The position numbers and the translations under genes are program-made. From Sphingomonas profundi (GTDB lineage Bacteria; Pseudomonadota; Alphaproteobacteria; Sphingomonadales; Sphingomonadaceae), in contig NZ_CP046535.1 of NCBI RefSeq assembly GCF_009739515.1, positions 2,170,001 to 2,234,000 on the forward strand: DNA of 64,000 bases. Direction: 5' to 3'. Below the pieces are notes generated by a model. The model was not told where the DNA came from, did not search any database, and was given only the letters and a program-made list of their open reading frames with translations. Positions 1 to 64,000 of this stretch are shown one piece after another (position 1 is the first letter of the stretch; every line of letters begins with the position of its first letter).

Positions 1-191
1 CGATCCCCAGGGCGGAGAACCAGTTGCTCTACCGCCGCTACGAGGCGCTGGCCGATGCGCTGCCGGACGTCAGCTTCGTCGGCCGCCTCGCCACCTACCG
101 CTACTACAATATGGATCAGGTCGTCGGGCAGGCGCTGGCCACCTACCGCCGGCTCAGCGAGAAGCTGAACCGCGAGGCATCGCTCGCGTGA
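1..191 (+). CDS. glf: UDP-galactopyranose mutase, C-terminal end (partial)
   Basis: Only the last 62 residues are present; the reading frame enters from base 3. They include VGRLATYRYYNMDQVV, the conserved C-terminal FAD/substrate-region signature of UDP-galactopyranose mutases, which interconvert UDP-galactopyranose and UDP-galactofuranose in the cytoplasm. The TGA stop overlaps the GTG of the next glycosyltransferase gene (GTGA), so the enzyme is the upstream member of a polysaccharide operon and suggests that galactofuranose is a building block. The 5' part lies outside the window. Confidence 0.88.
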   Translation, partial: IPRAENQLLYRRYEALADALPDVSFVGRLATYRYYNMDQVVGQALATYRRLSEKLNREASLA

Positions 192-2269
192 CGGGCACGA
201 AGCGGCGGGTTCACCTCGTCACCGAAAGCCCGGCGCCCTCCGGCGTCGGCGCCCACATGCTCACCCTGGCCGCCGGCCTCGCCGATGGGAACGAGGTCGT
301 GATCGGCGCGCCGCGCGGCACCGATCTGCTGGCGCGGGCGGCGGCGGCGGGTTTCGCCGTCAAGGTGGTCGATCCCGCCGATCCGGCCGATCTGCATCGC
401 TGGTTTGCCCGTACCCGCCCGGCGATAGTTCACGTCCATGCCGGCATCGGCTGGGAAGGCCACGCCACGGCCGAGGCCGCGAAGGCGGCCGGCGCCAGCG
501 TGATCCGCACGGAGCATCTGCCCTATCTCCTCACCGATCCCGGCCAGCGCGCCGCGCACGCGGCCGGGTTGCGATCGGTCGATCGGCTGATCGGCGTCTC
601 GCAGGCGGTGGCGGACAGCCATGCCGGCCTGTCGCCGCCGATCGTCGCCATCGCCAACGGCATCGTCCCGCGCCAGCCCTCGCGCGATCGTGCCGACTTG
701 CGTGGCCTGTGGGGTCTCGGCGACGCGCCGGTGCTGCTGATGGCGGCACGCTTCGCCGAGCAGAAGGGCCATGCGCTGCTGCTCGATGCGCTGCCGCACG
801 TCCGGGCGGCGTTGCCGGACGCGATCGTGCTGCTGGCGGGCGACGGGCCGCTGCTGTGGCCCGTCGCCCGCTCGATCGCGACGCGCGGGCTGGCCGGAGC
901 GGTGCGGCTGCTGGGCGCGCGCGGCGATCTGCCGGATCTGATGGCGGCGGCCGACCTGCTGCTGCTCCCCTCCCGCTTCGAGGGCCTGTCGCTGGTCGCG
1001 CTGGAGGCGATGGCCGCCGGGCTGCCGATCGTCGCCAGCGACGCGCCGGGCAATACCGAGCTGCTGGAGCATGGCGACAGCGGCTGGTTGACTCCGGCCA
1101 GCGACGCGCGGCAGCTCGCCGCCACGATCGTCGACGCGCTCTCCGATCGCGCTCGGCTCACCGCCGTCGCGCAGGCCGCGCGCCGCCGCCGGGCCGAACG
1201 CTTCGATGCGCCGCGCATGATCGAACAGACCGCCGCCCTCTACGACGAGGCGACCCATGACAGGAGAGACGACGCCGTGACACGAACGAGGATCGGCTTC
1301 GTCGGCGCGGGTGGCATCGCCCATCGCCACTTCGGCGTGCTTGAGCAGTTCGAGGATGTCGAGATCGTCGCCGTCGCCGACGTCGATCACGCCCGCGCGG
1401 CGGAGGCGGCCGCCCGCTTCGGCGCGCGCGCCTTCACCGATGTGGAGGAGATGCTGGACGCCGCCGCGCCGGACGCGCTCTACATCTGCGTGCCGCCCTT
1501 CGCCCATGGCCCGGCCGAACGCGCCGCCATCGCCCGCAACCTGCCCTTCTTCGTCGAGAAGCCGGTCGCGCTGGACCTCGCAACGGCCGAGGCGATCGCC
1601 GATGCGGTGGCCCGGGCCGGCCTCGTCACCGCGGTCGGCTATCACTGGCGCTACCTTGACACGGTGGACGAGGTGCGCGGCATCCTGGCGCACACTCCGG
1701 CGCGGCTGCTCTCCGGCTACTGGCTCGATTCCACCCCGCCGCCGGTCTGGTGGTGGCATGAGGATCAGTCCGGCGGGCAGATGGTGGAGCAGACCACCCA
1801 CCTGCTCGATCTCGCCCGCTATCTGGTCGGCGACGTGACGCGGGCCTACGGGCTCGCCGGCCACACCGGGCGGGACGCCTTTCCGGGGCTCGACGTGCCG
1901 ACCGTCTCCACCGCCAGCCTGCTGTTCGAGAACGGGGCGATCGCGAACTTTGCCTCCACCTGCCTGCTGAACTGGAACCACCGCGTCGCCCTGCACCTGT
2001 TCGGCGAGGGGCTGGCGATCGAACTCACCGATCGCGATCTGATGGTGGATGTCGGCCGCGGCCGCCCGGTGCGCGGGGCTGATGGCGATCCCGTCTGGCG
2101 TGAGGATCGCGACTTCATCGATGCGGTGCGCGGCGGGGAGAACCGCATCCGCTGTCCCTATGCCGAGGCGGTCGCCACGCACCGCCTGGCGCTCGCCGTC
2201 GTCCGTTCCGCCCGCACCGGCGAACCCGTCACCTTCGCCGCCGCCTCGCCGGAGCCCGCTTATGTCTGA
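188..2269 (+). CDS. GT4 glycosyltransferase fused to Gfo/Idh/MocA oxidoreductase
   Basis: A 693-residue protein with two recognisable parts. Residues about 1-355 are a GT-B glycosyltransferase of family GT4: N-terminal Rossmann-like half, then the nucleotide-sugar half with LPSRFEGLSLVALEAMAAG, the E-x7-E type motif. Residues about 364-690 are a Gfo/Idh/MocA dehydrogenase: dinucleotide-binding IGFVGAGGIAHRHFG and the catalytic-lysine motif EKPVALD, followed by YHWRY. Start GTG overlaps the glf stop. No stop separates the halves, but an AGGAGA at 1262-1267 sits nine bases before an in-frame GTG at 1277 exactly at the domain border, so the oxidoreductase may also be made alone. Predicted role: sugar transfer plus NAD(P)-dependent modification of a sugar. 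The specific substrate is unknown. Confidence 0.85.
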   Translation: MTGTKRRVHLVTESPAPSGVGAHMLTLAAGLADGNEVVIGAPRGTDLLARAAAAGFAVKVVDPADPADLHRWFARTRPAIVHVHAGIGWEGHATAEAAKAAGASVIRTEHLPYLLTDPGQRAAHAAGLRSVDRLIGVSQAVADSHAGLSPPIVAIANGIVPRQPSRDRADLRGLWGLGDAPVLLMAARFAEQKGHALLLDALPHVRAALPDAIVLLAGDGPLLWPVARSIATRGLAGAVRLLGARGDLPDLMAAADLLLLPSRFEGLSLVALEAMAAGLPIVASDAPGNTELLEHGDSGWLTPASDARQLAATIVDALSDRARLTAVAQAARRRRAERFDAPRMIEQTAALYDEATHDRRDDAVTRTRIGFVGAGGIAHRHFGVLEQFEDVEIVAVADVDHARAAEAAARFGARAFTDVEEMLDAAAPDALYICVPPFAHGPAERAAIARNLPFFVEKPVALDLATAEAIADAVARAGLVTAVGYHWRYLDTVDEVRGILAHTPARLLSGYWLDSTPPPVWWWHEDQSGGQMVEQTTHLLDLARYLVGDVTRAYGLAGHTGRDAFPGLDVPTVSTASLLFENGAIANFASTCLLNWNHRVALHLFGEGLAIELTDRDLMVDVGRGRPVRGADGDPVWREDRDFIDAVRGGENRIRCPYAEAVATHRLALAVVRSARTGEPVTFAAASPEPAYV

Positions 2270-3362
2270 CCACCGCCACATTCGCTCGCTGGGCGTCGAG
2301 GCGCCGCACCGCGCCTACCTCCACGGCTATGACGAAGGGCCGCCCGGTGACGGGCAGGTGCGGCTGGAGACGCTCTACACCGGCTTCTCGGCCGGTACGG
2401 AGCTGACCTTCTTCAAGAACAGCAACCCCTATCTGCACTCCCGCTGGGACGAGGGGCGCGGCGTGTTCGTGCCCGGCGAGGCGCAGCAGCATTATCCGGT
2501 GCCGTTCCTGGGCTATATGGAATGTGCCCGCGTCAGCGAGAGCCGGGCCGGCGACTATGCGCCGGGCGACGTGATCGGCACCACCTTCGGCCACAAGACC
2601 GGCCATACCGCCGATCCCTTCCACGATCTGCTGGTCAAGCTGCCGGAGGACGTGGATCCGATCCTCGGCATCTATGTCGGCCAGATGGGGCCGATCGCGG
2701 CCAACGGCATCCTCCACGCCGATGCCGAGATGCTGGGGCCGAACGTGCCGTCGCTCGGCGCCGGCATTGCCGGGCGGCCGGCGCTGGTGATCGGCGCAGG
2801 GGTAGTCGGTCTGTTCACCGCCCTGTTCGCGCAGGCTGCCGGGGCCAGCGAGGTGGTGATCGCAGATCCGTCCGAGTTCCGCCGGCTGCGTGCCGCCTGC
2901 CTCGGCCTTACGGCGATGACGCAGGATCAGGCGTGGGCGCACGCCAAGGCGCGCTGGCACCACGGCCCGGGCGATCGCGGCGCCGACATCGTGTTCCAGA
3001 CGCGGGCGGACAGCGCCAGCCTGCACGCCGCGATGCAGGCGCTGCGCCCGCAGGGCACCGTGATCGATCTCGCTTTCTACCAGGGCGGTGCCGATCGCCT
3101 GCGGCTGGGCGAGGAGTTCCACCATAACGGCCTCAACCTGCGATGCGCGCAGATCAACCGCGTGCCGCGCGGTCTGGGCTTCGCGTGGGACCGGCGCCGC
3201 CTGGCCGAGGCCACGATCGCGCTGCTGCGGGCGCGTGGCGACGAGATCAGGGCGCAGCTCATCACCCATGTCGTGCCGATCGAGGAGGCGCCGGGCTTCC
3301 TCGCGCATCTGGTGGCGGAACGGCCCGAGTTCCTTCAGATCGTGTTCAAGGTGGCCGATTGA
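2262..3362 (+). CDS. Zinc-type (MDR) alcohol/sugar dehydrogenase-like protein
   Basis: A 366-residue medium-chain dehydrogenase/reductase. The N-terminal GroES-like part ends near residue 150; the Rossmann part has ALVIGAGVVGLFTALFAQ as nucleotide-binding loop. The usual catalytic-zinc ligands are not obvious, so it may be a zinc-independent member. It starts at ATG 2262, eight bases inside the preceding gene, and overlaps the next start, hence translational coupling. MDR proteins paired with Gfo/Idh/MocA proteins occur in O-antigen/capsule loci (also as one bi-domain protein); here they are separate neighbours, suggesting joint oxidation/epimerisation of a sugar. Product chemistry is not deducible. 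Confidence 0.8.
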   Translation: MSDHRHIRSLGVEAPHRAYLHGYDEGPPGDGQVRLETLYTGFSAGTELTFFKNSNPYLHSRWDEGRGVFVPGEAQQHYPVPFLGYMECARVSESRAGDYAPGDVIGTTFGHKTGHTADPFHDLLVKLPEDVDPILGIYVGQMGPIAANGILHADAEMLGPNVPSLGAGIAGRPALVIGAGVVGLFTALFAQAAGASEVVIADPSEFRRLRAACLGLTAMTQDQAWAHAKARWHHGPGDRGADIVFQTRADSASLHAAMQALRPQGTVIDLAFYQGGADRLRLGEEFHHNGLNLRCAQINRVPRGLGFAWDRRRLAEATIALLRARGDEIRAQLITHVVPIEEAPGFLAHLVAERPEFLQIVFKVAD

Positions 3363-5629
3363 CCGCGCCGGACGCGCCGCGCCCGCTCAGCATCCTGTTC
3401 GTCTTCGCCTGGCTCGTCGTGGGCGGCGAGGAGACGGAGGTGCGGCTGCTCGCCGCCGCGCTCGATCCGCGCCGCTACCGCATCGACGTGGTGGCCTGCT
3501 TCCGCAAGGAGGGCATGCCGGAGCAGACGCACGATCAGCTGCGCGGGGCCGGCGTGCGCGTGGATACCACGCCCTATCATCTCGGCTTCGACGAGACCGT
3601 CGCCTATCTCGCCTCGATCGTGCCCGGCTACGACATCGTCGTCTCGTGCCAGAACGTCGCCGACATCTATCCGGCGCTGGAGCGGCTGCACGCCCGCCCG
3701 CCGCTGATCGAGCATGGCGGTCTGGTGTCGGAGGCGCTGGCCGGCCCCAAGCATTTCACCAGCCGCTACGTCGGCGTGTGCGCCAGCATCCGCGATGCCG
3801 CCGCATCCCGGATGCCGGGGCGGGAGGCGGATGCGCGCGAGATCCCGTCGATGGTGGATCTCGCCGCCTTCGATCCCGCCCTCCGCCAGCCAACCCGCGC
3901 GGCGCTGGGGATCGCGACGGGCGCGCCGCTGATCGGCTGGCTCGGTCGGCTCGACGCGAAGAAGCGCGTCGAGGATTTCATCGCCGCCGCCGCGATCGTC
4001 CACGCCGCCCGGCCGGACGCGCGCTTCCTGGTGATCGGCGGGCCGGATGCGTTCATGCCGGATTATGCGGTGTCGCTGCGCCGCCGGGCGCACGCGCTCG
4101 GCCTGGATGGCGTGCTGCACTTTCTGGGCGACCGGGCGGACGTGCCGGCTCTGCTGGCGGCGCTCGACATCTTCGTCTGGCTCTCGCGCGGCGAGGGGAT
4201 GCCGCACGTGATCGCGGAAGCGGGCGCCGCCGCCCTGCCGGTGATCGCCACCGCCGACAACGGCACCTTGGAGCAGATTGAGGACGGCGCCACCGGCCTG
4301 TTCGTGCCGCACGAGGATCCGCCCGCCGTCGCCGCCGCCATCGTGCGGCTGATCGACGATCCCGCCCTGCGCCGCCGTCTGGGTACCGCGCTGCAGGCGA
4401 AGGTGCGACGCGACTATGCGGTAGACGCGGTGGTGCCGCAGTGGACCGCGTTGTTCGAGGAGCTGCGCCGCCCGCCCGCGCCCGCACCCGCCCTGTTCCG
4501 CAGCCTGTTCCACGGCGGCTTCGAATGTTCCACCCACCGCCGCGCGCATGATCGCCAGCGGATCGACGTCATCGCCGCGACCCACCACGACAGGCTGGCC
4601 GAGCATGACTATCGCGCCCTCCAGGGACACGGCATCCTCACCGTGCGGGATGGCGTGCGCTGGCACCTGATCGAGCGGGCGCCCGGCGACCATGACTGGT
4701 CGAGCCTGGCGGACCAGCTGGCGGCGTCCCGCGCCACCGGCACGCAGGTGATCTGGGATCTGCTCCATTATGGCTGGCCCGACGATATCGATGTCTGGAG
4801 CCCGGCCTTCGTCCCCCGCTTCGCCGCCTTCGCCGCCGCCGCCGCCCGCGTGATCGGCGGCGCGACGGCGGGGCCGCGCTTCTACGCCCCGGTCAACGAG
4901 ATCTCCTTTCTCTCGTGGGGCGGGGGCGATGCCGCCTACCTCAATCCGTTCGCGCGCGGGCGCGGTTACGAGCTGAAGGTGCAGCTGGCCCGCGCCGCCA
5001 TCGCCTCCATGGAGGCCATCCTCCTCGTCGATCCGGCGGCGCGCTTCGTCCATGCCGATCCGCTCATCAACGTCGTCACGGAACCCACGCGGCCGCACGA
5101 TGCGCCCCATGCGGAAGGGCACAGGCTGGCGCAATATCAGGGCTGGGATCTGATCGCCGGCCGGCTGTGGCCGCAGATCGGCGGGCGGGCGGCCCTGCTC
5201 GATATCGTCGGCGTCAATTACTACCACAACAACCAGTGGATCCACGGCGGCCCGCCGATCGATCGCCGGCATCCGCTCTACCGCCCCTTCCACCGCCTGC
5301 TGGCCGAGACCCACGCCCGCTACGGCCGCCCGATCTTCATCGCGGAAACCGGGATAGAGGGCGATGCCCGCCCCGAATGGCTGGCCTATGTGTGCGAGGA
5401 GGTGCGGCGCGCGATCGCGCTCGGCGTGCCGGTGGCGGGCATCTGCCTCTATCCCGTGCTCGATCATCCCGGCTGGGACGATGGGCGCTACTGCCCCAAC
5501 GGCCTGCTGCACGACGAGGGGCTGGCGCCCCGCCGTGCCTACGCGCCCCTCGCCCGCGAACTGGCCCGCCAGCAGGCGCTAGGCCTCTACCCGCCTGCCC
5601 CCGGCCGCGCGAACACGTTCCGCGCCTGA
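3359..5629 (+). CDS. GT4 glycosyltransferase fused to clan GH-A (GH1-like) glycosidase domain
   Basis: A 756-residue protein. The chosen start is TTG 3359, overlapping the upstream stop; no downstream ATG precedes the first conserved strand (LSILFVFAWLVVGGEE). Residues about 10-375 are GT4, with LSRGEGMPHVIAEAG as donor-binding motif. Residues about 385-745 resemble a beta-glucosidase-type TIM barrel: PVNEIS (Glu about 514, general acid/base position) and IFIAETGIEG (Glu about 663, nucleophile position) keep both catalytic glutamates. An enzyme that joins a transferase to a hydrolase-like barrel is unusual; it may trim or transglycosylate its own product. It is the last gene of the glf operon. 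Convergent with the epoxide hydrolase gene 42 bases away. Confidence 0.83.
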   Translation: MTAPDAPRPLSILFVFAWLVVGGEETEVRLLAAALDPRRYRIDVVACFRKEGMPEQTHDQLRGAGVRVDTTPYHLGFDETVAYLASIVPGYDIVVSCQNVADIYPALERLHARPPLIEHGGLVSEALAGPKHFTSRYVGVCASIRDAAASRMPGREADAREIPSMVDLAAFDPALRQPTRAALGIATGAPLIGWLGRLDAKKRVEDFIAAAAIVHAARPDARFLVIGGPDAFMPDYAVSLRRRAHALGLDGVLHFLGDRADVPALLAALDIFVWLSRGEGMPHVIAEAGAAALPVIATADNGTLEQIEDGATGLFVPHEDPPAVAAAIVRLIDDPALRRRLGTALQAKVRRDYAVDAVVPQWTALFEELRRPPAPAPALFRSLFHGGFECSTHRRAHDRQRIDVIAATHHDRLAEHDYRALQGHGILTVRDGVRWHLIERAPGDHDWSSLADQLAASRATGTQVIWDLLHYGWPDDIDVWSPAFVPRFAAFAAAAARVIGGATAGPRFYAPVNEISFLSWGGGDAAYLNPFARGRGYELKVQLARAAIASMEAILLVDPAARFVHADPLINVVTEPTRPHDAPHAEGHRLAQYQGWDLIAGRLWPQIGGRAALLDIVGVNYYHNNQWIHGGPPIDRRHPLYRPFHRLLAETHARYGRPIFIAETGIEGDARPEWLAYVCEEVRRAIALGVPVAGICLYPVLDHPGWDDGRYCPNGLLHDEGLAPRRAYAPLARELARQQALGLYPPAPGRANTFRA

Positions 5630-5671
5630 CCGTCGGCGGCTCTCGACCGTCAGGGTCGTGCGGGCGCGCGG

Positions 5672-6832
5672 TCAGGCACGCTTGTCGCGGAAGAAGGCGC
5701 GGATGTCTTCGGCCAGCAGTTCGGGCTCCTCATAGGCGGCGAAGTGGCCGCCGCGGGGCATCTCGGTCCAGCGGGTCACGTTGAAGAACCGCTTGGCCCA
5801 GGCGCGCGGCGGCGTGCCGATATCCTTCGGGAACAGGGCGAAGGCGGCGGGCGTCGCGTCGCTGCCCAGCCAGCCGCGTGCGGCCTCCTTCAGCCAGCGG
5901 GTCGCGCCGGCCTTGGTGAAGTCGCGATAGGGCAGGAAGGCCGATCCTATCGTGCCGGTCGCCCAGTAGATCATCACGTTGGTCAGCAGCTCGTCCTTGC
6001 TGAAGCGCGTCTCCACATCGCCGCCGCAGTCGCTCCACTCGCGGAACTTCTCCACGATCCACGCCGCCAGCCCGGCCGGCGAGTCCGCCAGCGCCGTGGC
6101 GGGCGTGGCGGGGCGCGTGCCCTGGATCATCGTATAGGCGCCGTGCTGCATCTGCCACGCCTTGCTCTCCGCCAGGAACCTGGCCTCGGCCGGCGAGGGA
6201 TCCTTCGGCGCGTCGAAGCTGTGCCAGAACGGCACGTCGGTCAGGTGGATGCCGGCCACGTGTCGCGCATGGCTGCGCGCGAGCAGCTCCACCACCGTCG
6301 AGCCCCAGTCGCCGCCATGGGCGCCGTAGCGGTCGTAGCCGAGCGTCGACATCAGCCCGGCGAACAGATCGCCGAAGCGGAAGGTGCCGCCGGCCTCCGC
6401 CAGCGGATCGGACCAGCCGTAGCCGGGCAGGCTCGGCGCGACGACGTGGAACGCATCGGCCGGGTCGCCGCCGTGCGCGCCGGGGTCGGTCAGCAGCGGG
6501 ATGATCTTCTCGAACCGCCAGATGCTGTCGGGATAGCCGTGCACCAGCAGCAGCGGCAGCGGCGCGGGGCCGATGCCGCGCTGGTGGATGCAGTGCAGCC
6601 GGGTGCCGTCAATCTCCCCGCGCACCTGGTCGAAGCGGTTCAGCGCCGCCTCCCGGGCGCGCCAGTCGAAGCGGTCGCGCCAGTGCGCCACCAGCGCCTG
6701 CGCATAGTCCGGCGGCGTGCCGTCGTCCCACCGCGCGAAGCCGGTGTCGCCGGCGGGGCGCGTGCGGGCCAGCCGCTCTTGCAGGTCGCGCAGGGTCTCG
6801 TCGGGCACGGCGATGGTGAATGGCGTCACCAC
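5672..6832 (-). CDS. Epoxide hydrolase (alpha/beta hydrolase, EHN family)
   Basis: A 386-residue cytoplasmic alpha/beta hydrolase matching microsomal-type epoxide hydrolases in length. The N-terminal EHN region (about 1-110) precedes the catalytic fold. Visible motifs: LLLVHGYPDSIWRFEK (HGxP oxyanion hole), AHGGDWGSTV with the nucleophilic Asp (in place of the Ser of esterases), and MPRGGHFAAYEEPE with the catalytic His. Expected reaction: hydrolysis of an epoxide to a diol through a covalent aspartyl ester. The natural substrate is not predictable. It lies alone, 72 bases downstream of the DUF1801 gene on the same strand. Confidence 0.9.
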   Translation of the reverse strand: MVTPFTIAVPDETLRDLQERLARTRPAGDTGFARWDDGTPPDYAQALVAHWRDRFDWRAREAALNRFDQVRGEIDGTRLHCIHQRGIGPAPLPLLLVHGYPDSIWRFEKIIPLLTDPGAHGGDPADAFHVVAPSLPGYGWSDPLAEAGGTFRFGDLFAGLMSTLGYDRYGAHGGDWGSTVVELLARSHARHVAGIHLTDVPFWHSFDAPKDPSPAEARFLAESKAWQMQHGAYTMIQGTRPATPATALADSPAGLAAWIVEKFREWSDCGGDVETRFSKDELLTNVMIYWATGTIGSAFLPYRDFTKAGATRWLKEAARGWLGSDATPAAFALFPKDIGTPPRAWAKRFFNVTRWTEMPRGGHFAAYEEPELLAEDIRAFFRDKRA

Positions 6833-6904
6833 ATCCTCCAGGATTGATCGCGACAGTCTCCGGCGGGAACCGACGGAGCGGCCATTATATCCGGACGGGG
6901 TCTC

Positions 6905-7294
6905 TCAACGGCGCTTGCGCGGGGTGTTCAGGGCAGCGGCCGATCGGATCAGCGCTCTGAACGCCTCGTCGTCCACCTCCACGCCCTCGGCGAAATCGAT
7001 CGCTCTGCGGGTATTGCCCTCAAGGCTGGCGTTGAACAGGCCCGCCGGGTCGGCCACGGCGGCACCCTTCATGAAGGTCAGCTTCACGACCTTCCCGTAG
7101 GTCTCGCCGGTGCAGATGATGCCGTCGCGCGACCATATGGGCACGCCGCGCCACTTCCACTCCTCGATCACCGCCGGCTCCGCCTGCCGGATCAGCGCGC
7201 GCAGCCGGGCGAGCATGTCGCCGCGCCAGTCGCCCAGTTCGGCGATCCGCCGGTCGATCAGCTCGGCCGGCGTCAGGTCCGCCTCAGTGCTCAC
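6905..7294 (-). CDS. DUF1801 domain protein
   Basis: A 129-residue protein starting at GTG 7294, which overlaps the stop of the M15 peptidase gene (GTGA). Features typical of DUF1801: RALIRQAEPAVIEEWKWRG, VPIWSRDGIICTGE and KVVKLTFMKGAA. The fold is related to the YdhG/YdeI family; biochemical function is unknown. A longer in-frame reading upstream would run through the M15 gene in another frame and is not needed. Last gene of the caspase/M15/DUF1801 operon. Confidence 0.8.
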   Translation of the reverse strand: MSTEADLTPAELIDRRIAELGDWRGDMLARLRALIRQAEPAVIEEWKWRGVPIWSRDGIICTGETYGKVVKLTFMKGAAVADPAGLFNASLEGNTRRAIDFAEGVEVDDEAFRALIRSAAALNTPRKRR

Positions 7295-8115
7295 GATGAA
7301 GCCGCCGCACGATCCCGCGCCACGGCGATGATCTCCGGCCGATATTCGAAGTGGAAACTGTCGAAATGCGCCCACTTGCCGCCCCAGATGAAGCCGTGCC
7401 GCTCGAAGACGGCGACGATCGCCGGCGGGATCGTCCGCCCGGGCACGCCGCTGCGCGACCATCGCCAATAGTCGCCGTAGCGGCTGGCAAGGTCGATCGC
7501 CGCGCCGTAGCCGTGCATCGATCGCGCCTCGGTGCCGGCGATCGCGCGGCAGGCATAGCTGCCCGATGTCGGCCAGAGATAGCGTGCGTAAGCGGGGCCT
7601 AGCGCCTCCAGGTCACGCGCCGCCGCCTCCAGCGCCGCCGCCGCGCCGTTGATCCGGGTGAAGCGCAGCGATCGCCCGCCCACCCAGCGCACGGGCACCA
7701 GGTGCGGCTCCACCTCGCCCTTCGCGCAGTCGCCGTACATGCGCGTGAACAGCGCCGCCGGCCGCGCGCGGCCCGGATCGCCGGCGGGTGCGGTCGCCGG
7801 CCCCAGCGGATAGGGCCAGGCGAAGATGTCGCGCACGGTGGGCGCGTCGACGATCCGCTGCGCCGCGCGCGCCGGATCTGCCCGCCCGATCGGTGTCGGC
7901 GGGCCGGCGCGCCACAGCAGCGAGGTGCCGTCGTGGCCGCGCAGATGATCCGGATAGGCGGAGACGAGCCGGTCGAGTTCCCGAGCAACCGTCTCGCCCG
8001 ATCGCTCCGCCGGCGGCGCCACCGCGATCGCCGGCGGCGTGCCGGGCCGCGTGGCGCGCGCATACAGCGTCGCGGCGGCGTTCAGCAGCACGCCCAGGCT
8101 AATGGCCAGCGGCAC
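7291..8115 (-). CDS. M15 family metallopeptidase (D,D-carboxypeptidase-like)
   Basis: A 274-residue exported protein: hydrophobic N-terminus (about 1-20) then a peptidase domain in the C-terminal half. The signature is SMHGYGAAIDLASRYGDYW and HFDSFHFEYRPE, the zinc-binding H-x6-D and H-x-H-type residues of peptidase M15/VanY-like D-Ala-D-Ala carboxypeptidases. Likely acts on peptidoglycan in the periplasm. The start overlaps the 3' end of the caspase gene by 17 bases, and the stop overlaps the DUF1801 start, so the three genes form one transcription unit. Confidence 0.82.
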   Translation of the reverse strand: MPLAISLGVLLNAAATLYARATRPGTPPAIAVAPPAERSGETVARELDRLVSAYPDHLRGHDGTSLLWRAGPPTPIGRADPARAAQRIVDAPTVRDIFAWPYPLGPATAPAGDPGRARPAALFTRMYGDCAKGEVEPHLVPVRWVGGRSLRFTRINGAAAALEAAARDLEALGPAYARYLWPTSGSYACRAIAGTEARSMHGYGAAIDLASRYGDYWRWSRSGVPGRTIPPAIVAVFERHGFIWGGKWAHFDSFHFEYRPEIIAVARDRAAASS

Positions 8116-9382
8116 GCTCCTTCTCCTCGGCCTGCATCAGCAGCACGTTCTTCTGCTCGATCGCGCTCAGCGTGATCGGCGCGGCGGGCTTCGGCCTGTA
8201 CCAGGGGAAGCGGCTGAAATAACGCTCAAGATCCGGCGAGGTGAAGATCCGGCCGTGCCGGGCGTAGATCTCGTTCCGGGCGATGCGCAGTTCGCCGGGG
8301 GAGAGCTTCGCCAGTTCCGCGCGGGACAATGCGCGCGTCGAGCTTTCCGGCAGCAGCACGCGCGGCACGATCGCACTGCCCGCGGCCGGGGCGATCGTGT
8401 CGGCGGAGGCGACCTCCGCCGGGCGGGCCGCGGCCTTGCCGATCCGGGCGAGGTTCTGCTCGGCCAGCGATGCGAACCGCCCGTTCGGGAACTGCCGGCG
8501 ATATTCCTCGAAGGCCTCGCGGCTGTTGGCCGATACCGCGCCCTGCCACGTCAGCGCATCCAGCGTCGCGGCATCCACCGTCGGCGCGGGCGCCGGCGCG
8601 GCGGCGGCCGTCGCCGGTCCGCCGCCGGCGGCGGTGCGCGGCACCAGATAGACGGGCGTGCCGGTGATGCTGGCGCTGATGAACGGCCGCTGCTCGCCAT
8701 TGGTCGATTTCAGCACGTCGTCGCGCACCGCGCCGCCCAACAGCTGGATCGGCAGGTCCGGCTGCACCATCCGCCGCGCCAGCGAGACGGCGAAGGGCGA
8801 GTTGCCGCCGGTGCCGTCGCTGGCGGTCTGCCCGGGCGCCGCCGCGTAGATGACGAGCACGTCGTCCACGTCCACCCCGCCCAGGCCGCGCGCCACCGCG
8901 CGCGTGCCGCTGCGCCAGGATCGCCCGAACGGGTTGTTGCGGCACGCATCCAGGATCACCATCCGCACCTGCGCGCCGGAAATCGCCTCCATCACGCGAT
9001 CCAGGTCGATCGCCTCGTAAGCGAGGTCCAGTCCGGAGTTGAGCTTGGCGTCGACCGGGATCAGCCAGTTCTTGCCCGATCCCTCGATGCCGTGGCCGGC
9101 ATAATAGACCATCGCCACCTCCGCCCCCTCGGCCCGACCGCGAAAGTCGCGCAGCGCGCGCTGGAAATCCGCGAGCGAGAGGTTGGCGGCGAGCGTAACC
9201 GACTGGAAACCGGCCTTGCGCGCCGCCTCCGCCACGATCCGCGCGTCGTTGGGCGGGTTGCCGAGCTGGCCGGCATTCGCATAGGCCGCGTTCGAGATCA
9301 CCAGCGCCACCTTGCCGCCCGCCGCACAGGCGGCGGACGCGGTGAGCAGCAAGGTAACGAAGAGGAACAGCCGCTGGATCAT
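8099..9382 (-). CDS. Caspase-family (peptidase C14) protein with C-terminal YARHG domain
   Basis: A 427-residue secreted protein; ATG 9382 is chosen because GGAGG lies just upstream and a signal peptide follows at once (LFLFVTLLLTASAACA). Residues about 23-245 are a caspase-like fold: VALVISNAAYANAGQLGNP, catalytic His in MVYYAGHGIEGSG and catalytic Cys in MVILDACRNNPFG. An Ala/Pro-rich linker follows, then ARNEIYARHGRIF, a YARHG domain thought to bind cell-wall or extracellular ligands. It would therefore act in the periplasm rather than in cytoplasmic cell death. Metacaspase-like enzymes usually cut after Arg/Lys. Upstream partner of the M15 peptidase gene. Confidence 0.88.
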   Translation of the reverse strand: MIQRLFLFVTLLLTASAACAAGGKVALVISNAAYANAGQLGNPPNDARIVAEAARKAGFQSVTLAANLSLADFQRALRDFRGRAEGAEVAMVYYAGHGIEGSGKNWLIPVDAKLNSGLDLAYEAIDLDRVMEAISGAQVRMVILDACRNNPFGRSWRSGTRAVARGLGGVDVDDVLVIYAAAPGQTASDGTGGNSPFAVSLARRMVQPDLPIQLLGGAVRDDVLKSTNGEQRPFISASITGTPVYLVPRTAAGGGPATAAAAPAPAPTVDAATLDALTWQGAVSANSREAFEEYRRQFPNGRFASLAEQNLARIGKAAARPAEVASADTIAPAAGSAIVPRVLLPESSTRALSRAELAKLSPGELRIARNEIYARHGRIFTSPDLERYFSRFPWYRPKPAAPITLSAIEQKNVLLMQAEEKERAAGH

Positions 9383-9560
9383 CTCGCCTCCTCCGCATCG
9401 CGCCGGATCGGCGGCTGGGTAGCAGCGACAGTGCTCTGGCGAAAGGCGGCGCGGCGTGCGCCGGGTAGTTGCTGCGGTGCGGCGGAACCGCGCGGCGTGA
9501 CTTGAACCGTTAACCGGCTCGCCGCTAGCACCGCGCGATGGCATCGGATCGGGGACAGCG

Positions 9561-9749
9561 ATGATCGAGGGCGCGGCACTTCTCTACAGCCTCACGACGG
9601 CCTTCGTTCTGACGAGCGCGGAGCGGAACCGCAAGGCGGCCCGCCCCCACGCCCGCAGGATCGTCTATGCCGGCTGGATGCTGATGGGCGCATCCTTCAC
9701 CGGCGCCGGCCTGCTCGGCATCACGGCGATCCGGCACGCCCTGGTCTGA
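9561..9749 (+). CDS. Small two-helix membrane protein
   Basis: A 62-residue open frame starting with ATG after a GGGGACAG purine run. Two hydrophobic stretches (about 4-18 and 37-56) separated by a basic loop NRKAARPHARR suggest a small inner-membrane protein. No family recognised. It is divergent from the caspase gene (178-base gap) and convergent with the GlsB-like gene (24-base gap); coding is favoured by its fit between two genes, but this is not proof. Confidence 0.5.
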   Translation: MIEGAALLYSLTTAFVLTSAERNRKAARPHARRIVYAGWMLMGASFTGAGLLGITAIRHALV

Positions 9750-9773
9750 GCGCCGGATCGCCGCACCATCGGC

Positions 9774-10043
9774 TCAGCGCACCGCGCCGCGACGAACGAG
9801 GTTGACGATCGCGAGCAGCACGACCGCGCCGAGGAACGAAACCAGCAGCGACCGGATGTCGAACGCACCGCTGGTGATCGGCGCCCCGCCGAGGATCGGC
9901 GTCAGGATGAAGCCAGCCAGCAGCGCGCCAACCACGCCGACCACGACGTTGAGGAAGATGCCTTGCTGCGCGTCCGTGCGCATGACGATGCTGGCGAGCC
10001 AGCCGAGGATGCCGCCAACGATCAGCATGAGGATGATGCCCAT
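9774..10043 (-). CDS. GlsB/YeaQ/YmgE family stress-response membrane protein
   Basis: An 89-residue protein with three predicted transmembrane segments and the glycine-rich signature IVGGILGWLASIVMRTD; a second glycine-rich helix GVVGALLAGFILTPILGG and LLVSFLGAVVLLAIVNLV follow, matching the transglycosylase-associated (GlsB/YeaQ) family. ATG 10043 is preceded by a clear AGGAGA. Members are commonly induced by general stress, molecular role unknown. A weak EcfG-like promoter lies upstream. Confidence 0.88.
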   Translation of the reverse strand: MGIILMLIVGGILGWLASIVMRTDAQQGIFLNVVVGVVGALLAGFILTPILGGAPITSGAFDIRSLLVSFLGAVVLLAIVNLVRRGAVR

Positions 10044-10090
10044 GGGTCTCTCCTGGTAAGGATGCGGGAGCATGTCGTCTCGCATCTTCA

Positions 10091-10118
10091 AAGACTCACA
10101 GGCGGCGGATTAGGTTCC
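10091..10118 (-). promoter_or_regulatory. Possible EcfG-type general stress promoter of the GlsB-like gene
   Basis: On the minus strand GGAAC lies at 10118-10114, about 17 bases before AGTC/GTCTT near 10096-10091. The -35 fits the alphaproteobacterial EcfG element exactly; the -10 departs from CGTT. Position (about 50 bases before the ATG) and the stress annotation of the gene are the only support. Confidence 0.28.
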
Positions 10119-10198
10119 GGGCGCGAAACGGCACGTCGCGGGCACCGATGGCGGCACCCGCGACGCGCTTTACGCCAAGCAACGATACACAAGCTCGC

Positions 10199-10234
10199 GG
10201 CCGCCCCCACCCGAACGACGCGGCGGGGGCGGCC
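10199..10234 (-). terminator. Hairpin downstream of flagellin gene
   Basis: Perfect 10-bp inverted repeat GGCCGCCCCC (10199-10208) / GGGGGCGGCC (10225-10234) with a 16-base loop, just beyond the flagellin stop. The following transcript has only a poor U-tract, so efficiency is uncertain. Confidence 0.55.
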
Positions 10235-10246
10235 CTGGATCAGGTC

Positions 10247-11233
10247 TTAGCGGAGCAGGCTGAGCACGCCCTGCTGGCTCTGATTGGCCTGGGCCAGCAT
10301 CGCGGTGGCCGCCTGGCTCAGGATCTGCGACTTGGCGAGCGCGGTCGTCTCGACCGAAAAGTCTGCGTCCTCGATGCGCGAGCGGGCGTCGGTCAGGTTC
10401 GTCGAGGTGGAGGTCAGGTTGTCGACCGTCGCGTCGAGGCGGTTCTGCACGGCGCCCAGGTTCGCGCGGCCGGCCGTCACCTGCGTCAGCGCGCGGTCCA
10501 CCACGGCAAGCGCGGCGGTGGCGTTGGCGGCGGTGGAGAAATCGACCTCGTTGATGTCGGACGGCGCGGCGGCGGCGGCGGCCTTGGCGTTGTCGAGCGC
10601 TGTCTTGTTGGTGGCGTTCGGCGTGGTGTTGTAGGTCGCCTGCGCCGTCGTAACGTTCGAGGTGGTCGTCGGGATGGCCGCGCGGCTGCGATCCGCGCCG
10701 ATATCGGTCGTCTTCAGCGAGATGGACGACATCGAGACGGTCTCGTTCGCCTTCACGCCGGTCTGGAGCGAGAAGGTGGCGTCGGCGGTGAGGCCGGTCG
10801 TGGCGTTCGCGGTGCCGCCGTTGACGATCGCGATGTTGTTGAAGGTCGTGCGGCTGGCGATGTTGCCGATCTGGTCCTTCAGCTGGGAAACCTCGATCTG
10901 CAGGTTGGCGCGGTCGCCGTCGGAGATGGTGCCGTTGGCCGACTGCACGCCCAGCTCGCGCATCCGCTGCAGGATGTTGGTCACGTCGCCCATCGCGCTC
11001 TCCGCCGTCTGCGCCAGCGAGATGCCGTCGTTCGCGTTGCGGATGGCGACCGTCAGGCCGCGGATGTCGGAGGTCATGCGCGTTGCCACGGCGAGGCCGG
11101 CGGCGTCGTCCTTGGCGGAGTTGATGCGCTTGCCGGACGACAGGCGCTCCATCGCCTGGCTCATGTCCATGCTGGCGTTGCGCGAGGCGTTCTGTGCGCG
11201 GAGAGCGGCGGAATTGGTGTTGATGACGGTCAC
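10247..11233 (-). CDS. fliC: Flagellin
   Basis: A 328-residue filament protein. Both conserved termini are present: N-terminal [17 protein letters not shown] and [20 protein letters not shown]-terminal [20 protein letters not shown] and [13 protein letters not shown]; the central region is short and Ala/Thr-rich, typical of alphaproteobacterial flagellins. The start is GTG 11233 with a GGAAGGGA upstream; ATG starts are not available at the proper position. Exported by the flagellar type III apparatus. No other flagellar gene lies in the window. A sigma-28-type promoter precedes it. Confidence 0.95.
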
Positions 11234-11294
11234 TGGTCTGGTTCCCTTCCGGCGGACTTGGTTGCGCGGACAGTCCGCAGCAGTCACGCTCTGG

Positions 11295-11321
11295 GTAACG
11301 GCGAACGCGCCCCCGCCTTTA
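11295..11321 (-). promoter_or_regulatory. FliA (sigma-28) type promoter of the flagellin gene
   Basis: Read on the minus strand: TAAA (11321-11318), a 15-base spacer, then GCCGTTAC (11302-11295). This matches the FliA consensus TAAA-N15-GCCGATAA with two mismatches. Predicted transcription start is near 11285, about 50 bases ahead of the GTG. Confidence 0.55.
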
Positions 11322-11367
11322 GCGGGGCAGACGATGATCCCCTCGCGCCGATGACGCCGGGGCGGCC

Positions 11368-11889
11368 TCAGCCCTTCACCGCCGGCCGGCCGATATAGTC
11401 CATCTTGCCCAGCGCCACGCCGCGCGACCGCAGGATGCCGTAGGCGGTGGTCGCGTGGAAGTAGAAGTTGGGCATGGAAAAGGAGAGCAGGAAGCCCGCG
11501 CCGGTAAAGTCCAGCCGTCGCGGCCCGGCCTCGAAGCGCATGTCGCGCTCCGCCAGCGCGTCCACCGCCGCCGGGTCCAGCGCCGCCAACGTTACGATCG
11601 TCTCCTCGATCAGCCGGCGCAGGCCGGCGAAGTCGGCGGGCGGAGTGGTCCTGTCCGGCGTGAACAGCCCGGCTTCGACGCCGCGGATCGCGCCGATCGA
11701 GTGGACCGCCGTCGATTTCACCTGATAGGCGAAGGGCAGCATGTCCTCGTGCAGGCGCGCCTCCACGATCTCGTCCGGGGCGATCCCGCGCTCGCCGCAG
11801 AACGCCTCGGCCTTGTCGATCAGACGTCCCACCTGCGTCAGCAGCTGGCGAAACTGCGGCACGGTGGCGGTGTAGAGCGAAACGGTCAT
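11368..11889 (-). CDS. DUF1993 family protein
   Basis: A 173-residue cytoplasmic protein starting at ATG 11889 behind GAGGAGAG. Typical DUF1993 features: N-terminal [37 protein letters not shown], and C-terminal [20 protein letters not shown], a DinB-like four-helix arrangement. Function unknown. The start overlaps the stop of the MaoC gene (ATGA), making it the last gene of the leucine-catabolism operon, though a metabolic role is not implied by sequence. Confidence 0.8.
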
Positions 11890-12356
11890 GGTCTCTCCTC
11901 GGGATGGGGCGGGCGCCGCCGGATCAGCGCGCTGCGCAGGCACTGGCAGACGATCTCGTCGCGCTGGTTGGTCAGGTGGTGGGCGAAGGTGACGATCCCG
12001 GCATCGGGGCGCGACCGGCTCTCGCGCAGCTCCGTCACCTCGCTGCCGGCGCGCATGGTGTCGCCGATGAACACCGGCTTCGGCATCACCAGCCGGTCAT
12101 AGCCGAGATTGGCGACGAGCGTGCCGAGCGTCGTATCGCCTACCGACAACCCAACCATCAGCGCGAAGGTGAAGGTGCCGTTGACGAGGATGCGGCCGAA
12201 CTCGCTCGCCTTCGCCGCCTCCGCATCCAGGTGCAGCGGCTGCGGATTGTGCGTCATCGTCGAGAAGAGCAGGTTGTCCGTCTCGGTCACGGTGCGGCGG
12301 ATCTCGTGGACGATCCCGTCGCCCACATGCCATTCCTCGAAGAAGCGCCCCGCCAT
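11886..12356 (-). CDS. MaoC-family (R)-hydratase/dehydratase
   Basis: A 156-residue hot-dog fold protein. Motifs: N-terminal [39 protein letters not shown] (hydratase-2 type active-site Asp/His region), [14 protein letters not shown]. Starts at ATG 12356, overlapping the mccA stop by one base. In this operon the expected step after MccAB is hydration of 3-methylglutaconyl-CoA, usually done by a crotonase-fold enzyme (AUH/LiuC) that is absent here; a MaoC protein could take that step, but this is inference. Confidence 0.85.
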
Positions 12357-14227
12357 CAGCCGTCCGCCGGCGCGATGCGGACCAGCAGGGTGCCCTCCGC
12401 CACCTGCCCGCCCTCGCGCGCCTTCAGTTCGGCGACAATGCCGTTGAACGGGGCGACCAGCGCCTGTTCCATCTTCATCGCCTCCAGCACCACCAGCCGC
12501 TCGCCCTTCGCCACCGTCGCGCCGTCGGCCACCAGCACCGTCACGATCCGCCCGGGCATCGGCGCCACGATCGCCCCGTCGGACGCGGCCGCGCCGCCGG
12601 CGACATCGTCCGCGCGCGGCGGCCCGAACGCCCACGCCTCGCCGGCGGAGAACAGCACCCGGCCCTCGTCGGTCGCGATCGCGCGGGCGGCGGGCGCATC
12701 GGCGTCGAGATCGACCAGATGCGGCTGCCCGGCGATCTCCAGCGCGATCCGCCGCTCGGCCGGGGCGTTGGCGCGGAAGCCGGTCAGGTCGGTCCACGGA
12801 TCGCCGCTGCGCGCCGGCACCAGAGCCGCCGCCGCCGCCGCGCACACCGCCGCCGACGGATCGGCCGCCGGCACCAGCGCGGCCAGGTGCCGCTCGATGA
12901 AGCCGGTGTCCACGTGCCCGGCGACGAAGTCGGGGTGCGCCGCCGCGCGGGCGAGGAAGGCGGCGTTGGTCCGCACCGGCCACACCTCCACCTTCGCCGC
13001 CGCCCGCGCCAGCCGGGCCGCGGCCGCGGCGCGCGTCTCGGCCTGCACGATCAGCTTGGCGATCATCGGATCGTAGAAGGGCGTCACCTCGCCCCCCTCC
13101 TCCACGCCGCTGTCCACGCGGATGCCGCGCGGCAGCCGCAGCCGCTCCAGCGGTCCGGTCGAGGGCAGGAAGCCCGTCGCCGGGTTCTCGGCATAGAGCC
13201 GCGCCTCCATCGCCCAGCCGCGGATGCGCAGATCCTCCTGCCGCCTGGGCAGCGGCTCGCCGGAAGCGACGCGCAGCTGCCACTCGACCAGATCCTGCCC
13301 GGTGATCGCCTCCGTCACCGGATGCTCCACCTGCAGCCGCGTGTTCATCTCCATGAACCAGATGCGGTCGGCCCGCAGCCCGGCCGATCCGTCGGCGATG
13401 AACTCGATCGTGCCCGCGCCGACATAGTCGACGGCCCGCGCCGCCTTCACCGCCGCCGCGCAGATGCTGGCGCGGGTCGCCTCGTCCATGCCCGGCGCGG
13501 GCGCCTCCTCGATCACCTTCTGGTGGCGACGCTGGAGCGAGCAGTCTCGCTCGAACAGGTGGACGACGTTGCCGTGGGTGTCGCCGAACACCTGCACCTC
13601 GATGTGGCGGGGGCTCAGGATGTACTTCTCGATCAGCACGCGATCGTCGCCGAAGGACGCCGCCGCCTCGCGCCGGCAGCTCTCCAGCAGGGCGGCGAAA
13701 TCGGCCGGGTCGTCCACCCGCCGCATGCCCTTGCCGCCGCCGCCGGCCACCGCCTTGATGAGCACCGGCCAGCCGATCGCCTCCGCTTCCGCGCGCAGCC
13801 TCTCCGGGGACTGGTCCGCGCCGAGATAGCCGGGCGTCACCGGCACCTGCGCCGCGATCATGCGCTGCTTGGCGGCATCCTTCAGCCCCATCGCGCGAAT
13901 GCTGGCCGCCGGCGCGCCCACCCAGACGAGCCCCGCCGCCTGCACCGCCTCGGCGAACCCGGCATTCTCGCTGAGGAAGCCGTAGCCGGGATGGATCGCC
14001 TCGGCGCCGGTCGCGGCGGCGGCGGCCAGGATCCGCTCCTGCACCAGATAGCTCTCCCGCGCCGGCGAGGGACCGATATGCACCGCCTCGTCGGCCATGC
14101 GCACGTGCGGCGCCCGCGCGTCCGCATCGGAATGGACGGCGACCGTGCGCACGCCCAGCCGCCGCGCGGTACGGATGATCCGGCAGGCGATCTCGCCCCG
14201 ATTGGCGATGAGGAGTGAGTTCAGCAT
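12356..14227 (-). CDS. mccA: Methylcrotonyl-CoA carboxylase, biotin-containing alpha subunit
   Basis: A 623-residue biotin carboxylase/carboxyl-carrier subunit. Order: biotin carboxylase N-domain (LLIANRGEIACRIIRTARR), ATP-grasp with KAVAGGGGKGMR, carboxylase C-domain (EMNTRLQVEHPVTE), linker domain, and C-terminal biotinyl domain with EAMKMEQ, Lys at about residue 584. Pairs with MccB to carboxylate 3-methylcrotonyl-CoA using ATP and bicarbonate. Placement with isovaleryl-CoA dehydrogenase favours MCC over propionyl-, acetyl- or geranyl-CoA carboxylase. Its start overlaps the DUF559 stop by seven bases. Confidence 0.92.
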   Translation of the reverse strand: MLNSLLIANRGEIACRIIRTARRLGVRTVAVHSDADARAPHVRMADEAVHIGPSPARESYLVQERILAAAAATGAEAIHPGYGFLSENAGFAEAVQAAGLVWVGAPAASIRAMGLKDAAKQRMIAAQVPVTPGYLGADQSPERLRAEAEAIGWPVLIKAVAGGGGKGMRRVDDPADFAALLESCRREAAASFGDDRVLIEKYILSPRHIEVQVFGDTHGNVVHLFERDCSLQRRHQKVIEEAPAPGMDEATRASICAAAVKAARAVDYVGAGTIEFIADGSAGLRADRIWFMEMNTRLQVEHPVTEAITGQDLVEWQLRVASGEPLPRRQEDLRIRGWAMEARLYAENPATGFLPSTGPLERLRLPRGIRVDSGVEEGGEVTPFYDPMIAKLIVQAETRAAAAARLARAAAKVEVWPVRTNAAFLARAAAHPDFVAGHVDTGFIERHLAALVPAADPSAAVCAAAAAALVPARSGDPWTDLTGFRANAPAERRIALEIAGQPHLVDLDADAPAARAIATDEGRVLFSAGEAWAFGPPRADDVAGGAAASDGAIVAPMPGRIVTVLVADGATVAKGERLVVLEAMKMEQALVAPFNGIVAELKAREGGQVAEGTLLVRIAPADG

Positions 14228-14712
14228 GACGGCGCTTTCTCAAGATCCTCCCCGGCACGGGGAGGGGGACCATGCGCAGCATGGTGGAGGGGGTGCGCGA
14301 CACGCGCTGCGATGGCGGCGGTGACGGCATCGGGATCACACAGGATATCGGCCGCGGCGATGCGGACGACGGTCAAACCATTGGCCGCCATGAATCGATC
14401 GCGCGCGGCATCGTGCCTCGCTTTGTTGCCCATGTCGTGCGCGATGCCATCGATCTCGACGACCAGCCCGCTCGCGCGACAGAAGAAGTCGACCACATAA
14501 GGGCCGACCGGATGCTGCCGGCGGAACTTTACGCCTGCTTGTCCGCCCCGCAAGCGGGTCCAGAGCAGAACCTCCGGCAACGACATCGCGCGCCGCAATC
14601 GCCGCGCCACCGCGACTTCGGGCCGACGGAGTTGCCGGGCACCCCCTCCACCAGCCTGCGGCTGGTCCCCCTCCCCGTTTCGGGGAGGATCCGAGGCAGC
14701 CATCGTCGTCAC
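14221..14712 (-). CDS. DUF559 endonuclease-like protein enclosed by inverted REP elements
   Basis: About 163 residues. Core DUF559 (Vsr/PD-(D/E)XK-related) motifs: [58 protein letters not shown]. The acidic residues of VVDF and EIDG and the downstream His fit the nuclease core. The terminal segments ([15 protein letters not shown] and [15 protein letters not shown]) are translations of the flanking REP sequences. Start uncertain: GTG 14712 overlaps the mccB stop (GTGA), ATG 14703 also possible, or GTG 14616/14610 nearer the conserved core. It interrupts the mccB-mccA pair without breaking coupling. Function unproven. Confidence 0.75.
14244..14296 (+). repeat. REP element, left arm of the DUF559 unit
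   Basis: Begins GATCCTCCCCG; holds two small hairpins: CCTCCCCG/CGGGGAGG (loop GCA) at 14248-14266 and ACCATGC/GCATGGT (loop GCA) at 14270-14286, then GGAGGGGGTGC. The same layout recurs, inverted, at 14640-14692 and twice at 16324-16456. Confidence 0.85.
14640..14692 (-). repeat. REP element, right arm of the DUF559 unit
   Basis: Read on the minus strand: GGATCCTCCCCG, loop, CGGGGAGGGGGACC, AGCC/GGCT hairpin, GGTGGAGGGGGTGC. It is the inverted partner of 14244-14296, with the DUF559 core between them; arms differ mainly in hairpin loops and in the second stem. Confidence 0.85.
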
Positions 14713-16319
14713 ATCCGGAACACGCCGAACTGCGCGCGCTCGGGGATCGGGGCGTTCAGCGTGGCGGCGAAGGCGAGGCCCAGCACGTCCCTTGTCTGCG
14801 CCGGGTCGATGATGCCGTCGTCCCACAGGCGGGCGGTGGCGTAATAGGGGTTGCCCTCATCCTCATATTTGCGGCGGATCGGCGCCTTGAACGCCTCGGC
14901 CTCCTCCGCCGTCCACGTCTCCGCGTCGCGGTGCACCGTGGCGAGCACGGCGGCCGCCTGCTCGCCGCCCATCACGCTGATCCGCGCATTGGGCCAGCTG
15001 AACAGGAAGCGCGGCGAATAGGCCCGCCCGCACATGCCGTAATTGCCCGCGCCGAAGCTGCCGCCGATCAGCACCGTGATCTTCGGCACGCTCGCCGTCG
15101 CCACCGCCGTCACCAGCTTGGCGCCGTGCTTGGCGATCCCCTCCGCCTCATACTTCCCGCCCACCATGAAGCCGGAGATGTTCTGCAGGAACAGCAGCGG
15201 CACGCGCCGCTGGCAGGCCAGCTCGATGAAGTGGGCGCCCTTCTGCGCGCTCTCGGAAAAGAGCACGCCGTTGTTCGCCAGGATCGCCACCGGCATCCCC
15301 CAGATGCGGGCGAAGCCGCACACCAGGGTGGTGCCGTAGAGCGGCTTGAACGCGTGGAACTCGCTGCCGTCGACGATGCGGCCGATCACCTCGTGCACGT
15401 CGTAGGGCGCGCGCACGTCCTGCGGCACGATGCCGTAGAGCTCGGCCGGGTCCAGCCGTGGCGGGCGCGGCGGCTGGATGTCGATGTCGACCGCCTTCGG
15501 CCGGTTCAGGGTCGCGACGATGTCGCGGACGATCAGCAGCGCATGCTCGTCATTCTCGGCGACATGATCGACCACGCCGGATCGGCGGCCGTGCGTTTCC
15601 GCCCCGCCCAGCTCCTCGGCGGAGATCACCTCCCCCGTCGCCGCCTTCACCAGCGGCGGCCCGGCCAGGAAGATCGTGCCCTGGTCGCGCACGATCACCG
15701 TCTCGTCGGACATGGCCGGCACATAGGCGCCGCCGGCCGTGCAGCTGCCCATCACGCAGGCGATCTGCGGGATCCCCTCGGCCGACATCTGCGCCTGATT
15801 GTAGAAGATGCGGCCGAAATGGTCGCGATCGGGAAACACCTCGGCCTGGTGCGGCAGGTTGGCGCCGCCCGAGTCGACGAGGTAGATGCACGGCAGCCGG
15901 TTCTGCTGCGCGATCTCCTGCGCCCGCAGATGCTTCTTCACCGTCATCGGGAAATAGGCGCCGCCCTTCACCGTCGGATCGTTGGCCAGGATCATGCACT
16001 CGCGGCCCTGCACCCGGCCGATGCCGGCTATCACGCCCGCGCCCGGCGCGCCGCCCTGCCCGTCCACCTCGCCATACATGCCGTTCGCCGCCAGCGCGCC
16101 CACCTCCAGAAACGGCGAGGCGGGATCGAGCAGGCGGTGGACGCGGTCGCGCGGCAGCAGCTTGCCGCGCGACACGTGCCGCTCGCGATGCGCGGCCGAT
16201 CCGCCGAGCGCGGCGGCGGCGATCCGCCCGCGCAGGTCCGCCGCCAGCGCGCGATTGTGCGCGGCATTGGCGGCGAAGGCCTCGCCCGCCGGATCGACGA
16301 GAGTGGTGATCGTCATCAC
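14709..16319 (-). CDS. mccB: Methylcrotonyl-CoA carboxylase, carboxyltransferase beta subunit
   Basis: A 536-residue carboxyltransferase of the crotonase-like fold in two halves: [20 protein letters not shown] near residue 50, acyl-CoA-binding glycine-rich [16 protein letters not shown], and C-terminal [20 protein letters not shown]. Length and motifs fit MccB rather than PccB (the MCC-type GNYGMCGRA). Starts: GTG 16319 or the adjoining ATG 16316. A GGAGG at 16331-16327, ten bases before the ATG, belongs to the upstream REP doublet, so the repeat seems to supply the ribosome binding site. Confidence 0.93.
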
Positions 16320-16323
16320 GCAA

Positions 16324-16456
16324 GATCCTCCCCGGTACGGGGAGGGGGACCGCCAGCGAAGCTGGTGGTGGAGGGGGCGTGCGGCAAGGCACGGCGCGCG
16401 ACGCGCCCCCCCTCCACCATGCTGCGCATGGTCCCCCTCCCCGGCACGGGGAGGAT
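16324..16456. repeat. REP doublet (REPIN-like) between ivd and mccB
   Basis: Two REP copies in inverted orientation (16324-16376 and 16405-16456) separated by about 28 bases; the whole can fold into one long hairpin. Each copy has the GATCCTCCCC...GGGGAGGGGGACC core and a second small stem followed by GGTGGAGGGGG. It fills the ivd-mccB intergenic space almost completely. Confidence 0.88.
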
Positions 16457-16458
16457 CC

Positions 16459-17616
16459 TCATGCGCCCGCTCCGATCAGTTCGCGGCCGATCAGCATGCG
16501 CCGCACTTCGTTGGTGCCGGCGCCGATGTCCAGCAGCTTGGCGTCGCGCAGATAGCGTTCCACCGGCCAGTCCTTCGTATAGCCGGCGCCGCCCAGCGCC
16601 TGGATCGCCTCGTTCGCCACCTTCACCGCATTTTCCGATGCCAGCAGGATCGCGCCCGCCGCGTCGAACCGCGTCGTGCGTCCGGCATCGCAGCTCCGCG
16701 CGACGGCATAGACGTAGGCGCGCGACGAGTTGAGCGCGACGTACATGTCCGCCACCTTCGCCTGCATCAGCTGGAACTCGCCGACCGGCCGACCGAACTG
16801 GCGCCGCTCCCGCACATAGGGCAGCACCACGTCGAGGCACGCCTGCATGATGCCCAGCTGGATGCCGGAGAGGACGACCCGCTCATAGTCCAGGCCGGAC
16901 ATCAGCACCTTCACGCCGCCGTGCAGCGGGCCCATCACCGCGCTGTCGGGCACGAAACAGTCGTCGAACACCAGCTCGGCGGTGGGCGATCCGCGCATGC
17001 CCATCTTGTCGATCTTCTGGCCGATCGAGAAGCCGGCGAACTCCTTCTCGACCAGGAAGGCGGTGATGCCGCGCGATCCCGCCGCCGCGTCCGTCTTCGC
17101 ATAGACCACCAGCGTGTCGGCATAGGGCGCGTTGGTGATCCAGAACTTCGTACCGTTCAGGCGGAAGCCGCCGTCCGCCCGCTCCGCCCGCAGCTTCATC
17201 GAGACCACGTCCGATCCGGCCCCCGCCTCGGACATGGCGAGCGACCCGACATGCTCGCCGGAGACGAGCTTCGGCAGATATTTCGCCTTCTGCGCCGCAT
17301 CGCCCCAGCGGCGGATCTGGTTGACGCACAGGTTGGAGTGGGCGCCGTAGCTGAGCCCGATCGAGGCGGAGGCGCGGCTCACCTCCTCGCAGGCGATCAC
17401 ATGCTCAAGATAACCCAGCCCCAGCCCGCCATGCTCCTCCTCCACGGTGATGCCGTGCAGGCCGAGCGCGCCCATCTCCGGCCACAGCTCGCGCGGGAAG
17501 CTGTCCTCCGCGTCGATCCGCGCGGCCAGCGGCGCAATGCGCTCGGCGGCGAAGCGGCGCGTCGTCTCGCGGATCGTGTCCGCCATCTCGCCCAGCGCGA
17601 AATCCAGCTCGGCCAT
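16459..17616 (-). CDS. ivd: Isovaleryl-CoA dehydrogenase
   Basis: A 385-residue acyl-CoA dehydrogenase. ATG 17616 chosen for GAGGAGAG upstream. FAD/substrate motifs: [36 protein letters not shown], and the catalytic glutamate in [15 protein letters not shown], whose position is characteristic of isovaleryl-CoA dehydrogenases; C-terminal [20 protein letters not shown]. Oxidises isovaleryl-CoA to 3-methylcrotonyl-CoA, the substrate of the downstream MccAB, in leucine degradation. First gene of the operon; divergent from a LysR regulator 80 bases away. Confidence 0.93.
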
Positions 17617-17692
17617 CGCCCTCTCCTCTTGTCCACCCGCCTGATACGCCATCGCTGCGCTTTGGAAAAATTGAAGTTGGCGGAAGCCAGGC

Positions 17693-17707
17693 ATAGATGG
17701 CGTCTAT
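17693..17707. promoter_or_regulatory. Candidate LysR-type operator in the ivd-lysR intergenic region
   Basis: ATAGA-TGGCG-TCTAT, a 5-5-5 palindrome containing T-N11-A, the usual LTTR half-site geometry. It overlaps the first possible start codon of the LysR gene, which would suit autoregulation. Confidence 0.45.
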
Positions 17708-18587
17708 GATAGACCGCTATCTGCTGCGTTACTTCCTCGCCGTGATCGATCAGGGCGGCTTCTCCAGGGCGGCCCTCGCCTGCAACGTCTCGCAGCCCAC
17801 CTTGTCCGTCGGCATCGCCAAGCTGGAAAAGCATCTCGGCCAGCCGTTGTTCCTGCGGGCCAACCGCCGCATCGCCCTCACCGATGCCGGCAACCGCCTC
17901 GCCACCCACGCCCGCCGCATCGAGACGGAGTTCGCCCTAGCCGAGCGTTCGCTGCGCGGCGCGCCCGCCGAAACGGTGCTGCGCCTGGGCGTGCTGGCGA
18001 CGATCCCGTCGGCGTGGATCGAGGCGTTCCTCGCCCGCCGCGCCGCGGCCGGGCGGGAAAGCCGGGTGGAGATCGTCGAGGGGCGCGAGCGCGAGCTGAT
18101 CGCCCGGCTGGAGCGGGGCCGCATCGATGTGGCGCTGACGATCGTCGGCCACGATACCGGCGCCCTCGCGCATGACGTGCTGTTCTCGGAAGGCTACCGA
18201 CTGGCGCTCGCCGCCACGCATCCGCTGGCGACGCGCGCCAGCATCGCCGCGGGCGAGCTCGCCGCCGAGACGATGATCGTGCGCCGCCAGTGCGAGCTGC
18301 TCGGCGCCACCAGCCGCTTCTTCACCGCGCGCGGCGTGCGCCCCTTCTTCGCCGCCCGCACGATGAGCGACGATCGCGCGCTCGCCTACGTCCGCTCCGG
18401 CATCGGCATCACGATCATGCCGGACGGGTTCGCCGCGCCCGGCGTGGCGCGCGTGCGGATGGCCGATTTCGATCACACCCGCCGCATCGGCCTGGTCCAC
18501 GCGCCTCATGCCGACGTCGCGCGGCAGCGGCAGAGCCCCGTCCTCCCCGATCTCGCCGCCGCCATCGCCCAGGTCCGCACCGGCTGA
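17697..18587 (+). CDS. LysR family transcriptional regulator
   Basis: A 296-residue LTTR. N-terminal winged helix-turn-helix: [26 protein letters not shown], then [18 protein letters not shown]-terminal periplasmic-binding-like effector domain from about residue 95. ATG 17697 has AGG five bases upstream; ATG 17706 (MIDRYLL) is an alternative and would put the palindrome wholly upstream. Divergence from ivd makes it the likely regulator of the leucine-catabolism operon; a CoA-ester or acid intermediate would be the expected effector, which the sequence cannot show. Confidence 0.88.
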
Positions 18588-18625
18588 CCCTTTTGGCGCG
18601 GCGCCGGACGCGCTATCCTGCCGCC

Positions 18626-19282
18626 ATGATCCGCAAACTCGCTCCGCTGGCGCTGCTGTGCCTCCCGCTCGCCCCGCTGCTCGCGCAGGGCGCGCCACCG
18701 CCCGCGCCGGCGGCGTCTGCGCCCGCCGTGCCCGTACCCGCGCCGAAGCCCGCCACCACGCGGGTCACGCTGCAGACCGCGGACGGCCCGATCGTGGTGG
18801 AGGTGGAGATAGAGCGGGCGCCGATCACCGCCGCCAACTTCCTGCGCTACGTCGATCAGAAGCGGCTGGACGGCACCAACTTCTACCGCGCGGTGAAGGT
18901 GGGGCCGGGCATCGGTCTGGTCCAGGCGGGCACGCGCAACAACCCGAAGAAGACGCTGAAGCCGATCCCGCACGAGGCGACCACCAAGACCGGCCTCTCC
19001 CACGTGGACGGCGCGCTCTCGATGGCGCGCGGCGCGCCGGGCACGGCGGGCGGCGACTTCTTCATCACCGTCGGCGCCTTTCCCTCGATGGATGCCGATC
19101 CCACCCAGCCGGGCGACAATGCCGGCTACGCCGTGTTCGGCCGCGTGGTGGAAGGGATGGACGTGGTCCGCAAGATATTGGAGGCCCCGGTCTCCCCCAC
19201 CGAGGGCGAGGGCGACCTGAAGGGCCAGATGCTGAGCCCGGTGATCGCGATCACGACCGCCCGCCGCACGCCGGCGCCCTGA
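18626..19282 (+). CDS. Periplasmic cyclophilin-type peptidyl-prolyl isomerase
   Basis: A 218-residue protein with a signal peptide (LAPLALLCLPLAPLLAQG), a Pro/Ala-rich linker and a cyclophilin domain from about residue 48: RVTLQTADGPIVVEVEIERAP, NFYRAVKVGPGIGLVQAG, GDFFITVGAFPSMDAD, YAVFGRVVEGMDVVRKI. Cyclophilins isomerise Xaa-Pro bonds; the bacterial periplasmic type assists envelope protein folding. Start ATG 18626 leaves 38 bases after the LysR stop. Confidence 0.9.
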   Translation: MIRKLAPLALLCLPLAPLLAQGAPPPAPAASAPAVPVPAPKPATTRVTLQTADGPIVVEVEIERAPITAANFLRYVDQKRLDGTNFYRAVKVGPGIGLVQAGTRNNPKKTLKPIPHEATTKTGLSHVDGALSMARGAPGTAGGDFFITVGAFPSMDADPTQPGDNAGYAVFGRVVEGMDVVRKILEAPVSPTEGEGDLKGQMLSPVIAITTARRTPAP

Positions 19283-19350
19283 CGGTGGCCGGCGTTCCCG
19301 GACACCCATCGTCCCGAACGTGTCCGGCGGACAACCCGCCCGAACATCGT

Positions 19351-19446
19351 CCGTCATCCTGAACTCGTTTCGCGATCCATGCGACACATCGGGGGGCACT
19401 GCGCAGCGTCGCGTGCATGGATCCCGAAACGGGTTCAGCATGACGG
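19351..19446. repeat. Long imperfect inverted repeat between convergent genes
   Basis: Arms 19351-19382 and 19415-19446 (32 bases each, 29 complementary) around a 32-base loop; the outer arm starts CCGTCATCCTGAACTCGTTT. It resembles the dispersed GTCATCCTGAAC/GGATCCATG palindromes known from sphingomonads, and may end transcription in both directions. Confidence 0.75.
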
Positions 19447-19512
19447 CTCTCATGCCCCGCCTGACATGCGCGCGACCATTTAAGCCATGATCGCGCGCAT
19501 GGTCCGCCGGGG

Positions 19513-20088
19513 CTAGGAGGCGGACCGGCCGTTCGGCTGCGCGGCCGCCGGGGCGGCGGGCGCCGCCGTGCTGGCAGGCGGCGGCGGGGGCGGCGGCATG
19601 TCGTCCGCCGCCATGTCCGGGCCGCCGGGGCCGCCGCGATCGTCGCGCGGGCCGTGATGGCCGTGAGGCGGCCCGTGCGGCCCGCCGAGCGGACCCAGCG
19701 CCGTCACCGCGCCGCCCGGCGCGACGAGGAAGGCGGCGTGGATGAAGCCGTCGTCGTAGCGGCCCTGCACCGTCACCGCCTCGCCCGGCTTCACCAGACC
19801 GCCCTCACCCTCTCGGCCCGTGTCCACCAGCGCGCGGCCGGTGCCGTCGGCCAGGATGAACTTGTTGCCGTATATCTCGGCCACCTGCCCGCGCACCGTC
19901 ACGATGCCCTCGCTGGCCAGCGTGCGGATCGCCACCGGCGTGGCGGGCGCCATCGTCACGCTCGGCCGGCTCGTCTGCACCGCCACGGCACCCGCGGCGC
20001 CGCCCACCGCCAGCAGGCCGGCCGCCGCCGCGATTAGCAGGGTGCGGCGCGGGCGCTGCGGGGTCGTCTCGTCGATCATGTCGGTCAT
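19513..20088 (-). CDS. Membrane-anchored BOF/OB-fold (YgiW-like) protein
   Basis: A 191-residue protein: short cytoplasmic N-terminus, one transmembrane segment (about 16-36, LLIAAAAGLLAVGGAAGAVAV), then an OB-like domain (about 58-125) with GIVTVRGQVAEIYGNKFILAD and GEAVTVQGRYDDGFIHAAF, similar to BOF proteins YgiW/YdeI. The tail is Gly/His- and Pro-rich. Divergent from an OmpR-type two-component system, which recalls the ygiW-qseBC arrangement of enterobacteria. Family assignment rests on motif look only. Confidence 0.6.
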   Translation of the reverse strand: MTDMIDETTPQRPRRTLLIAAAAGLLAVGGAAGAVAVQTSRPSVTMAPATPVAIRTLASEGIVTVRGQVAEIYGNKFILADGTGRALVDTGREGEGGLVKPGEAVTVQGRYDDGFIHAAFLVAPGGAVTALGPLGGPHGPPHGHHGPRDDRGGPGGPDMAADDMPPPPPPPASTAAPAAPAAAQPNGRSAS

Positions 20089-20142
20089 CTATCGTCTCCT
20101 CTTGTGCGATGAGCCCTTCTACCGATTCGTCCGCGATCCACG

Positions 20143-20171
20143 CTGAACCATGCCGTTCAGTTTCGGTTCTG
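20143..20171. promoter_or_regulatory. Candidate response-regulator operator in the divergent promoter region
   Basis: CTGAAC (20143-20148) and GTTCAG (20155-20160) form an inverted repeat; GTTCAG (20155) and GTTCTG (20166) are direct repeats 11 bases apart, the spacing used by OmpR/PmrA-type dimers. It lies between the BOF-like gene and the regulator gene. Confidence 0.5.
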
Positions 20172-20206
20172 GCTGAGGGGCTAGGCGCTCCGGCGGAGGA
20201 ACCAGC

Positions 20207-20884
20207 ATGCGCATATTGCTCGTGGAGGACGACACCCGGCTGGCGGAAGGCATCGCGCGCGCGCTGCGCGCCGAGAATTTCGCCGTGGATGTGGCCGACA
20301 ATGGCGAGGATGGCGGCCATCTGGGCGCCACCGAACGCTACGACGCCGCCATCCTCGATCTCGGCCTGCCCAAGCGGGACGGCATCGCCGTGCTGCGCGG
20401 CTGGCGGGCCGAGGGGCGGGATCTGCCGGTGCTGATCCTCACCGCGCGCGACGGCTGGTCGCAGAAGGTGGAGGGCTTCAAGGCCGGCGCCGACGATTAT
20501 CTGGTCAAGCCGTTCCGCATCGAGGAGGTGGTGATGCGGCTGCGCGCGCTCGTCCGCCGCGCCGCCGGCCACGCCGCCGCGCGCATCGCCTGCGGCCCGC
20601 TGGTGTTCGATGCGCAGCTCGGCACGTTCGAGCTGGACGGTCTGCCGCTGAAGCTGACCGCGTTCGAGTGGCGCGTGCTCTCCGCCCTGATGCTGCGGCG
20701 GGAAGTGGTGATCGAGCGCGCCGACCTGATCGAGCGGGTCTACGAAGGCGATGCCGACGTCGATTCGAACTCGATCGAGGTCATCGTCGGGCGGCTGCGC
20801 CGGAAGCTCGGCGCCGAGATGATCGAGACGGTGCGCGGCCGCGGCTACCGGCTGACGGCGGATGCCGTGAAGGTCGCGCGGTGA
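20207..20884 (+). CDS. OmpR-family response regulator (QseB/PmrA-like)
   Basis: A 225-residue regulator. Receiver domain 1-118 with acidic pocket E7-D8-D9, phospho-acceptor Asp51 in ILDLGLPKRDG, TAR and the conserved lysine of DDYLVKPF. Winged-helix DNA-binding domain from about residue 128: LTAFEWRVLSALMLR, SIEVIVGRLRRKLG, ETVRGRGYRLTA. A purine-rich GGAGGA precedes the ATG. The stop overlaps the kinase start. Confidence 0.93.
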   Translation: MRILLVEDDTRLAEGIARALRAENFAVDVADNGEDGGHLGATERYDAAILDLGLPKRDGIAVLRGWRAEGRDLPVLILTARDGWSQKVEGFKAGADDYLVKPFRIEEVVMRLRALVRRAAGHAAARIACGPLVFDAQLGTFELDGLPLKLTAFEWRVLSALMLRREVVIERADLIERVYEGDADVDSNSIEVIVGRLRRKLGAEMIETVRGRGYRLTADAVKVAR

Positions 20885-22236
20885 GGCTCTGGCCGGCCTC
20901 GCTGTTCGGCCGGCTGCTGGCGATCGGCCTCGCCTCCACCCTCGCCGCCCTGCTGTTCGCCGGCTTCGCCATCGGCCATGTGCTCGAACGCTTCGTGCTG
21001 CGCGGGATGGACGAGCGGCTGGATGCGCAGGTGGCGGTGCTCGCCCGCGCGATCGGGCCGGACGGGCGGCTGGACGAGCGGCGGGTTGTCGACCTTCCGG
21101 GCTTCGACGAGGCGGGGACGGACTGGACGTGGCAGGTCGCCGGCCCCGGCGGCAGCCTGCGCGCCAGCACGCCGAACGCCGCCGCGATCGCGGTGCGCGC
21201 GCCGGAGCCGCCGCCGCCCGACCGGTCGGATCGCCACCTTCGCCAGCACCGCCCGGCCCCTGGCGACGGATACGGCAGGCGCGGCGAGCCGCTGCACGCG
21301 CGCACCCTCTCGGTCGAGACGGCGGCCGGGCCGGTCACGATCACCGCCACCGGCCCGCGCCGCATCGTCGCCGCGCCGGTACGCGAGGCGATGATGCCGC
21401 TGCTGGGCTCGCTGGGGCTGATCGGCCTCGGCCTGGCGGGGGCCACCCTGCTGCAGCTCCGCCTCGGCCTGCGTCCGCTGCGCGCACTGCGCGACGGGCT
21501 GGCGGAGGTGCGTGCCGGCCGCGCCCGCGCGGTGCCCGGCGGCCAGCCGCGCGAACTGGCGCCGCTGGTCGAGGAACTCAACGCGCTGATCGCGCAGAAC
21601 GAGGCGGGCCTCGCTTATGCCCGCCAGCACGTCGCCAACCTCGCCCACGGGCTCAAGACGCCGCTCGCCGCTCTCGCCCTGCGGCTGGCGGAGGGGGATC
21701 GCGATCCGGACGGCAGCCTCGGCGAGGCGGTGCGCCAGATCGACAGCCGGGTGCGCCACCATCTCGGCCGTGCCCGCGCGGCGGCGCCAGGCGGCGGCCG
21801 CGTCCACACGCCGCTGGCCGTGGCCACGCTCGATCTGGTCGCCGTGCTGCGACGGGTGCACGCCGATCGCGGCATCGCGGCATCGGTGGCGATCGCCGCC
21901 GGTCTCGCCGTCGCGATCGATCCGCAGGATCTCGACGAGATGCTCGGCAACCTGCTGGACAATGCGTGGCGCCACGCGCGCCAGGCGATCCGCGTCGAGG
22001 CGGAGGCGCGAGGTCCGGTGGTGGCGCTGACGATCGAGGATGACGGGCCGGGGCTGGACGCGGCGGCGATGGCCGAGGCGATGCTGCCCGGCCGCCGGCT
22101 GGACGAGCGTGGCGATGGCCACGGCTTCGGCCTGCCGATCGCGCGCGAGCTGGCGGAGCTGAACGGCGGCAGCCTGCGTCTGGCGCGGTCGACCGCGTGC
22201 GGCGGCCTGCTGGCGGAGCTTATCCTGCCGGCGTGA
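20881..22236 (+). CDS. Sensor histidine kinase
   Basis: A 451-residue membrane kinase starting at GTG 20881 (GTGA overlap with the regulator). Transmembrane helices near 12-32 and 178-198 enclose a periplasmic sensor region of about 145 residues with a His/Arg-rich stretch. HAMP-like segment, then H-box VANLAHGLKTPLAAL with His256, N-box NLLDNAWRHAR, G-boxes DDGPGL and GHGFGLPIA. The signal is unknown; a metal or cationic stress signal is common for this class. Its 3' end overlaps the convergent GT4 gene by 17 bases. Confidence 0.92.
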   Translation: MRLWPASLFGRLLAIGLASTLAALLFAGFAIGHVLERFVLRGMDERLDAQVAVLARAIGPDGRLDERRVVDLPGFDEAGTDWTWQVAGPGGSLRASTPNAAAIAVRAPEPPPPDRSDRHLRQHRPAPGDGYGRRGEPLHARTLSVETAAGPVTITATGPRRIVAAPVREAMMPLLGSLGLIGLGLAGATLLQLRLGLRPLRALRDGLAEVRAGRARAVPGGQPRELAPLVEELNALIAQNEAGLAYARQHVANLAHGLKTPLAALALRLAEGDRDPDGSLGEAVRQIDSRVRHHLGRARAAAPGGGRVHTPLAVATLDLVAVLRRVHADRGIAASVAIAAGLAVAIDPQDLDEMLGNLLDNAWRHARQAIRVEAEARGPVVALTIEDDGPGLDAAAMAEAMLPGRRLDERGDGHGFGLPIARELAELNGGSLRLARSTACGGLLAELILPA

Positions 22237-23386
22237 GGGCGGCGATCGCGCCGGCCCGCCGGGGCGGCGCATCGGCCAGCAGCTCCCCGGCCAGCGCCGC
22301 CCAGCGATCGAGATTGGCGGCCAGATCGAAGGCGGCGGCACGATCGCCGGGGCGGATCGCGGTGGCGGGGCGGAGCTGGAGCGCCAGCGCATCCGCCAGC
22401 GCCTGCGGATCGGCCGGATCGACCAGCCGGCCGTAGCGGCCGTGATCCAGTATCTCGGCGGCGTTGCCGGCGGTGCGGGAGGCGACCACCGGCACGCCCG
22501 TGGCGATCGCCTCCAGCAGCACGTTGGGCGATCCCTCCCACCAGGATGGCAGGGCGAACACGTCCGCCCGCGCCATCCAGGCGAACACGTTGGCGACGGT
22601 GCCGGGCAGCGCCACGCGATCGCCCACGCCCAGCCGCGCGGCCTGCGCCGCCAGCGCCTCGCGCGCGCCGTCGCGGCTGCCGCCCAGGATCAGCAGCCGC
22701 GCCGGCACCTGCCGCTGCAGCAGCGCCGTCGCCGCGATCAGGGTCGCGAAATTCTTCTGCCGGTTGAGCCGGCCCACCGCCACGATCAGCGGCGCCTCCC
22801 CGTCGAACCAGGGATGGTCCGGCGGCGCCTGCGCCGCGATGCGCGCGCCCGCGACATCCACGCCGTTGGCGATGATCGTGCCGCGTCCGTCGGCGATCGC
22901 GCGGGCGTAGCACGGCCGCGCGGCAAGCGTGGCCGATACGAGCACCAGCCGCGCGGCGTCGCGCGCGATCAGCCCGGCCATCGCGGCGCGCAGCGACCGG
23001 CCGATCGGCGTGCCCGGCGCGTGCGTGCCGGCGCGCACCGTATCGTTGCTGATCCGGTAGATGCGGCGCGGTCGCGCCAGGCCGCGCGTCGCCGCCCACA
23101 CGGTCGCGTGGCCGTGATTGCCCGCCGAGACGATGATCGCCGCCTCCCCGCCCGCAAGATGCCGGCGCAGCGCCGCCACCGCCAGCAGCTGCTCGGCCGC
23201 GCGGGATCGGCGCGCGGGCGCCAGCAGCACGGTGTGACGCACGCCGGGGGGCACCGCCTCATGCCCCCCCGGCAGGGCGGTGACGAGGTCCACGCCATGC
23301 CCCTCCCGCGCCAGCCGCCCGGCGATGGCGAGGGCGTTGCGCACGACGCCGGTCGCGGCGATCTCGTGGACGTAGATGGCGATCAT
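22220..23386 (-). CDS. GT4 family glycosyltransferase
   Basis: A 388-residue GT-B enzyme. N-terminal half begins IAIYVHEIAATGVVRNAL; donor half has IVAVGRLNRQKNFATLI and ALPSWWEGSPNVLLEAIATG, the E-x7-E nucleotide-sugar motif. ATG 23386 overlaps the stop of the ATP-grasp gene (ATGA). Last gene of a four-gene unit with two ATP-grasp proteins and a nucleotidyltransferase. Acceptor and donor are unknown. Confidence 0.9.
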   Translation of the reverse strand: MIAIYVHEIAATGVVRNALAIAGRLAREGHGVDLVTALPGGHEAVPPGVRHTVLLAPARRSRAAEQLLAVAALRRHLAGGEAAIIVSAGNHGHATVWAATRGLARPRRIYRISNDTVRAGTHAPGTPIGRSLRAAMAGLIARDAARLVLVSATLAARPCYARAIADGRGTIIANGVDVAGARIAAQAPPDHPWFDGEAPLIVAVGRLNRQKNFATLIAATALLQRQVPARLLILGGSRDGAREALAAQAARLGVGDRVALPGTVANVFAWMARADVFALPSWWEGSPNVLLEAIATGVPVVASRTAGNAAEILDHGRYGRLVDPADPQALADALALQLRPATAIRPGDRAAAFDLAANLDRWAALAGELLADAPPRRAGAIAALTPAG

Positions 23387-24579
23387 CGCGCGTGCCGTGG
23401 CTCGCGCTCGATCGGCCGGGCGGCGCGCCACCGTGCCGCTGGCAGGCGCGCCAGATGGTGGCGGTAGAGCGCGCCCAGCCGCGTCCGCCCGAGCCCACGG
23501 CCGGCGACCAGCTGCACCACGTCGGTTCCGGGGTTCCAATTGCCCTCGATCAGCACCGGCCCGCCCTCGGCCAGGCCGATGTCCCAGCCGATCACGGTGA
23601 AACCGTTGCGGAACACCGCGTGCGCCGCGACCGCCAGATCGATCGCGGCGGCGAGATCGGGCACCCTGCGCCCCACGATTTCCGCGCCCGTCGCCGGGTG
23701 GTGCGTCACCGTCTCGATCGCGGCGCCGGCGCGGATGAAGGCCGGCCCCAGCCGCCCGTCATCCCCTACTGCCGCCACCAGATTGCCGGCGTTGAAATTG
23801 TCCACCGGCGCGCGGCCCGCCCCCAGCCGCAGCAGCACGCCGCACTGCTCCACCGCGCCTTGCTCGTCCAGGCAGGTCATGATCCGCAAGGTCGGCAGCG
23901 CGCCCGGCGATAGCGCGGCGAGATCGGCGTGCCCGGCGAGGCATGTCTGGATCACGCCGCCCCGCCCCAGCCGCGCGACCAGCGCCTCCGTCGCAAGCGC
24001 CCGCGTGCCGTCGTGCCAGCCGCCGTCCGCACGCAGGTAGCGGACGATCCCCTGCCCCTTGGAGCTGTAATTGGGCTTGGCGATGATCGCCGCCTGCCGC
24101 GCCAGCCACGCCGGCAGCGCGGCGGCGTCGCCATCATCGGCGAACGTGTCGGGCACCGGCAGGCCGGCCGCGCGGCAGCGGGTGGCGAACAGGCGCTTGT
24201 TCTTCAGCGGGTTGGCGGCACGGGGAAAGGCGCCCGGGTTCAGCAGCCGGTGCACGCCCTTGCGCGCCGCCATGCCGAGATGCGCCTCCCCGCCGGTCGC
24301 CCCGCGCACCAGCCGCTGCTCGCGCGCCCCCCAGCCGTTGCGCCACGGCGCCGCCCCGCCGCCCCCGATCGGCCAGCGCGCGGCGGACACGGCGGCGAGG
24401 ATGATGGCGAGCGCCCGATCCGTCATTCGCCAGTGACACCAGAGCTGGCCGAAATAATATCCGGCCAGATCGCCCCGGTCATCGCTCCGGTCATCGCCCC
24501 GGTCATCGCCTGCGCCGTCGCCCGCGCCCGGCGCGGTGCGCGCCAGCATGCGCGGCGGCGCGATACGCAAGGTCAGCAT
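23383..24579 (-). CDS. Sugar-transfer associated ATP-grasp protein
   Basis: A 398-residue protein matching the ATP-grasp type found beside glycosyltransferase genes: KNKRLFATRCRAAGLPVPD, AAIIAKPNYSSKGQGI (ATP-binding lysine and loop), LRIMTCLDEQG, and FTVIGWDIGLAEGGPVLIEGNWNPG with metal-binding Glu/Asn. The N-terminus from ATG 24579 is low-complexity (GDDRGDDRSDDRGD) and is coded by a 12-base tandem repeat; ATG 24426 (MTDRALAII) is an attractive alternative start. Expected chemistry: ATP-dependent carboxylate-amine or similar ligation on a glycan precursor; substrate unknown. Confidence 0.8.
   Translation of the reverse strand: MLTLRIAPPRMLARTAPGAGDGAGDDRGDDRSDDRGDLAGYYFGQLWCHWRMTDRALAIILAAVSAARWPIGGGGAAPWRNGWGAREQRLVRGATGGEAHLGMAARKGVHRLLNPGAFPRAANPLKNKRLFATRCRAAGLPVPDTFADDGDAAALPAWLARQAAIIAKPNYSSKGQGIVRYLRADGGWHDGTRALATEALVARLGRGGVIQTCLAGHADLAALSPGALPTLRIMTCLDEQGAVEQCGVLLRLGAGRAPVDNFNAGNLVAAVGDDGRLGPAFIRAGAAIETVTHHPATGAEIVGRRVPDLAAAIDLAVAAHAVFRNGFTVIGWDIGLAEGGPVLIEGNWNPGTDVVQLVAGRGLGRTRLGALYRHHLARLPAARWRAARPIEREPRHAR
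24471..24506 (+). repeat. Three 12-base tandem repeats
   Basis: CGCCCCGGTCAT, CGCTCCGGTCAT, CGCCCCGGTCAT, followed by a decayed copy. They lie in the N-terminal coding part (or 5' leader) of the ATP-grasp gene and, being a multiple of three, can vary without a frameshift. Confidence 0.8.
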
Positions 24580-24612
24580 CGCGGCCGGCCAAGGCGGCTC
24601 ATTCGGCGGGTC

Positions 24613-25437
24613 TCACTCGGCGGCGATCGACCATTGGTCGCGCCCGCGCAGCAGCCCTTCGGCCACGCCCAGCGTGCGCGCATTGTCCACGTCGATCGCG
24701 ACCGCGCCGTCCGCCAGGATCACGGGCGCGATGGCCAGGCCGAAGCGGCGCGAGAAACGGCGGAACGCCGCCTCCAGCGTGCCGATGCCGTAGCGGAAGC
24801 GGATCAGGTTAACGAGGCCGAACGCCCGCACGATGCGCCACGGATGCTTGGCGAACTGGCCGCCGCGGCGGAACACCTCGGCCGCCGCCAGCGCGCCCGG
24901 CCGGCCGATCCAGTAACTGTTGCAATTGGAATAGGCATCGTCGGCGAAGCGATAGAAGCGTCGCTGCCCGTCCGGGTGGGCCGCCAGCACCGATGCGCGG
25001 CGGGTGAACGCCACCGCCACGTCCGCGTCCGCCGCCCGCGCATCCCGCGCGATCGCCGCGATCGAATCCGGGCCGAGCAGCACGTTGTCGGCCGTCGTCA
25101 CCAGCACCGGGAAGCGCGCATCCGCCAGGCCCGCGGTGACGCTGTCGACCAGATTGGCGTGGGCCGGGACGATATCTAGCCGCCCCTGCGCGATCAGCGC
25201 CCGCACCTCCGGCACGGCGGCCACGGCCGCGCCGTCGTTGGTGGAAACGATGATGCGGCCGATCAGCGGGGCCGCCGCCAGCGCCTCAAGCACATGCACG
25301 ATCATCGGCCGCCCGGCGACGGGCACCAGGCATTTCAGCGCGGTGCCGGCGGCGGCGGCCAGCGGATCGAGCGCGCCGTCGCGCCGCCCGGCGAGCACCA
25401 GCGCCGTCGCCGTGCCGATGGCCGGCGTCACGCTCAT
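24613..25437 (-). CDS. NTP-transferase (GlmU-N/MobA-like) nucleotidyltransferase
   Basis: A 274-residue single-domain nucleotidyltransferase: TATALVLAGRRDG (modified signature loop lacking the usual full G-x-G-T-R-M), KCLVPVAGRPMIVHVLEAL, and VLVTTADNVLLGPDSI with the metal-binding Asp. Expected to form an NDP- or CMP-activated metabolite. Start overlaps the preceding stop (ATGA). C-terminal 80 residues contain Arg/Phe-rich helices with no evident family. Possibly activates the compound handled by the neighbouring ATP-grasp and GT4 proteins. Confidence 0.82.
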   Translation of the reverse strand: MSVTPAIGTATALVLAGRRDGALDPLAAAAGTALKCLVPVAGRPMIVHVLEALAAAPLIGRIIVSTNDGAAVAAVPEVRALIAQGRLDIVPAHANLVDSVTAGLADARFPVLVTTADNVLLGPDSIAAIARDARAADADVAVAFTRRASVLAAHPDGQRRFYRFADDAYSNCNSYWIGRPGALAAAEVFRRGGQFAKHPWRIVRAFGLVNLIRFRYGIGTLEAAFRRFSRRFGLAIAPVILADGAVAIDVDNARTLGVAEGLLRGRDQWSIAAE

Positions 25438-26471
25438 GCCGCGAGCCTTGCCACGCCCGCGTCGAGCAGCCCCTGCCGCCCCATGCTGTGCGCGACGATC
25501 GATTCGACGAGCGACGCGTGATCGATGCCGAGCGACGCCGCGGACCGCGAGATCGTCTTCTGCGACCAGAGATTGCACGACAGGTTCACCTCCATGAAGT
25601 GGAGCGCTCCGGTCGCCGGATCGAAGCGGAACTCGATGCGGCCATAGTCGAACGGCCACAGCTCGCGGACCAGCGCCCGCGCATGCTGCTCCAGCCGCGC
25701 GACGAGGGCGGGGTCCTCCACCGGCACCAGCGGATCCGGCCCGCTCGCCACGAGGCTACGCTTCTCCTCGTAGGAGCGGGGGCCGCCCAGCGCATCGGGC
25801 AGATAGGCCATCGGCGGCAGCAGCCACGGCTCCGCCGCCGCGCCGCCGATCACCGGCACGGCGATGTCGAGCAGCGGGGCGTACCGCTCCACGATCACGT
25901 CGTGGCCGGCCTGCTGCAGCGCCTCCACATGGTCGCGCGCCTCGGCCCAGGCGGAGACGATCCGCACCCCCCACGATGCGGAGGAGGCGTTCGGCTTCAC
26001 CACCAGCCGCTCGGCGCGGAAGGGCGGCGGCAGGATGGCGCCGGTGCCGCGACGATAGACCTGCCAGTCCATCGTCGGCACGCCCTGCGCGCGCGCCGCC
26101 ACCTTCGCCAGATGCTTATCGTCGGCCAGCCCGCGCACGATCGCGCTGGCGCCCAGGCATGGCAGGCCGTGGCGGGCGAACAGCAGCGGCGCCAGCATCT
26201 CGCTGTTCTGGAAGCCGGCGCGGTTCAGCAGCGGGATCGCGAAATCGGCGTCCGGCCGGTCCAAGATCGCCGCGTAATCGTCGCGCGGGATCACGTGCAG
26301 GCCGATCCGCTCCAAGGTGGTGCGCAGTTCGTGATGGTAGACGGCGTGGTTGCCGTCCGTCGCATCCGGCCGGCCGTCGCCGCAGGCATGCTTGGCCAGG
26401 AACAGGATGCGCAGCCGCGCCTTGGCCGCCGGCGGGATCGTCGCACACTCGAAGCGGGGAAGCTCTGGCAT
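25434..26471 (-). CDS. D-Ala-D-Ala ligase-like ATP-grasp protein
   Basis: A 345-residue ATP-grasp enzyme. LRILFLAKHACGDG opens the N-terminal Rossmann part; LADDKHLAKVAARAQGVPT and RLVVKPNASSASWGVRIVS form the ATP-binding region; C-terminal FDYGRIEFRFDPATG and FMEVNLSCNLWSQKTISRSA carry the metal-binding Glu/Asn, as in Ddl. First gene of a coupled four-gene unit; start ATG 26471 gives a 191-base divergent region to the phytase-like gene. A dedicated Ddl for peptidoglycan is less likely given the glycosylation neighbours. Confidence 0.8.
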   Translation of the reverse strand: MPELPRFECATIPPAAKARLRILFLAKHACGDGRPDATDGNHAVYHHELRTTLERIGLHVIPRDDYAAILDRPDADFAIPLLNRAGFQNSEMLAPLLFARHGLPCLGASAIVRGLADDKHLAKVAARAQGVPTMDWQVYRRGTGAILPPPFRAERLVVKPNASSASWGVRIVSAWAEARDHVEALQQAGHDVIVERYAPLLDIAVPVIGGAAAEPWLLPPMAYLPDALGGPRSYEEKRSLVASGPDPLVPVEDPALVARLEQHARALVRELWPFDYGRIEFRFDPATGALHFMEVNLSCNLWSQKTISRSAASLGIDHASLVESIVAHSMGRQGLLDAGVARLAA

Positions 26472-26662
26472 CCCCGCTTCGTAGCCCGCCCGCGCTACCC
26501 GGCGGCGACATGTCGGTTGCAGCTTGACGAACGGACGGTTGCAGCTCGGCGAAGCCCAGGTTGCGCCTCGATTACAGCGACCAGTGCGGGAAGACATCGT
26601 TCATGCGCAGTCAATCTGTCACAATGCCGATCTATCGCGCCCCGATTACTGGGGGATCATCA

Positions 26663-29176
26663 ATGAAAACGTCTTCGCGCCTGCTGGCCGCCGCCGTCCT
26701 GCTCGGCTCCACCACGTCCGCCTTCGCGCAATCGCGCAGCTACACCACGCCCAACATCACCACCCAGGCGGGCGCCGCCTCGGCCACTCTGGGCGGGCAG
26801 ACCTTCGTCAATCAGGGTCTCGTCGGCGTCGGCCGGCTCAGCGCCAACACTCGCGACTTCGCCGGCGAGACGCTCGGCTCCTTCTCCGGCATGGCGCTGG
26901 ATCTCGCCTCGTGGCGGCGCAACGCGGACGGCACCTACAGCGGCAAGATGCGCACCACGCCGGATCGCGGGCCGAACGACGTCGGCCCGTTCGTCGGCTC
27001 CACCGACTATCGCAACCGCGTCCACATCTCCACGCTCACTCTCGCGCCCTATACCGGCACGGCCAATCTGCCGCAGGCGACGTCGTCGCAGAACCAGCTG
27101 ACGATCACGCCCGCCGGCGGCTTCTTCCTGACAGACGCCAGCGGCGCGCCGATGACGGGCAAGGATCCCGGCACCGGCGTGGTCGTGCAGAACGGCGTCT
27201 CGCTGCCCAGCCCGCGCAGCGGCGAGGGCGCCGGCCGCATCAGCCTGGATGCGGAAGGCATCGCCTACGCGCCGGACGGCACCTTCTACGTCTCCGACGA
27301 ATATGCCGCCGGCCTCTATCACTATGATGCAAGCGGCAAGCTGATCGGCGCGATCCAGACGGTGCCGGCGCTGCTGCCGCGCACAGCGGGCGCGATCAAC
27401 TTCAACAGCGTCAACCCGCCCACCACCGGCCGCCGCAACAATCAGGGGCTGGAGGCGGTGTCGATCACGCCGGATGGCACCCGCCTCGTCACCATCCTCC
27501 AGTCGGCCACCGTGCAGGACACCGCCGGCAGCAACCAGGCGACGCGCAACAACACCCGCGTGCTGGTGTACGACATCAGCGGCAACGCCACCCCGGCCAA
27601 CCCGATCGGCCACTACGTGCTGCAGCTGCCGATCTTCACCCAGGCCGGCAACGGCGCCGCGCCCGATCGCACGGCCGCCCAGTCCGAGATGCTGGCGCTC
27701 AACGACAGCCAGTTCCTCGTGCTGGCGCGGGACGGCATCGGTCGCGGCGCGGGCGCGTCGGCGACGAACTCGGCCGTGTTCAAGAGCGTGCTGCTGATCG
27801 ACACCACCGGCGCCACCAACCTCGCCGGCACCACCTACGAGACGAGCACCACGCCGATCGCGACCAACGGCACGCTCGCCAGCGGCATCGTGCCGGTGCA
27901 GCAGGTGGAACTCGTCAACATGCTGAACCCGGTGCAGCTCGGCCGCTTCGGCATGAACCTGAACACCGCTCCCTCCTCCGCCACCTCCCTGTCCGAGAAG
28001 CAGGAGGCGATGGGGCTGGCGCCGGTGCTGCTCGATTCCGCGCCGCAGGATTTCTTCCTGCTGATCGGCAACGACAATGATTTCCAGGCGAGCGAGGGGT
28101 TCATCAACGGCCAGCCGTACAATGCCTCGCTCAGCGGCGCCGGCGGCACGGGCGTGAACGACAGCGTGGTGCTCGTCTACCGGCTGACCCTGCCGACCTA
28201 CATCGATCCCACCGCGCTCGCCGCGATGAAGGTCGGCGCGCCGATCGTGCTGAACACCGCCCGCACGATCGCCAGCGACATCGGCACCGTCGCCGCCACC
28301 CCGGCGATGGAGCGGCTGGGCAGCCTGCGCCGCCTCTCCGATGCCGGCGGCTTCGGCACCGGCATCTCGCTCTGGGCGCAGACGGCGTGGCAGCGGATCA
28401 ACACCACCACCCGCCGCGGCGTCGATCTCTCCCGCGCGGACGGCCTCGCCATCGCCGGCGGCGTCGATTACGGCTTCGGCCCGGCGCGGGTCGGCGTGGC
28501 GGTGGGCCACCAGTCGGCCGACGACAATGGCGGCCCGCTCGCCATCGACGCCAAGGGCACCAGCGTGGCCGTGTACGGCGGCGTGTCGCTGCCGTCCGGC
28601 CTCTACGCGCAGGCCGCCGCCGCCAAGACGGTGCAGCTGGATCTGGACAGGCTCGATCGCGCCGGCGCCTACGGCCTCACCGGCCGCGGCCGCACCGGCG
28701 GCGACGTGTCGACCGCGTCCGGCGAGATCGGCTGGCTGGTGGATCTCGGGCCGGCGCGCGTCGGCCCGTTCGGTGCGGCCGACTATGTCGATACCGAGGT
28801 GGACGGCTATACCGAGACGGGCGCGGCACTCGGCAACGTGGCCTATCAGGATCTCGATTATCGCCGCCTGCGGCTGACGGCCGGCGGTGAGGCGCGGGCG
28901 CACCTGTCCGACATGTTCATCCCCTCCGTCCGCGTCGGCTATACCTGGGAGGACGAGCGCGGCGATCGCGCGGCGATCGTGAAGCTCGCCTCCGCCCAGC
29001 ACAGCCTGGCGACGCAGACGGTGGCGCTCGCCTCCACCGAGCGCGACCATGTCGTCGCCGGCTTCGGCGTGCAGGGGTCGCAGGGACGGCTCGGCTACCG
29101 CTTCGGCGCCGAGGGCCGCTTCGCCCGCGGCGAGGACGATGCGCGGGTGAGCATCGGCATCGGCTTCGCCCTGTAG
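26663..29176 (+). CDS. Phytase-like esterase with C-terminal autotransporter beta-domain
   Basis: An 837-residue protein. ATG 26663 gives a signal peptide ending SAFA. Residues about 60-510 match the esterase-like/phytase beta-propeller domain (SLDAEGIAYAPDGTFYVSDE, NNQGLEAVSITPDGTRLVT, LLIGNDNDF). From about 590 on a 12-stranded-type autotransporter barrel is suggested by repeated GVAVGHQSAD, RVGPFGAADYVDTEVDGY, RVGYTWEDERGD and a C-terminal amphipathic strand; the last residue is Leu rather than the usual Phe/Trp. The propeller would be displayed on the outer surface. A CTGTCAC half-site lies upstream. Neighbour of the type II secretion locus. Confidence 0.85.
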   Translation: MKTSSRLLAAAVLLGSTTSAFAQSRSYTTPNITTQAGAASATLGGQTFVNQGLVGVGRLSANTRDFAGETLGSFSGMALDLASWRRNADGTYSGKMRTTPDRGPNDVGPFVGSTDYRNRVHISTLTLAPYTGTANLPQATSSQNQLTITPAGGFFLTDASGAPMTGKDPGTGVVVQNGVSLPSPRSGEGAGRISLDAEGIAYAPDGTFYVSDEYAAGLYHYDASGKLIGAIQTVPALLPRTAGAINFNSVNPPTTGRRNNQGLEAVSITPDGTRLVTILQSATVQDTAGSNQATRNNTRVLVYDISGNATPANPIGHYVLQLPIFTQAGNGAAPDRTAAQSEMLALNDSQFLVLARDGIGRGAGASATNSAVFKSVLLIDTTGATNLAGTTYETSTTPIATNGTLASGIVPVQQVELVNMLNPVQLGRFGMNLNTAPSSATSLSEKQEAMGLAPVLLDSAPQDFFLLIGNDNDFQASEGFINGQPYNASLSGAGGTGVNDSVVLVYRLTLPTYIDPTALAAMKVGAPIVLNTARTIASDIGTVAATPAMERLGSLRRLSDAGGFGTGISLWAQTAWQRINTTTRRGVDLSRADGLAIAGGVDYGFGPARVGVAVGHQSADDNGGPLAIDAKGTSVAVYGGVSLPSGLYAQAAAAKTVQLDLDRLDRAGAYGLTGRGRTGGDVSTASGEIGWLVDLGPARVGPFGAADYVDTEVDGYTETGAALGNVAYQDLDYRRLRLTAGGEARAHLSDMFIPSVRVGYTWEDERGDRAAIVKLASAQHSLATQTVALASTERDHVVAGFGVQGSQGRLGYRFGAEGRFARGEDDARVSIGIGFAL

Positions 29177-29178
29177 CT

Positions 29179-29192
29179 GTAGCTATAGCTAC
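29179..29192. repeat. 14-base perfect palindrome between convergent genes
   Basis: GTAGCTATAGCTAC immediately after the phytase-like stop and before the end of gspK. Too short for a convincing terminator; noted as the only structure in the gap. Confidence 0.4.
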
Positions 29193-29202
29193 GATCGGCG
29201 GC

Positions 29203-30078
29203 TCAGGACGGGCGGCCGGCCGGGCCGCCCGCAAGCGCCGCCGCGCCGCCCCGCGCGCGGGCGATCACCGCCGCCACCGGCACGCCGTCCACCATGCGCC
29301 GCGCGATCAGGCTGGTGAAATGCTGCGTCGTGTCGCCGATGGTCACGCTGGCGGTGACGCGGAACAGGCTGGAGGTGAAGCCCGCCTGCTGCGGCACGGC
29401 GACATGCGCGTCGGCGAAGTCCTGCGGCGTCAGATAGGTCTGGCGGGTCCGCACCGCGATCAGCTCGTGCGCCTTCATCGGATCGTCGAGCAGGATCGCG
29501 AGCAGCGGCTCGCCGACGGCGTTCAGGTTGATCTTGCCCTCGTGGGGCAGCGCCGTGATCATCGTCGAGAGCCGCGCCGCCACCGTCGGATCGAGGCCGG
29601 CCCGCGCCAGCGGCCGCAGATCGGCGATCGGCCCGGCCAGCCGGATCAGCTCGATCGCGCGGGCGATCTGCTCCGGCGTGAGGCCGGCCGAGAGGCCGAT
29701 GCGGGAGAGCAGCTCGATCGGCCCCGCCTCGCCCGAGATCACCGCATTGACGTTGAAGCGATCCTGCGCGTCGGCGATCGCGAGGGAGAAGGTGCCGCCA
29801 TCGATCGCCACGCCGCGATCGCCGGCGGCCCAGCGCTCGCCGGCATTGTCGCTGTCAGGCCCGGTCAGCAGGTCGCGCCGCAGCGCCACCACCGCCGATG
29901 TCTCGCCGCCGCGCGCGATGGCCTGCGCCCGCGCCGCCTCGCGCATCCGCCCGGCCCGTTGCAGCGCGCCGTCCTCGCCCGAGATCATCAGCATCACGAT
30001 GCCGCTGGCGATCGCCACGAACAGCAGCACGTTGACCAGGATCATGCCCCGCTCGCCGGCATCTGCGCCCCGGCTCAC
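29203..30078 (-). CDS. gspK: Type II secretion minor pseudopilin GspK
   Basis: A 291-residue pseudopilin. Leader MSRGADAGERG followed by MILVNVLLFVAIASGIVMLM; the usual Glu at +5 is absent, as is normal for GspK. The globular part includes DAQDRFNVNAV and GKINLNAVGEPLLA, the calcium-binding/helical insert of GspK. Start is GTG 30078. Tip component of the pseudopilus with GspI and GspJ. Last gene of the reverse arm. Confidence 0.9.
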   Translation of the reverse strand: MSRGADAGERGMILVNVLLFVAIASGIVMLMISGEDGALQRAGRMREAARAQAIARGGETSAVVALRRDLLTGPDSDNAGERWAAGDRGVAIDGGTFSLAIADAQDRFNVNAVISGEAGPIELLSRIGLSAGLTPEQIARAIELIRLAGPIADLRPLARAGLDPTVAARLSTMITALPHEGKINLNAVGEPLLAILLDDPMKAHELIAVRTRQTYLTPQDFADAHVAVPQQAGFTSSLFRVTASVTIGDTTQHFTSLIARRMVDGVPVAAVIARARGGAAALAGGPAGRPS

Positions 30079-30091
30079 GCCGCGCCCCCGC

Positions 30092-30637
30092 TCACGGCCG
30101 CGCCGGCAGCAGCACGACGCGTCGCAGCGTGCCGCTCGGCCCGGGCAGGCCGCCGGCCACCACCATCTCGCCGGCGATGGCGACGGGCCACTCCTTCGCG
30201 CGGGTGGGATCGGGCGGCCAGCGATCGATCCAGCCGGCGCCGCGTTCGTAGAAGCGCCAGCGCAGCGCCGCCACGCCGCCGAGCAGCCGCTGCGGCAACC
30301 CGCCGACCTCGCGCCCGAACATGCCGGCGACCACGCCGTAGCGCACGGGCACGGCGGCCCCGCCGATCAGCGGCGCGGTGCGGCGGAAGGCGAGCGTCGC
30401 GCCGTCGCCCGTCACCGGGCCGTCGGCGATCTGGTCCAGGTCGCTCGTCAGCACGAACATCGCCCGCTGCATGTCGGCCAGCCGCGTCAGCCGCCCGTCG
30501 GTGCGGCTCTGGATGCCGAGCAGCCCGTCCACCATCGCCAGCCCGGCGACCGCGATCAAGCCGAACAGGGCAAGCGAGATCATCAGCTCGATCAGGGTGA
30601 AGCCCGCTTCGCCGATGGGCAGGCGCGCCGCCATCAT
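30092..30637 (-). CDS. gspJ: Type II secretion minor pseudopilin GspJ
   Basis: A 181-residue pseudopilin; prepilin peptidase site after EAG with FTLIELMISLALFGLIAVAGL and Glu at +5. Later WRFYERGAGWIDRWPPD is the GspJ-type conserved region. Start overlaps the stop of the LpoA-like gene (ATGA); 13 bases separate its stop from gspK. Confidence 0.9.
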   Translation of the reverse strand: MMAARLPIGEAGFTLIELMISLALFGLIAVAGLAMVDGLLGIQSRTDGRLTRLADMQRAMFVLTSDLDQIADGPVTGDGATLAFRRTAPLIGGAAVPVRYGVVAGMFGREVGGLPQRLLGGVAALRWRFYERGAGWIDRWPPDPTRAKEWPVAIAGEMVVAGGLPGPSGTLRRVVLLPARP

Positions 30638-31716
30638 GCCCCCGTCAGGCGATCGACCACCTCATACCCGTCCCGCCCGGCGACGAGGATCGCGAGGTCG
30701 CGCGCGGCGCTGCCGTCGGAACGGAAGCGCAGCGCCCCGGCCACGCCCTCGAAGCGCGGCTGCGCCAGAATGGCGGCGCGGTCGATCGGCCCGGCGGCAC
30801 GCAGCGTCTCGGCGATCGCCATGCCGTCCCGCGCCAGCGCCGCGATCAGGCCGGGCGTGCCGCCATGGGCCGAAGCGAACGCCTCGGCGAAGCCGCCGAA
30901 CGCCGCCGGATCGGGGGCGGCGATCCACGCGCCGGCGATCGCCGCCGGTGCCGCATCGTTGGCGGCTAGGCCCAGCAGCTGCACGCCGCCCGGCCCCTGA
31001 CCCTGACCCTGACCCTGACCCTGACCCAGCGCCGCCGCCGCGCGCACCAGCGCGTCGCCGCCTTGCGGCACCAGCACCGCATCGGCGGCGACCGCGCCGT
31101 CCGCCGGCACCGCACCCGCCAGCGTGACGATCTCGATCCCCAGCGACGCCTGCAGCGCCTGCGCCGCCGCCAGCGCCTGCCGCCCCTGATCGTCCGTCGC
31201 GGCCGGCATCGCCACCCGGCGGATGCCGCGCTTGCGGGCATATTGCAGGATCGCCGAAGTGGTCTGCGCCGCCGTCAGCCCCAGCAGGAAGGCGCCGCTC
31301 TCTCGCAGCGCCGCATCGTTGCTGAAGGCCAGCACCGGCACGCGCCCGGCCACCGCCGCCACCACGGGGCGGACATCGGCGGCGAACAGCGGCCCCAGGA
31401 TCAGCCGCGCGCCGCGCTTCGCCGCCGTCCGCGCCGCCGCCGCCGCGCCGTCGGCGGTGTCGATCGCCAGCGGCGGATCGGCGCTTTGCACGAGCATGGT
31501 CGCACGCTGCATGCTAAGCCCCAGCGCCGCCGATGGGCCGGTGAGCGGCACCAGCAGCGCGACCGGCTGCCGCTTCGCGCGGGCGGCCGATGCCATTGGG
31601 GGAAAGAGCGACGATGCAGCGGATAGCGAGAGGGTGGAGCCCAGCAGCCGCAGCAGGGCCCGCCGGTCCGCCAGCCAGTCCCGTTCTCGCTCAGAGCGTT
31701 CCCGCTCAGCGGCCAT
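30634..31716 (-). CDS. LpoA/LivJ-like periplasmic binding protein in the T2SS locus
   Basis: A 360-residue protein of the type I periplasmic-binding fold (penicillin-binding-protein activator/ABC substrate-binding type): VALLVPLTGPSAALGLSMQ, GARLILGPLFAADVRPV, VPVLAFSNDAALRESGAFLLG, EGVAGALRFRSDGSA. The N-terminus has an Arg-rich start and DRRALLRLLGST, a possible Tat-like signal, but no lipobox. A (QG)-repeat near residue 230 comes from a hexanucleotide array. Coupled to gspJ. Role may be peptidoglycan passage of the secretion machine; unproven. Confidence 0.72.
   Translation of the reverse strand: MAAERERSERERDWLADRRALLRLLGSTLSLSAASSLFPPMASAARAKRQPVALLVPLTGPSAALGLSMQRATMLVQSADPPLAIDTADGAAAAARTAAKRGARLILGPLFAADVRPVVAAVAGRVPVLAFSNDAALRESGAFLLGLTAAQTTSAILQYARKRGIRRVAMPAATDDQGRQALAAAQALQASLGIEIVTLAGAVPADGAVAADAVLVPQGGDALVRAAAALGQGQGQGQGQGPGGVQLLGLAANDAAPAAIAGAWIAAPDPAAFGGFAEAFASAHGGTPGLIAALARDGMAIAETLRAAGPIDRAAILAQPRFEGVAGALRFRSDGSAARDLAILVAGRDGYEVVDRLTGA
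30995..31024 (+). repeat. Hexanucleotide array (CCCTGA)5
   Basis: Five perfect tandem copies inside the LpoA-like gene, coding Gln-Gly dipeptides on the minus strand. Copy-number slips would change only the number of QG units and keep the frame. Confidence 0.9.
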
Positions 31717-32411
31717 GGCGCAGGCCCTCCCGGCGGATCGGGCGCTTCGTCGCGCTCGGGATCGTGACGTACGGGATCGCGCTGCTCGCCACCTTACCGG
31801 CCTCGCTGGTGGTGCCGGCCGGCGCGCCGGTGGAGGCGATCGGCGGCACCGTGTGGCGCGGCGACGTGGCGCTGCCCGGCGGCAACCGGGTGGCGTGGGC
31901 GTGGGCGCCGCTGCGCTCGCTCGGCCGGCTCGGTTTCGCCGTGGATCTCGCCGTCACGGGGCCACGGACGGCGCTGGGCGGGAGGGCGCTGCTGCGGCCG
32001 GGCGCCGTGCAGCTGGACAATGTGGCGGGTCGGGCGGACGGGGCGCTGCTGGCGGCCGCGCTGCCCGGCCTGCCCTTCTCCTGCGATCTGGCGCTGGCGG
32101 TTGACGTGCCGCACGCGGCGATCGGCGGCGAGGCGCCGGCGTTTCTCGGCCGCGTGCGCGGCGATCCGGGTACCTGCCGGCCGAAGGCGGGCGGCGCCGC
32201 CACCGCCACCCCGGCGCTGATCGCGACCGGCCGGCAGGAGGGCGCGGACGCACGCATCACCGTGTCGCCGCAGGGGCAGACCCGCACCCGCTTCGTCGAG
32301 GTGCTGCTGGCGCCCGGCGGCGCGCTGAACGTGACGGTGACGGCGGAGGGTGCGCGGGCGCTGCCGTTCGCGGCGCCGGCGGGCGGGATGAGCGTCTCCA
32401 CCGAACTCTGA
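31614..32411 (+). CDS. gspN: Type II secretion protein GspN
   Basis: A 265-residue inner-membrane protein: basic N-terminus, one transmembrane helix (FVALGIVTYGIALLATLPA), then a periplasmic domain with VPAGAPVEAIGGTVWRGDVA, typical of GspN. ATG 31614 is chosen because GGGGGAAAGAG precedes it. The start region overlaps the oppositely oriented LpoA-like gene by about 100 bases, so one of the two starts may be further in. Ends seven bases before the convergent gspF stop. Confidence 0.8.
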   Translation: MQRIARGWSPAAAAGPAGPPASPVLAQSVPAQRPWRRPSRRIGRFVALGIVTYGIALLATLPASLVVPAGAPVEAIGGTVWRGDVALPGGNRVAWAWAPLRSLGRLGFAVDLAVTGPRTALGGRALLRPGAVQLDNVAGRADGALLAAALPGLPFSCDLALAVDVPHAAIGGEAPAFLGRVRGDPGTCRPKAGGAATATPALIATGRQEGADARITVSPQGQTRTRFVEVLLAPGGALNVTVTAEGARALPFAAPAGGMSVSTEL

Positions 32412-32418
32412 GGCATCG

Positions 32419-33651
32419 TCACATCGCCACCAGATTGTTGAGGTTGATGATCGGCAGCAGGATGGCCAGCACCATCAGCAGCACCAGCCCGCCCATCATC
32501 AGCAGCACCCCGGGCTCGACGAGGCCGACGATCGTCGCCACCAGCGCCTCCAGCTCGCGCTCCAGCTCGGCGGCGGCGCGGGCGAGCGCGGGGCCGAGCC
32601 GGCCGCTGCTCTCCCCGCTCGCCACGATCGCCACCAGCATGGAGGGGAAGATCGCCGCCTCCGCCATCGCCGCCTGCAGGCTCGCCCCCTCGCGCACGCG
32701 GGCCGCCACCGCCAGGCAGCGCGCGCGGATGCGGCGGTTGGGCACCACGGCGGCGGCGGCGGCCAGCGCCTCCACCAGCGGCACGGCGCTCTGCACCAGG
32801 GTGGCCAGGCTGCCGGCGAAGCGCGCCGCATTGTGCTGGCGGCTGAACCGGGCGAACGGCCAGCGCGTGGCGAGCACCTCGTCCGCCCGCAGCCGGTTCG
32901 CCGGCACCGTCAGCCAACGCCGCGCGACGAGGCCGCCCACCAGCAGCGCGATCAGCATGACGAGGCCGTAGCGCTGCAACCCGGCGCTAAGGCCGATCAG
33001 CGCGCGGGTGAGGAACGGCAGCGTCGCCCCGCGCGAGATGAACACGCGGACGATATCCGGCACGACGTAGACAAGCAGCAGCCCCATCATCGCCATCGAT
33101 ACGACGGCCAGCAGCGCCGGGTACAGCAGAGCCAGCTGCACCTTCTGCTGGTTGCGGTGGCGCCCCTCGACGAAGTCGGCGAGGTGCGCCAGCACGTCGG
33201 CCAGCCGGCCGGAATGCTCACCCGCCGCCACAGAGGCGCGATAATATTCGGGAAAGGTGCCGGGGTGCAGCGCCAGCGCGCCGGCGAAGCTGCGTCCGTC
33301 CAATATGGCGCCGCGGATGTCCACCAGCAGCGCGTTCAGCGCGGGCGCATCGCCCTGCTGGGCGGTGAGGCGCAGCGCCTCCTCGATATTGATGTCGCTG
33401 CTGACCAGGGTGGAGATCTGCCGCGTGACGGTGGCGAGCGCGCGCGCGCCGATCCGCCCGCCGCGCCGCCGGAACAGCGGCCGCGCCGTGGCGGAGCCGG
33501 CGCCGCCGCCGGTCGACGTCGCCTCCACCGAGAGCGGCAGCAGCGCCCGTTCGCGCAGCGCGGCGCGCGCGGCGGGCGCGCTCGACGCCTCCAGCACGCC
33601 GCGCCGGGCGATCCCGGCCGCATCCACGGCGCGCCACGCGAAGGCCGGCAT
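32419..33651 (-). CDS. gspF: Type II secretion inner-membrane platform protein GspF
   Basis: A 410-residue polytopic protein with two cytoplasmic helical bundles and three transmembrane regions. Motifs: FAWRAVDAAGIARRGVLEA, FPEYYRASVAAGEHSGRL and its repeat FPSMLVAIVASGESSGRLG, C-terminal LLPIINLNNLVAM. ATG overlaps the gspE stop by one base. Confidence 0.95.
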   Translation of the reverse strand: MPAFAWRAVDAAGIARRGVLEASSAPAARAALRERALLPLSVEATSTGGGAGSATARPLFRRRGGRIGARALATVTRQISTLVSSDINIEEALRLTAQQGDAPALNALLVDIRGAILDGRSFAGALALHPGTFPEYYRASVAAGEHSGRLADVLAHLADFVEGRHRNQQKVQLALLYPALLAVVSMAMMGLLLVYVVPDIVRVFISRGATLPFLTRALIGLSAGLQRYGLVMLIALLVGGLVARRWLTVPANRLRADEVLATRWPFARFSRQHNAARFAGSLATLVQSAVPLVEALAAAAAVVPNRRIRARCLAVAARVREGASLQAAMAEAAIFPSMLVAIVASGESSGRLGPALARAAAELERELEALVATIVGLVEPGVLLMMGGLVLLMVLAILLPIINLNNLVAM

Positions 33652-35108
33652 CAGTTGTCCTCGCGCACGACGCGGGCGACTTCCTCTACGGAGGTCAGCC
33701 CCTCGCGCAGCTTGGCGAGGCCGTCGTCGAGCAGGCTCGGCCCGCCGCCGCGCGCCGCCCGCGTCAGCTCGGCCTCGGATGCGCCGTCGTGGATCAGCGC
33801 CTGGAAGCGATCGTCGGCGACGACCACCTCGTAGAGGCCGAGGCGGCCGCGATAGCCCTCGCGATGGCAGTGATCGCAGCCCGCCGCGCGCCACACCGGC
33901 TCGCCCACCGCCAGCGCGCGGCCGAGCAGCAGGCTGTCCGTCTCGCTCGCCACGTCCTCCCGCCGGCAGTGGCCGCAGAGCCGGCGCACCAGCCGCTGGG
34001 CGATCAGCCCCACCACCATCGGCGCCAGCAGATACCGCTCCACCCCCATGTCGATCAGCCGGGTGACGCTGCCGACGGCGCTGTTGGTGTGCAGCGTGGA
34101 GAGCACGAAATGCCCGGTCATCGACGATCGCACCGCCACCTGCGCCGTCTCCTGGTCGCGTATCTCGCCCACCATGATGACGTCGGGGTCCTGCCGCAGG
34201 ATGGCGCGCAGGCCGCGTGCGAAGGTGAGCTCCGTCTTCGGGTTCACCTGCGTCTGGCCGATGCCCTCCAGCTCATATTCGATCGGGTCTTCCACCGTCA
34301 TGATGTTGCGGCGGCGATCGTTGAGGCGGGTGAGCGCCGCGTAGAGCGTCGTCGTCTTGCCCGAGCCGGTCGGCCCGGTGACGAGGACGATGCCGTGCGG
34401 TCGTTCCAGCAGCCCGGCGAAGGTCGCCACGTCGCGCAGGCTCATGCCCAGCCCCGCCAGGTCCGGCTGGGTCGATCCGCGATCGAGCAGGCGCAGCACC
34501 ACCCGCTCGCCATGCTGCGTCGGTATGGTGGAGACGCGCGCGTCGATATCGTAGCCGCCGATGCGCAGGGTGACGCGGCCGTCCTGCGGCACGCGCTTCT
34601 CGGCGATGTCCAGCCGCGCCATCACCTTGATGCGGCTGACGAGCAGCGGCGCCAGCGCGCGCTTGGGCTCCACGATGTCGCGCAGCACGCCGTCCACGCG
34701 GAAGCGGACGATCAGATGCTTCTCCTGCGTCTCGACGTGGATGTCGGACGCGCCCTCCTTCACCGCCTCCAGCAGCAGCGCGTTGATGAGGCGGATCACG
34801 GGCGAATCGTCGCGCTGGTCGAGCAGGTCGTCCACTGCCGCCGCGCTGTCTGCCAGGCTGGCGATGTCGCCCTCGGCGGCGGCGAAGTCGGCAGCCTCGC
34901 TGGCGCTGTCGCGATAGGCGCCGCGCAGCGCGGTGTCGAACGCGGCATCCTCAACCGCGACGAAGGCCAGGCCCGCGCCGGCTATGCGCTGCGCCTCCAC
35001 CAGCGCCTCCACCGGCGTGGCGGCGCGGTGCAGGCAGCGCGGCCCGGCCGGATCGGCCGTGACGATCAGGCCGTTGCGCTTGGCAAAGGCGTAGGGCAGC
35101 ACGCTCAT
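33651..35108 (-). CDS. gspE: Type II secretion ATPase GspE
   Basis: A 485-residue hexameric ATPase. Walker A VTGPTGSGKTTTLYAAL near residue 243, Asp box and Walker B ILRQDPDVIMVGEIRDQETA, His box MTGHFVLSTLHTN, and a tetracysteine zinc site CGHCRRED...CDHCHREG. It drives pseudopilus assembly from the cytoplasm through GspL/F. The stop overlaps gspF; its 5' end is four bases inside the gspM stop. Confidence 0.96.
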   Translation of the reverse strand: MSVLPYAFAKRNGLIVTADPAGPRCLHRAATPVEALVEAQRIAGAGLAFVAVEDAAFDTALRGAYRDSASEAADFAAAEGDIASLADSAAAVDDLLDQRDDSPVIRLINALLLEAVKEGASDIHVETQEKHLIVRFRVDGVLRDIVEPKRALAPLLVSRIKVMARLDIAEKRVPQDGRVTLRIGGYDIDARVSTIPTQHGERVVLRLLDRGSTQPDLAGLGMSLRDVATFAGLLERPHGIVLVTGPTGSGKTTTLYAALTRLNDRRRNIMTVEDPIEYELEGIGQTQVNPKTELTFARGLRAILRQDPDVIMVGEIRDQETAQVAVRSSMTGHFVLSTLHTNSAVGSVTRLIDMGVERYLLAPMVVGLIAQRLVRRLCGHCRREDVASETDSLLLGRALAVGEPVWRAAGCDHCHREGYRGRLGLYEVVVADDRFQALIHDGASEAELTRAARGGGPSLLDDGLAKLREGLTSVEEVARVVREDN

Positions 35109-35593
35109 CCGGCCAGCTCCGCCGTGGCGGTCACGAGGCCGGGCACCGGCCGCCGCTCCACCCGCAAGGTGCGCACGCGCAGGCCGCTGGTCGCCTCGAT
35201 ATCGCCGAGAAAGCGGACCAGCGCGTCATAGGGCACGTCGGCCGCCGTCACGCCCTGCGCCGCCCCCGCCGGTGCGATCTGCACGGTGAGGCCGGCGGCG
35301 GCGGCGCTGGCGCCGATGATCTCGGCCGGGGCGCCGGCGCGGCGCGGCGCCTGCCGGCCGAGCGCCGGCCCGGCGGCGCGCAGCCGCGCGTTCAGCGCAT
35401 CCAGCGCGCGGATGTCGTTGCGCGCGGAGAGGTTGGCGGCCAGCAGCGGGCGGAACAGCAGCTGCACGGCGGCTGTCGCCAGCAGCAGCGCGGCGAACAC
35501 CGCGATCAGCACCCGCTCCCGCTCGCTGCGCCCGGCCCAGAACAAGGCGAGCCGCGCCCGCCACGGCGCGATCACGATCACGACGCGCCTCAC
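35105..35593 (-). CDS. gspM: Type II secretion protein GspM
   Basis: A 162-residue inner-membrane protein: RARLALFWAGRSERERVL then a transmembrane helix and a small periplasmic ferredoxin-like domain (YDALVRFLGDIEATSGLRV). GTG 35593 overlaps the gspL stop (GTGA). Partner of GspL in the assembly platform. Confidence 0.85.
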   Translation of the reverse strand: MRRVVIVIAPWRARLALFWAGRSERERVLIAVFAALLLATAAVQLLFRPLLAANLSARNDIRALDALNARLRAAGPALGRQAPRRAGAPAEIIGASAAAAGLTVQIAPAGAAQGVTAADVPYDALVRFLGDIEATSGLRVRTLRVERRPVPGLVTATAELAG

Positions 35594-36651
35594 GAGAGCG
35601 GCCCGCCGCGCACCGCCAGCAGCGCATGGACGCGGCCGCCCTCCGCGACCGGCACCGGCGCGGCCGCGCCGAGCGCGCGGGCGGCGCGGGCGAGCGTGGC
35701 CGCGTCGCGCGCCTCCAGATCGAGCGTCAGCGTCGCGGCGCCCGCATCGAACGCGATCGAGCGGACGGCGAGCGCCGGCATCAGCGGCGCGAGGCCGGCC
35801 GACGCGCGCGCCAGCAGCGGCATCAGCGGCCCGGCGCCGCGATCGGAGGCGGGCAGCAGGTCCATCGCCACCGTCATCACATCGTCCCCGCCCCACTGGC
35901 CGGGCGCGGCCCGGGCGATCAGGGCGCGCGTCTCGTCGCGGCGATCGTCGGCGATGCGGCGCAGCGCCAGCGTGTCGGCCATCAGCAGGCCGAGATGGCC
36001 GCAGAGGCCGATCGCGATCACGATCGCCACCCGCCGCCACGGCCCCTCCAGCCGCCGCAGCGCGCGTGCGTAGATGCCCTGGCGCAGGTCGATCGTCGGG
36101 CCGGGCGGCGCTTCCGCCGGCGGATCGGCCGGCATGCCGAAGGCGGGCGCCAGCGCCTCGCCGACCGCGTGGCACGGCGGCCGCCCGGCGGCGCGCCACA
36201 CCGCCTCCAGCTGCGCGGCCGGCAGGGCGAAGCCGGTGCCGTCCTCCCGCCGGACGAGCGCGCGGGCGCCGCGCAGATCGACCGTCCAGGTGGCGGGCGC
36301 GGGCATCGGCAGGGCCAGCACGTCCGGCACCAGCGCCGCCTGCGCGCCGCCATCGCCGGCGATCCAGCCCTGCATCGCGGCGTGACGCACGACGGCGACG
36401 AGATAGCGGCGCGACCCGATCTCGCCGCCGATCGCCAGGTGGACGGCCTCGATCGGGTCGGCGATGCGATCCTCGATCGCGAAGGGCAGCGCCTCCAGCC
36501 GGCGCGCGGCGGAGGCGAGCGGCAGGTCGACGGCGAGCAGCAGCACGTCCTCGCCGGGCACGAACAGCGTCCCGGCGGCGGGCGGCCGCGTGAAGGCAGG
36601 CACGCGGCGGGCCGCCGCGACTGTAACAATGGTTTCACGGAGCGTGCCCAT
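35590..36651 (-). CDS. gspL: Type II secretion protein GspL
   Basis: A 353-residue bitopic protein: cytoplasmic actin-like domain (VPGEDVLLLAVDLPL, ARRLEALPFAIEDRIADP), one transmembrane segment near residue 215 (VAIVIAIGLCGHLGLLMAD), and a periplasmic ferredoxin-like domain. ATG 36651 keeps it just inside the divergent promoter region shared with gspG. Recruits GspE to the membrane. Confidence 0.88.
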   Translation of the reverse strand: MGTLRETIVTVAAARRVPAFTRPPAAGTLFVPGEDVLLLAVDLPLASAARRLEALPFAIEDRIADPIEAVHLAIGGEIGSRRYLVAVVRHAAMQGWIAGDGGAQAALVPDVLALPMPAPATWTVDLRGARALVRREDGTGFALPAAQLEAVWRAAGRPPCHAVGEALAPAFGMPADPPAEAPPGPTIDLRQGIYARALRRLEGPWRRVAIVIAIGLCGHLGLLMADTLALRRIADDRRDETRALIARAAPGQWGGDDVMTVAMDLLPASDRGAGPLMPLLARASAGLAPLMPALAVRSIAFDAGAATLTLDLEARDAATLARAARALGAAAPVPVAEGGRVHALLAVRGGPLS

Positions 36652-36667
36652 AGGCGCGGGAATGCGC

Positions 36668-36687
36668 ACAGTTCCAAAACAGTTTTG
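36668..36687. promoter_or_regulatory. Candidate operator between divergent gspL and gspG
   Basis: ACAGTT is repeated 11 bases apart (36668-36673 and 36679-36684), a PhoB/OmpR-type spacing; the second copy is part of the palindrome CAAAAC-A-GTTTTG at 36675-36687. It lies in the only gap between the two secretion arms. Confidence 0.35.
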
Positions 36688-36697
36688 TGACGGTTCG

Positions 36698-37132
36698 ATG
36701 AGTCGTGGCCGCGATCCCGAGGCGGGTCTGACCCTCGTCGAGATGATCGTGGTGCTGGCGATCATCGCGCTTGTGGCGGCGCTGATCGTGCCCAACGTGA
36801 TCGGCCGGCCGGACCAGGCCCGCGTCACCGTGGCGCAGACCGATCTTAAGACGATCGCCGCCGCGCTGAAGATGTACCGGCTCGACAATGGCGACTACCC
36901 CACCAGCGCGCAGGGGCTGGCGGCGCTCGCCACCCGGCCGACCACCGCGCCGGAACCGCGCAGCTACGCGCCGGAAGGCTATCTGGCGCAGGTGCCGGTC
37001 GATCCCTGGGGCCACCCCTACGTGTATCGCAGCCCCGGCGAGACCGGCGGCTTCGACCTGCTCTCGCTCGGCAAGGACGGCAAGCCGGGGGGCGACGGGC
37101 TGGACGCGGACCTCTCGGACAATCGCCGCTGA
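36698..37132 (+). CDS. gspG: Type II secretion major pseudopilin GspG
   Basis: A 144-residue pseudopilin. Leader MSRGRDPEAG, then LTLVEMIVVLAIIALVAALI with Glu at +5; +1 is Leu, not the usual Phe or Met. C-terminal PVDPWGHPYVYRSPG and FDLLSLGKDGKPGGDG carry the calcium-binding loop of GspG. An upstream ATG at 36662 is possible but gives an unusually long leader. First gene of the forward arm. Confidence 0.95.
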   Translation: MSRGRDPEAGLTLVEMIVVLAIIALVAALIVPNVIGRPDQARVTVAQTDLKTIAAALKMYRLDNGDYPTSAQGLAALATRPTTAPEPRSYAPEGYLAQVPVDPWGHPYVYRSPGETGGFDLLSLGKDGKPGGDGLDADLSDNRR

Positions 37133-37611
37133 TGCGGGCGGCCGGGCGCCACGAACGCGGCATGACGCTCGTCGAGATGCTGGTGGTGCTGGCGATCATC
37201 GGCGTGATGGCGGGCGCGACGGTGCTGGGCATGGGCAGCGCGGCGCGCGGCGCCAATATTGAAAGCGAGGCGCGGCGGCTGGCCGATCGCGTGCAGCTGG
37301 CCGCCGACGACACGATGATCGGCGATCGCCCGCTGGCGCTGGCGTGGGATGCGAAGGGCTACGGCTTCCTGGCCTGGGACGGCGCCGGCTGGCGCGCCGG
37401 CGAAGGCGAGGCGTTCGCCCGGCACGCGCTGCCGGCCGGGATCACGCTGGCCCTGTCGGCGGCCGTCTCGGGGCCGGCGCGGGGGCCGGTGCCGCTGGGG
37501 CTGGATGGCGGCGGCATGCCGTTCGTCGCCCGGCTGGCGAGCGCCACGGCACGCTGGACGATCGCCTATGACGGCCTCACCGTCTCCGCTTCGCCGGCGC
37601 CGCGATCATGA
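37132..37611 (+). CDS. gspH: Type II secretion minor pseudopilin GspH
   Basis: A 159-residue pseudopilin: leader MRAAGRHERG, then MTLVEMLVVLAIIGVMAGAT; later LALAWDAKGYGFLAWDGAGW fits GspH. ATG overlaps the gspG stop by one base (TGATG). Confidence 0.9.
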   Translation: MRAAGRHERGMTLVEMLVVLAIIGVMAGATVLGMGSAARGANIESEARRLADRVQLAADDTMIGDRPLALAWDAKGYGFLAWDGAGWRAGEGEAFARHALPAGITLALSAAVSGPARGPVPLGLDGGGMPFVARLASATARWTIAYDGLTVSASPAPRS

Positions 37612-37973
37612 TGCGGGCCGAGGCGGGCTTCTCGCTGATCGAGGCGTTGGTGGCGCTGCTGGTGCTGGCGATCGCCGCGGTGGGGCTGGTGCGCGCATCC
37701 GAGGCGCACGTCGATTCCATCCGCGGGCTGGAGCGGCGGGGTGCGGCGATGTGGGTGGCGGAGAACCGTCTCGCCGAACTCGGCCTGCCGGGCGGCCCCG
37801 CCCTGCCGACGGCGGTGGAGATGCTGGGCCAGGGATGGACGGTGCGGACGGAGACGAAGCCGACCGACGATCCCGATCTGCGCGCGGTGACGATCCGCGT
37901 GGCGGCGGCGGGCGAGGCGCAGCCCCTCGCCACCCTCGACGGCTTCGTCGATGCGGGCACGACGACGCCGTGA
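37608..37973 (+). CDS. gspI: Type II secretion minor pseudopilin GspI
   Basis: A 121-residue pseudopilin: leader MMRAEAG, then FSLIEALVALLVLAIAAVGL; AAMWVAENRLAELGLPG is the GspI signature. ATG overlaps the gspH stop. Confidence 0.92.
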   Translation: MMRAEAGFSLIEALVALLVLAIAAVGLVRASEAHVDSIRGLERRGAAMWVAENRLAELGLPGGPALPTAVEMLGQGWTVRTETKPTDDPDLRAVTIRVAAAGEAQPLATLDGFVDAGTTTP

Positions 37974-38773
37974 TCGCCGCCCTCGCCACCCCGCGCCGCA
38001 TCGCCTTCGGCGTCGATCTGCTCACGGCGGTGGTGATCGTCAGCCTGGCCGTCGCCGCCGCCGGGCTCACCTGGCGGCTGACCGGCGAGAGCGGCCAGCC
38101 GGCCGCCGCGATGGCCGCCGCCACGCCAGCCGCCGGCGCCGGCCAGGTGGATCCCGGCCCGGTGGATCTCGGCCCGATTCTCGCCCTCGCGCCGTTCGGC
38201 CGCGCCGCCGCCGGCGATGCGCCCGCGACGAGCCTCGGCATCGCGCTGAAGGGCGTGATGGCGACGCAGCCGGCCAGCCGGTCCTCCGCCCTGATCGCGA
38301 TCGGCACGGCGCCGCCGAAGGCGTTCACCGTCGGCCAGTCGGTCGCCGGCGCCACGATCGAGGCGATCGAGCGGGATCGCGTGCTGCTGCGGGTGAACGG
38401 ACGCGCCGAATCGCTCGCCTTCCCCCGCGCGCCCGCGCCGACGATGCCGGCCGCGCCCGCCACCGCCCCGGTGACGGCCGAGCCGCCGGCCGGTACGCCG
38501 CCGCCGGCCGCGCCGTCCGCCGGCGGATCGCTGATCGACGCGCTGGGCGCCGCGCGCACCGATCAGGGCTACCGCGTCGGCACCAGCCCGCCCCCGGCGC
38601 TCACCCGCGCCGGCCTGATCCCCGGCGACGTGATCGAGCGGATCAACGATGTCGCGGTGGGCGATGCCGATCACGATCGCCAGATGCTGCTGGCCGCCGC
38701 CGCCGGCGGGCCGATGCGCGTCACGATGCTGCGCGGCGGCAAGCGCCTCACCGTTTCCGTTTCCCTGCGCTGA
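37970..38773 (+). CDS. gspC: Type II secretion protein GspC with PDZ domain
   Basis: A 267-residue inner-membrane protein: short cytoplasmic tail, transmembrane helix (LLTAVVIVSLAVAAAGLTW), homology-region domain (LGIALKGVMATQPASRSSAL, FTVGQSVAGATIEAIERDR), a Pro/Ala-rich linker and a PDZ domain (ALTRAGLIPGDVIERINDVA). GTG 37970 overlaps the gspI stop. Links the platform to the secretin and takes part in substrate choice. Confidence 0.92.
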   Translation: MIAALATPRRIAFGVDLLTAVVIVSLAVAAAGLTWRLTGESGQPAAAMAAATPAAGAGQVDPGPVDLGPILALAPFGRAAAGDAPATSLGIALKGVMATQPASRSSALIAIGTAPPKAFTVGQSVAGATIEAIERDRVLLRVNGRAESLAFPRAPAPTMPAAPATAPVTAEPPAGTPPPAAPSAGGSLIDALGAARTDQGYRVGTSPPPALTRAGLIPGDVIERINDVAVGDADHDRQMLLAAAAGGPMRVTMLRGGKRLTVSVSLR

Positions 38774-38787
38774 AAGGCACCCTGACG

Positions 38788-40905
38788 TTGCGCCGCATCG
38801 ATCGTTTCCCGCTGATCCTCGCGGCGCTCGCCCTCCCCGCCCCCGCTTTGCCGCAGGCGGCGCAGCCGGTGGCGGACGTGGTGGTCAACATGCGCGCGGT
38901 GGAGATCGCCGACGTGGCGGAGCAGATCAGCCGCATCACCGGCCGCACCCTGATCCTCGATCCCAACGTAAAGGGCGTCGTCAACGTCACCTCCGCCGAT
39001 CCGCTGACGGTGGACGGGGTGTGGGATCTGTTCCAGTCGGTGCTGCGCGTCCACGGCTTCGCGGCGGTGAAGAGCGGGCGGGCGTGGCGCATCATCCCCG
39101 CCGCCAACGCCATCCGCGATACCGGATCGGGCACCGGGCGCGTTTCCGGTCAGGAGGTCGTGACGCGGCTGATCCGCTTGCGCAACGTGCCGGGCGACGC
39201 TGCCGCGCGCGTGTTCCGCCCGCTGGTCGCGCAGTTCGGCAACATCGAATCGCTGCCCAGCCCCAACGCGATCGTCGTGACCGACTATGCCGAGAATGTC
39301 CGCCGCATCGAGCGGCTGGCGCTAGCGCTGGACGGCGGCGGCGGCGCATCCTTCGAGAGCATCCGGCTGGAACATGCGACGGCGCGCGACGTGGCGGCGG
39401 CGATCCAGGGCGTGATGGGCGATCCCGGCGCCAGCGGCGGGCCGCGGGTGGCGGCGGACGAGCGCAGCAACACGGTGCTGGTGCGCGGCGAGCCGGCGAT
39501 GATCGCGCAGGCGCGGCGCATCGCCGTGGTGCTCGATCGGCCGGGCGGCGCGACGCCGATCACGCGCATGATCCGGCTGAGCAACAGCGACGCCGAATCG
39601 GTGACGGAGGTGCTGCGCGGCATCATGGGCGCGCCGGAACAGGCGAACACCGCCGTCGGCCGCAGCCTCTCCACCGGCCGCCAGCGCCTGCCGCTGTCGG
39701 TCGGCGGGCTCAACCGGCTGGATGGGGCGAGCGCCGGCAACGCGGTGGCGGCGCTGACCGGCGAAGGCGGCGGCGGGATCGGCGGCGGCTCGCTCGGGGC
39801 CGGCTCCCTCGGCGGCGGATCGCTGGGGGGTGCCGGCGGCACGTTCGGCGGCGGCGCGCTGTCGCCGGCGCGCGGCTCCGCCACGGCGGCACGCGGCTTC
39901 TCCACCGACGACCTCACCGTGCAGCCCGCGCCGGAGCTGAACGCCATCGTGCTGCGCGGCGCGCCGGCGGCCATCGCCGCCATCGAGCCGCTGATCACCG
40001 AGCTGGACGTGCGCCGGCCGCAGGTGATGATCGAGGCGGCGATCGTGGAGATCACCGGCGACAATGCCGAGGCGCTGGGCATCCAGCTCGGCCTGGGCGC
40101 GGCGGCGGTGAACCGGGCGGACGGCGGCGCCACCTCGTTCAGCACCCTGGGCCTGCCGCTGCGCAGCGTGCTGGCGGCGATCGGCGCGCCGGCGGCGGCC
40201 GGCATCCTGACAGACGGCGTCTCCGGCAATGTCGGCATCGGCGACAATTTCAGCATCCTCGTGCAGGCGCTCGGCCAGTCGACCAAGGCGAACCTGCTCT
40301 CCACGCCGAGCCTGACGACGCTGGACAACGAACCGGCCGAGATCGTCGTCGGCCAGAACGTGCCGTTCCGCACCGGCAGCTTCGCGACGGACGGCAACAC
40401 GATCAACCCGTTCACCACCATCGAGCGGCAGGACGTGGGCATCACCCTGCGCGTGGTGCCGCGCATCCACCAGGGCGACGTGGTGCGGCTGGAGGTGAGC
40501 CAGGAGGTGTCATCGCTGGTCAACGCCACCGTATCGGGCGCCGCCGACCTCATCACCAACCGCCGCAGCATCCAGACCACGGTGCTGGCCGACAATCGCG
40601 AGACGATCGTGCTCGGCGGCCTCATCACCGACGACCGGATGAGCACGCGCAGCCAGGTGCCGGTGCTGGGCGACATCCCGGTGGTGGGCGAACTGTTCAA
40701 GGCGCGACGCGAGAGCCAGACGAAGCGCACCCTGTTCGTGTTCCTGCGGCCGACGGTGCTGCGCGACCGCATCTCCGCCCGTGCCGCGACCGACGGCAAA
40801 TATGCCCGCCTGCGCGGCGAGGAGGAGGCGCTGGACCATCGCCGCAGCCTGCTGCTCGATCCGCCGAAGCCGCGCCTGACGGTGGAGCTGCCCGGCATCT
40901 ACTGA
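38788..40905 (+). CDS. gspD: Type II secretion secretin GspD
   Basis: A 705-residue outer-membrane secretin. TTG 38788 is chosen: AAAGG lies 10 bases upstream and a signal peptide (FPLILAALALPAPALPQA) follows. N0-N3 domains (VVVNMRAVEIADVAEQISRI; VRRIERLALALDGG; TPITRMIRLSNSDAESV) precede the secretin core with VPVLGDIPVVGELFKARRES. A 50-residue Gly/Ser-rich insert (about 325-375) interrupts N3. Forms the exit channel. Confidence 0.95.
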   Translation: MRRIDRFPLILAALALPAPALPQAAQPVADVVVNMRAVEIADVAEQISRITGRTLILDPNVKGVVNVTSADPLTVDGVWDLFQSVLRVHGFAAVKSGRAWRIIPAANAIRDTGSGTGRVSGQEVVTRLIRLRNVPGDAAARVFRPLVAQFGNIESLPSPNAIVVTDYAENVRRIERLALALDGGGGASFESIRLEHATARDVAAAIQGVMGDPGASGGPRVAADERSNTVLVRGEPAMIAQARRIAVVLDRPGGATPITRMIRLSNSDAESVTEVLRGIMGAPEQANTAVGRSLSTGRQRLPLSVGGLNRLDGASAGNAVAALTGEGGGGIGGGSLGAGSLGGGSLGGAGGTFGGGALSPARGSATAARGFSTDDLTVQPAPELNAIVLRGAPAAIAAIEPLITELDVRRPQVMIEAAIVEITGDNAEALGIQLGLGAAAVNRADGGATSFSTLGLPLRSVLAAIGAPAAAGILTDGVSGNVGIGDNFSILVQALGQSTKANLLSTPSLTTLDNEPAEIVVGQNVPFRTGSFATDGNTINPFTTIERQDVGITLRVVPRIHQGDVVRLEVSQEVSSLVNATVSGAADLITNRRSIQTTVLADNRETIVLGGLITDDRMSTRSQVPVLGDIPVVGELFKARRESQTKRTLFVFLRPTVLRDRISARAATDGKYARLRGEEEALDHRRSLLLDPPKPRLTVELPGIY

Positions 40906-40931
40906 TCCGGGATCGCTCCCGATTCGCGGCT

Positions 40932-41393
40932 CTACTGGGCGGGATCGGGCGCGGCCTCGGCCGGCAGGCCGACGCGCAGCCGCTCCGCGCCGCGCACGAA
41001 CAGCGCCGCATCGGGCGAGAGCGCGGCGAGCCGCCAGCCCTCCACCTGCCCGCCGATCGCCACCATCTGCGTGCCGCCATTGCCGCCGCGCACCAGCGCC
41101 ACGGCATCGTCCGGCAGGCGGCCGACTATGCCGACCAGGTCGGGGCCGGCGGCCGGCGGCGATCCGGCCTCCGGAAGCAGCGGATCGGCCGGCGCGGCCG
41201 AGAACAGGGGACGCGCCGGAGCTTCGCCGACGGCCGGCGCCGGCTCGATCGCGCGGGGCGGCGGCAGCGAGGGCGCCGCCACCGGCGCCCGCCCCCGCTC
41301 GGTCGTGTCGCGCAGCAGCCAGAGCGGCGTCGCCAGCACGATCAGCCCCGCGGCGATCGCGCCGGCGGCCGGTGCGGGGAGCCGCGCGATCAT
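40932..41393 (-). CDS. GspC-HR/PilP-like membrane protein (second assembly set)
   Basis: A 153-residue protein: N-terminal transmembrane helix, Pro-rich linker, and a small beta domain LVGIVGRLPDDAVALVRGGN...VAIGGQVEGWRLAALSPDAALF that reads like the homology-region domain of GspC or the PilP beta domain. ATG overlaps the previous gene's stop. Not previously needed for a complete T2SS, since gspC is present at 37970-38773. Confidence 0.6.
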   Translation of the reverse strand: MIARLPAPAAGAIAAGLIVLATPLWLLRDTTERGRAPVAAPSLPPPRAIEPAPAVGEAPARPLFSAAPADPLLPEAGSPPAAGPDLVGIVGRLPDDAVALVRGGNGGTQMVAIGGQVEGWRLAALSPDAALFVRGAERLRVGLPAEAAPDPAQ

Positions 41394-41869
41394 CGCGTTC
41401 GCCGCAGCGCCACGGCGCGCGCATCCAGCCGGACCAGCCCGGCGCCCGCCCCTTCCAGCCGCCAGCCGGCGAAGCGGATCAGCGGCGCGCCCGCCTCCAT
41501 CGCGCGGGCGAAGCGCAGCACCGCCGCCTCCGGCCCCGAGGCGACGATTCGGGCCGCCACCAGCGGCGCGGGCCCGGGCAGCGGCGCCAGCCGCTCGACC
41601 AGCAGGCCGCCGCGCGCCGCCTCCCCGCGCAGGCGGGTGGCGAGGAGAGCCGCCGCCGCGTCCGAATCGGCCGCCGGGATCAGGGCGGCCTCCGGCAGCA
41701 GCGGCACGGGCGCCGGCGGCCGCGAGGTCGCCTCAACGGCGAGGCCTGCCGTCTCCTGCCGCGCCGCCGCCAGATCGGCGAGCGCGGTGCGCGCGTGGAC
41801 GAACAGGAAGGGCGCCAGCACCAGCCCCGCCAGCGGCAGGATCGCGGAGAGCCGCGCCGTCGCGATCAT
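41390..41869 (-). CDS. PilO/GspM-like membrane protein (second assembly set)
   Basis: A 159-residue protein with one N-terminal transmembrane segment (LPLAGLVLAPFLFVHA), a coiled region and a ferredoxin-like C-terminal part (AAVLRFARAMEAGAPLIRF), the pattern of PilO/GspM. Starts at ATG 41869 inside the previous stop. Sequence identity to the other GspM is not obvious by eye. Confidence 0.6.
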   Translation of the reverse strand: MIATARLSAILPLAGLVLAPFLFVHARTALADLAAARQETAGLAVEATSRPPAPVPLLPEAALIPAADSDAAAALLATRLRGEAARGGLLVERLAPLPGPAPLVAARIVASGPEAAVLRFARAMEAGAPLIRFAGWRLEGAGAGLVRLDARAVALRRTR

Positions 41870-42468
41870 CGCGCCGGCCGCGTCAGCGTGATCCGCATGC
41901 GGCCGTCGGCGCCGACCGCCTGATCCGTCTCGCGGAAGCCGGTGAGCGGCGCCCGGCCGCGCAGGGCGGCGCGCAACGCATCGGGGTCGGGCGCGGCGAG
42001 CGTCATGGCGGCCGCGCCATTCTCCGCCATCGTCAGGCTCAGCAGCTCGGCATCGGGCGGCAGCGCCTCGGCAAGCGCGCGGGTGGCCGCGCCGATCGTC
42101 GGCACGGCAAAGGCGGGCGCGATCGCGGCGCGCGCGGCGCGGTCCGCCCGCGCCTGCCGGATCGCCGCCAGCGCCGGCGCGGAGTCCGCCCGGATCGCGG
42201 CGGCGCGACGCCCCTCCTGCACCGTCAGCAGCGCCGCCCCCGCCCACAGCAGCGCCGGCGGCACGATGATCAGGCCGAACAGCAGCGGCCCGAACCACGG
42301 CGCGATCCTCACCGATCGCGCGGTGCGGACCAGCCCGATACCGCGCCGGAGATGCGCGGCCGCTACCGGGCGCGCGCGCCCCGCGCCCGCCCGCGCCGCC
42401 GCCGAAATGCCGGTGCCCAGCCGCTCGGCCAGGCTCGGCCCGCGCGCCATTTCCGTTCCTGCGTCCAT
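41866..42468 (-). CDS. PilN/GspL-C-like membrane protein (second assembly set)
   Basis: A 200-residue protein: about 55-residue basic cytoplasmic part, transmembrane helix (FGPLLFGLIIVPPALLWAGAA written here in part), a coiled segment and a periplasmic domain ALAEALPPDAELLSLTMAEN typical of PilN/GspL-C. ATG 42468 or 42450 possible. It has no actin-like domain, so it would need another cytoplasmic partner. First gene of a three-gene reverse unit. Confidence 0.62.
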   Translation of the reverse strand: MDAGTEMARGPSLAERLGTGISAAARAGAGRARPVAAAHLRRGIGLVRTARSVRIAPWFGPLLFGLIIVPPALLWAGAALLTVQEGRRAAAIRADSAPALAAIRQARADRAARAAIAPAFAVPTIGAATRALAEALPPDAELLSLTMAENGAAAMTLAAPDPDALRAALRGRAPLTGFRETDQAVGADGRMRITLTRPAR

Positions 42469-42491
42469 GGGCGGCGGCTTAGGCGGCGAGT

Positions 42492-42515
42492 GTGACAGTG
42501 TAACGAAAACGTAAG
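42492..42515. promoter_or_regulatory. Possible Pho-box-like direct repeats upstream of phoX
   Basis: The stretch contains GTGAC, GTAAC and GTAAG; the two GTAA units (42500 and 42511) are 11 bases apart, as in PhoB boxes, and TGACAG matches one half of a Pho box. The second half deviates, so the assignment is weak. It lies about 70-90 bases before the phoX start. Confidence 0.3.
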
Positions 42516-42583
42516 CGCCCCGGAACAAATGTTACGCGCGATCCGGGTAGCGGAGCCCCACGAACATGGAAGGGGCATGAACA

Positions 42584-45067
42584 ATGGCTGACATCGCGGA
42601 CATCGCCGGATACACCGACGGCGATATCGACACGAACCGCTCGGACAATCCGAGCCTCGAGGACATCGTCGCAGCGCGCTACTCGCGCCGGCAGACGATG
42701 CTCGGCGGCGTCACCGCGCTGACCACGGCGGTGTTCGGCGGCAGCCTGCTCTCCGCATGCGGCGGCGAGAATAACGACGCGCCGGTGGTGACGGCGGGGC
42801 AGACCGCGCAGTCCGCCTCGGGCCGCATCGTCACGCTGGCCGGCACGGCGACCGACGACAAGGCCGTCTCCAGCGTCGCGTGGACGCAGATCTCCGGCCC
42901 GACGGTGACGCTCACCGGCGCCGCCACCAACAACGCCACCTTCCTCGCCCCCAGCGTCAGCGCCTCGACCCCGCTCGTCTTCCGCTTCAGCGCGATGGAC
43001 GAGAAGGGCAAGATGGCCACCGCCGACACCACGGTGACGGTGGATCCCGCCACCCTGGGCTTCACCGCCCTGCCCAAGAGCCTCGACGACATCGTCAAGG
43101 TGCCGTCGGGCTACACGGTGACGGTGCTCTACCGCCTCGGCGATCCGATCAACACGACGACCCCGGCCTTCGTCAACGACGGCACCGACACCACCTTCTC
43201 GGCCCGCGCCGGCGATCATCATGACGGCATGTCGTTCTTCGGCCTCGCCGCCACCGGCAGCACGCCCGATCTGTCCAGCAGCACGCGCGGCGTTCTGGTG
43301 CTGAACCACGAGAACATCACCCAGCGCTACCTGCACCCGAACGGCCCGACGACGCTGGCGGGCGGCGCCCGCCCCGAGGGCGAGGCGCTGAAGGAGATGG
43401 AGTGCCACGGCGTGAGCGCCATCGAGGTGACGCGCGCCACCAGCGGCGCGTGGAGCTACGTCAACAGCTCCACCCTCAACCGCCGCATCACGCCGCTGAC
43501 GCCCACCGTGTTCAACGGCCCGGTGCGCGGCAACGGCGCGATCCGCACGCGCTTCTCGCCGGACGGCACCGCCGGCCGGGGCACGATCAACAACTGCGCC
43601 AACGGCTACATGCCCTGGGGCACCTACGCCACCAACGAGGAGAATTGGGCCGGCTACTTCCGCCGCGACACCGGCGATGCCGCCGCCCGCGGCGGCGTGT
43701 CGGCCAAAGCCAGCGCCTCCCTCATCCGCTACGGCATCACCGAGGGCCGCGCCGGCAATTACGGCTGGGCCACGGTGACGCCGGCCGATGCCAGCAGCAC
43801 GATCTACTCGCGCTGGAACATCACCGCCACGGCGGCGCTGCCGGCCGACGGCACCGGCGACTTCCGCAACGAGGCGTTCCAGTTCGGCTGGGTGGTGGAG
43901 ATCGACCCGTTCGACCCGACCAAAGCGCCGCGCAAGCGCACCGCGCTTGGCCGCATGAACCATGAGGGCTGCTGGCCGTCCAACGTCGTCGTCGGCCGCA
44001 AGCCGGCCTTCTACATGGGCGACGACGCGCAGAACGAGTATCTCTACAAGTTCGTCTCGAACACCGCCTGGGTGGCGGCGGACGCGACGGCCACGGACCG
44101 CCTGGCGATCGGCGACAAGTATCTCGATGCCGGCACGCTCTACGTCGCCCGCTTCAACCAGGACGGCACCGGCACGTGGCTGCCGCTGGTCTTCGGCCAG
44201 AACGGGCTGACCACGGCGAGCAACATCTACCCCTTCGCCGACCAGGGCGACGTGCTGATCAACGCCCGCTTCGCCGCCGATGCGCTGGGCGCGACGAAGA
44301 TGGACCGGCCGGAGTGGACCGCCGTGAACCCCAAGTCGGGCGAGATGTACCTGACGCTGACCAACAATTCGTCGCGCACCTTCGCCGGCACGGATGCGGC
44401 CAACCCGCGCTACTATAACGATCCGAAGGGCACGACGGCGCAGCGCGGCAACCCCAACGGCCACGTCATCCGCCTGCGCGAGACGGGCGACACGTCGGAG
44501 GCCGTGACCTTCACCTGGGACATCTACGCCTTCGGCGCGGGCTCCGACCTGGACGCGACCAACATCAACGTCTCCGGGCTGACGGCGGACAACGACTTCT
44601 CCAGCCCGGACGGCCTGTGGTTCGCCCGGCCGAGCAACGCCTCCGGCCTCGTCAACCCGCTGCTGTGGATCGAGACGGACGACGGCGCCTATACCGACCA
44701 GACGAACTGCATGCTGCTGGCGGCGGTGCCGGGCACCGTGGGCGACGGCGGCGCGCGGACGATCACCAACACCTCGCAGGACGGCACCGCCACGCGCACG
44801 CAGGCCACCTTCGTCGGCAAGGCGCCGGGCACCAATCTGCGCCGCTTCCTCGTCGGCCCGAAGGAGTGCGAGATCACCGGCATCGACACCACGCCGGACG
44901 GCCGCTCGCTGTTCGTCAACATCCAGCATCCGGGCGAGAATGGCAGCCCGGCGGCGATCAGCAGCAACTGGCCGGCCAACCAGGGCGGCACCGCGGCACC
45001 CACCGCGCGGCCGCGTTCCGCCACCATCGTCATCACCAAGAATGACGGCGGCATCGTCGGCCTCTGA
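42584..45067 (+). CDS. phoX: PhoX-family alkaline phosphatase, Tat-exported lipoprotein
   Basis: An 827-residue protein. Twin-arginine motif YSRRQTML (Arg35-Arg36) and lipobox LLSAC (Cys59) predict Tat export and lipidation. Residues about 65-160 form an Ig/PKD-like domain absent from simple PhoX proteins. The PhoX beta-propeller follows: GVLVLNHENITQRYLHPNG, ECHGVSAIEV, GTINNCANGYMPWGTYATNEEN, RKRTALGRMNHEGCWP. PhoX releases phosphate from esters using calcium and iron. AAGGGG precedes the ATG. Adjacent to the type II secretion genes. Confidence 0.92.
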   Translation: MADIADIAGYTDGDIDTNRSDNPSLEDIVAARYSRRQTMLGGVTALTTAVFGGSLLSACGGENNDAPVVTAGQTAQSASGRIVTLAGTATDDKAVSSVAWTQISGPTVTLTGAATNNATFLAPSVSASTPLVFRFSAMDEKGKMATADTTVTVDPATLGFTALPKSLDDIVKVPSGYTVTVLYRLGDPINTTTPAFVNDGTDTTFSARAGDHHDGMSFFGLAATGSTPDLSSSTRGVLVLNHENITQRYLHPNGPTTLAGGARPEGEALKEMECHGVSAIEVTRATSGAWSYVNSSTLNRRITPLTPTVFNGPVRGNGAIRTRFSPDGTAGRGTINNCANGYMPWGTYATNEENWAGYFRRDTGDAAARGGVSAKASASLIRYGITEGRAGNYGWATVTPADASSTIYSRWNITATAALPADGTGDFRNEAFQFGWVVEIDPFDPTKAPRKRTALGRMNHEGCWPSNVVVGRKPAFYMGDDAQNEYLYKFVSNTAWVAADATATDRLAIGDKYLDAGTLYVARFNQDGTGTWLPLVFGQNGLTTASNIYPFADQGDVLINARFAADALGATKMDRPEWTAVNPKSGEMYLTLTNNSSRTFAGTDAANPRYYNDPKGTTAQRGNPNGHVIRLRETGDTSEAVTFTWDIYAFGAGSDLDATNINVSGLTADNDFSSPDGLWFARPSNASGLVNPLLWIETDDGAYTDQTNCMLLAAVPGTVGDGGARTITNTSQDGTATRTQATFVGKAPGTNLRRFLVGPKECEITGIDTTPDGRSLFVNIQHPGENGSPAAISSNWPANQGGTAAPTARPRSATIVITKNDGGIVGL

Positions 45068-45077
45068 CGCATGATCC

Positions 45078-45111
45078 GGAGTGGGGGCGGGCGACCGCCC
45101 GCCTCCACTCC
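45078..45111 (+). terminator. Strong hairpin downstream of phoX
   Basis: A 15-bp stem (45078-45092 with 45097-45111) with one G.U pair and a four-base loop, 11 bases past the phoX stop. No U-run follows, so it may act as a pausing or 3'-end-protecting hairpin. Confidence 0.65.
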
Positions 45112-45212
45112 ACCGTGCGCCGGGCCGGCGATCCGCTCCGATCCCGCGCTTACCTGCCCGCACCTGTCGCCCTGCCGGTTGACATGGCGCCGGTACGCAC
45201 GAAGGAGAGGGC

Positions 45213-46070
45213 ATGGCCCGCCCCTTCCAACTGATCGACGTGTTCGGCGTCGCGCCGTTCAGCGGCAACCCGCTGGCCGTGGTCGCGGCGGCGGAGGACC
45301 TCGATACGGAGGCGATGCAGCGCATCACGCGCTGGCTCAACCTGTCCGAGACCACCTTCCTGCTGCCGCCCCGCCATGCGGAGGCCGACTATCGCGTCCG
45401 CATCTTCACCCTGGCGCACGAACTGCCATTCGCCGGGCACCCGACGCTCGGCACGTGCCACGCGTGGCTGGCGGGCGGCGGGCAACCGCGCGATCCGGGG
45501 CGGATCGTGCAGGAGTGCGGCGCGGGGCTGATCCCGATCCGCCGCGACGGCGACGACGGCGACGGCGATCGTCTGGCCTTTGCCGCGCCGCCGCTCGTCC
45601 GCTCCGGTCCGGTCGATGACGCCACGCTGGCGGAAGCGGCGGCGGTGCTGCGGATCGATCCCGCGACGATCGTGGAGGCGCAGTGGGCGGATAACGGCCC
45701 CGGCTGGCTCGCGGTGATGCTCGCCTCGGCGGAGGCGGTGCTGGCGCTGGAGCCGGCGCGCGCGCACGATCGTCGCGTCGATATCGGCGTCGTCGGCCCA
45801 CACGCGCCCGGCGGCGAGGCGGCGTGGGAGATCCGCGCCTTGTTCAGCGGCGCCCATGGCGAGATCATGGAGGATCCGGTGACGGGCAGCCTCAACGCCT
45901 CGATCGCCCAGTGGCTGTTCGCCAGCGGCCGCGCGACGGATCGCTACGTGGCGGCGCAGGGCACCCGCCTTGGCCGTACCGGCCGCGTCCATGTCGAGCG
46001 GGACGCGGCGGGCACGATCTGGATCGGCGGGCGCACCGCCACGCTGTTCTCCGGCACGATGGCCGATTAG
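45213..46070 (+). CDS. PhzF-family isomerase-like protein
   Basis: A 285-residue protein with the duplicated DapF-like fold. N-terminal FQLIDVFGVAPFSGNPLAVV, catalytic Glu in WLNLSETTFLLPP, TLAHELPFAGHPTLGT, and C-terminal EIMEDPVTGSLNASIAQWLF. Members often act as epimerases/isomerases; no phenazine genes are present, so that pathway is not implied. A short acidic repeat (DGDDGDGDR) comes from a GACGGC-type run. Confidence 0.92.
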   Translation: MARPFQLIDVFGVAPFSGNPLAVVAAAEDLDTEAMQRITRWLNLSETTFLLPPRHAEADYRVRIFTLAHELPFAGHPTLGTCHAWLAGGGQPRDPGRIVQECGAGLIPIRRDGDDGDGDRLAFAAPPLVRSGPVDDATLAEAAAVLRIDPATIVEAQWADNGPGWLAVMLASAEAVLALEPARAHDRRVDIGVVGPHAPGGEAAWEIRALFSGAHGEIMEDPVTGSLNASIAQWLFASGRATDRYVAAQGTRLGRTGRVHVERDAAGTIWIGGRTATLFSGTMAD

Positions 46071-46140
46071 CCGTAGCGGAACCGCTTGGGATCGCGCGAT
46101 CGCTCGGGCATGAGGATGGCGCAGACATGGAGCCCGGCCG

Positions 46141-46362
46141 ATGATCGATCGCCTGTTCCTCGCCCATCCGCGCAGCGTGGACGAGAGCTATACGCAGCAT
46201 TTCTCGGTCGCCGCGCGGGTGGGCGCGACGATGGTCGTCGTCGGCATGGCGGTGCTGGTGCACGCGGTTGTGCCGGGGCTGTTCGTCCGCACCGGCCGCC
46301 GCACGATCCTGCGGCTGTACGAAGAGATCGGCGGCCGCGGCGACACCCCGCCCGGTGCCTGA
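46141..46362 (+). CDS. DUF6356 small membrane protein
   Basis: A 73-residue protein: RLFLAHPRSVDESYTQHF, one hydrophobic segment (VGATMVVVGMAVLVHAVVPGLF), then VRTGRRTILRLYEEIGG. This pattern is the DUF6356 family, common in sphingomonads. Function unknown. Confidence 0.85.
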   Translation: MIDRLFLAHPRSVDESYTQHFSVAARVGATMVVVGMAVLVHAVVPGLFVRTGRRTILRLYEEIGGRGDTPPGA

Positions 46363-46389
46363 GGCGGGCCACTCAACTCCGAGCCGACA

Positions 46390-46408
46390 TTTGTAAATTA
46401 TTTACAAA
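46390..46408. promoter_or_regulatory. Perfect 9-1-9 palindrome upstream of aceA
   Basis: TTTGTAAAT-T-ATTTACAAA stands out as AT-rich within GC-rich DNA, 120 bases before the isocitrate lyase start. It resembles TTTGCAAA-type sites bound by XRE/RamB-ScfR family acyl-CoA/acetate regulators. Probable operator. Confidence 0.6.
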
Positions 46409-46528
46409 ACGACATTCTAGCGTCACCCGGTGTAAGACGGCGTGACCCGTTTCAGGCGGGAAAACCGGCGATCTTCGCCGGCCACGTCTGTATCGATCCT
46501 TGCAACTTTCAGCGAGTGAGGATCGACC

Positions 46529-48124
46529 GTGACGTACCAGGACCAGATCGCAGAGACCAGCCAGCTCATCCGGAGCTACAACGGCACCTGGGACGGGATC
46601 GACGCGGAGGCCGTGGCGCGCATGCGGCTGCAGAACCGCTTCCGCACCGGGCTGGACATCGCCCGCTACACCGCCGCGATCATGCGCAAGGACATGGCCG
46701 CCTACGATGCCGATCCGGCGAACTACACCCAGTCGCTCGGCTGCTGGCACGGCTTCATCGGCCAGCAGAAGATGATCTCGATCAAGAAGCATTTCGGCAC
46801 CACCAAGGGCCGCTACCTCTATCTCTCCGGCTGGATGATCGCGGCGCTGCGCTCCGACTTCGGCCCGCTGCCCGACCAGTCGATGCACGAGAAGACGAGC
46901 GTGCCGGCGCTGATCGAGGAGCTCTACACCTTCCTGCGCCAGGCCGACGCGCGCGAGCTGGGCATGATGTTCCGCGAGCTGGATCACGCCCGCGATGCCG
47001 GCAACGAGATCGAGGCGCAGCGCCTGATGCACGCGATCGAGACGCACGAGACCCATGTCGTGCCGATCATCGCCGATATCGACGCCGGCTTCGGCAATGC
47101 CGAGGCGACCTATCTGCTCGCCCGCAAGATGATCGAGGCCGGCGCCTGCGCGCTCCAGATCGAGAATCAGGTCTCCGACGAGAAGCAGTGCGGCCATCAG
47201 GACGGCAAGGTCACGGTGCCGCACGAGGACTTTCTCGCCAAGGTCCGCGCCTGCCGCTACGCCTTTCTGGAGCTGGGCGTGGAGGACGGGATCATCGTGA
47301 CCCGCACCGACTCGCTGGGGGCGGGTCTCACCAAGCAGATCGCCTTCTCGCGCGAGCCGGGCGACCTTGGCGACCAGTATAACGCCTTCCTCGACTGCGA
47401 GGAGATCACCGACATCTCGCAGGCGAATGGCGACGTCATCATCAATCGCGGCGGCAAGCTGATGAAGCCCAAGCGCCTGCCCTCCAACCTCTACCAGTTC
47501 CGCGCCGGATCGGGCGAGGATCGCTGCGTGCTCGACTGCATCACCTCGCTGCAACACGGCGCCGACCTGCTGTGGATCGAGACGGAGAAGCCGCACATCG
47601 CCCAGATCGCCGGCATGGTCGACCGCATCCGGGAGGTGATCCCGAACGCCAAGCTCGTCTACAACAATTCGCCGAGCTTCAACTGGACGCTGAACTTCCG
47701 CCAGCAGGTGTTCGATGCGTGGGAGAAGGACGGCAAGGACGTCTCCGCCTACGACCGCGCCCGCCTGATGAGCGTGGACTATGACGGCACGCCGCTGGCC
47801 GACGAGGCCGACGAGCGGATCCGCACCTTCCAGAAGGATGCGGCGGCGCGGGCCGGCATCTTCCACCATCTCATCACCCTGCCGACCTACCACACGGCGG
47901 CGCTGAGCACGGACAATCTGGCGAAGGAGTATTTCGGCGAGGCGGGGATGCTGGGCTACGTCAAGAACGTGCAGCGTGCCGAGATCCGCCAGGGTATCGC
48001 CTGCGTGAAGCACCAGAACATGTCCGGGTCGGACATCGGCGACGATCACAAGGAATATTTCGCCGGCGAGGCCGCGCTGAAGGCCGGCGGCGCGCACAAC
48101 ACGATGAACCAGTTCGCCGCCTGA
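46529..48124 (+). CDS. aceA: Isocitrate lyase
   Basis: A 531-residue enzyme, the longer isocitrate lyase type. Catalytic loop KQCGHQDGKVTVPHEDFL (Cys nucleophile; KQCGH in place of KKCGH), SLGCWHGFIGQQKMISIKKH, VPIIADIDAGFGNAEATYLL with metal-binding Asp, and VYNNSPSFNWTLNFR. Splits isocitrate into glyoxylate and succinate in the glyoxylate shunt, fitting growth on acetate or on leucine-derived acetyl-CoA. GTG start with GAGGA upstream. No malate synthase in the window. Confidence 0.95.
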   Translation: MTYQDQIAETSQLIRSYNGTWDGIDAEAVARMRLQNRFRTGLDIARYTAAIMRKDMAAYDADPANYTQSLGCWHGFIGQQKMISIKKHFGTTKGRYLYLSGWMIAALRSDFGPLPDQSMHEKTSVPALIEELYTFLRQADARELGMMFRELDHARDAGNEIEAQRLMHAIETHETHVVPIIADIDAGFGNAEATYLLARKMIEAGACALQIENQVSDEKQCGHQDGKVTVPHEDFLAKVRACRYAFLELGVEDGIIVTRTDSLGAGLTKQIAFSREPGDLGDQYNAFLDCEEITDISQANGDVIINRGGKLMKPKRLPSNLYQFRAGSGEDRCVLDCITSLQHGADLLWIETEKPHIAQIAGMVDRIREVIPNAKLVYNNSPSFNWTLNFRQQVFDAWEKDGKDVSAYDRARLMSVDYDGTPLADEADERIRTFQKDAAARAGIFHHLITLPTYHTAALSTDNLAKEYFGEAGMLGYVKNVQRAEIRQGIACVKHQNMSGSDIGDDHKEYFAGEAALKAGGAHNTMNQFAA

Positions 48125-48143
48125 GCCATCGGCGTCGTGCAAG

Positions 48144-48172
48144 AAAGGCCCGGAGCGATGCTCCGGGCCTTT
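48144..48172 (+). terminator. Intrinsic terminator of aceA
   Basis: A 13-bp perfect stem AAAGGCCCGGAGC / GCTCCGGGCCTTT with a three-base loop (GAT), 20 bases past the stop. The right arm ends in a short T-run. Confidence 0.85.
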
Positions 48173-48272
48173 CGCCGTTCAGGCGCCTTGCACCGCGGTT
48201 CCGTCCGACAGATCGCTCCGGATCGGACAAACGCCGCACCGGAGCGTGTGCGGCCGGATCATGGACGGTGGC

Positions 48273-48401
48273 CTATCGCATCGCCCAGAGGATCAGCAGC
48301 CACCCCGCAATGCTTGTGCCGACCAGGAACAGGGCGGCCCACAGCAACTGGCACCGCGTTGCGCGAACCGAATGCGGACGCTGCTGCTGCCTGATCGCCA
48401 T
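48273..48401 (-). CDS. 42-residue single-span membrane protein
   Basis: Start ATG 48401, stop TAG. The product begins MAIRQQQRPHSVRATRCQ and continues with one clear hydrophobic helix (LLWAALFLVGTSIAGWLLIL) ending WAMR. AGAGG lies eight bases before the ATG. A basic N-terminus and a hydrophobic C-terminal half predict an inner-membrane protein with its N-terminus inside. No family recognised; it lies antisense in the aceA-OPX gap, so a real transcript is needed to be sure. Confidence 0.5.
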   Translation of the reverse strand: MAIRQQQRPHSVRATRCQLLWAALFLVGTSIAGWLLILWAMR

Positions 48402-48662
48402 CCTCTTCGCCTCTGCACCCACCCCTGTTCGCACCGTCTATCAGACTATACGGTTCCGCGACAGCCGCGCAGCCGATCGCCGGACCGTTCGCAAACACGC
48501 GACTTCAACACGGCGGCACGTCGACAACGCTTCGATGCATGTCCTCGCCGCGCGCGGCGTTCCCACTTGATCGGAAATGGACGCACAAGCGGCCGCACGC
48601 CTTTCCGCATTGCAGCATCAGCCGCTAGACCAACCGCTCCGGCAGGTGCGAGGATGAACGGC
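48402..48662. other. Intergenic region upstream of the OPX gene
   Basis: Less GC-rich than the rest, with no convincing open frame. It presumably holds the promoter of the export lipoprotein gene and that of the 42-residue protein. No hairpin or repeat stands out. Confidence 0.5.
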
Positions 48663-49232
48663 ATGAATGCGTCGAACGGCACGATGGTCGCCGCCCTGTT
48701 GCTGGGCGCGTCCGTGGCGCTGGGCGGGTGCGCGGCCACCCCGCCGCCGCTCTCCGCCGCCGCCGCCACGCGGGATGCTTATGCCCTCGGCCCCGGCGAC
48801 AAGCTGCGCATCACCGTCTATAACGAGCCGGCGCTGACCGGCGAATATACCGTCACCCCGTCCAGCACGATCGCCTTTCCGCTGGTGGGCGACGTGCCGG
48901 TGACGGAGCGGACGATCGATACGCTGCGGCAGGCGATCACCACCCGGCTGGCGGACGGCTACGTCAACGATCCGCGCGTGAGCGTGGAGGTGATGACCTT
49001 CCGGACTTATTACATCCTGGGCGAGGTCAACAAGCCGGGCGAATATCCCTATTCCGTGGGGCTGACGCTGGAGCAGGCGGTGGCGACCGCCGGGGGCTAT
49101 ACCTACCGCGCCAACAAGCGCCGGATCTTCCTGCGCCGCGCCCGCGCCGAGGAGCGGTCGGTCGATCTGCGCGGCACCGCCGTAAGCGTACTGCCCGGCG
49201 ACACCGTGCGCGTGGGCGAACGCTACTTCTGA
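48663..49232 (+). CDS. Polysaccharide export outer-membrane lipoprotein (OPX/Wza-like)
   Basis: A 189-residue protein. ATG 48663 has GAGG nine bases upstream (ATG 48654 is the alternative). Signal peptide with lipobox LGGC, then polysaccharide-export domain AYALGPGDKLRITVYNEPAL and a SLBB domain FRTYYILGEVNKPGEYPY / LTLEQAVATAGGYTYRANKR. Short compared with Wza (about 380), the minimal OPX type of sphingan-like loci. Its usual partner, a Wzc-type co-polymerase/kinase, is not adjacent. Confidence 0.92.
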   Translation: MNASNGTMVAALLLGASVALGGCAATPPPLSAAAATRDAYALGPGDKLRITVYNEPALTGEYTVTPSSTIAFPLVGDVPVTERTIDTLRQAITTRLADGYVNDPRVSVEVMTFRTYYILGEVNKPGEYPYSVGLTLEQAVATAGGYTYRANKRRIFLRRARAEERSVDLRGTAVSVLPGDTVRVGERYF

Positions 49233-49271
49233 TCGCGTTCGAGGCACCGGCCGCGCGGCACGCGGTGGCGA

Positions 49272-49291
49272 GGCGGGCGCCCGATCCCGCC
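49272..49291. terminator. Possible bidirectional hairpin between convergent genes
   Basis: GGCGGG (49272-49277) pairs with CCCGCC (49286-49291) over an eight-base loop, in the gap between the OPX and ABC transporter stops. Short stem, weak support. Confidence 0.35.
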
Positions 49292-49296
49292 CTCCG

Positions 49297-51117
49297 TCAG
49301 CGGCACGAGAGCGCGTTCGGCCCGTCCGCGCGCGTCTCCACCGATCCGTCTTCGCGCAGCGTCAGCACGTGCGTGATCGGCAGGCCTGCCGCCAGGCGGT
49401 GGGCGATCAGGATCACCGTCGCGTCGCCGGCGGCGTCGATCAGGCGGGCGAGGATGGCGTCCTCCGCCTCCGCATCCAGCGCGCTGGTCGCCTCGTCGAG
49501 GATCAGCAGACGCGGCCGGCGCAGCAGCGCGCGGGCCAGCCCCAGCCGCTGCCGCTGCCCGCCCGAGAGATTGAGGCCGCGCTCGCCGATCCGCGTCTCA
49601 CCGCCGGCGGTCAGCTCGGCGAGCAGCGCGTCGAGGCCGCTCAGCCACACAACGCGCGCCACCTCGGCATCGTCCGCCTCGGGCCGGCCGAGCCGGACAT
49701 TGTCGAGGATGGTGCCGTCGATCAGCTCGACATCCTGCCCCGCCACCGCGATGCCGGCGAGCCACTGCTCGCGATCGATCCCGACCAGCGGCAGCCCATC
49801 CACCAGGATCGCGCCCGCCTGCGGATCGTAGAGGCGCAGCAGCAGGTTGACGATCGTCGACTTGCCGGCCCCGCTCTCGCCGCGCAGCAGCGTCCAGCGG
49901 CCGGCCGGGATGTCGAAGGATGCGCCGTGAAGACAGGGTTGGCGCTGGCCGGGATAGGCGAAGCGCACGCCCTCGAACGAGAGGCAGGCGCGGACCGGCA
50001 TAGCATCCGTGCCCCCGCCGGCGTCGATCGGCCGGCCGAGCGCGACCAGCTCGTCGATCGCGCGCACCGGCGCGAGCAAGGTGGCGAGGTGCAGCCGCTG
50101 CGCCTCGAACTCGCTGGCATAAGGCTGCATCCGGTACAGCAGCGCCACCGCCGCCAGCACCTGTTCGTAGGAGAGCCGGTTGCGCACGGCGACCACCGCG
50201 ATCAGCGCGACGATGCCGAGATAGGCGGCGTGGCTCAGCGGCTCGGCCATGCCGGAGGTGAGATCGCTGCGGATCGATCCGCGCCGCAGCCGGCCCGATT
50301 CGGCGGCAAAGGCGGCGGCCTGCGCCCGCGTCTGGCCGAAGATGCGGATCGTGCGCGCGGCCTGCAGCACCCGCATCGCCCGTGCGCTCACCGCCCGCGC
50401 GTTCACCGCCGCCGTCTCGCCGGCGCGCTCGGCAGGTCCGTCGATCAGGCGCAGCGCCAAGTTGAGCAGCAAGGTGCCGGCCAGCGCCATGCCGGCGATC
50501 AGCGGCGAGAGCAGGAACAGCAGCAGGCCGATGATCCCGGCGACGCAGCCGTTCAGCATCATCCCGGCGAAGCCGTCCGTCGCTTCCGCCACGGCCCAGC
50601 TGTGGCGGTTCAGCACGGTGAGCATGTCGCCCCAGGATCGGCGGCCGGTCTCCTCGAACGGCATCGTCAGGAAGCTGCGGAACAGGGCGCGGCGCACCCG
50701 ATCGCTGATCCCGGCCTCGGCGATCGTGGCGATCAGGCGGTGCAGCGTCACGCTGGCGACGCGCAGCAGCAGCAGCGCGAAGGCCAGGGTCGCGATCGTG
50801 CGCAGGTCGCCGCCGGTCACGGCGACGATGTGGCCGATCGCGCGATCGACGAGGCCGTCGTCGAAGTCCAGCGCACCGGCCCGCCCGCGGATCACGATCG
50901 AGAGCAGCAGGATGATCACGCCGATGCCGGCCGCCTCGGCCAGCGATGCCACCACGCCGATCGCCAGGATCACCGGCGCCAGCCACAGGCGCCCGCGCCA
51001 ATAGGGGCGAACGAGGCGGAACACGGAGACGAGCGCCGCCGCGCTGGGGCGCGGCGCGGCGTAATCCAGCCGATCGATGTCCGCCGGGTCGTCGTGCGGG
51101 TCTGCGCCGCCGGTCAT
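49297..51117 (-). CDS. ABC transporter, fused permease/ATP-binding protein
   Basis: A 606-residue half-transporter of the type IV exporter (MsbA-like) fold: six transmembrane helices in residues about 40-340, then the nucleotide-binding domain with Walker A RGESGAGKSTIVNLLLRLYD, signature LNLSGGQRQRLGLARAL, Walker B RLLILDEATSALD and H-loop IAHRLAAG. ATG overlaps the stop of the three-domain gene. Likely moves a lipid-linked saccharide or peptide; the operon context favours glycan or glycolipid. Confidence 0.9.
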   Translation of the reverse strand: MTGGADPHDDPADIDRLDYAAPRPSAAALVSVFRLVRPYWRGRLWLAPVILAIGVVASLAEAAGIGVIILLLSIVIRGRAGALDFDDGLVDRAIGHIVAVTGGDLRTIATLAFALLLLRVASVTLHRLIATIAEAGISDRVRRALFRSFLTMPFEETGRRSWGDMLTVLNRHSWAVAEATDGFAGMMLNGCVAGIIGLLLFLLSPLIAGMALAGTLLLNLALRLIDGPAERAGETAAVNARAVSARAMRVLQAARTIRIFGQTRAQAAAFAAESGRLRRGSIRSDLTSGMAEPLSHAAYLGIVALIAVVAVRNRLSYEQVLAAVALLYRMQPYASEFEAQRLHLATLLAPVRAIDELVALGRPIDAGGGTDAMPVRACLSFEGVRFAYPGQRQPCLHGASFDIPAGRWTLLRGESGAGKSTIVNLLLRLYDPQAGAILVDGLPLVGIDREQWLAGIAVAGQDVELIDGTILDNVRLGRPEADDAEVARVVWLSGLDALLAELTAGGETRIGERGLNLSGGQRQRLGLARALLRRPRLLILDEATSALDAEAEDAILARLIDAAGDATVILIAHRLAAGLPITHVLTLREDGSVETRADGPNALSCR

Positions 51118-54100
51118 GCGGCGGGGCGCGGCCTGCCGGTTTCCGCGTCCGTCCGCCGCAGCGCATCGACGAAGCCGTCGAGGTCGCCGAAGCCGCTCAC
51201 CTCGATGCGCGGCATGTGCATCGGATCGGAGAGCAGGGTGGCGATGCCGGGGGTGGTGCCCAGGCCGAGGCCGTAGCCGGCGAGCGCGGCCGCCCGCGCG
51301 GCGAGCGGATCGTAGGCGCCATAGGGGTAGATGATCGTGTCCGGCTCCCGCCCCAGCGCCTGCCCGATCGCCAGGCGGGATCGGAACGCCTCGCGCAGCA
51401 CCGCCTCGCCAGAGAGGGCCGGAAGGGCGGCGTGGCTGGCCGAGTGGCTGGCGATCACCGCGCCCTCGCGGGCGACGCGGCGCAGCGCCTCCCAGTCGAT
51501 CAGCGGCGCGGGCGGGCCGTAGGCGACATCCCAGTCGGCCCTGCCGCCGACCTTGTCGGTGACGATGCCGACGGTGGCGGCCATGCCGTAATGCTGGAGC
51601 AGCGGCCAGGCGGCGGTGGCGAAATCGCAATAGCCGTCGTCGAAGGTGAGCATCACCGGCCGCCCTTCCAGCGGCTGGTCGCGCGCCAGGGCGGCGATCC
51701 ACTCGGCCGGGGTGACGCCGCGATAGCCGTGGCGCCGCAGCCAGCGCAGCTGCGCCTCGAAATCGGCCGGGGACAGGCGATATTGCGCGAGCGCCGCCGG
51801 CCCGTCGTCCCGCTCGGCGATGCGATGGTACATCAGGATGGGCAGCGCCACGGCGCGCGCGCGGGCGGCCTCGCTGCGCGTCACGGTCGCGCCGCCCCAC
51901 ACCACATAGGCGCCATATTCCGGCAGCGGCGGCGCCTTGATCGGTCGCGTGGTCAGCTTCGGCACGATCGCCGCGTCCGTCTTGCGGAAGCGGTGGATGC
52001 GGTAGAGCTCGGTCTCGATCTGCGCCTCCAGCGCCAGACCCCCGACCGCGCCGAACACCTCGGCGATGGTCCGTGCGCCGAACACGCCATCCCAGTCGAA
52101 GCCGCTGCGGGCGCGCTCCTCCGATGCCTCGATCACATGCGCCATCACCAGCGCGCCGCCGGGCTTCAGGCGATCGGCGATGCGCCGCGCGATCGTGCGC
52201 AGCTTCGGCAGCGATCCACACTCGTACAGCACCTCGCTGCACGTGATCAGATCGTAGTCGCCGGCGATGTCGCCGTCGAAGAAATCGAGCTGGGCATAGT
52301 CGACATTGGCCTGCCCGGCGCATCGCTCGGCGGCGCGGCCGATCGCGATCGTGGAGATGTCGGTCGCCAGCAGGTGGCCGACGCGGGCGGCCAGCTGCAC
52401 GGTGAAGTGGCCCTCGGCGCAGGCCAGTTCCAGCGCGGCGGCGGGCCGGTCCGGGCCGATCAGGTCGAGCGTATATTCATACTTGGTCTGCTCGTACACG
52501 CTGTCATAGGCCCAGGGATTCTCCTGCTCGAACACCTGGTCCCAGTAAGCCGGGCTGTTCGCCGCCACCTCCCGCCAGGCCGGCGCGTCCGCCGCGGCGC
52601 CCGCCGTTCCCGCGGCGGCCTGTTCGCCGGCCAGCCGCCCGGCTTCCTGCCGGCCTACGGCGGCGATGGCCTCGCGGTAGGCGGCGTCGGTGCCGCCGTA
52701 GCGCAGCCGCCCGCCGATGCTGCGGCCGAGCGTGCGGGCGAGCGCCGCGCGCACGCGCAGCGGGGCGGCGCCGGCGATGCGCCCCGGCTGGGCGATGCGC
52801 GCCTTGATGCCCCAGCCGCGCGATCGCGACATCGCGGCGGCGGCGTGCAGCCAGAAGAGCGGCCGCGCCGCGCCGACTGATCGCATGATCCGCCGGCGCT
52901 CCGGCCAGGTCGGCGCCGCCGCCACGATCGCCTCGCGCAGCGCGGCCGGCGGGATCAGCCCCAGCGCCGGCAGGTGGACGAGGCCCAGCGCCCCCTCCCC
53001 CTCCACCACCTGCACGATCACGGCGTCGCAGCCGCGCGGATCGATCACCGGCAGCGGCTGCGCGATATCGACGCGGCGGACATGCACGCCGGACGAGGCG
53101 AACGGGCGATCGAACGCCGCCGGCCCCAGCACGCGCAGGCGGGCGAGGGCGCGACACGTATCGATCGCCCGCGTCTGACCGATGCGCGCGCCGAGCGCCT
53201 GCCAGAAGCGATCGACCTGCGGCTCCAGCCCGTCCCACCCGTCCGCCAGCGACGCGCTGTCCGTGCAGCGGCCGAAGGCGAGGCCGCCGACGAAGGTCGC
53301 CACGCCATGCTCCGCGATCAGCACAGCGCCGGCATAGTCGCCGATCATGTCGAGATAGGGAAGAGGATCCTCGCCCAAGGCGATGGCGTTGGCCGCGCAC
53401 ATCAGGATCCAGTCCAGCTTCAGCGGCAGCCGGTCCTCGTCCGGCAGGCCATCGGCGTAGCGCGGATCGCGCGCGGGCACGGCCGGGTCGGCGCGGCAGA
53501 CGCGATCGATCACCGCCAGCCCGTCCGTAGCCAGCGACAGCGGCCGGCGCGAGAGCGACTGCGGGCGGCAGTAATAGAAAGCCAGCATCTCCCGCACGCC
53601 GCGGAACGGCGCGCCGAGCCGGGCGATGCGCTGCCACAGATCCCAGTCCTCGTTCAGCGCCAGCGTCTCGTCGAACGGGCCGGCGGCGCGCATGATCCCG
53701 GCGCGGGTCAGCGCGCAGTGCACCGAGAGCACGCAGCTGCGCGCGAGCGTGCCGAACGGGTCCGACAGATCCGGCACGCGCTGCTCCTCAAGGATCCGTC
53801 CGTCCCGGTCGACGAGGGCGAAGTCGCAGTAGACGGTGCCGGCCTGCGGATGATCCCGCGCGAGATCGGTCAGCGTCTTCAGGAAGGCGGGGTGGAACCA
53901 GTCATCCGCGTCGAGGAAGCCGATCCACTCGCCGCGCGCCTCGCGCAGGCCGTGGTTGCGCGCGGCGGACGCGCCGAGATTGGGCTGGCGGAAGGCGCGG
54001 ATGCGCGGATCGCCGGCGGCGCGGCTGGCGATCACCGCCGCCGTCACGTCGGTCGATCCGTCGTCCACCACGATCGCCTCCCAATCGGCGAAGGTCTGCT

Positions 54101-54230
54101 GGACGAGGCTGTCCAGCGCGCGATCCAGGGTCGCCGCCGCCTGATAGGCGGGGATGACGATAGACACGCGGGGCGCGCCATCGTCCGCCACGGGCGGCCC
54201 CGCCGCGATCGGCTGGACCTGCCGGTTCAC
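51114..54230 (-). CDS. Three-domain GT2 / SAM-methyltransferase (NodS-like) / polysaccharide deacetylase (NodB-like) protein
   Basis: A 1038-residue protein, GTG 54230 overlapping the acyltransferase stop. Residues about 20-250: GT2 (VSIVIPAYQAAATLDRALD, IVVDDGST, GFLDADDW, NEDWDLWQRI). About 250-540: unassigned linker. About 555-750: NodS-like methyltransferase (SPAYWDQVFEQENPWAY, ALELACAEGHFTVQLA, LITCSEVLYECG). About 790-1035: NodB-type deacetylase (PILMYHRIAE, VMLTFDDGYCDFATAAWPLL, ASHSASHAALPAL, IIYPYGAYDP). Predicted to build, N-deacetylate and N- or O-methylate a sugar. Confidence 0.88.
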   Translation of the reverse strand: MNRQVQPIAAGPPVADDGAPRVSIVIPAYQAAATLDRALDSLVQQTFADWEAIVVDDGSTDVTAAVIASRAAGDPRIRAFRQPNLGASAARNHGLREARGEWIGFLDADDWFHPAFLKTLTDLARDHPQAGTVYCDFALVDRDGRILEEQRVPDLSDPFGTLARSCVLSVHCALTRAGIMRAAGPFDETLALNEDWDLWQRIARLGAPFRGVREMLAFYYCRPQSLSRRPLSLATDGLAVIDRVCRADPAVPARDPRYADGLPDEDRLPLKLDWILMCAANAIALGEDPLPYLDMIGDYAGAVLIAEHGVATFVGGLAFGRCTDSASLADGWDGLEPQVDRFWQALGARIGQTRAIDTCRALARLRVLGPAAFDRPFASSGVHVRRVDIAQPLPVIDPRGCDAVIVQVVEGEGALGLVHLPALGLIPPAALREAIVAAAPTWPERRRIMRSVGAARPLFWLHAAAAMSRSRGWGIKARIAQPGRIAGAAPLRVRAALARTLGRSIGGRLRYGGTDAAYREAIAAVGRQEAGRLAGEQAAAGTAGAAADAPAWREVAANSPAYWDQVFEQENPWAYDSVYEQTKYEYTLDLIGPDRPAAALELACAEGHFTVQLAARVGHLLATDISTIAIGRAAERCAGQANVDYAQLDFFDGDIAGDYDLITCSEVLYECGSLPKLRTIARRIADRLKPGGALVMAHVIEASEERARSGFDWDGVFGARTIAEVFGAVGGLALEAQIETELYRIHRFRKTDAAIVPKLTTRPIKAPPLPEYGAYVVWGGATVTRSEAARARAVALPILMYHRIAERDDGPAALAQYRLSPADFEAQLRWLRRHGYRGVTPAEWIAALARDQPLEGRPVMLTFDDGYCDFATAAWPLLQHYGMAATVGIVTDKVGGRADWDVAYGPPAPLIDWEALRRVAREGAVIASHSASHAALPALSGEAVLREAFRSRLAIGQALGREPDTIIYPYGAYDPLAARAAALAGYGLGLGTTPGIATLLSDPMHMPRIEVSGFGDLDGFVDALRRTDAETGRPRPAA

Positions 54231-55360
54231 CACGCCCCGATCCGGCGCGGCAGCGCGCCGCCGGACGCGGGCGGGCGACGATAGGCGAGGTGCGCGCGCA
54301 GGCGGTTGATCGGCGCCTCCACCCAGTGCCAGGACAAAGCCGCCACCGCCGCCGAGAGCAGGAACAGCTTCACCGTCAGCCACGCATCATAATGGAGCGC
54401 GCCCAGGCCGAGCTGGCGCGACGCGCGCTCCATCAGCGCGAGGATGAACTGGTGGTAGACGTAGATGCCGTAGCTGATCAGGCCGATGTAGCGCAGCGGC
54501 CGCAGCTCCAGCAGCGCGCCGGTGCGGCCGCCGAACCCGCTCGCGGCGCGCCACGTGATCGCGGCGAAGGCCAGGTTCATGCCCTCGTGCGCCGGCATGG
54601 CCAGCCATCCGCCGACGCGGCCGTGGCCCGCCATCAGCAGGGCCACCTGCACGGCGAACATGCCGGCGCCGATCCACCCCGCCCACGCCAGCCAGCCGAG
54701 CGGCCGGCGGCGATGCGCGGCGAGCGCCAGAGCGGCGCCGAACGCCAGCGAGTCGATCGACTGGAGAATGTTCGTCCGCTCGATCACCGGGTCCAGCGGC
54801 ACGATCGGCGCCCAGCTATAGGCGCCGGCCGCCGCCATCGCGCCGATCGCCCACGGCAGCGCCCGCCCCGGCAGCAGGAACAGTGCGAGCGGCCAGACGA
54901 GGTAGAATTGCCACTCGACCGTCAGGCTCCACAGATGGCCGGCGGCGGAGGTATCCTCGGCATTCTGGTCCAGCGCGAACAGGATGTCGGACAGTTGCAG
55001 CAGGTGCCAGTGCAGCTCGGCTCGGATGTTCGGCAGCGCCAGCATCGCCGCCACGGCGAGCGCCAGATAGTAGGCCGGGAACAGCCGCAGCATCCGCTTG
55101 GCGTAGAAGCGCGCCAGCGGCCGGCCGATCCCGTCTCCCCACGCGCGCCGCCTGTCCTGCGTGGCGAGCAGCTGGCCGGTGATCAGATAGCCGCTCAGGA
55201 CGAAGAACATCGTGACGCCGTAGGCGCCGAACTCGAAGAACTCATACTCGCCGACGCGATACGCCTCGGAGATGGTGTGCGAGAACAGCACCGCGATCAC
55301 GCACAGCGCGCGGATCGCATCGAGCTGGCCGGCGCGCCGTTGTGCGTGATCCGCATCCAA
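54227..55360 (-). CDS. Acyltransferase 3 (OafA/YrhL-like) membrane protein
   Basis: A 377-residue polytopic protein with about ten helices: QLDAIRALCVIAVLFSHT (catalytic His), GVTMFFVLSGYLITG, RMLRLFPAYYLALA, HLWSLTVEWQFYLVWPLALF, C-terminal WVEAPINRLRA. Acylates (often O-acetylates) sugars. TTG 55360 is proposed, with GGAG nine bases upstream; longer readings with ATG far upstream would overlap the divergent flippase gene. Confidence 0.85.
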   Translation of the reverse strand: MDADHAQRRAGQLDAIRALCVIAVLFSHTISEAYRVGEYEFFEFGAYGVTMFFVLSGYLITGQLLATQDRRRAWGDGIGRPLARFYAKRMLRLFPAYYLALAVAAMLALPNIRAELHWHLLQLSDILFALDQNAEDTSAAGHLWSLTVEWQFYLVWPLALFLLPGRALPWAIGAMAAAGAYSWAPIVPLDPVIERTNILQSIDSLAFGAALALAAHRRRPLGWLAWAGWIGAGMFAVQVALLMAGHGRVGGWLAMPAHEGMNLAFAAITWRAASGFGGRTGALLELRPLRYIGLISYGIYVYHQFILALMERASRQLGLGALHYDAWLTVKLFLLSAAVAALSWHWVEAPINRLRAHLAYRRPPASGGALPRRIGAW

Positions 55361-55652
55361 TCCGAGGCACTCCGTCGAGACGATGATGCCGGCGGTAATA
55401 TTCGTGTTGCGCGGCAGCAAATTCGATCCGGTCCGATTCGCTCTGCTTTCTCGCGCGAAGATGCGGATCGCGCCTTGGGCGAACTGGCGCACAGCTCCCG
55501 CAATAGCGGTCGCACCGGGAGATAGAACCAAGATCAACCCGATCGCGATTGCCCGCAGGGCGTTCCCGCCATAGCCCGCTGCGTCACAGGATGGTGGACG
55601 ACTTGGACGATTTCGGTTTGTGCAGTGCAACCGGCACGATCGCGGGCGCGCG
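55361..55652. other. Divergent promoter region between acyltransferase and flippase genes
   Basis: Less GC-rich stretches (55390-55480) are present but I could not define promoter boxes. A weak alternative start, GTG 55620, would extend the flippase by 11 residues. No repeats seen. Confidence 0.4.
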
Positions 55653-57122
55653 ATGATGACGCGGCGCGACTTCGCCGCCGCGCTCACCGCCGGCGCGGGC
55701 CTGCTGGCGCGCGCATCCAACCAGATCGCCACCGTGGTCGTCACGCTGGTGGCGACGCGCTATCTGGCGCCGGCGGAGTTCGGCGTGTTCGCGCTGGCAT
55801 CGATCGCCATCACCCTGATCCGCACCCTGCTCTACAGCGGGGCGTTCGAATATCTGCTGAAGGCGCGCGATGCGGGCGATTGCTCCAGCGAGAGCCTGGC
55901 CGTCAACCTCGCGCTGGCGGTGGGGCTGGGCGTGCTGCTGGGCGCGATCGCGCTGATCGCCGGCCGGCTGTTCGCGGCCGATGCGATCGCGCTCGCCCTG
56001 CTGGCTATGCTGCCCTCCAACCTCGTCTCGGCGGTGGCGGCGTGGCGCGAATCGCTGCTGCTGCGCACCGGCCGGCTGCGGCTCTATTACGCGCTCACCA
56101 CCCTGGCGGAACTGGCCGCGATGGTGCTGGCGATCGCGCTGCTGTTCGCCGGCTTCAAGGTGGCGGCGCTGATCTGGCAGCTCTACGCGCGTAACCTGGC
56201 CACGCTGATCCTCTACATGCTGGCCTCGCCTGCGATCTACTCGCGCCGTTTCTCGCGCGCGCGCTTCGTGGCGGTGCTGCGCTGGTCGACGAGCCGCTAC
56301 GCCGCGATGCTCGTCGGTTTCGGCGCCACCTACAGCGCCGATCTGTTCCTCGGCATCTTCCTGTCGCCGGCCGCCACCGGCCTGTTCCGCGCCAGCAGCC
56401 GCATCGTCACGGCGGTGACGGACATGTTCAACCAGCCCGCCCGCACCTTCGCCATGACGATCTTCTCCCAGCGCGCGGCCGCGGCCCAGCGATCGGACAC
56501 GATGTGGCCGGTCTTCTTCGTCATGGCGGCGGCGGTCGGCTGGGCCGCGCTGGTGGGTCTGGCGGCGGTGGCGACGGCCGTCGTGCCCGTACTGCTCGGC
56601 CCGCAGTGGCAGGCGGCGACGGCGCTGGTGCCGCTGCTGTGCCTGGCCCGCGCCTTCTCGCTGTTCGATACCGTCGCCAGCACCGTGCTGGTCGCCTATG
56701 ACGAGCAGCGCCCGCTCTTCTACATCCAGTGCACGAACGCCGCCGTGGGCGTGGCGCTGATCGCCCTGTCCGCGCCGTTCGGCCTGGTCGCGGTGACGAT
56801 CTCCACCGCCGTCTCCACCTGCCTCGGCTCGACCATCCTCGCCGTCGTCGCGCTGCGGCGCCTGCCGGGATCGCAGGCGATGCTGCGGCAGACCATGCCG
56901 GCGCTGATCCCGCCGCTGGTGGCGACGGCGGCCGGCGCGATGGCCGGGCGCGCGATGGCGACCGGCCTCGGTCTCGGCACGGCGCAGGCGGCGGTGCTGG
57001 CGATCGCGAGTGGCATCGTCGCCTGGCTGCTCGCGCTGATCGCCATCCGCCACCGGCTGCTGGACATGATCCTGCACCTGCGCGGCGATCCGCCCCACCC
57101 GGCCACGGCGCTGGCGGACTGA
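55653..57122 (+). CDS. Oligosaccharide flippase (Wzx/MOP family)
   Basis: A 489-residue polytopic protein with about 12-14 helices. Opening AGAGLLARASNQIATVVVTLVATRYLAPAEFGVFALASIAI (shown in part) with TRYLAPAEFGVFALA is the polysaccharide-export MOP motif; WSTSRYAAMLVGFGATYS begins the second half, and RASSRIVTAVTDMFNQPARTF is typical. Flips lipid-linked repeat units across the inner membrane. ATG 55653; TGA in the next gap of 204 bases. Confidence 0.88.
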   Translation: MMTRRDFAAALTAGAGLLARASNQIATVVVTLVATRYLAPAEFGVFALASIAITLIRTLLYSGAFEYLLKARDAGDCSSESLAVNLALAVGLGVLLGAIALIAGRLFAADAIALALLAMLPSNLVSAVAAWRESLLLRTGRLRLYYALTTLAELAAMVLAIALLFAGFKVAALIWQLYARNLATLILYMLASPAIYSRRFSRARFVAVLRWSTSRYAAMLVGFGATYSADLFLGIFLSPAATGLFRASSRIVTAVTDMFNQPARTFAMTIFSQRAAAAQRSDTMWPVFFVMAAAVGWAALVGLAAVATAVVPVLLGPQWQAATALVPLLCLARAFSLFDTVASTVLVAYDEQRPLFYIQCTNAAVGVALIALSAPFGLVAVTISTAVSTCLGSTILAVVALRRLPGSQAMLRQTMPALIPPLVATAAGAMAGRAMATGLGLGTAQAAVLAIASGIVAWLLALIAIRHRLLDMILHLRGDPPHPATALAD

Positions 57123-57326
57123 CCTGCGCCGGAGACACCGCTACGCACGCCGGCCCGCACCGGGGTATTCCGCCACGGCGGCAAGGCGGCGTGCCGATCA
57201 CGCCACAGGCCGCACCACTTGGAACCAAGTACGCGTTCTGCGAAGCGGTCTCCTCGCCTATACTGGGGTAGACCATAATCACGCTCTAATCTGTTCGATC
57301 CGGTTCAACTCCAATACGGAGTATTC

Positions 57327-58451
57327 ATGATGCATGACGAGACGGGGTTCGAACTCGTCATCAACGGCCGCTTCCTCAGCCAGCGGATGACGGGCGTGCA
57401 GCGCGTCGCGCGGGAGTTCGTCGGCGCGCTCGATCGGCGGCTGGTGGAGGGTCGCTATCCCGGGCTGCGGGTGCGGCTGGTGGCGCAGCGCGACGCCGTG
57501 CTCGCCGGGCCGGCGCTCCGCGCCATCGCGGTCGAGCGGGTCGGCGGCGGCAGCGGCCATCGGTGGGAGCAGCTCGCCCTGCCCGGCCATGTCGGCGCGG
57601 CGGCCCTGCTGTGCCTCGGCAACAGCGCGCCGGTGCTGTCGCTGCTCGGCCGCCGCCCGGTCGCGGTGATGCTGCACGATCTGGCCTACCGGCTGTTTCC
57701 CGGCGACTATCCGCTCGCCTACCGGCTGCTGCACCGCGCGATCGACATGGTGCTGCTGAAGCGCGCGCGCCCGCTCGTCACCGTCTCCGCGGCGGAGCGC
57801 AGCGTGATCGGCGGGCTGCACCCGTCGGCCGGGCCGCGCATCCTCGTCGCCGCGAACGGCGGCTTCGCCAACGATGCGCCGCCCGCCGCGCGATGGCGGC
57901 CGCGCCGGGGGGACGGCGCCTACGGCCTCTATGTCGGCGCGCTCTCCGATCGGAAGAACGGCGCGGGCATCGTACAGGCGGCAATCGATCTGGCGCGGGC
58001 GACCGGCGCGGGCTTCAAGCTGGCCGGGCCGGCGGCCAAGGCGGCGCACGCCATACCGGAGGATGTGCGGACGCTGATCGAGTTCTGCGGCTATGTCGAC
58101 GATGCCGCGCTGCTCGATCTCTACGCCGGCGCCTCCTTCTTCCTGTTCCCCTCCTTCTACGAAGCGTCCGGCCTGCCGCCGGTGGAGGCGATGACGGTCG
58201 GCTGCCCGGTGATCGTCTCCGACATCCCGGTGATGCGCGAGCGGTGCGGCGATGCGGCGCTCTACTGCGATCCGCACGACCGCCACTCGATCCTGCGCGC
58301 CTGCCGCGACCTGATCGAGCAGCCGGCGCTGGCCGAGCGGATGAGCGCGCTCGGTCGCGCCCAGGCGGCGACCTTCACGTGGGAGAAGCAGGTCGATCGC
58401 GTGATCGGCGCGATCGCGGCCGAGATGCGGCGCGACCGCGCCGCCGGATGA
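57327..58451 (+). CDS. GT4 family glycosyltransferase
   Basis: A 374-residue GT-B enzyme: VINGRFLSQRMTGVQRVAREF (a common opening in O-antigen GT4s, shown in part), GLYVGALSDRKNGAGIVQA, FPSFYEASGLPPVEAMTVG with the E-x7-E motif. The 204-base gap upstream holds its promoter, with a TATACT-like element near 57259 and otherwise no structure. Stop overlaps the next start (ATGA). Confidence 0.9.
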   Translation: MMHDETGFELVINGRFLSQRMTGVQRVAREFVGALDRRLVEGRYPGLRVRLVAQRDAVLAGPALRAIAVERVGGGSGHRWEQLALPGHVGAAALLCLGNSAPVLSLLGRRPVAVMLHDLAYRLFPGDYPLAYRLLHRAIDMVLLKRARPLVTVSAAERSVIGGLHPSAGPRILVAANGGFANDAPPAARWRPRRGDGAYGLYVGALSDRKNGAGIVQAAIDLARATGAGFKLAGPAAKAAHAIPEDVRTLIEFCGYVDDAALLDLYAGASFFLFPSFYEASGLPPVEAMTVGCPVIVSDIPVMRERCGDAALYCDPHDRHSILRACRDLIEQPALAERMSALGRAQAATFTWEKQVDRVIGAIAAEMRRDRAAG

Positions 58452-59326
58452 CGTCGCCGGACCATGCCCGCTTCGACGTCAGCCTGATCGTCGCGACGCT
58501 CGGCCGCACCATCCCGAACCGGCGGCTGCTGACGAGTCTCGCCAAGCAGCGCGCCGTCTCGTTCGAGGTGATCGTCGTCGACCAGAATGACGAGGACATA
58601 TTGGCGCCGTACCTGCACGGCGACTGGCCCTTTCCCGTCACCCACATGCGCCGCCCCGGCGAACGCGGCGCCAGCCGCGCGCGCAACTGCGGCTGGCCGG
58701 TCGCGCGGGCGCCGGTGCTGCTCTTCCCGGACGACGATTCCTGGTATCCCACCGATTTCCTCGCGCGCGGCCTCACCCAGATGGCGGACCGGCGCGTCGA
58801 CATCCTCACCGGGCGATCCACCGACGAGACCGGGCTGACGATCAACGACCGCTACGCCCGCCGGCCGGGCCGCATCGGGCGGCACGGCGTGTGGACGCGG
58901 CAGATCGAGTGGATCACCTTCTTCCGCCGCGACGTGGTGCAGCGCGCCGGCGGCTTCGACGAGACGATCGGGCTCGGCGCGCCGACCCCGTGGCAGGCGG
59001 GCGAAGGGCCGGATCTCATTCTGCGCGCGATCGCGAACGGCGCCACCGCCTGGTACGATCCGGGCCTCACCGCCTTTCACGACGAACTGCCCACCCGCAA
59101 TCCGGATGCGGCGATGATGCGCAAGGGCCGCGCTTATGCGCGCGGCATGGGCCGGGTGCTGCGGCGACGGCGCTTCCCGGTCGGCACCCTGCTCTACTGG
59201 TGCGGGCGGGCGCTGCTGGCGATGCTGCGATCGGCCTTCGCGCTGGATTGGCGGCGCGCCCGCTACTTCTTCCTCGTCTTCCTCGGGCGCCTGGAAGGTT
59301 ACGCCGGCCGCGTCTGGCGCGGCTAG
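58448..59326 (+). CDS. GT2 family glycosyltransferase
   Basis: A 292-residue GT-A enzyme: DVSLIVATLGRTIPNRRLL, FEVIVVDQNDED, RPGERGASRARNCG, LLFPDDDSWYP (DxD motif), and EWITFFRRDVVQRAGGFDE. A single C-terminal hydrophobic stretch (GRALLAMLRSAFAL) may be peripheral. ATG 58448 overlaps the previous stop. Convergent overlap of four bases with the next GT2. Confidence 0.9.
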   Translation: MTSPDHARFDVSLIVATLGRTIPNRRLLTSLAKQRAVSFEVIVVDQNDEDILAPYLHGDWPFPVTHMRRPGERGASRARNCGWPVARAPVLLFPDDDSWYPTDFLARGLTQMADRRVDILTGRSTDETGLTINDRYARRPGRIGRHGVWTRQIEWITFFRRDVVQRAGGFDETIGLGAPTPWQAGEGPDLILRAIANGATAWYDPGLTAFHDELPTRNPDAAMMRKGRAYARGMGRVLRRRRFPVGTLLYWCGRALLAMLRSAFALDWRRARYFFLVFLGRLEGYAGRVWRG

Positions 59327-60336
59327 GTTTGCAGGTCCAGCGTGGCGAGCCGCCGCAGCCGCCCATCGAACGGCGGACCGAAGCGCGGGGCGCACTCGTC
59401 TTCCGGCACCATCTGGTCGAACGGCACGCGTGCCGCCGGCATCGCCCGGTGCCACCGGTTGCGCAGCCGCCGCGCGAGATCGGCGAGCGTCGCCGCCGGA
59501 TCGCACGCCAGCGCGCGGGTGCCGAGCGCGAGCGCGGCCGGCCAGTGGCCGCCCAGCAGCAGCCGCGCCGCCGCCGCGCGATCGGCGTCGGCGCCCGCCC
59601 AGCGCAGCACCGGCAGCGGCGACGGCATCGCGTGCAGGGCGGTGGCGATCGCCCGCCGTCGCGCCGCGCCCATGCGCGGCATGTCGGCCGAGAGGCTGTC
59701 GGGCACACGCCGGTAGCCGACCAGCCGGCGCGGCACGCAGGCGATCGGCGCACGCGCGGCAACGCGCAACTGCAACAGATAATCCTCCGCTCCCCGCCAG
59801 CCCCACGTCACCGCATCATAGCCGCCGGCCGCCAGCAGCGCCGCGCGCCGGAACACCGCCGCGCTGCCGCAGCCGACGAAGTTGGTCAGCAGGTGGCGGT
59901 GATAGCCGTGGCCCGCCACCAGCGGCAGCGGCGGGGTGGCGATCACATGGCCGGCCGCATCGATCACATGATGCAGCGCGTAGGCGAAGCCCGCGGTCGG
60001 CTGCCGCTGAAGCGCGGCGATCGTTTCCGCAAGGTAGAGCGGATGCCACACGTCGTCGGCATCCAGCGGCGCGACATGATCCGCCGTCGACGCGGCGATC
60101 GCGCGGTTGCGGGCGGCGATCGGCCCGGCATGCGGCTGGCGGATCAGGCGGATGCGCGGATCGGCGGCGGCGGCGGCAGCGACGAGCGCGGCGGTCATGT
60201 CGGTCGATCCGTCGTCCACCACGACGATCTCGACATCAGCCACCGTCTGCCGCCGCGCCGAGGCGAGTGCTGCGACAATCGTGCCGGCGGCGTTGCGCGC
60301 CGGCATGATGACGGCGGCGCGCGGACGATCGCTCAT
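59323..60336 (-). CDS. GT2 family glycosyltransferase
   Basis: A 337-residue GT-A enzyme: AAVIMPARNAAGTIVAAL, EIVVVDDGSTDMTA, HVAPLDADDVWHPLYLAET (DxD), and TWGWRGAEDYLLQLRVA (the ED acceptor motif). ATG 60336 overlaps the stop of the following GT2. It lies at the end of a five-gene reverse operon. Confidence 0.9.
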   Translation of the reverse strand: MSDRPRAAVIMPARNAAGTIVAALASARRQTVADVEIVVVDDGSTDMTAALVAAAAAADPRIRLIRQPHAGPIAARNRAIAASTADHVAPLDADDVWHPLYLAETIAALQRQPTAGFAYALHHVIDAAGHVIATPPLPLVAGHGYHRHLLTNFVGCGSAAVFRRAALLAAGGYDAVTWGWRGAEDYLLQLRVAARAPIACVPRRLVGYRRVPDSLSADMPRMGAARRRAIATALHAMPSPLPVLRWAGADADRAAAARLLLGGHWPAALALGTRALACDPAATLADLARRLRNRWHRAMPAARVPFDQMVPEDECAPRFGPPFDGRLRRLATLDLQT

Positions 60337-61586
60337 CCCTCGCCCCGCCCCGCCAGCCGGTCGCCCAGCAGGCGGCGGATCGCGCCGCCGCTCAGCCCGT
60401 CGCCGAGATCGGCCTCCACCATCAGCAGCGATCGCGGGCGGACGAACGGCACCTTGGCGACCAGGCGCTCCACGCCCGCCACCGGCGCGATGCCGCGCAC
60501 AAGATGATGCGGCGCCAGCATCACGCCCAGGCTGCGGCCGGCCCGCGCCGCCGTGGCGAAGCGCGCCATGCGGATCACCTCGCGCTCGATCCTCCGCGCA
60601 AGCGACGGGCCGGGCGGCGGCCCGCAGCGGCCTTCCACCTCCGCCAGCAAGGCTTCCACGCGCGGGCCGAACCGCTCCCACGCGGGCAGCAGATCGCGAT
60701 AGGGGCGGCCCGCGCCCAGCATCAGCCCCTCGGCCAGCGCGGCGATCGCCCGCGCCGGATCGGACGGGTGGCGCAGGCCGGGCAGCAGCGCCGGCAGCGC
60801 CAGCCCGCTCCCCCCGCCGCCGATCGCCATGCCGGCATTCCACATCAGCGCATCGAACGCGGCCTGCGCGGAGACCGGCACGCCGCCGTCGTCGGCAATG
60901 CGGCCCAGCATCGCCAGCGTGTCGCGCAGCATGGCCGCGCCGTCGCGGGTCAGCGAGGCGGGCGCGGACCGATAATGCGCCAGCGCGCGGTGCTCGATAG
61001 CGAAGCGGGCGCCGGCGCGCGCCAGCCGCCGCCACAGATCCCAATCCTCGTTGGTCGCCAGACGCGTGTCGAACCCGCCGAGATCGCGCAGAAGCGTCGT
61101 GCGGCAGACGATCGCGTGGATCGCCGTCGGCGGCCGCAGATCGCACAGGCCGATAGGATCGCGGTCAAGCCGCGGCGCGGGCGTGCGCGCCAGCCGCGTG
61201 CCGTCCGCCGACGGCCGCACATGGCCGCAGGCGATGGCATCCGCCTTGCCGCTGCGGCCCAGCCCGCGCAGCATCACGGCCAGATAGGCCGGATCGATCG
61301 TGTCGTCCGCGTCCAGGAACAGCGTCCACGCGCCGCGCGCCGCCGCCAGCCCGCGATTGCGCGCGGCGGCGGCGCCGGCGTTCGGCTGGCGCAGCAGGCG
61401 GATGCGCGGATCGGCGGCAGCCCACCGCGCCACGATCGCGGCGGTGGCGTCGCCCGATCCGTCGTCGACGACGATCGCCTCCCAGTCCGCCCGGCGCTGC
61501 GCCGTCAGGCTGGCCAGGGTGCGCCCGATCGTGCCCGCCGCCTGGAAGGCGGGCACCACGACGCTGACGGCCGGATCATCGCGCAA
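60333..61586 (-). CDS. GT2 family glycosyltransferase
   Basis: A 417-residue GT-A enzyme with VSVVVPAFQAAGTIGRTLA, EAIVVDDGSGDATAAI, TLFLDADDTIDPAYLAV (DxD) and LATNEDWDLWRRLARAG. Opening and motif order resemble the GT2 part of the three-domain protein at 51114-54230, suggesting related specificity. The start lies 11 bases inside the upstream GT4 gene. Confidence 0.9.
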   Translation of the reverse strand: MRDDPAVSVVVPAFQAAGTIGRTLASLTAQRRADWEAIVVDDGSGDATAAIVARWAAADPRIRLLRQPNAGAAAARNRGLAAARGAWTLFLDADDTIDPAYLAVMLRGLGRSGKADAIACGHVRPSADGTRLARTPAPRLDRDPIGLCDLRPPTAIHAIVCRTTLLRDLGGFDTRLATNEDWDLWRRLARAGARFAIEHRALAHYRSAPASLTRDGAAMLRDTLAMLGRIADDGGVPVSAQAAFDALMWNAGMAIGGGGSGLALPALLPGLRHPSDPARAIAALAEGLMLGAGRPYRDLLPAWERFGPRVEALLAEVEGRCGPPPGPSLARRIEREVIRMARFATAARAGRSLGVMLAPHHLVRGIAPVAGVERLVAKVPFVRPRSLLMVEADLGDGLSGGAIRRLLGDRLAGRGEG

Positions 61587-62658
61587 GGCGCAGGATGTGC
61601 GCCAGCAGGCCGCGCCCCGCGTCCGCCCAGCGGAAGGTCCGCGCCCGCTCCCGCGCCGCCGTCACCTTCGCGGCGCGCAATACGGGATCGGTCGCGTAGC
61701 CCAGGATGGCGTCGGCCCACTCCCCCGGCGCATCGGTGCCGGCGTAGAGCACGGCATCGACGCACACCTCCGGAATGGCGCCGGCGGGTGCCACGACGGA
61801 CGGGCAGCCGCTGAGCGCCGCCTCGATCGGCGGCAGCCCGAACCCCTCGGTGCGGGAGGGAAAAGCGAGGCACAGCGCCTCCGCATAGAGCGTGCGCAGC
61901 GCATCGTCCGCCACCTTGCCGACGAAGCGGGCGCCGGCCGGCGGATGCAGCCCGGCCGCGCGCAGCGCCGCCTCCGCCATGCCCACCACCACCAGGACGA
62001 GATCGGCGAGGCGCGGGTCGGCGAACGCCTCGAACACCACGCGCACGTTCTTGTAGCTCTTGGCGCTGCCGAACAGCAGCACATAGCCGCCGGGCGCCAG
62101 GCCGAAGCGGCTGGCGCCGTCCGGCGCGGCCGGCCCGTCGATCAGATGGTCGGCGCCGTTGGGCAGCACCGCCGTCCGTTCCAGCGGGGCCACGCCAGTC
62201 AGGTCCATCAGCCGGCGCGAATATTCCGATACGGTCAGCACCTGCGCGCTGGTGCGGGCCATCAGCGGCGTGAGAAAGCGGTAGCCCAGCCGCTGGCGCG
62301 CCGGATAGGAATTGTCGGAAAAGAGGAACTGCACGTCGTGCAGCAGCAGGATCTTGCGAGCGTGGGCGATCGGCGCAAGGTTGCACAGATTCACCAGCAC
62401 TGCGCCCGCCGCGCGCCGCGGCAGCACCGCCTGCTCCCACGCCTGGGTGCCGGCGCCGCGTTCCCGCACCACGCGGATCGTCGACAGCTCCGGGATCCAG
62501 CTTGCCCCCAGCGGCAGGATCACGCGCGCGTCCGGCCGCCCGTTCGCCGGCATCGCGCCGAGTTCGTCGTCCACCGCGCGGATCAGCCGATCGGCCACGC
62601 GGTGCACGCCGTTCAGGCTGCCGCCGTAGAACTTGCCGTTGAACACGATCGGCCGCAC
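61576..62658 (-). CDS. GT4 family glycosyltransferase
   Basis: A 360-residue GT-B enzyme: PIVFNGKFYGGSLNGVHRVAD (opening shown in part, similar to 57327-58451), VLLFGSAKSYKNVRVVFEAF, LAFPSRTEGFGLPPIEAALSG with E-x7-E. ATG 62658 follows the upstream GT2 stop by three bases. Confidence 0.9.
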   Translation of the reverse strand: MRPIVFNGKFYGGSLNGVHRVADRLIRAVDDELGAMPANGRPDARVILPLGASWIPELSTIRVVRERGAGTQAWEQAVLPRRAAGAVLVNLCNLAPIAHARKILLLHDVQFLFSDNSYPARQRLGYRFLTPLMARTSAQVLTVSEYSRRLMDLTGVAPLERTAVLPNGADHLIDGPAAPDGASRFGLAPGGYVLLFGSAKSYKNVRVVFEAFADPRLADLVLVVVGMAEAALRAAGLHPPAGARFVGKVADDALRTLYAEALCLAFPSRTEGFGLPPIEAALSGCPSVVAPAGAIPEVCVDAVLYAGTDAPGEWADAILGYATDPVLRAAKVTAARERARTFRWADAGRGLLAHILRLAR

Positions 62659-62661
62659 GCC

Positions 62662-63534
62662 CTACTCCAGTTCGAGGATGCGACGGGGGTGGAGCCGGCC
62701 GCGCGCCAGATCGGCCAGCGCGCGCAGGTTGCCGCGCAGCCGGCCGCCGCGATCGACCCACGGCTCCGGCCGCAGGCTGCGGCCGACATTGGCGAGCAGG
62801 TTGTTGCGCATCATCCGCCAGGCCAGCGCGCGCGGGATGGTGCGCTTGCGCAGCATGTGGACGGGGTTGGCGATCTGCGAGTAGCCGAAGCGCCGGCCGG
62901 AGGTGCGGCCGCGCTTGATGCCCATGTGCACGCCGCGCATCGCCGCCGCGCCGACCAGCCGCCCGCGCCGGCCGACGCGGTAGGTGAAATCGATATCCTC
63001 CAGCCAGCCGTAGAGCGGCAGATCCTCGTCGAAGCGGATATCGCCGGTGGCGGAGAGGCGCACCGCCATGTTGCAGCCGTACATCGCCTCGGTGGGCCAG
63101 GTGGGCGGCTGATCCGCCGGCGGCACGTCGCGCGCCAGCATGTCGCGCGCCTGCTCGAAGCTGAAGCCCGGCCCGTCGATGCCGTCGGCGACGATGCGGC
63201 CGGTGGCGCCGGCGATGTCCGGGTTCCGCTCCAGCAGCATTTCCAGTTCGGCGATGTAGCGTTCGTCGGCCACGAAATCGTCGTCCAGGAACAGCAGCAC
63301 GTCGGCCCTGTCGCGCAGCGCCTCGATGCCGGCGTTGCGCTGCCGGCAGGATCCCTTCTCGCTCAGCAGCAGCGTCACGGCGAAGCGGTCGGAGGCGATG
63401 CCGGGCGCATCCTCCGCCCGCACCGCGGCGATCAGCACGCCGTCCGGCGGGCGGGTCTGCCGCTCCAGGTGCAGCACGGTCTGGCGCACCGTCTCCGGCC
63501 GGCTGAGCGTGGCGACGACGACGAATATCCTCAC
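62662..63534 (-). CDS. GT2 family glycosyltransferase
   Basis: A 290-residue GT-A enzyme: RIFVVVATLSRPETVRQTV, SEKGSCRQRNAGIEAL, VLLFLDDDFVADERYIAEL (DDD metal-binding), PLYGWLEDIDFTYRVGRRG (ED motif). Start GTG 63534 overlaps the upstream stop (GTGA). Similar to GT2s that glycosylate polyisoprenyl or O-antigen chains; exact transfer unknown. Confidence 0.88.
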   Translation of the reverse strand: MRIFVVVATLSRPETVRQTVLHLERQTRPPDGVLIAAVRAEDAPGIASDRFAVTLLLSEKGSCRQRNAGIEALRDRADVLLFLDDDFVADERYIAELEMLLERNPDIAGATGRIVADGIDGPGFSFEQARDMLARDVPPADQPPTWPTEAMYGCNMAVRLSATGDIRFDEDLPLYGWLEDIDFTYRVGRRGRLVGAAAMRGVHMGIKRGRTSGRRFGYSQIANPVHMLRKRTIPRALAWRMMRNNLLANVGRSLRPEPWVDRGGRLRGNLRALADLARGRLHPRRILELE

Positions 63535-64000
63535 CGGGCGATCTCCATGCCGTCCATGCCCCGTACGATCGGGGTCGCCTCGCGCAGCGCCACGCCGGCA
63601 CTTCGCCGCGCCGATGCGCGCAATGCCAGCGCCGCGCCGGCGAAGATCGCGAAGTCGGTGCCCAGATCGCAGCTGGGCAGCACCACGCTGTACGGCACCA
63701 GCAGCATCAGCGCCGCCCACCCGGCCGCCGCCCCCACGGCGATGCGCCCGTCCGCGACGGGCAGGTAGGTGGAGGCGCGCAACGGCTTCAGCACGCGCGC
63801 CACGTGGATCGCGGCCAGCGCCATGCCGATCACGCCGACCGAGCCCAGGATCGCCGTGACCAGGCTGGACGAGCGGAAGCTGCCCGGCCCGATGCCCAGG
63901 CCGTGCGAGACCGAGAAGGCCTCCAGCCCCTTGCGTGCCCAGAAGGCGCGCTGCAGGCCGGACGCGGACTGGCCCTTGGCCACCGTCATATATTGCAGCA
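63531..64000 (-). CDS. O-antigen ligase/polymerase-like membrane protein (partial)
   Basis: Only the C-terminal part (about 156 residues) is in the window; the frame continues past its edge. GLEAFSVSHGLGIGPGSFRSSS is the periplasmic motif of Wzy/WaaL-type proteins; three hydrophobic segments follow (VTAILGSVGVIGMALAAI; AAAGWAALMLLVPYSVVL; FAIFAGAALAL). Probable polymerase or ligase of the locus. Stop overlaps the GT2 start. Confidence 0.75.
   Translation of the reverse strand, partial: LQYMTVAKGQSASGLQRAFWARKGLEAFSVSHGLGIGPGSFRSSSLVTAILGSVGVIGMALAAIHVARVLKPLRASTYLPVADGRIAVGAAAGWAALMLLVPYSVVLPSCDLGTDFAIFAGAALALRASARRSAGVALREATPIVRGMDGMEIAR

Follow-up and report, generated by a model that had tools for sequence, protein, structure and literature searches.

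A glycosyltransferase, a NodS-like methyltransferase and a polysaccharide deacetylase in one chain: a candidate module for N-methylated amino sugars in a sphingomonad exopolysaccharide locus

The N-deacetylases PgaB, IcaB and PplD act outside the cytoplasm. In the nodulation system, deacetylation is tied to a second modification of the sugar: according to the accessible part of a study on Rhizobium IRBG74, chitooligomers are N-methylated only after deacetylation, and the methyltransferase NodS needs the deacetylase NodB to act first (PMC5080398). For holdfast synthesis in Caulobacter and Hirschia, the accessible part of a further report describes a deacetylase, HfsH, that sets adhesion (PMC8449245).

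The protein architecture discussed here, in which a GT2 glycosyltransferase, a NodS-like SAM-dependent methyltransferase and a CE4 polysaccharide deacetylase follow one another in one chain, is not new and has a name in RefSeq already. Three plasmid relatives (H1, H2 and H4, with the accessions WP_243254667.1, WP_013334356.1 and WP_094088823.1) carry the label 'trifunctional glycosyltransferase/class I SAM-dependent methyltransferase/polysaccharide deacetylase'. Two others, H5 and H6, are labelled glycosyltransferase only, and the record of H3 carries no annotation there. We know of no experimental function for the trifunctional proteins. A search of the open-licence literature returned no description of the fusion architecture, of N-methylglucosamine polysaccharides or of N-methylated amino-sugar exopolysaccharides, and the product of the fusion appears to be unstudied. 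A preliminary description of the locus had called the product undescribed, which stands as far as these searches went, although the architecture already has its name.

One such protein is encoded in Sphingomonas profundi. The window, by which we mean the whole stretch of DNA that was analysed, is 64,000 nucleotides long, and positions are counted from its first letter. The trifunctional gene and its domains are laid out as follows:

51114..54230, minus strand: trifunctional protein of 1038 amino acids in one open frame, GT2 plus NodS-like methyltransferase plus CE4 deacetylase
53829..54164, minus strand: core of the GT2 domain, residues 23-134 (Pfam Glycos_transf_2 PF00535, 120.1 bits)
52053..52529, minus strand: NodS-like SAM methyltransferase domain, residues 568-726 (Pfam NodS PF05401, 60.5 bits, cut-off 24)
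51273..51674, minus strand: CE4 polysaccharide deacetylase domain, residues 853-986 (Pfam Polysacc_deac_1 PF01522, 78.3 bits)

Within this frame the G+C content is 0.90 at the third codon position versus 0.54 at position 2. The gene overlaps its neighbours by four bases on both flanks, through GTGA with an acyltransferase gene upstream and through ATGA with an ABC exporter gene downstream. A chance frame at 51114-54230 is ruled out by codon composition, gene overlaps and homologues.

The GT2 motifs DDGS, DxDD and EDWDLW and the deacetylase motifs TFDDG and SHxxxH are intact in the window protein, and the SAM-domain motif LELACAEGHFT is present. Residues that we take to be catalytic from their motifs were followed through 37 three-domain proteins, namely the window protein, those of six plasmid loci and 30 of the best 80 genome loci. 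In window numbering, D56, D57, D107, D109 and E194 of the GT2 domain, E601, G607 and D624 of the SAM domain, and D864 and H933 of the deacetylase are kept in all 37; D865 and H929 are each kept in 36. Among fusions outside this set D56 is not fixed, the four copies at the loci L194 and L195 carrying N, C, I and C. An AlphaFold2 model of the protein, computed from 31 rows, has a mean pLDDT of 83.1. Foldseek matches its GT2 part to GT-A enzymes (6p61, chondroitin polymerase), its methyltransferase part to NodS (3ofk, TM 0.84 by target) and its deacetylase part to PplD (6dq3) and PgaB. The Pfam domains, the kept residues and the Foldseek matches bear out the earlier claim of three activities in one polypeptide; the loss of catalytic residues, named at the time as evidence that would count against it, was checked for, and judged by their motifs these residues appear to be in place in the window protein.

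These activities had also been likened to the NodC, NodS and NodB steps of Nod-factor synthesis, a likeness that is closest for the methyltransferase. NodS is its best named match in NCBIfam, though far below the cut-off (68.2 bits, cut-off 300; the runner-up reaches 31.3 bits), and the solved structure 3ofj matches the domain at an E-value of 3.5e-15. The deacetylase is PgaB/PplD-like: its NCBIfam score is 104.3 bits for PgaB but 17.7 bits for NodB (cut-off 240), and the NodB label was rejected. The label NodC was rejected as well, as the GT2 domain is nearest to TuaG (103.7 bits, its best match) and NodC is absent among the best 25 of its 28 NCBIfam matches. NodA was found in none of six fusion-carrying genomes, the window genome and five relatives, by a search that detected it in both nod plasmid records used as positive control. 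Given the NCBIfam scores of all three domains and the absence of NodA from the six genomes, the locus is not a nod system.

The genes around the fusion place it in another type of pathway:

48654..49232, plus strand: outer-membrane polysaccharide export protein (OPX, Wza type; PF02563 and SLBB), start inferred
49297..51117, minus strand: exporter-type ABC protein, MsbA/HepA-like (PF00005 and PF00664), with the ATGA overlap
54227..55381, minus strand: Acyl_transf_3 membrane acyltransferase (PF01757, 106.5 bits), with the GTGA overlap, start codon inferred
55656..57122, plus strand: Wzx-type flippase (PF13440, 81.2 bits)
57327..58451, plus strand: GT4 glycosyltransferase (PF00534)
58448..59326, plus strand: GT2 glycosyltransferase (PF00535)
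59323..60336, minus strand: GT2 glycosyltransferase (PF00535)
60333..61586, minus strand: GT2 protein paralogous to the GT2 domain of the fusion (47% identical in 226 alignment columns)
61576..62658, minus strand: GT4 glycosyltransferase (PF13692)
62662..63501, minus strand: GT2-like glycosyltransferase (21.5 bits, just below the Pfam cut-off of 23.3), start inferred

Near the fusion the window thus has genes for OPX, for a Wzx-type flippase and for glycosyltransferases, two of them GT4 and four GT2 or GT2-like; the paralogue at 60333..61586 has neither a methyltransferase nor a deacetylase. The ABC exporter finds its best NCBIfam match in HepA at 253.4 bits, under the cut-off of 725. Past the window edge (L008) follow a GT4, Wzc, a beta-barrel protein and an undecaprenyl-phosphate sugar transferase, and so Wzx, OPX, PCP/Wzc and the sugar transferase are all present at the locus, the last two just outside the window. 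A hydrophobic protein of 483 amino acids at L008 3534-4982, which has no Pfam match, would by its position be a putative Wzy. We read the locus as an exopolysaccharide cluster of the Wzx/Wzy type. That a glycan locus with an acyltransferase and an ABC exporter adjoins the fusion, as had been proposed, is confirmed, and the gene overlaps couple the three. Scans for promoters and terminators yielded no signal stronger than in shuffled sequence.

The fusion is uncommon in the sampled genome sets. Six of 296 genomes of the order set carry it, each with all three domains. A high-scoring methyltransferase domain occurs in 10 of 398 genomes of the phylum set, nine having all three domains in the frame and one (L136) lacking the GT2. 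Among the best 80 genome loci, which were found through GT2 patterns, 30 have all three domains in one frame; their titles include Alphaproteobacteria, a Methylococcaceae bacterium, cyanobacteria, a planctomycete, Chthoniobacterales, Deltaproteobacteria and a Gemmatimonadetes bin. Of the full-length relatives compared, copy 1 of L194 is the nearest (55% identity), and L027, at a contig end, reaches 66% identity over its best segment. At L194 and L195 the fusion is duplicated in tandem: the second copies have lost deacetylase residues and kept the methyltransferase motifs. When plasmids were searched with the ABC exporter (E-value 1e-40), there was no match.

Relatives of the methyltransferase domain are also found outside the fusion, and their gene partners bear on its likely substrate. 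PF05401 is too broad for finding such partners, as 173 of 240 class genomes match it at an E-value of 0.001. A profile built from the fusion's own methyltransferase domain (A4) finds, below the fusions, a second tier at about 60-127 bits, mostly stand-alone methyltransferases. This tier comprises 63 distinct rows, of which the 41 with a retrieved locus were counted over a stretch of about 3.4 kb each, and 29 methyltransferases matching PF05401 (L096-L124) served as controls. A deacetylase lies in the stretch at 33 of the 41 second-tier loci (32 by the PIG-L motif, one by the CE4 profile) and at none of the 29 controls. Fisher's test gives 1e-12 for this difference, a value that is too optimistic given shared descent, since loci related by descent are not independent counts. 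Four of the controls match profile A4 at second-tier level themselves (L096 with 101, L097 with 110, L098 with 84 and L099 with 78 bits); neither a PIG-L motif nor a CE4 match was found in 9, 14, 6.5 and 6.5 kb, respectively. With these four moved to the second tier, 33 of 45 loci have a deacetylase and 25 clean controls are left.

Twelve of the second-tier loci, mostly the best-scoring of the order set, were examined over longer stretches, and all twelve have a PIG-L motif (eleven by motif scan, L201 by a HADDE variant). An annotated Novosphingobium example has the PIG-L deacetylase directly upstream of the methyltransferase, an annotated Deinococcus example has it at a distance of 2.8 kb, and the window genome contains, at position 3.07 Mb, another such methyltransferase with a PIG-L motif and an acyl-CoA dehydrogenase match. 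At L125 a frame of 805 residues ends in a NodS-like domain, with a CE4 gene immediately after it and genes for OPX and an undecaprenyl-phosphate sugar transferase close by; part of this frame looks flippase-like from its sequence, and that part obtained no family from Pfam.

How these methyltransferases are related was followed in two trees. The larger contains 91 domains (23 from fusions, 41 from the second tier, 26 of the 29 controls, and L125). Here the fusion domains form one clade (96/92), whose nearest neighbours are L125, L096, L097 and L099 (97/75) and not the PIG-L-linked group; the second-tier L144 falls among the controls, and the control L098 beside the second tier. The smaller tree, of 51 domains, was made from a chosen subset of these rows and two plasmid loci and includes three NodS. 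One side of a branch with support 93/85, below the starred level, unites the fusions, the PIG-L-linked group, NodS, L125, L096, L097 and L099, with the other 11 controls on the opposite side; NodS is placed near the fusion domains but apart from them. Neither tree shows a sister relation between the fusions and the PIG-L-linked group.

Our reading, which we hold with about even confidence, is that the fusion acts as a cytoplasmic module for N-acetylhexosamine addition, de-N-acetylation and N-methylation of the amine, before export in an exopolysaccharide pathway. The GT2 domain would add a sugar, most likely an N-acetylhexosamine, to a repeat unit growing on a lipid carrier; the PgaB/PplD-like domain would take the N-acetyl group off the added sugar, and the NodS-like domain would methylate the bared amine in a SAM-dependent reaction. 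The unit with its N-methylated, positively charged hexosamine would then be flipped by Wzx or by the coupled ABC exporter, and the membrane acyltransferase might add an O-acyl group. The analysis establishes the fusion itself, the conservation of residues across its three domains and the gene overlaps. We infer that the protein works in the cytoplasm, which sugar and acceptor it uses, in what order the steps run, that nitrogen and not oxygen receives the methyl group, and that Wzx or the ABC exporter moves the unit. Methylation of an amine bared by a deacetylase is favoured by the deacetylase partners in the second tier and at L125, and by the dependence of NodS on NodB as given in the accessible part of PMC5080398.

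The fusion by itself is no proof that its domains act on one residue. They may work on different residues or positions: the deacetylase would free an amine on one sugar, and the methyltransferase would form an O-methyl ether or cap the chain at another point, so that the fusion would reflect co-expression and not reactions in series; we regard this as possible, if less than probable. It would fit the breadth of the NodS-like Pfam matches and the four methyltransferases that are as close as the second tier and lack a deacetylase in 6.5-14 kb. It would also fit the tandem copies, in which the methyltransferase motifs outlive a dead deacetylase, so that methylation does not have to come after deacetylation within one chain. 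What argues against it is that deacetylases of two unrelated folds accompany these methyltransferases, whether counted over 41 or 45 loci, and that NodS depends on NodB, as far as the accessible text of PMC5080398 goes; both point to the amine. Very improbable, to our mind, is a deacetylase that removes O-acetyl groups or serves as a sugar-binding part, so that no free amine is made: CE4 does include acetylxylan esterases, according to the accessible part of PMC5855634, and fusion copies with lost deacetylase residues exist, but the nearest matches of the domain, PgaB, IcaB and PplD, are N-deacetylases and the window protein retains its metal-binding residues.

The preliminary description had further suggested that an N-modified, acylated saccharide is made and exported by a Nod-factor-like logic. 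Taken as a glycolipid, an N-methylated amino-oligosaccharide that receives an acyl group and leaves through the ABC protein independently of Wzy polymerisation, this is distinctly unlikely, even though several gene neighbourhoods speak for it. An exporter-type ABC gene (at least 120 bits) lies within 6 kb at 16 of 37 fusion loci, window included, versus 4 of 46 other GT2 loci from the same scan (Fisher 5e-4, for loci that are not independent). These 46 are L048-L094 without L053; L027, L038, L041 and L043 are in neither set, and some contigs are short. Copy 1 of L194 has fusion, ABC exporter and Acyl_transf_3 all together, like the window, and several Rhizobium loci and one Methylococcaceae locus share the gene order epimerase-GT-fusion-GT2-ABC. 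At L192 and L193, in sphingomonad genomes of the same family as the window genome, the order is ACP, FabF-type ketoacyl synthase, acyltransferase, GT, fusion, GT2 and ABC, and an acylated product is plausible there. However, these two are the only ones among 44 stretches searched (41 distinct places) with ACP and ketoacyl synthase beside the fusion, relatives of either were not found in the window or L008, and NodA is missing from all six genomes searched. Members of the Acyl_transf_3 membrane family usually carry out O-acylation, and at the window locus O-acyl decoration is the likelier kind of acylation. Such an acyltransferase, together with the Wzx-type flippase, OPX, Wzc and the undecaprenyl-phosphate sugar transferase, makes a polymer likelier than a free Nod-factor-like glycolipid as the window product. 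The ACP and ketoacyl synthase at the two sphingomonad loci also lead to a wider version of our reading, in which the fusion would be central to a non-symbiotic pathway for N-methylated amino-sugar glycans, widespread but undescribed, and the L192/L193 operon would yield a lipid-bearing N-methylated oligosaccharide by Nod-factor-like logic with different kinds of deacetylase, synthase and acyltransferase. We think this version unlikely.

If the serial reaction on one amine is true, N-methylated, charged hexosamines would occur in surface glycans of bacteria beyond the known nodulation systems, with possible effects on adhesion and recognition. There would also be a testable function for a fusion that databases name by its domains alone, and for the related PIG-L/methyltransferase clusters.

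How does the fusion compare with known systems? Holdfast synthesis is likewise a polysaccharide pathway with a deacetylase, but the HfsH model gives the fusion deacetylase 20.3 bits (cut-off 400). With HfsG at 30.4 bits (cut-off 500) as well, a holdfast locus was not adopted; to our knowledge, holdfast synthesis has no methyltransferase fusion. PgaB, IcaB and PplD share the CE4 fold and motifs and are the best sequence and structure matches of the fusion deacetylase, which, in contrast to them, follows a GT2 and a methyltransferase with cytoplasmic substrates in a chain that opens almost directly with the GT2. Clusters of acyl-CoA dehydrogenase, PIG-L deacetylase, SAM methyltransferase and GT pair a related methyltransferase with a PIG-L protein (GlcNAc-PI de-N-acetylase family), yet this is another deacetylase family, and the genes are separate in the loci examined at length. 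The RefSeq trifunctional proteins carry these three domains in identical order and share the conserved residues of the window protein, to which they are 35-36% identical, whereas the gene neighbours vary from lineage to lineage. NodS of rhizobia shares with the fusion domain the methyltransferase fold, a PW near the start and the CAxGxFT motif, and it too is partnered with a deacetylase, as the accessible part of PMC5080398 describes. NodS differs in standing alone, while the fusion domain sits inside a three-domain chain, and in sequence, with about 28-31% identity (annotated NodS rows among 60 of 171 matches listed). Within a single polypeptide, the fusion may work in part like NodB and NodS.

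Relatives of the GT2 domain of the fusion, which joins GT2, NodS-like methyltransferase and CE4 deacetylase in one protein, occur with other domain make-up (L-numbers denote genome loci, in their own coordinates):
window 60333-61586 (-), GT2 gene with 47% identity to the fusion's GT2 domain, without the other two domains
L043 9938-12370, GT2-deacetylase fusion of the same GT2 type
L048 832-3677, GT2-deacetylase-GT2 fusion of the same GT2 type
L050 10930-12993, GT2-GT2 fusion of the same GT2 type

A similar ABC exporter adjoins the last of these.

The fusion itself is doubled in L194 and L195, where the second copies have lost the deacetylase residues TFDD and HxxxH, keep the methyltransferase motifs and form a single clade (100/99) in the tree of 91 methyltransferase domains:
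L194 12581-15484 (+), tandem second copy
L195 12771-15770 (-), tandem second copy

Genes for ACP, a FabF-type ketoacyl synthase and an acyltransferase adjoin the fusion operon at two loci and mark a possible lipid-linked variant:
L192 13856-16458 (-), ACP, ketoacyl synthase and acyltransferase genes
L193 12687-15310 (-), ACP, ketoacyl synthase and acyltransferase genes

A further arrangement is seen in L125:
L125 4899-8069 (+), 805-residue frame ending in a NodS-like methyltransferase domain, with a CE4 deacetylase gene directly after it

Judged by eye, the remainder of this frame appears flippase-like; Pfam gave no match for that part.

NodS-like methyltransferases also recur with acyl-CoA dehydrogenase-like and PIG-L (GlcNAc-PI de-N-acetylase family) deacetylase genes, often together with a GT gene:
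L198 4187-6530 (-), cluster of all three
L212 2176-5397 (+), cluster of all three
L208 about 1.0-4.5 kb (+), cluster of all three

The window's own genome likewise contains such a cluster.
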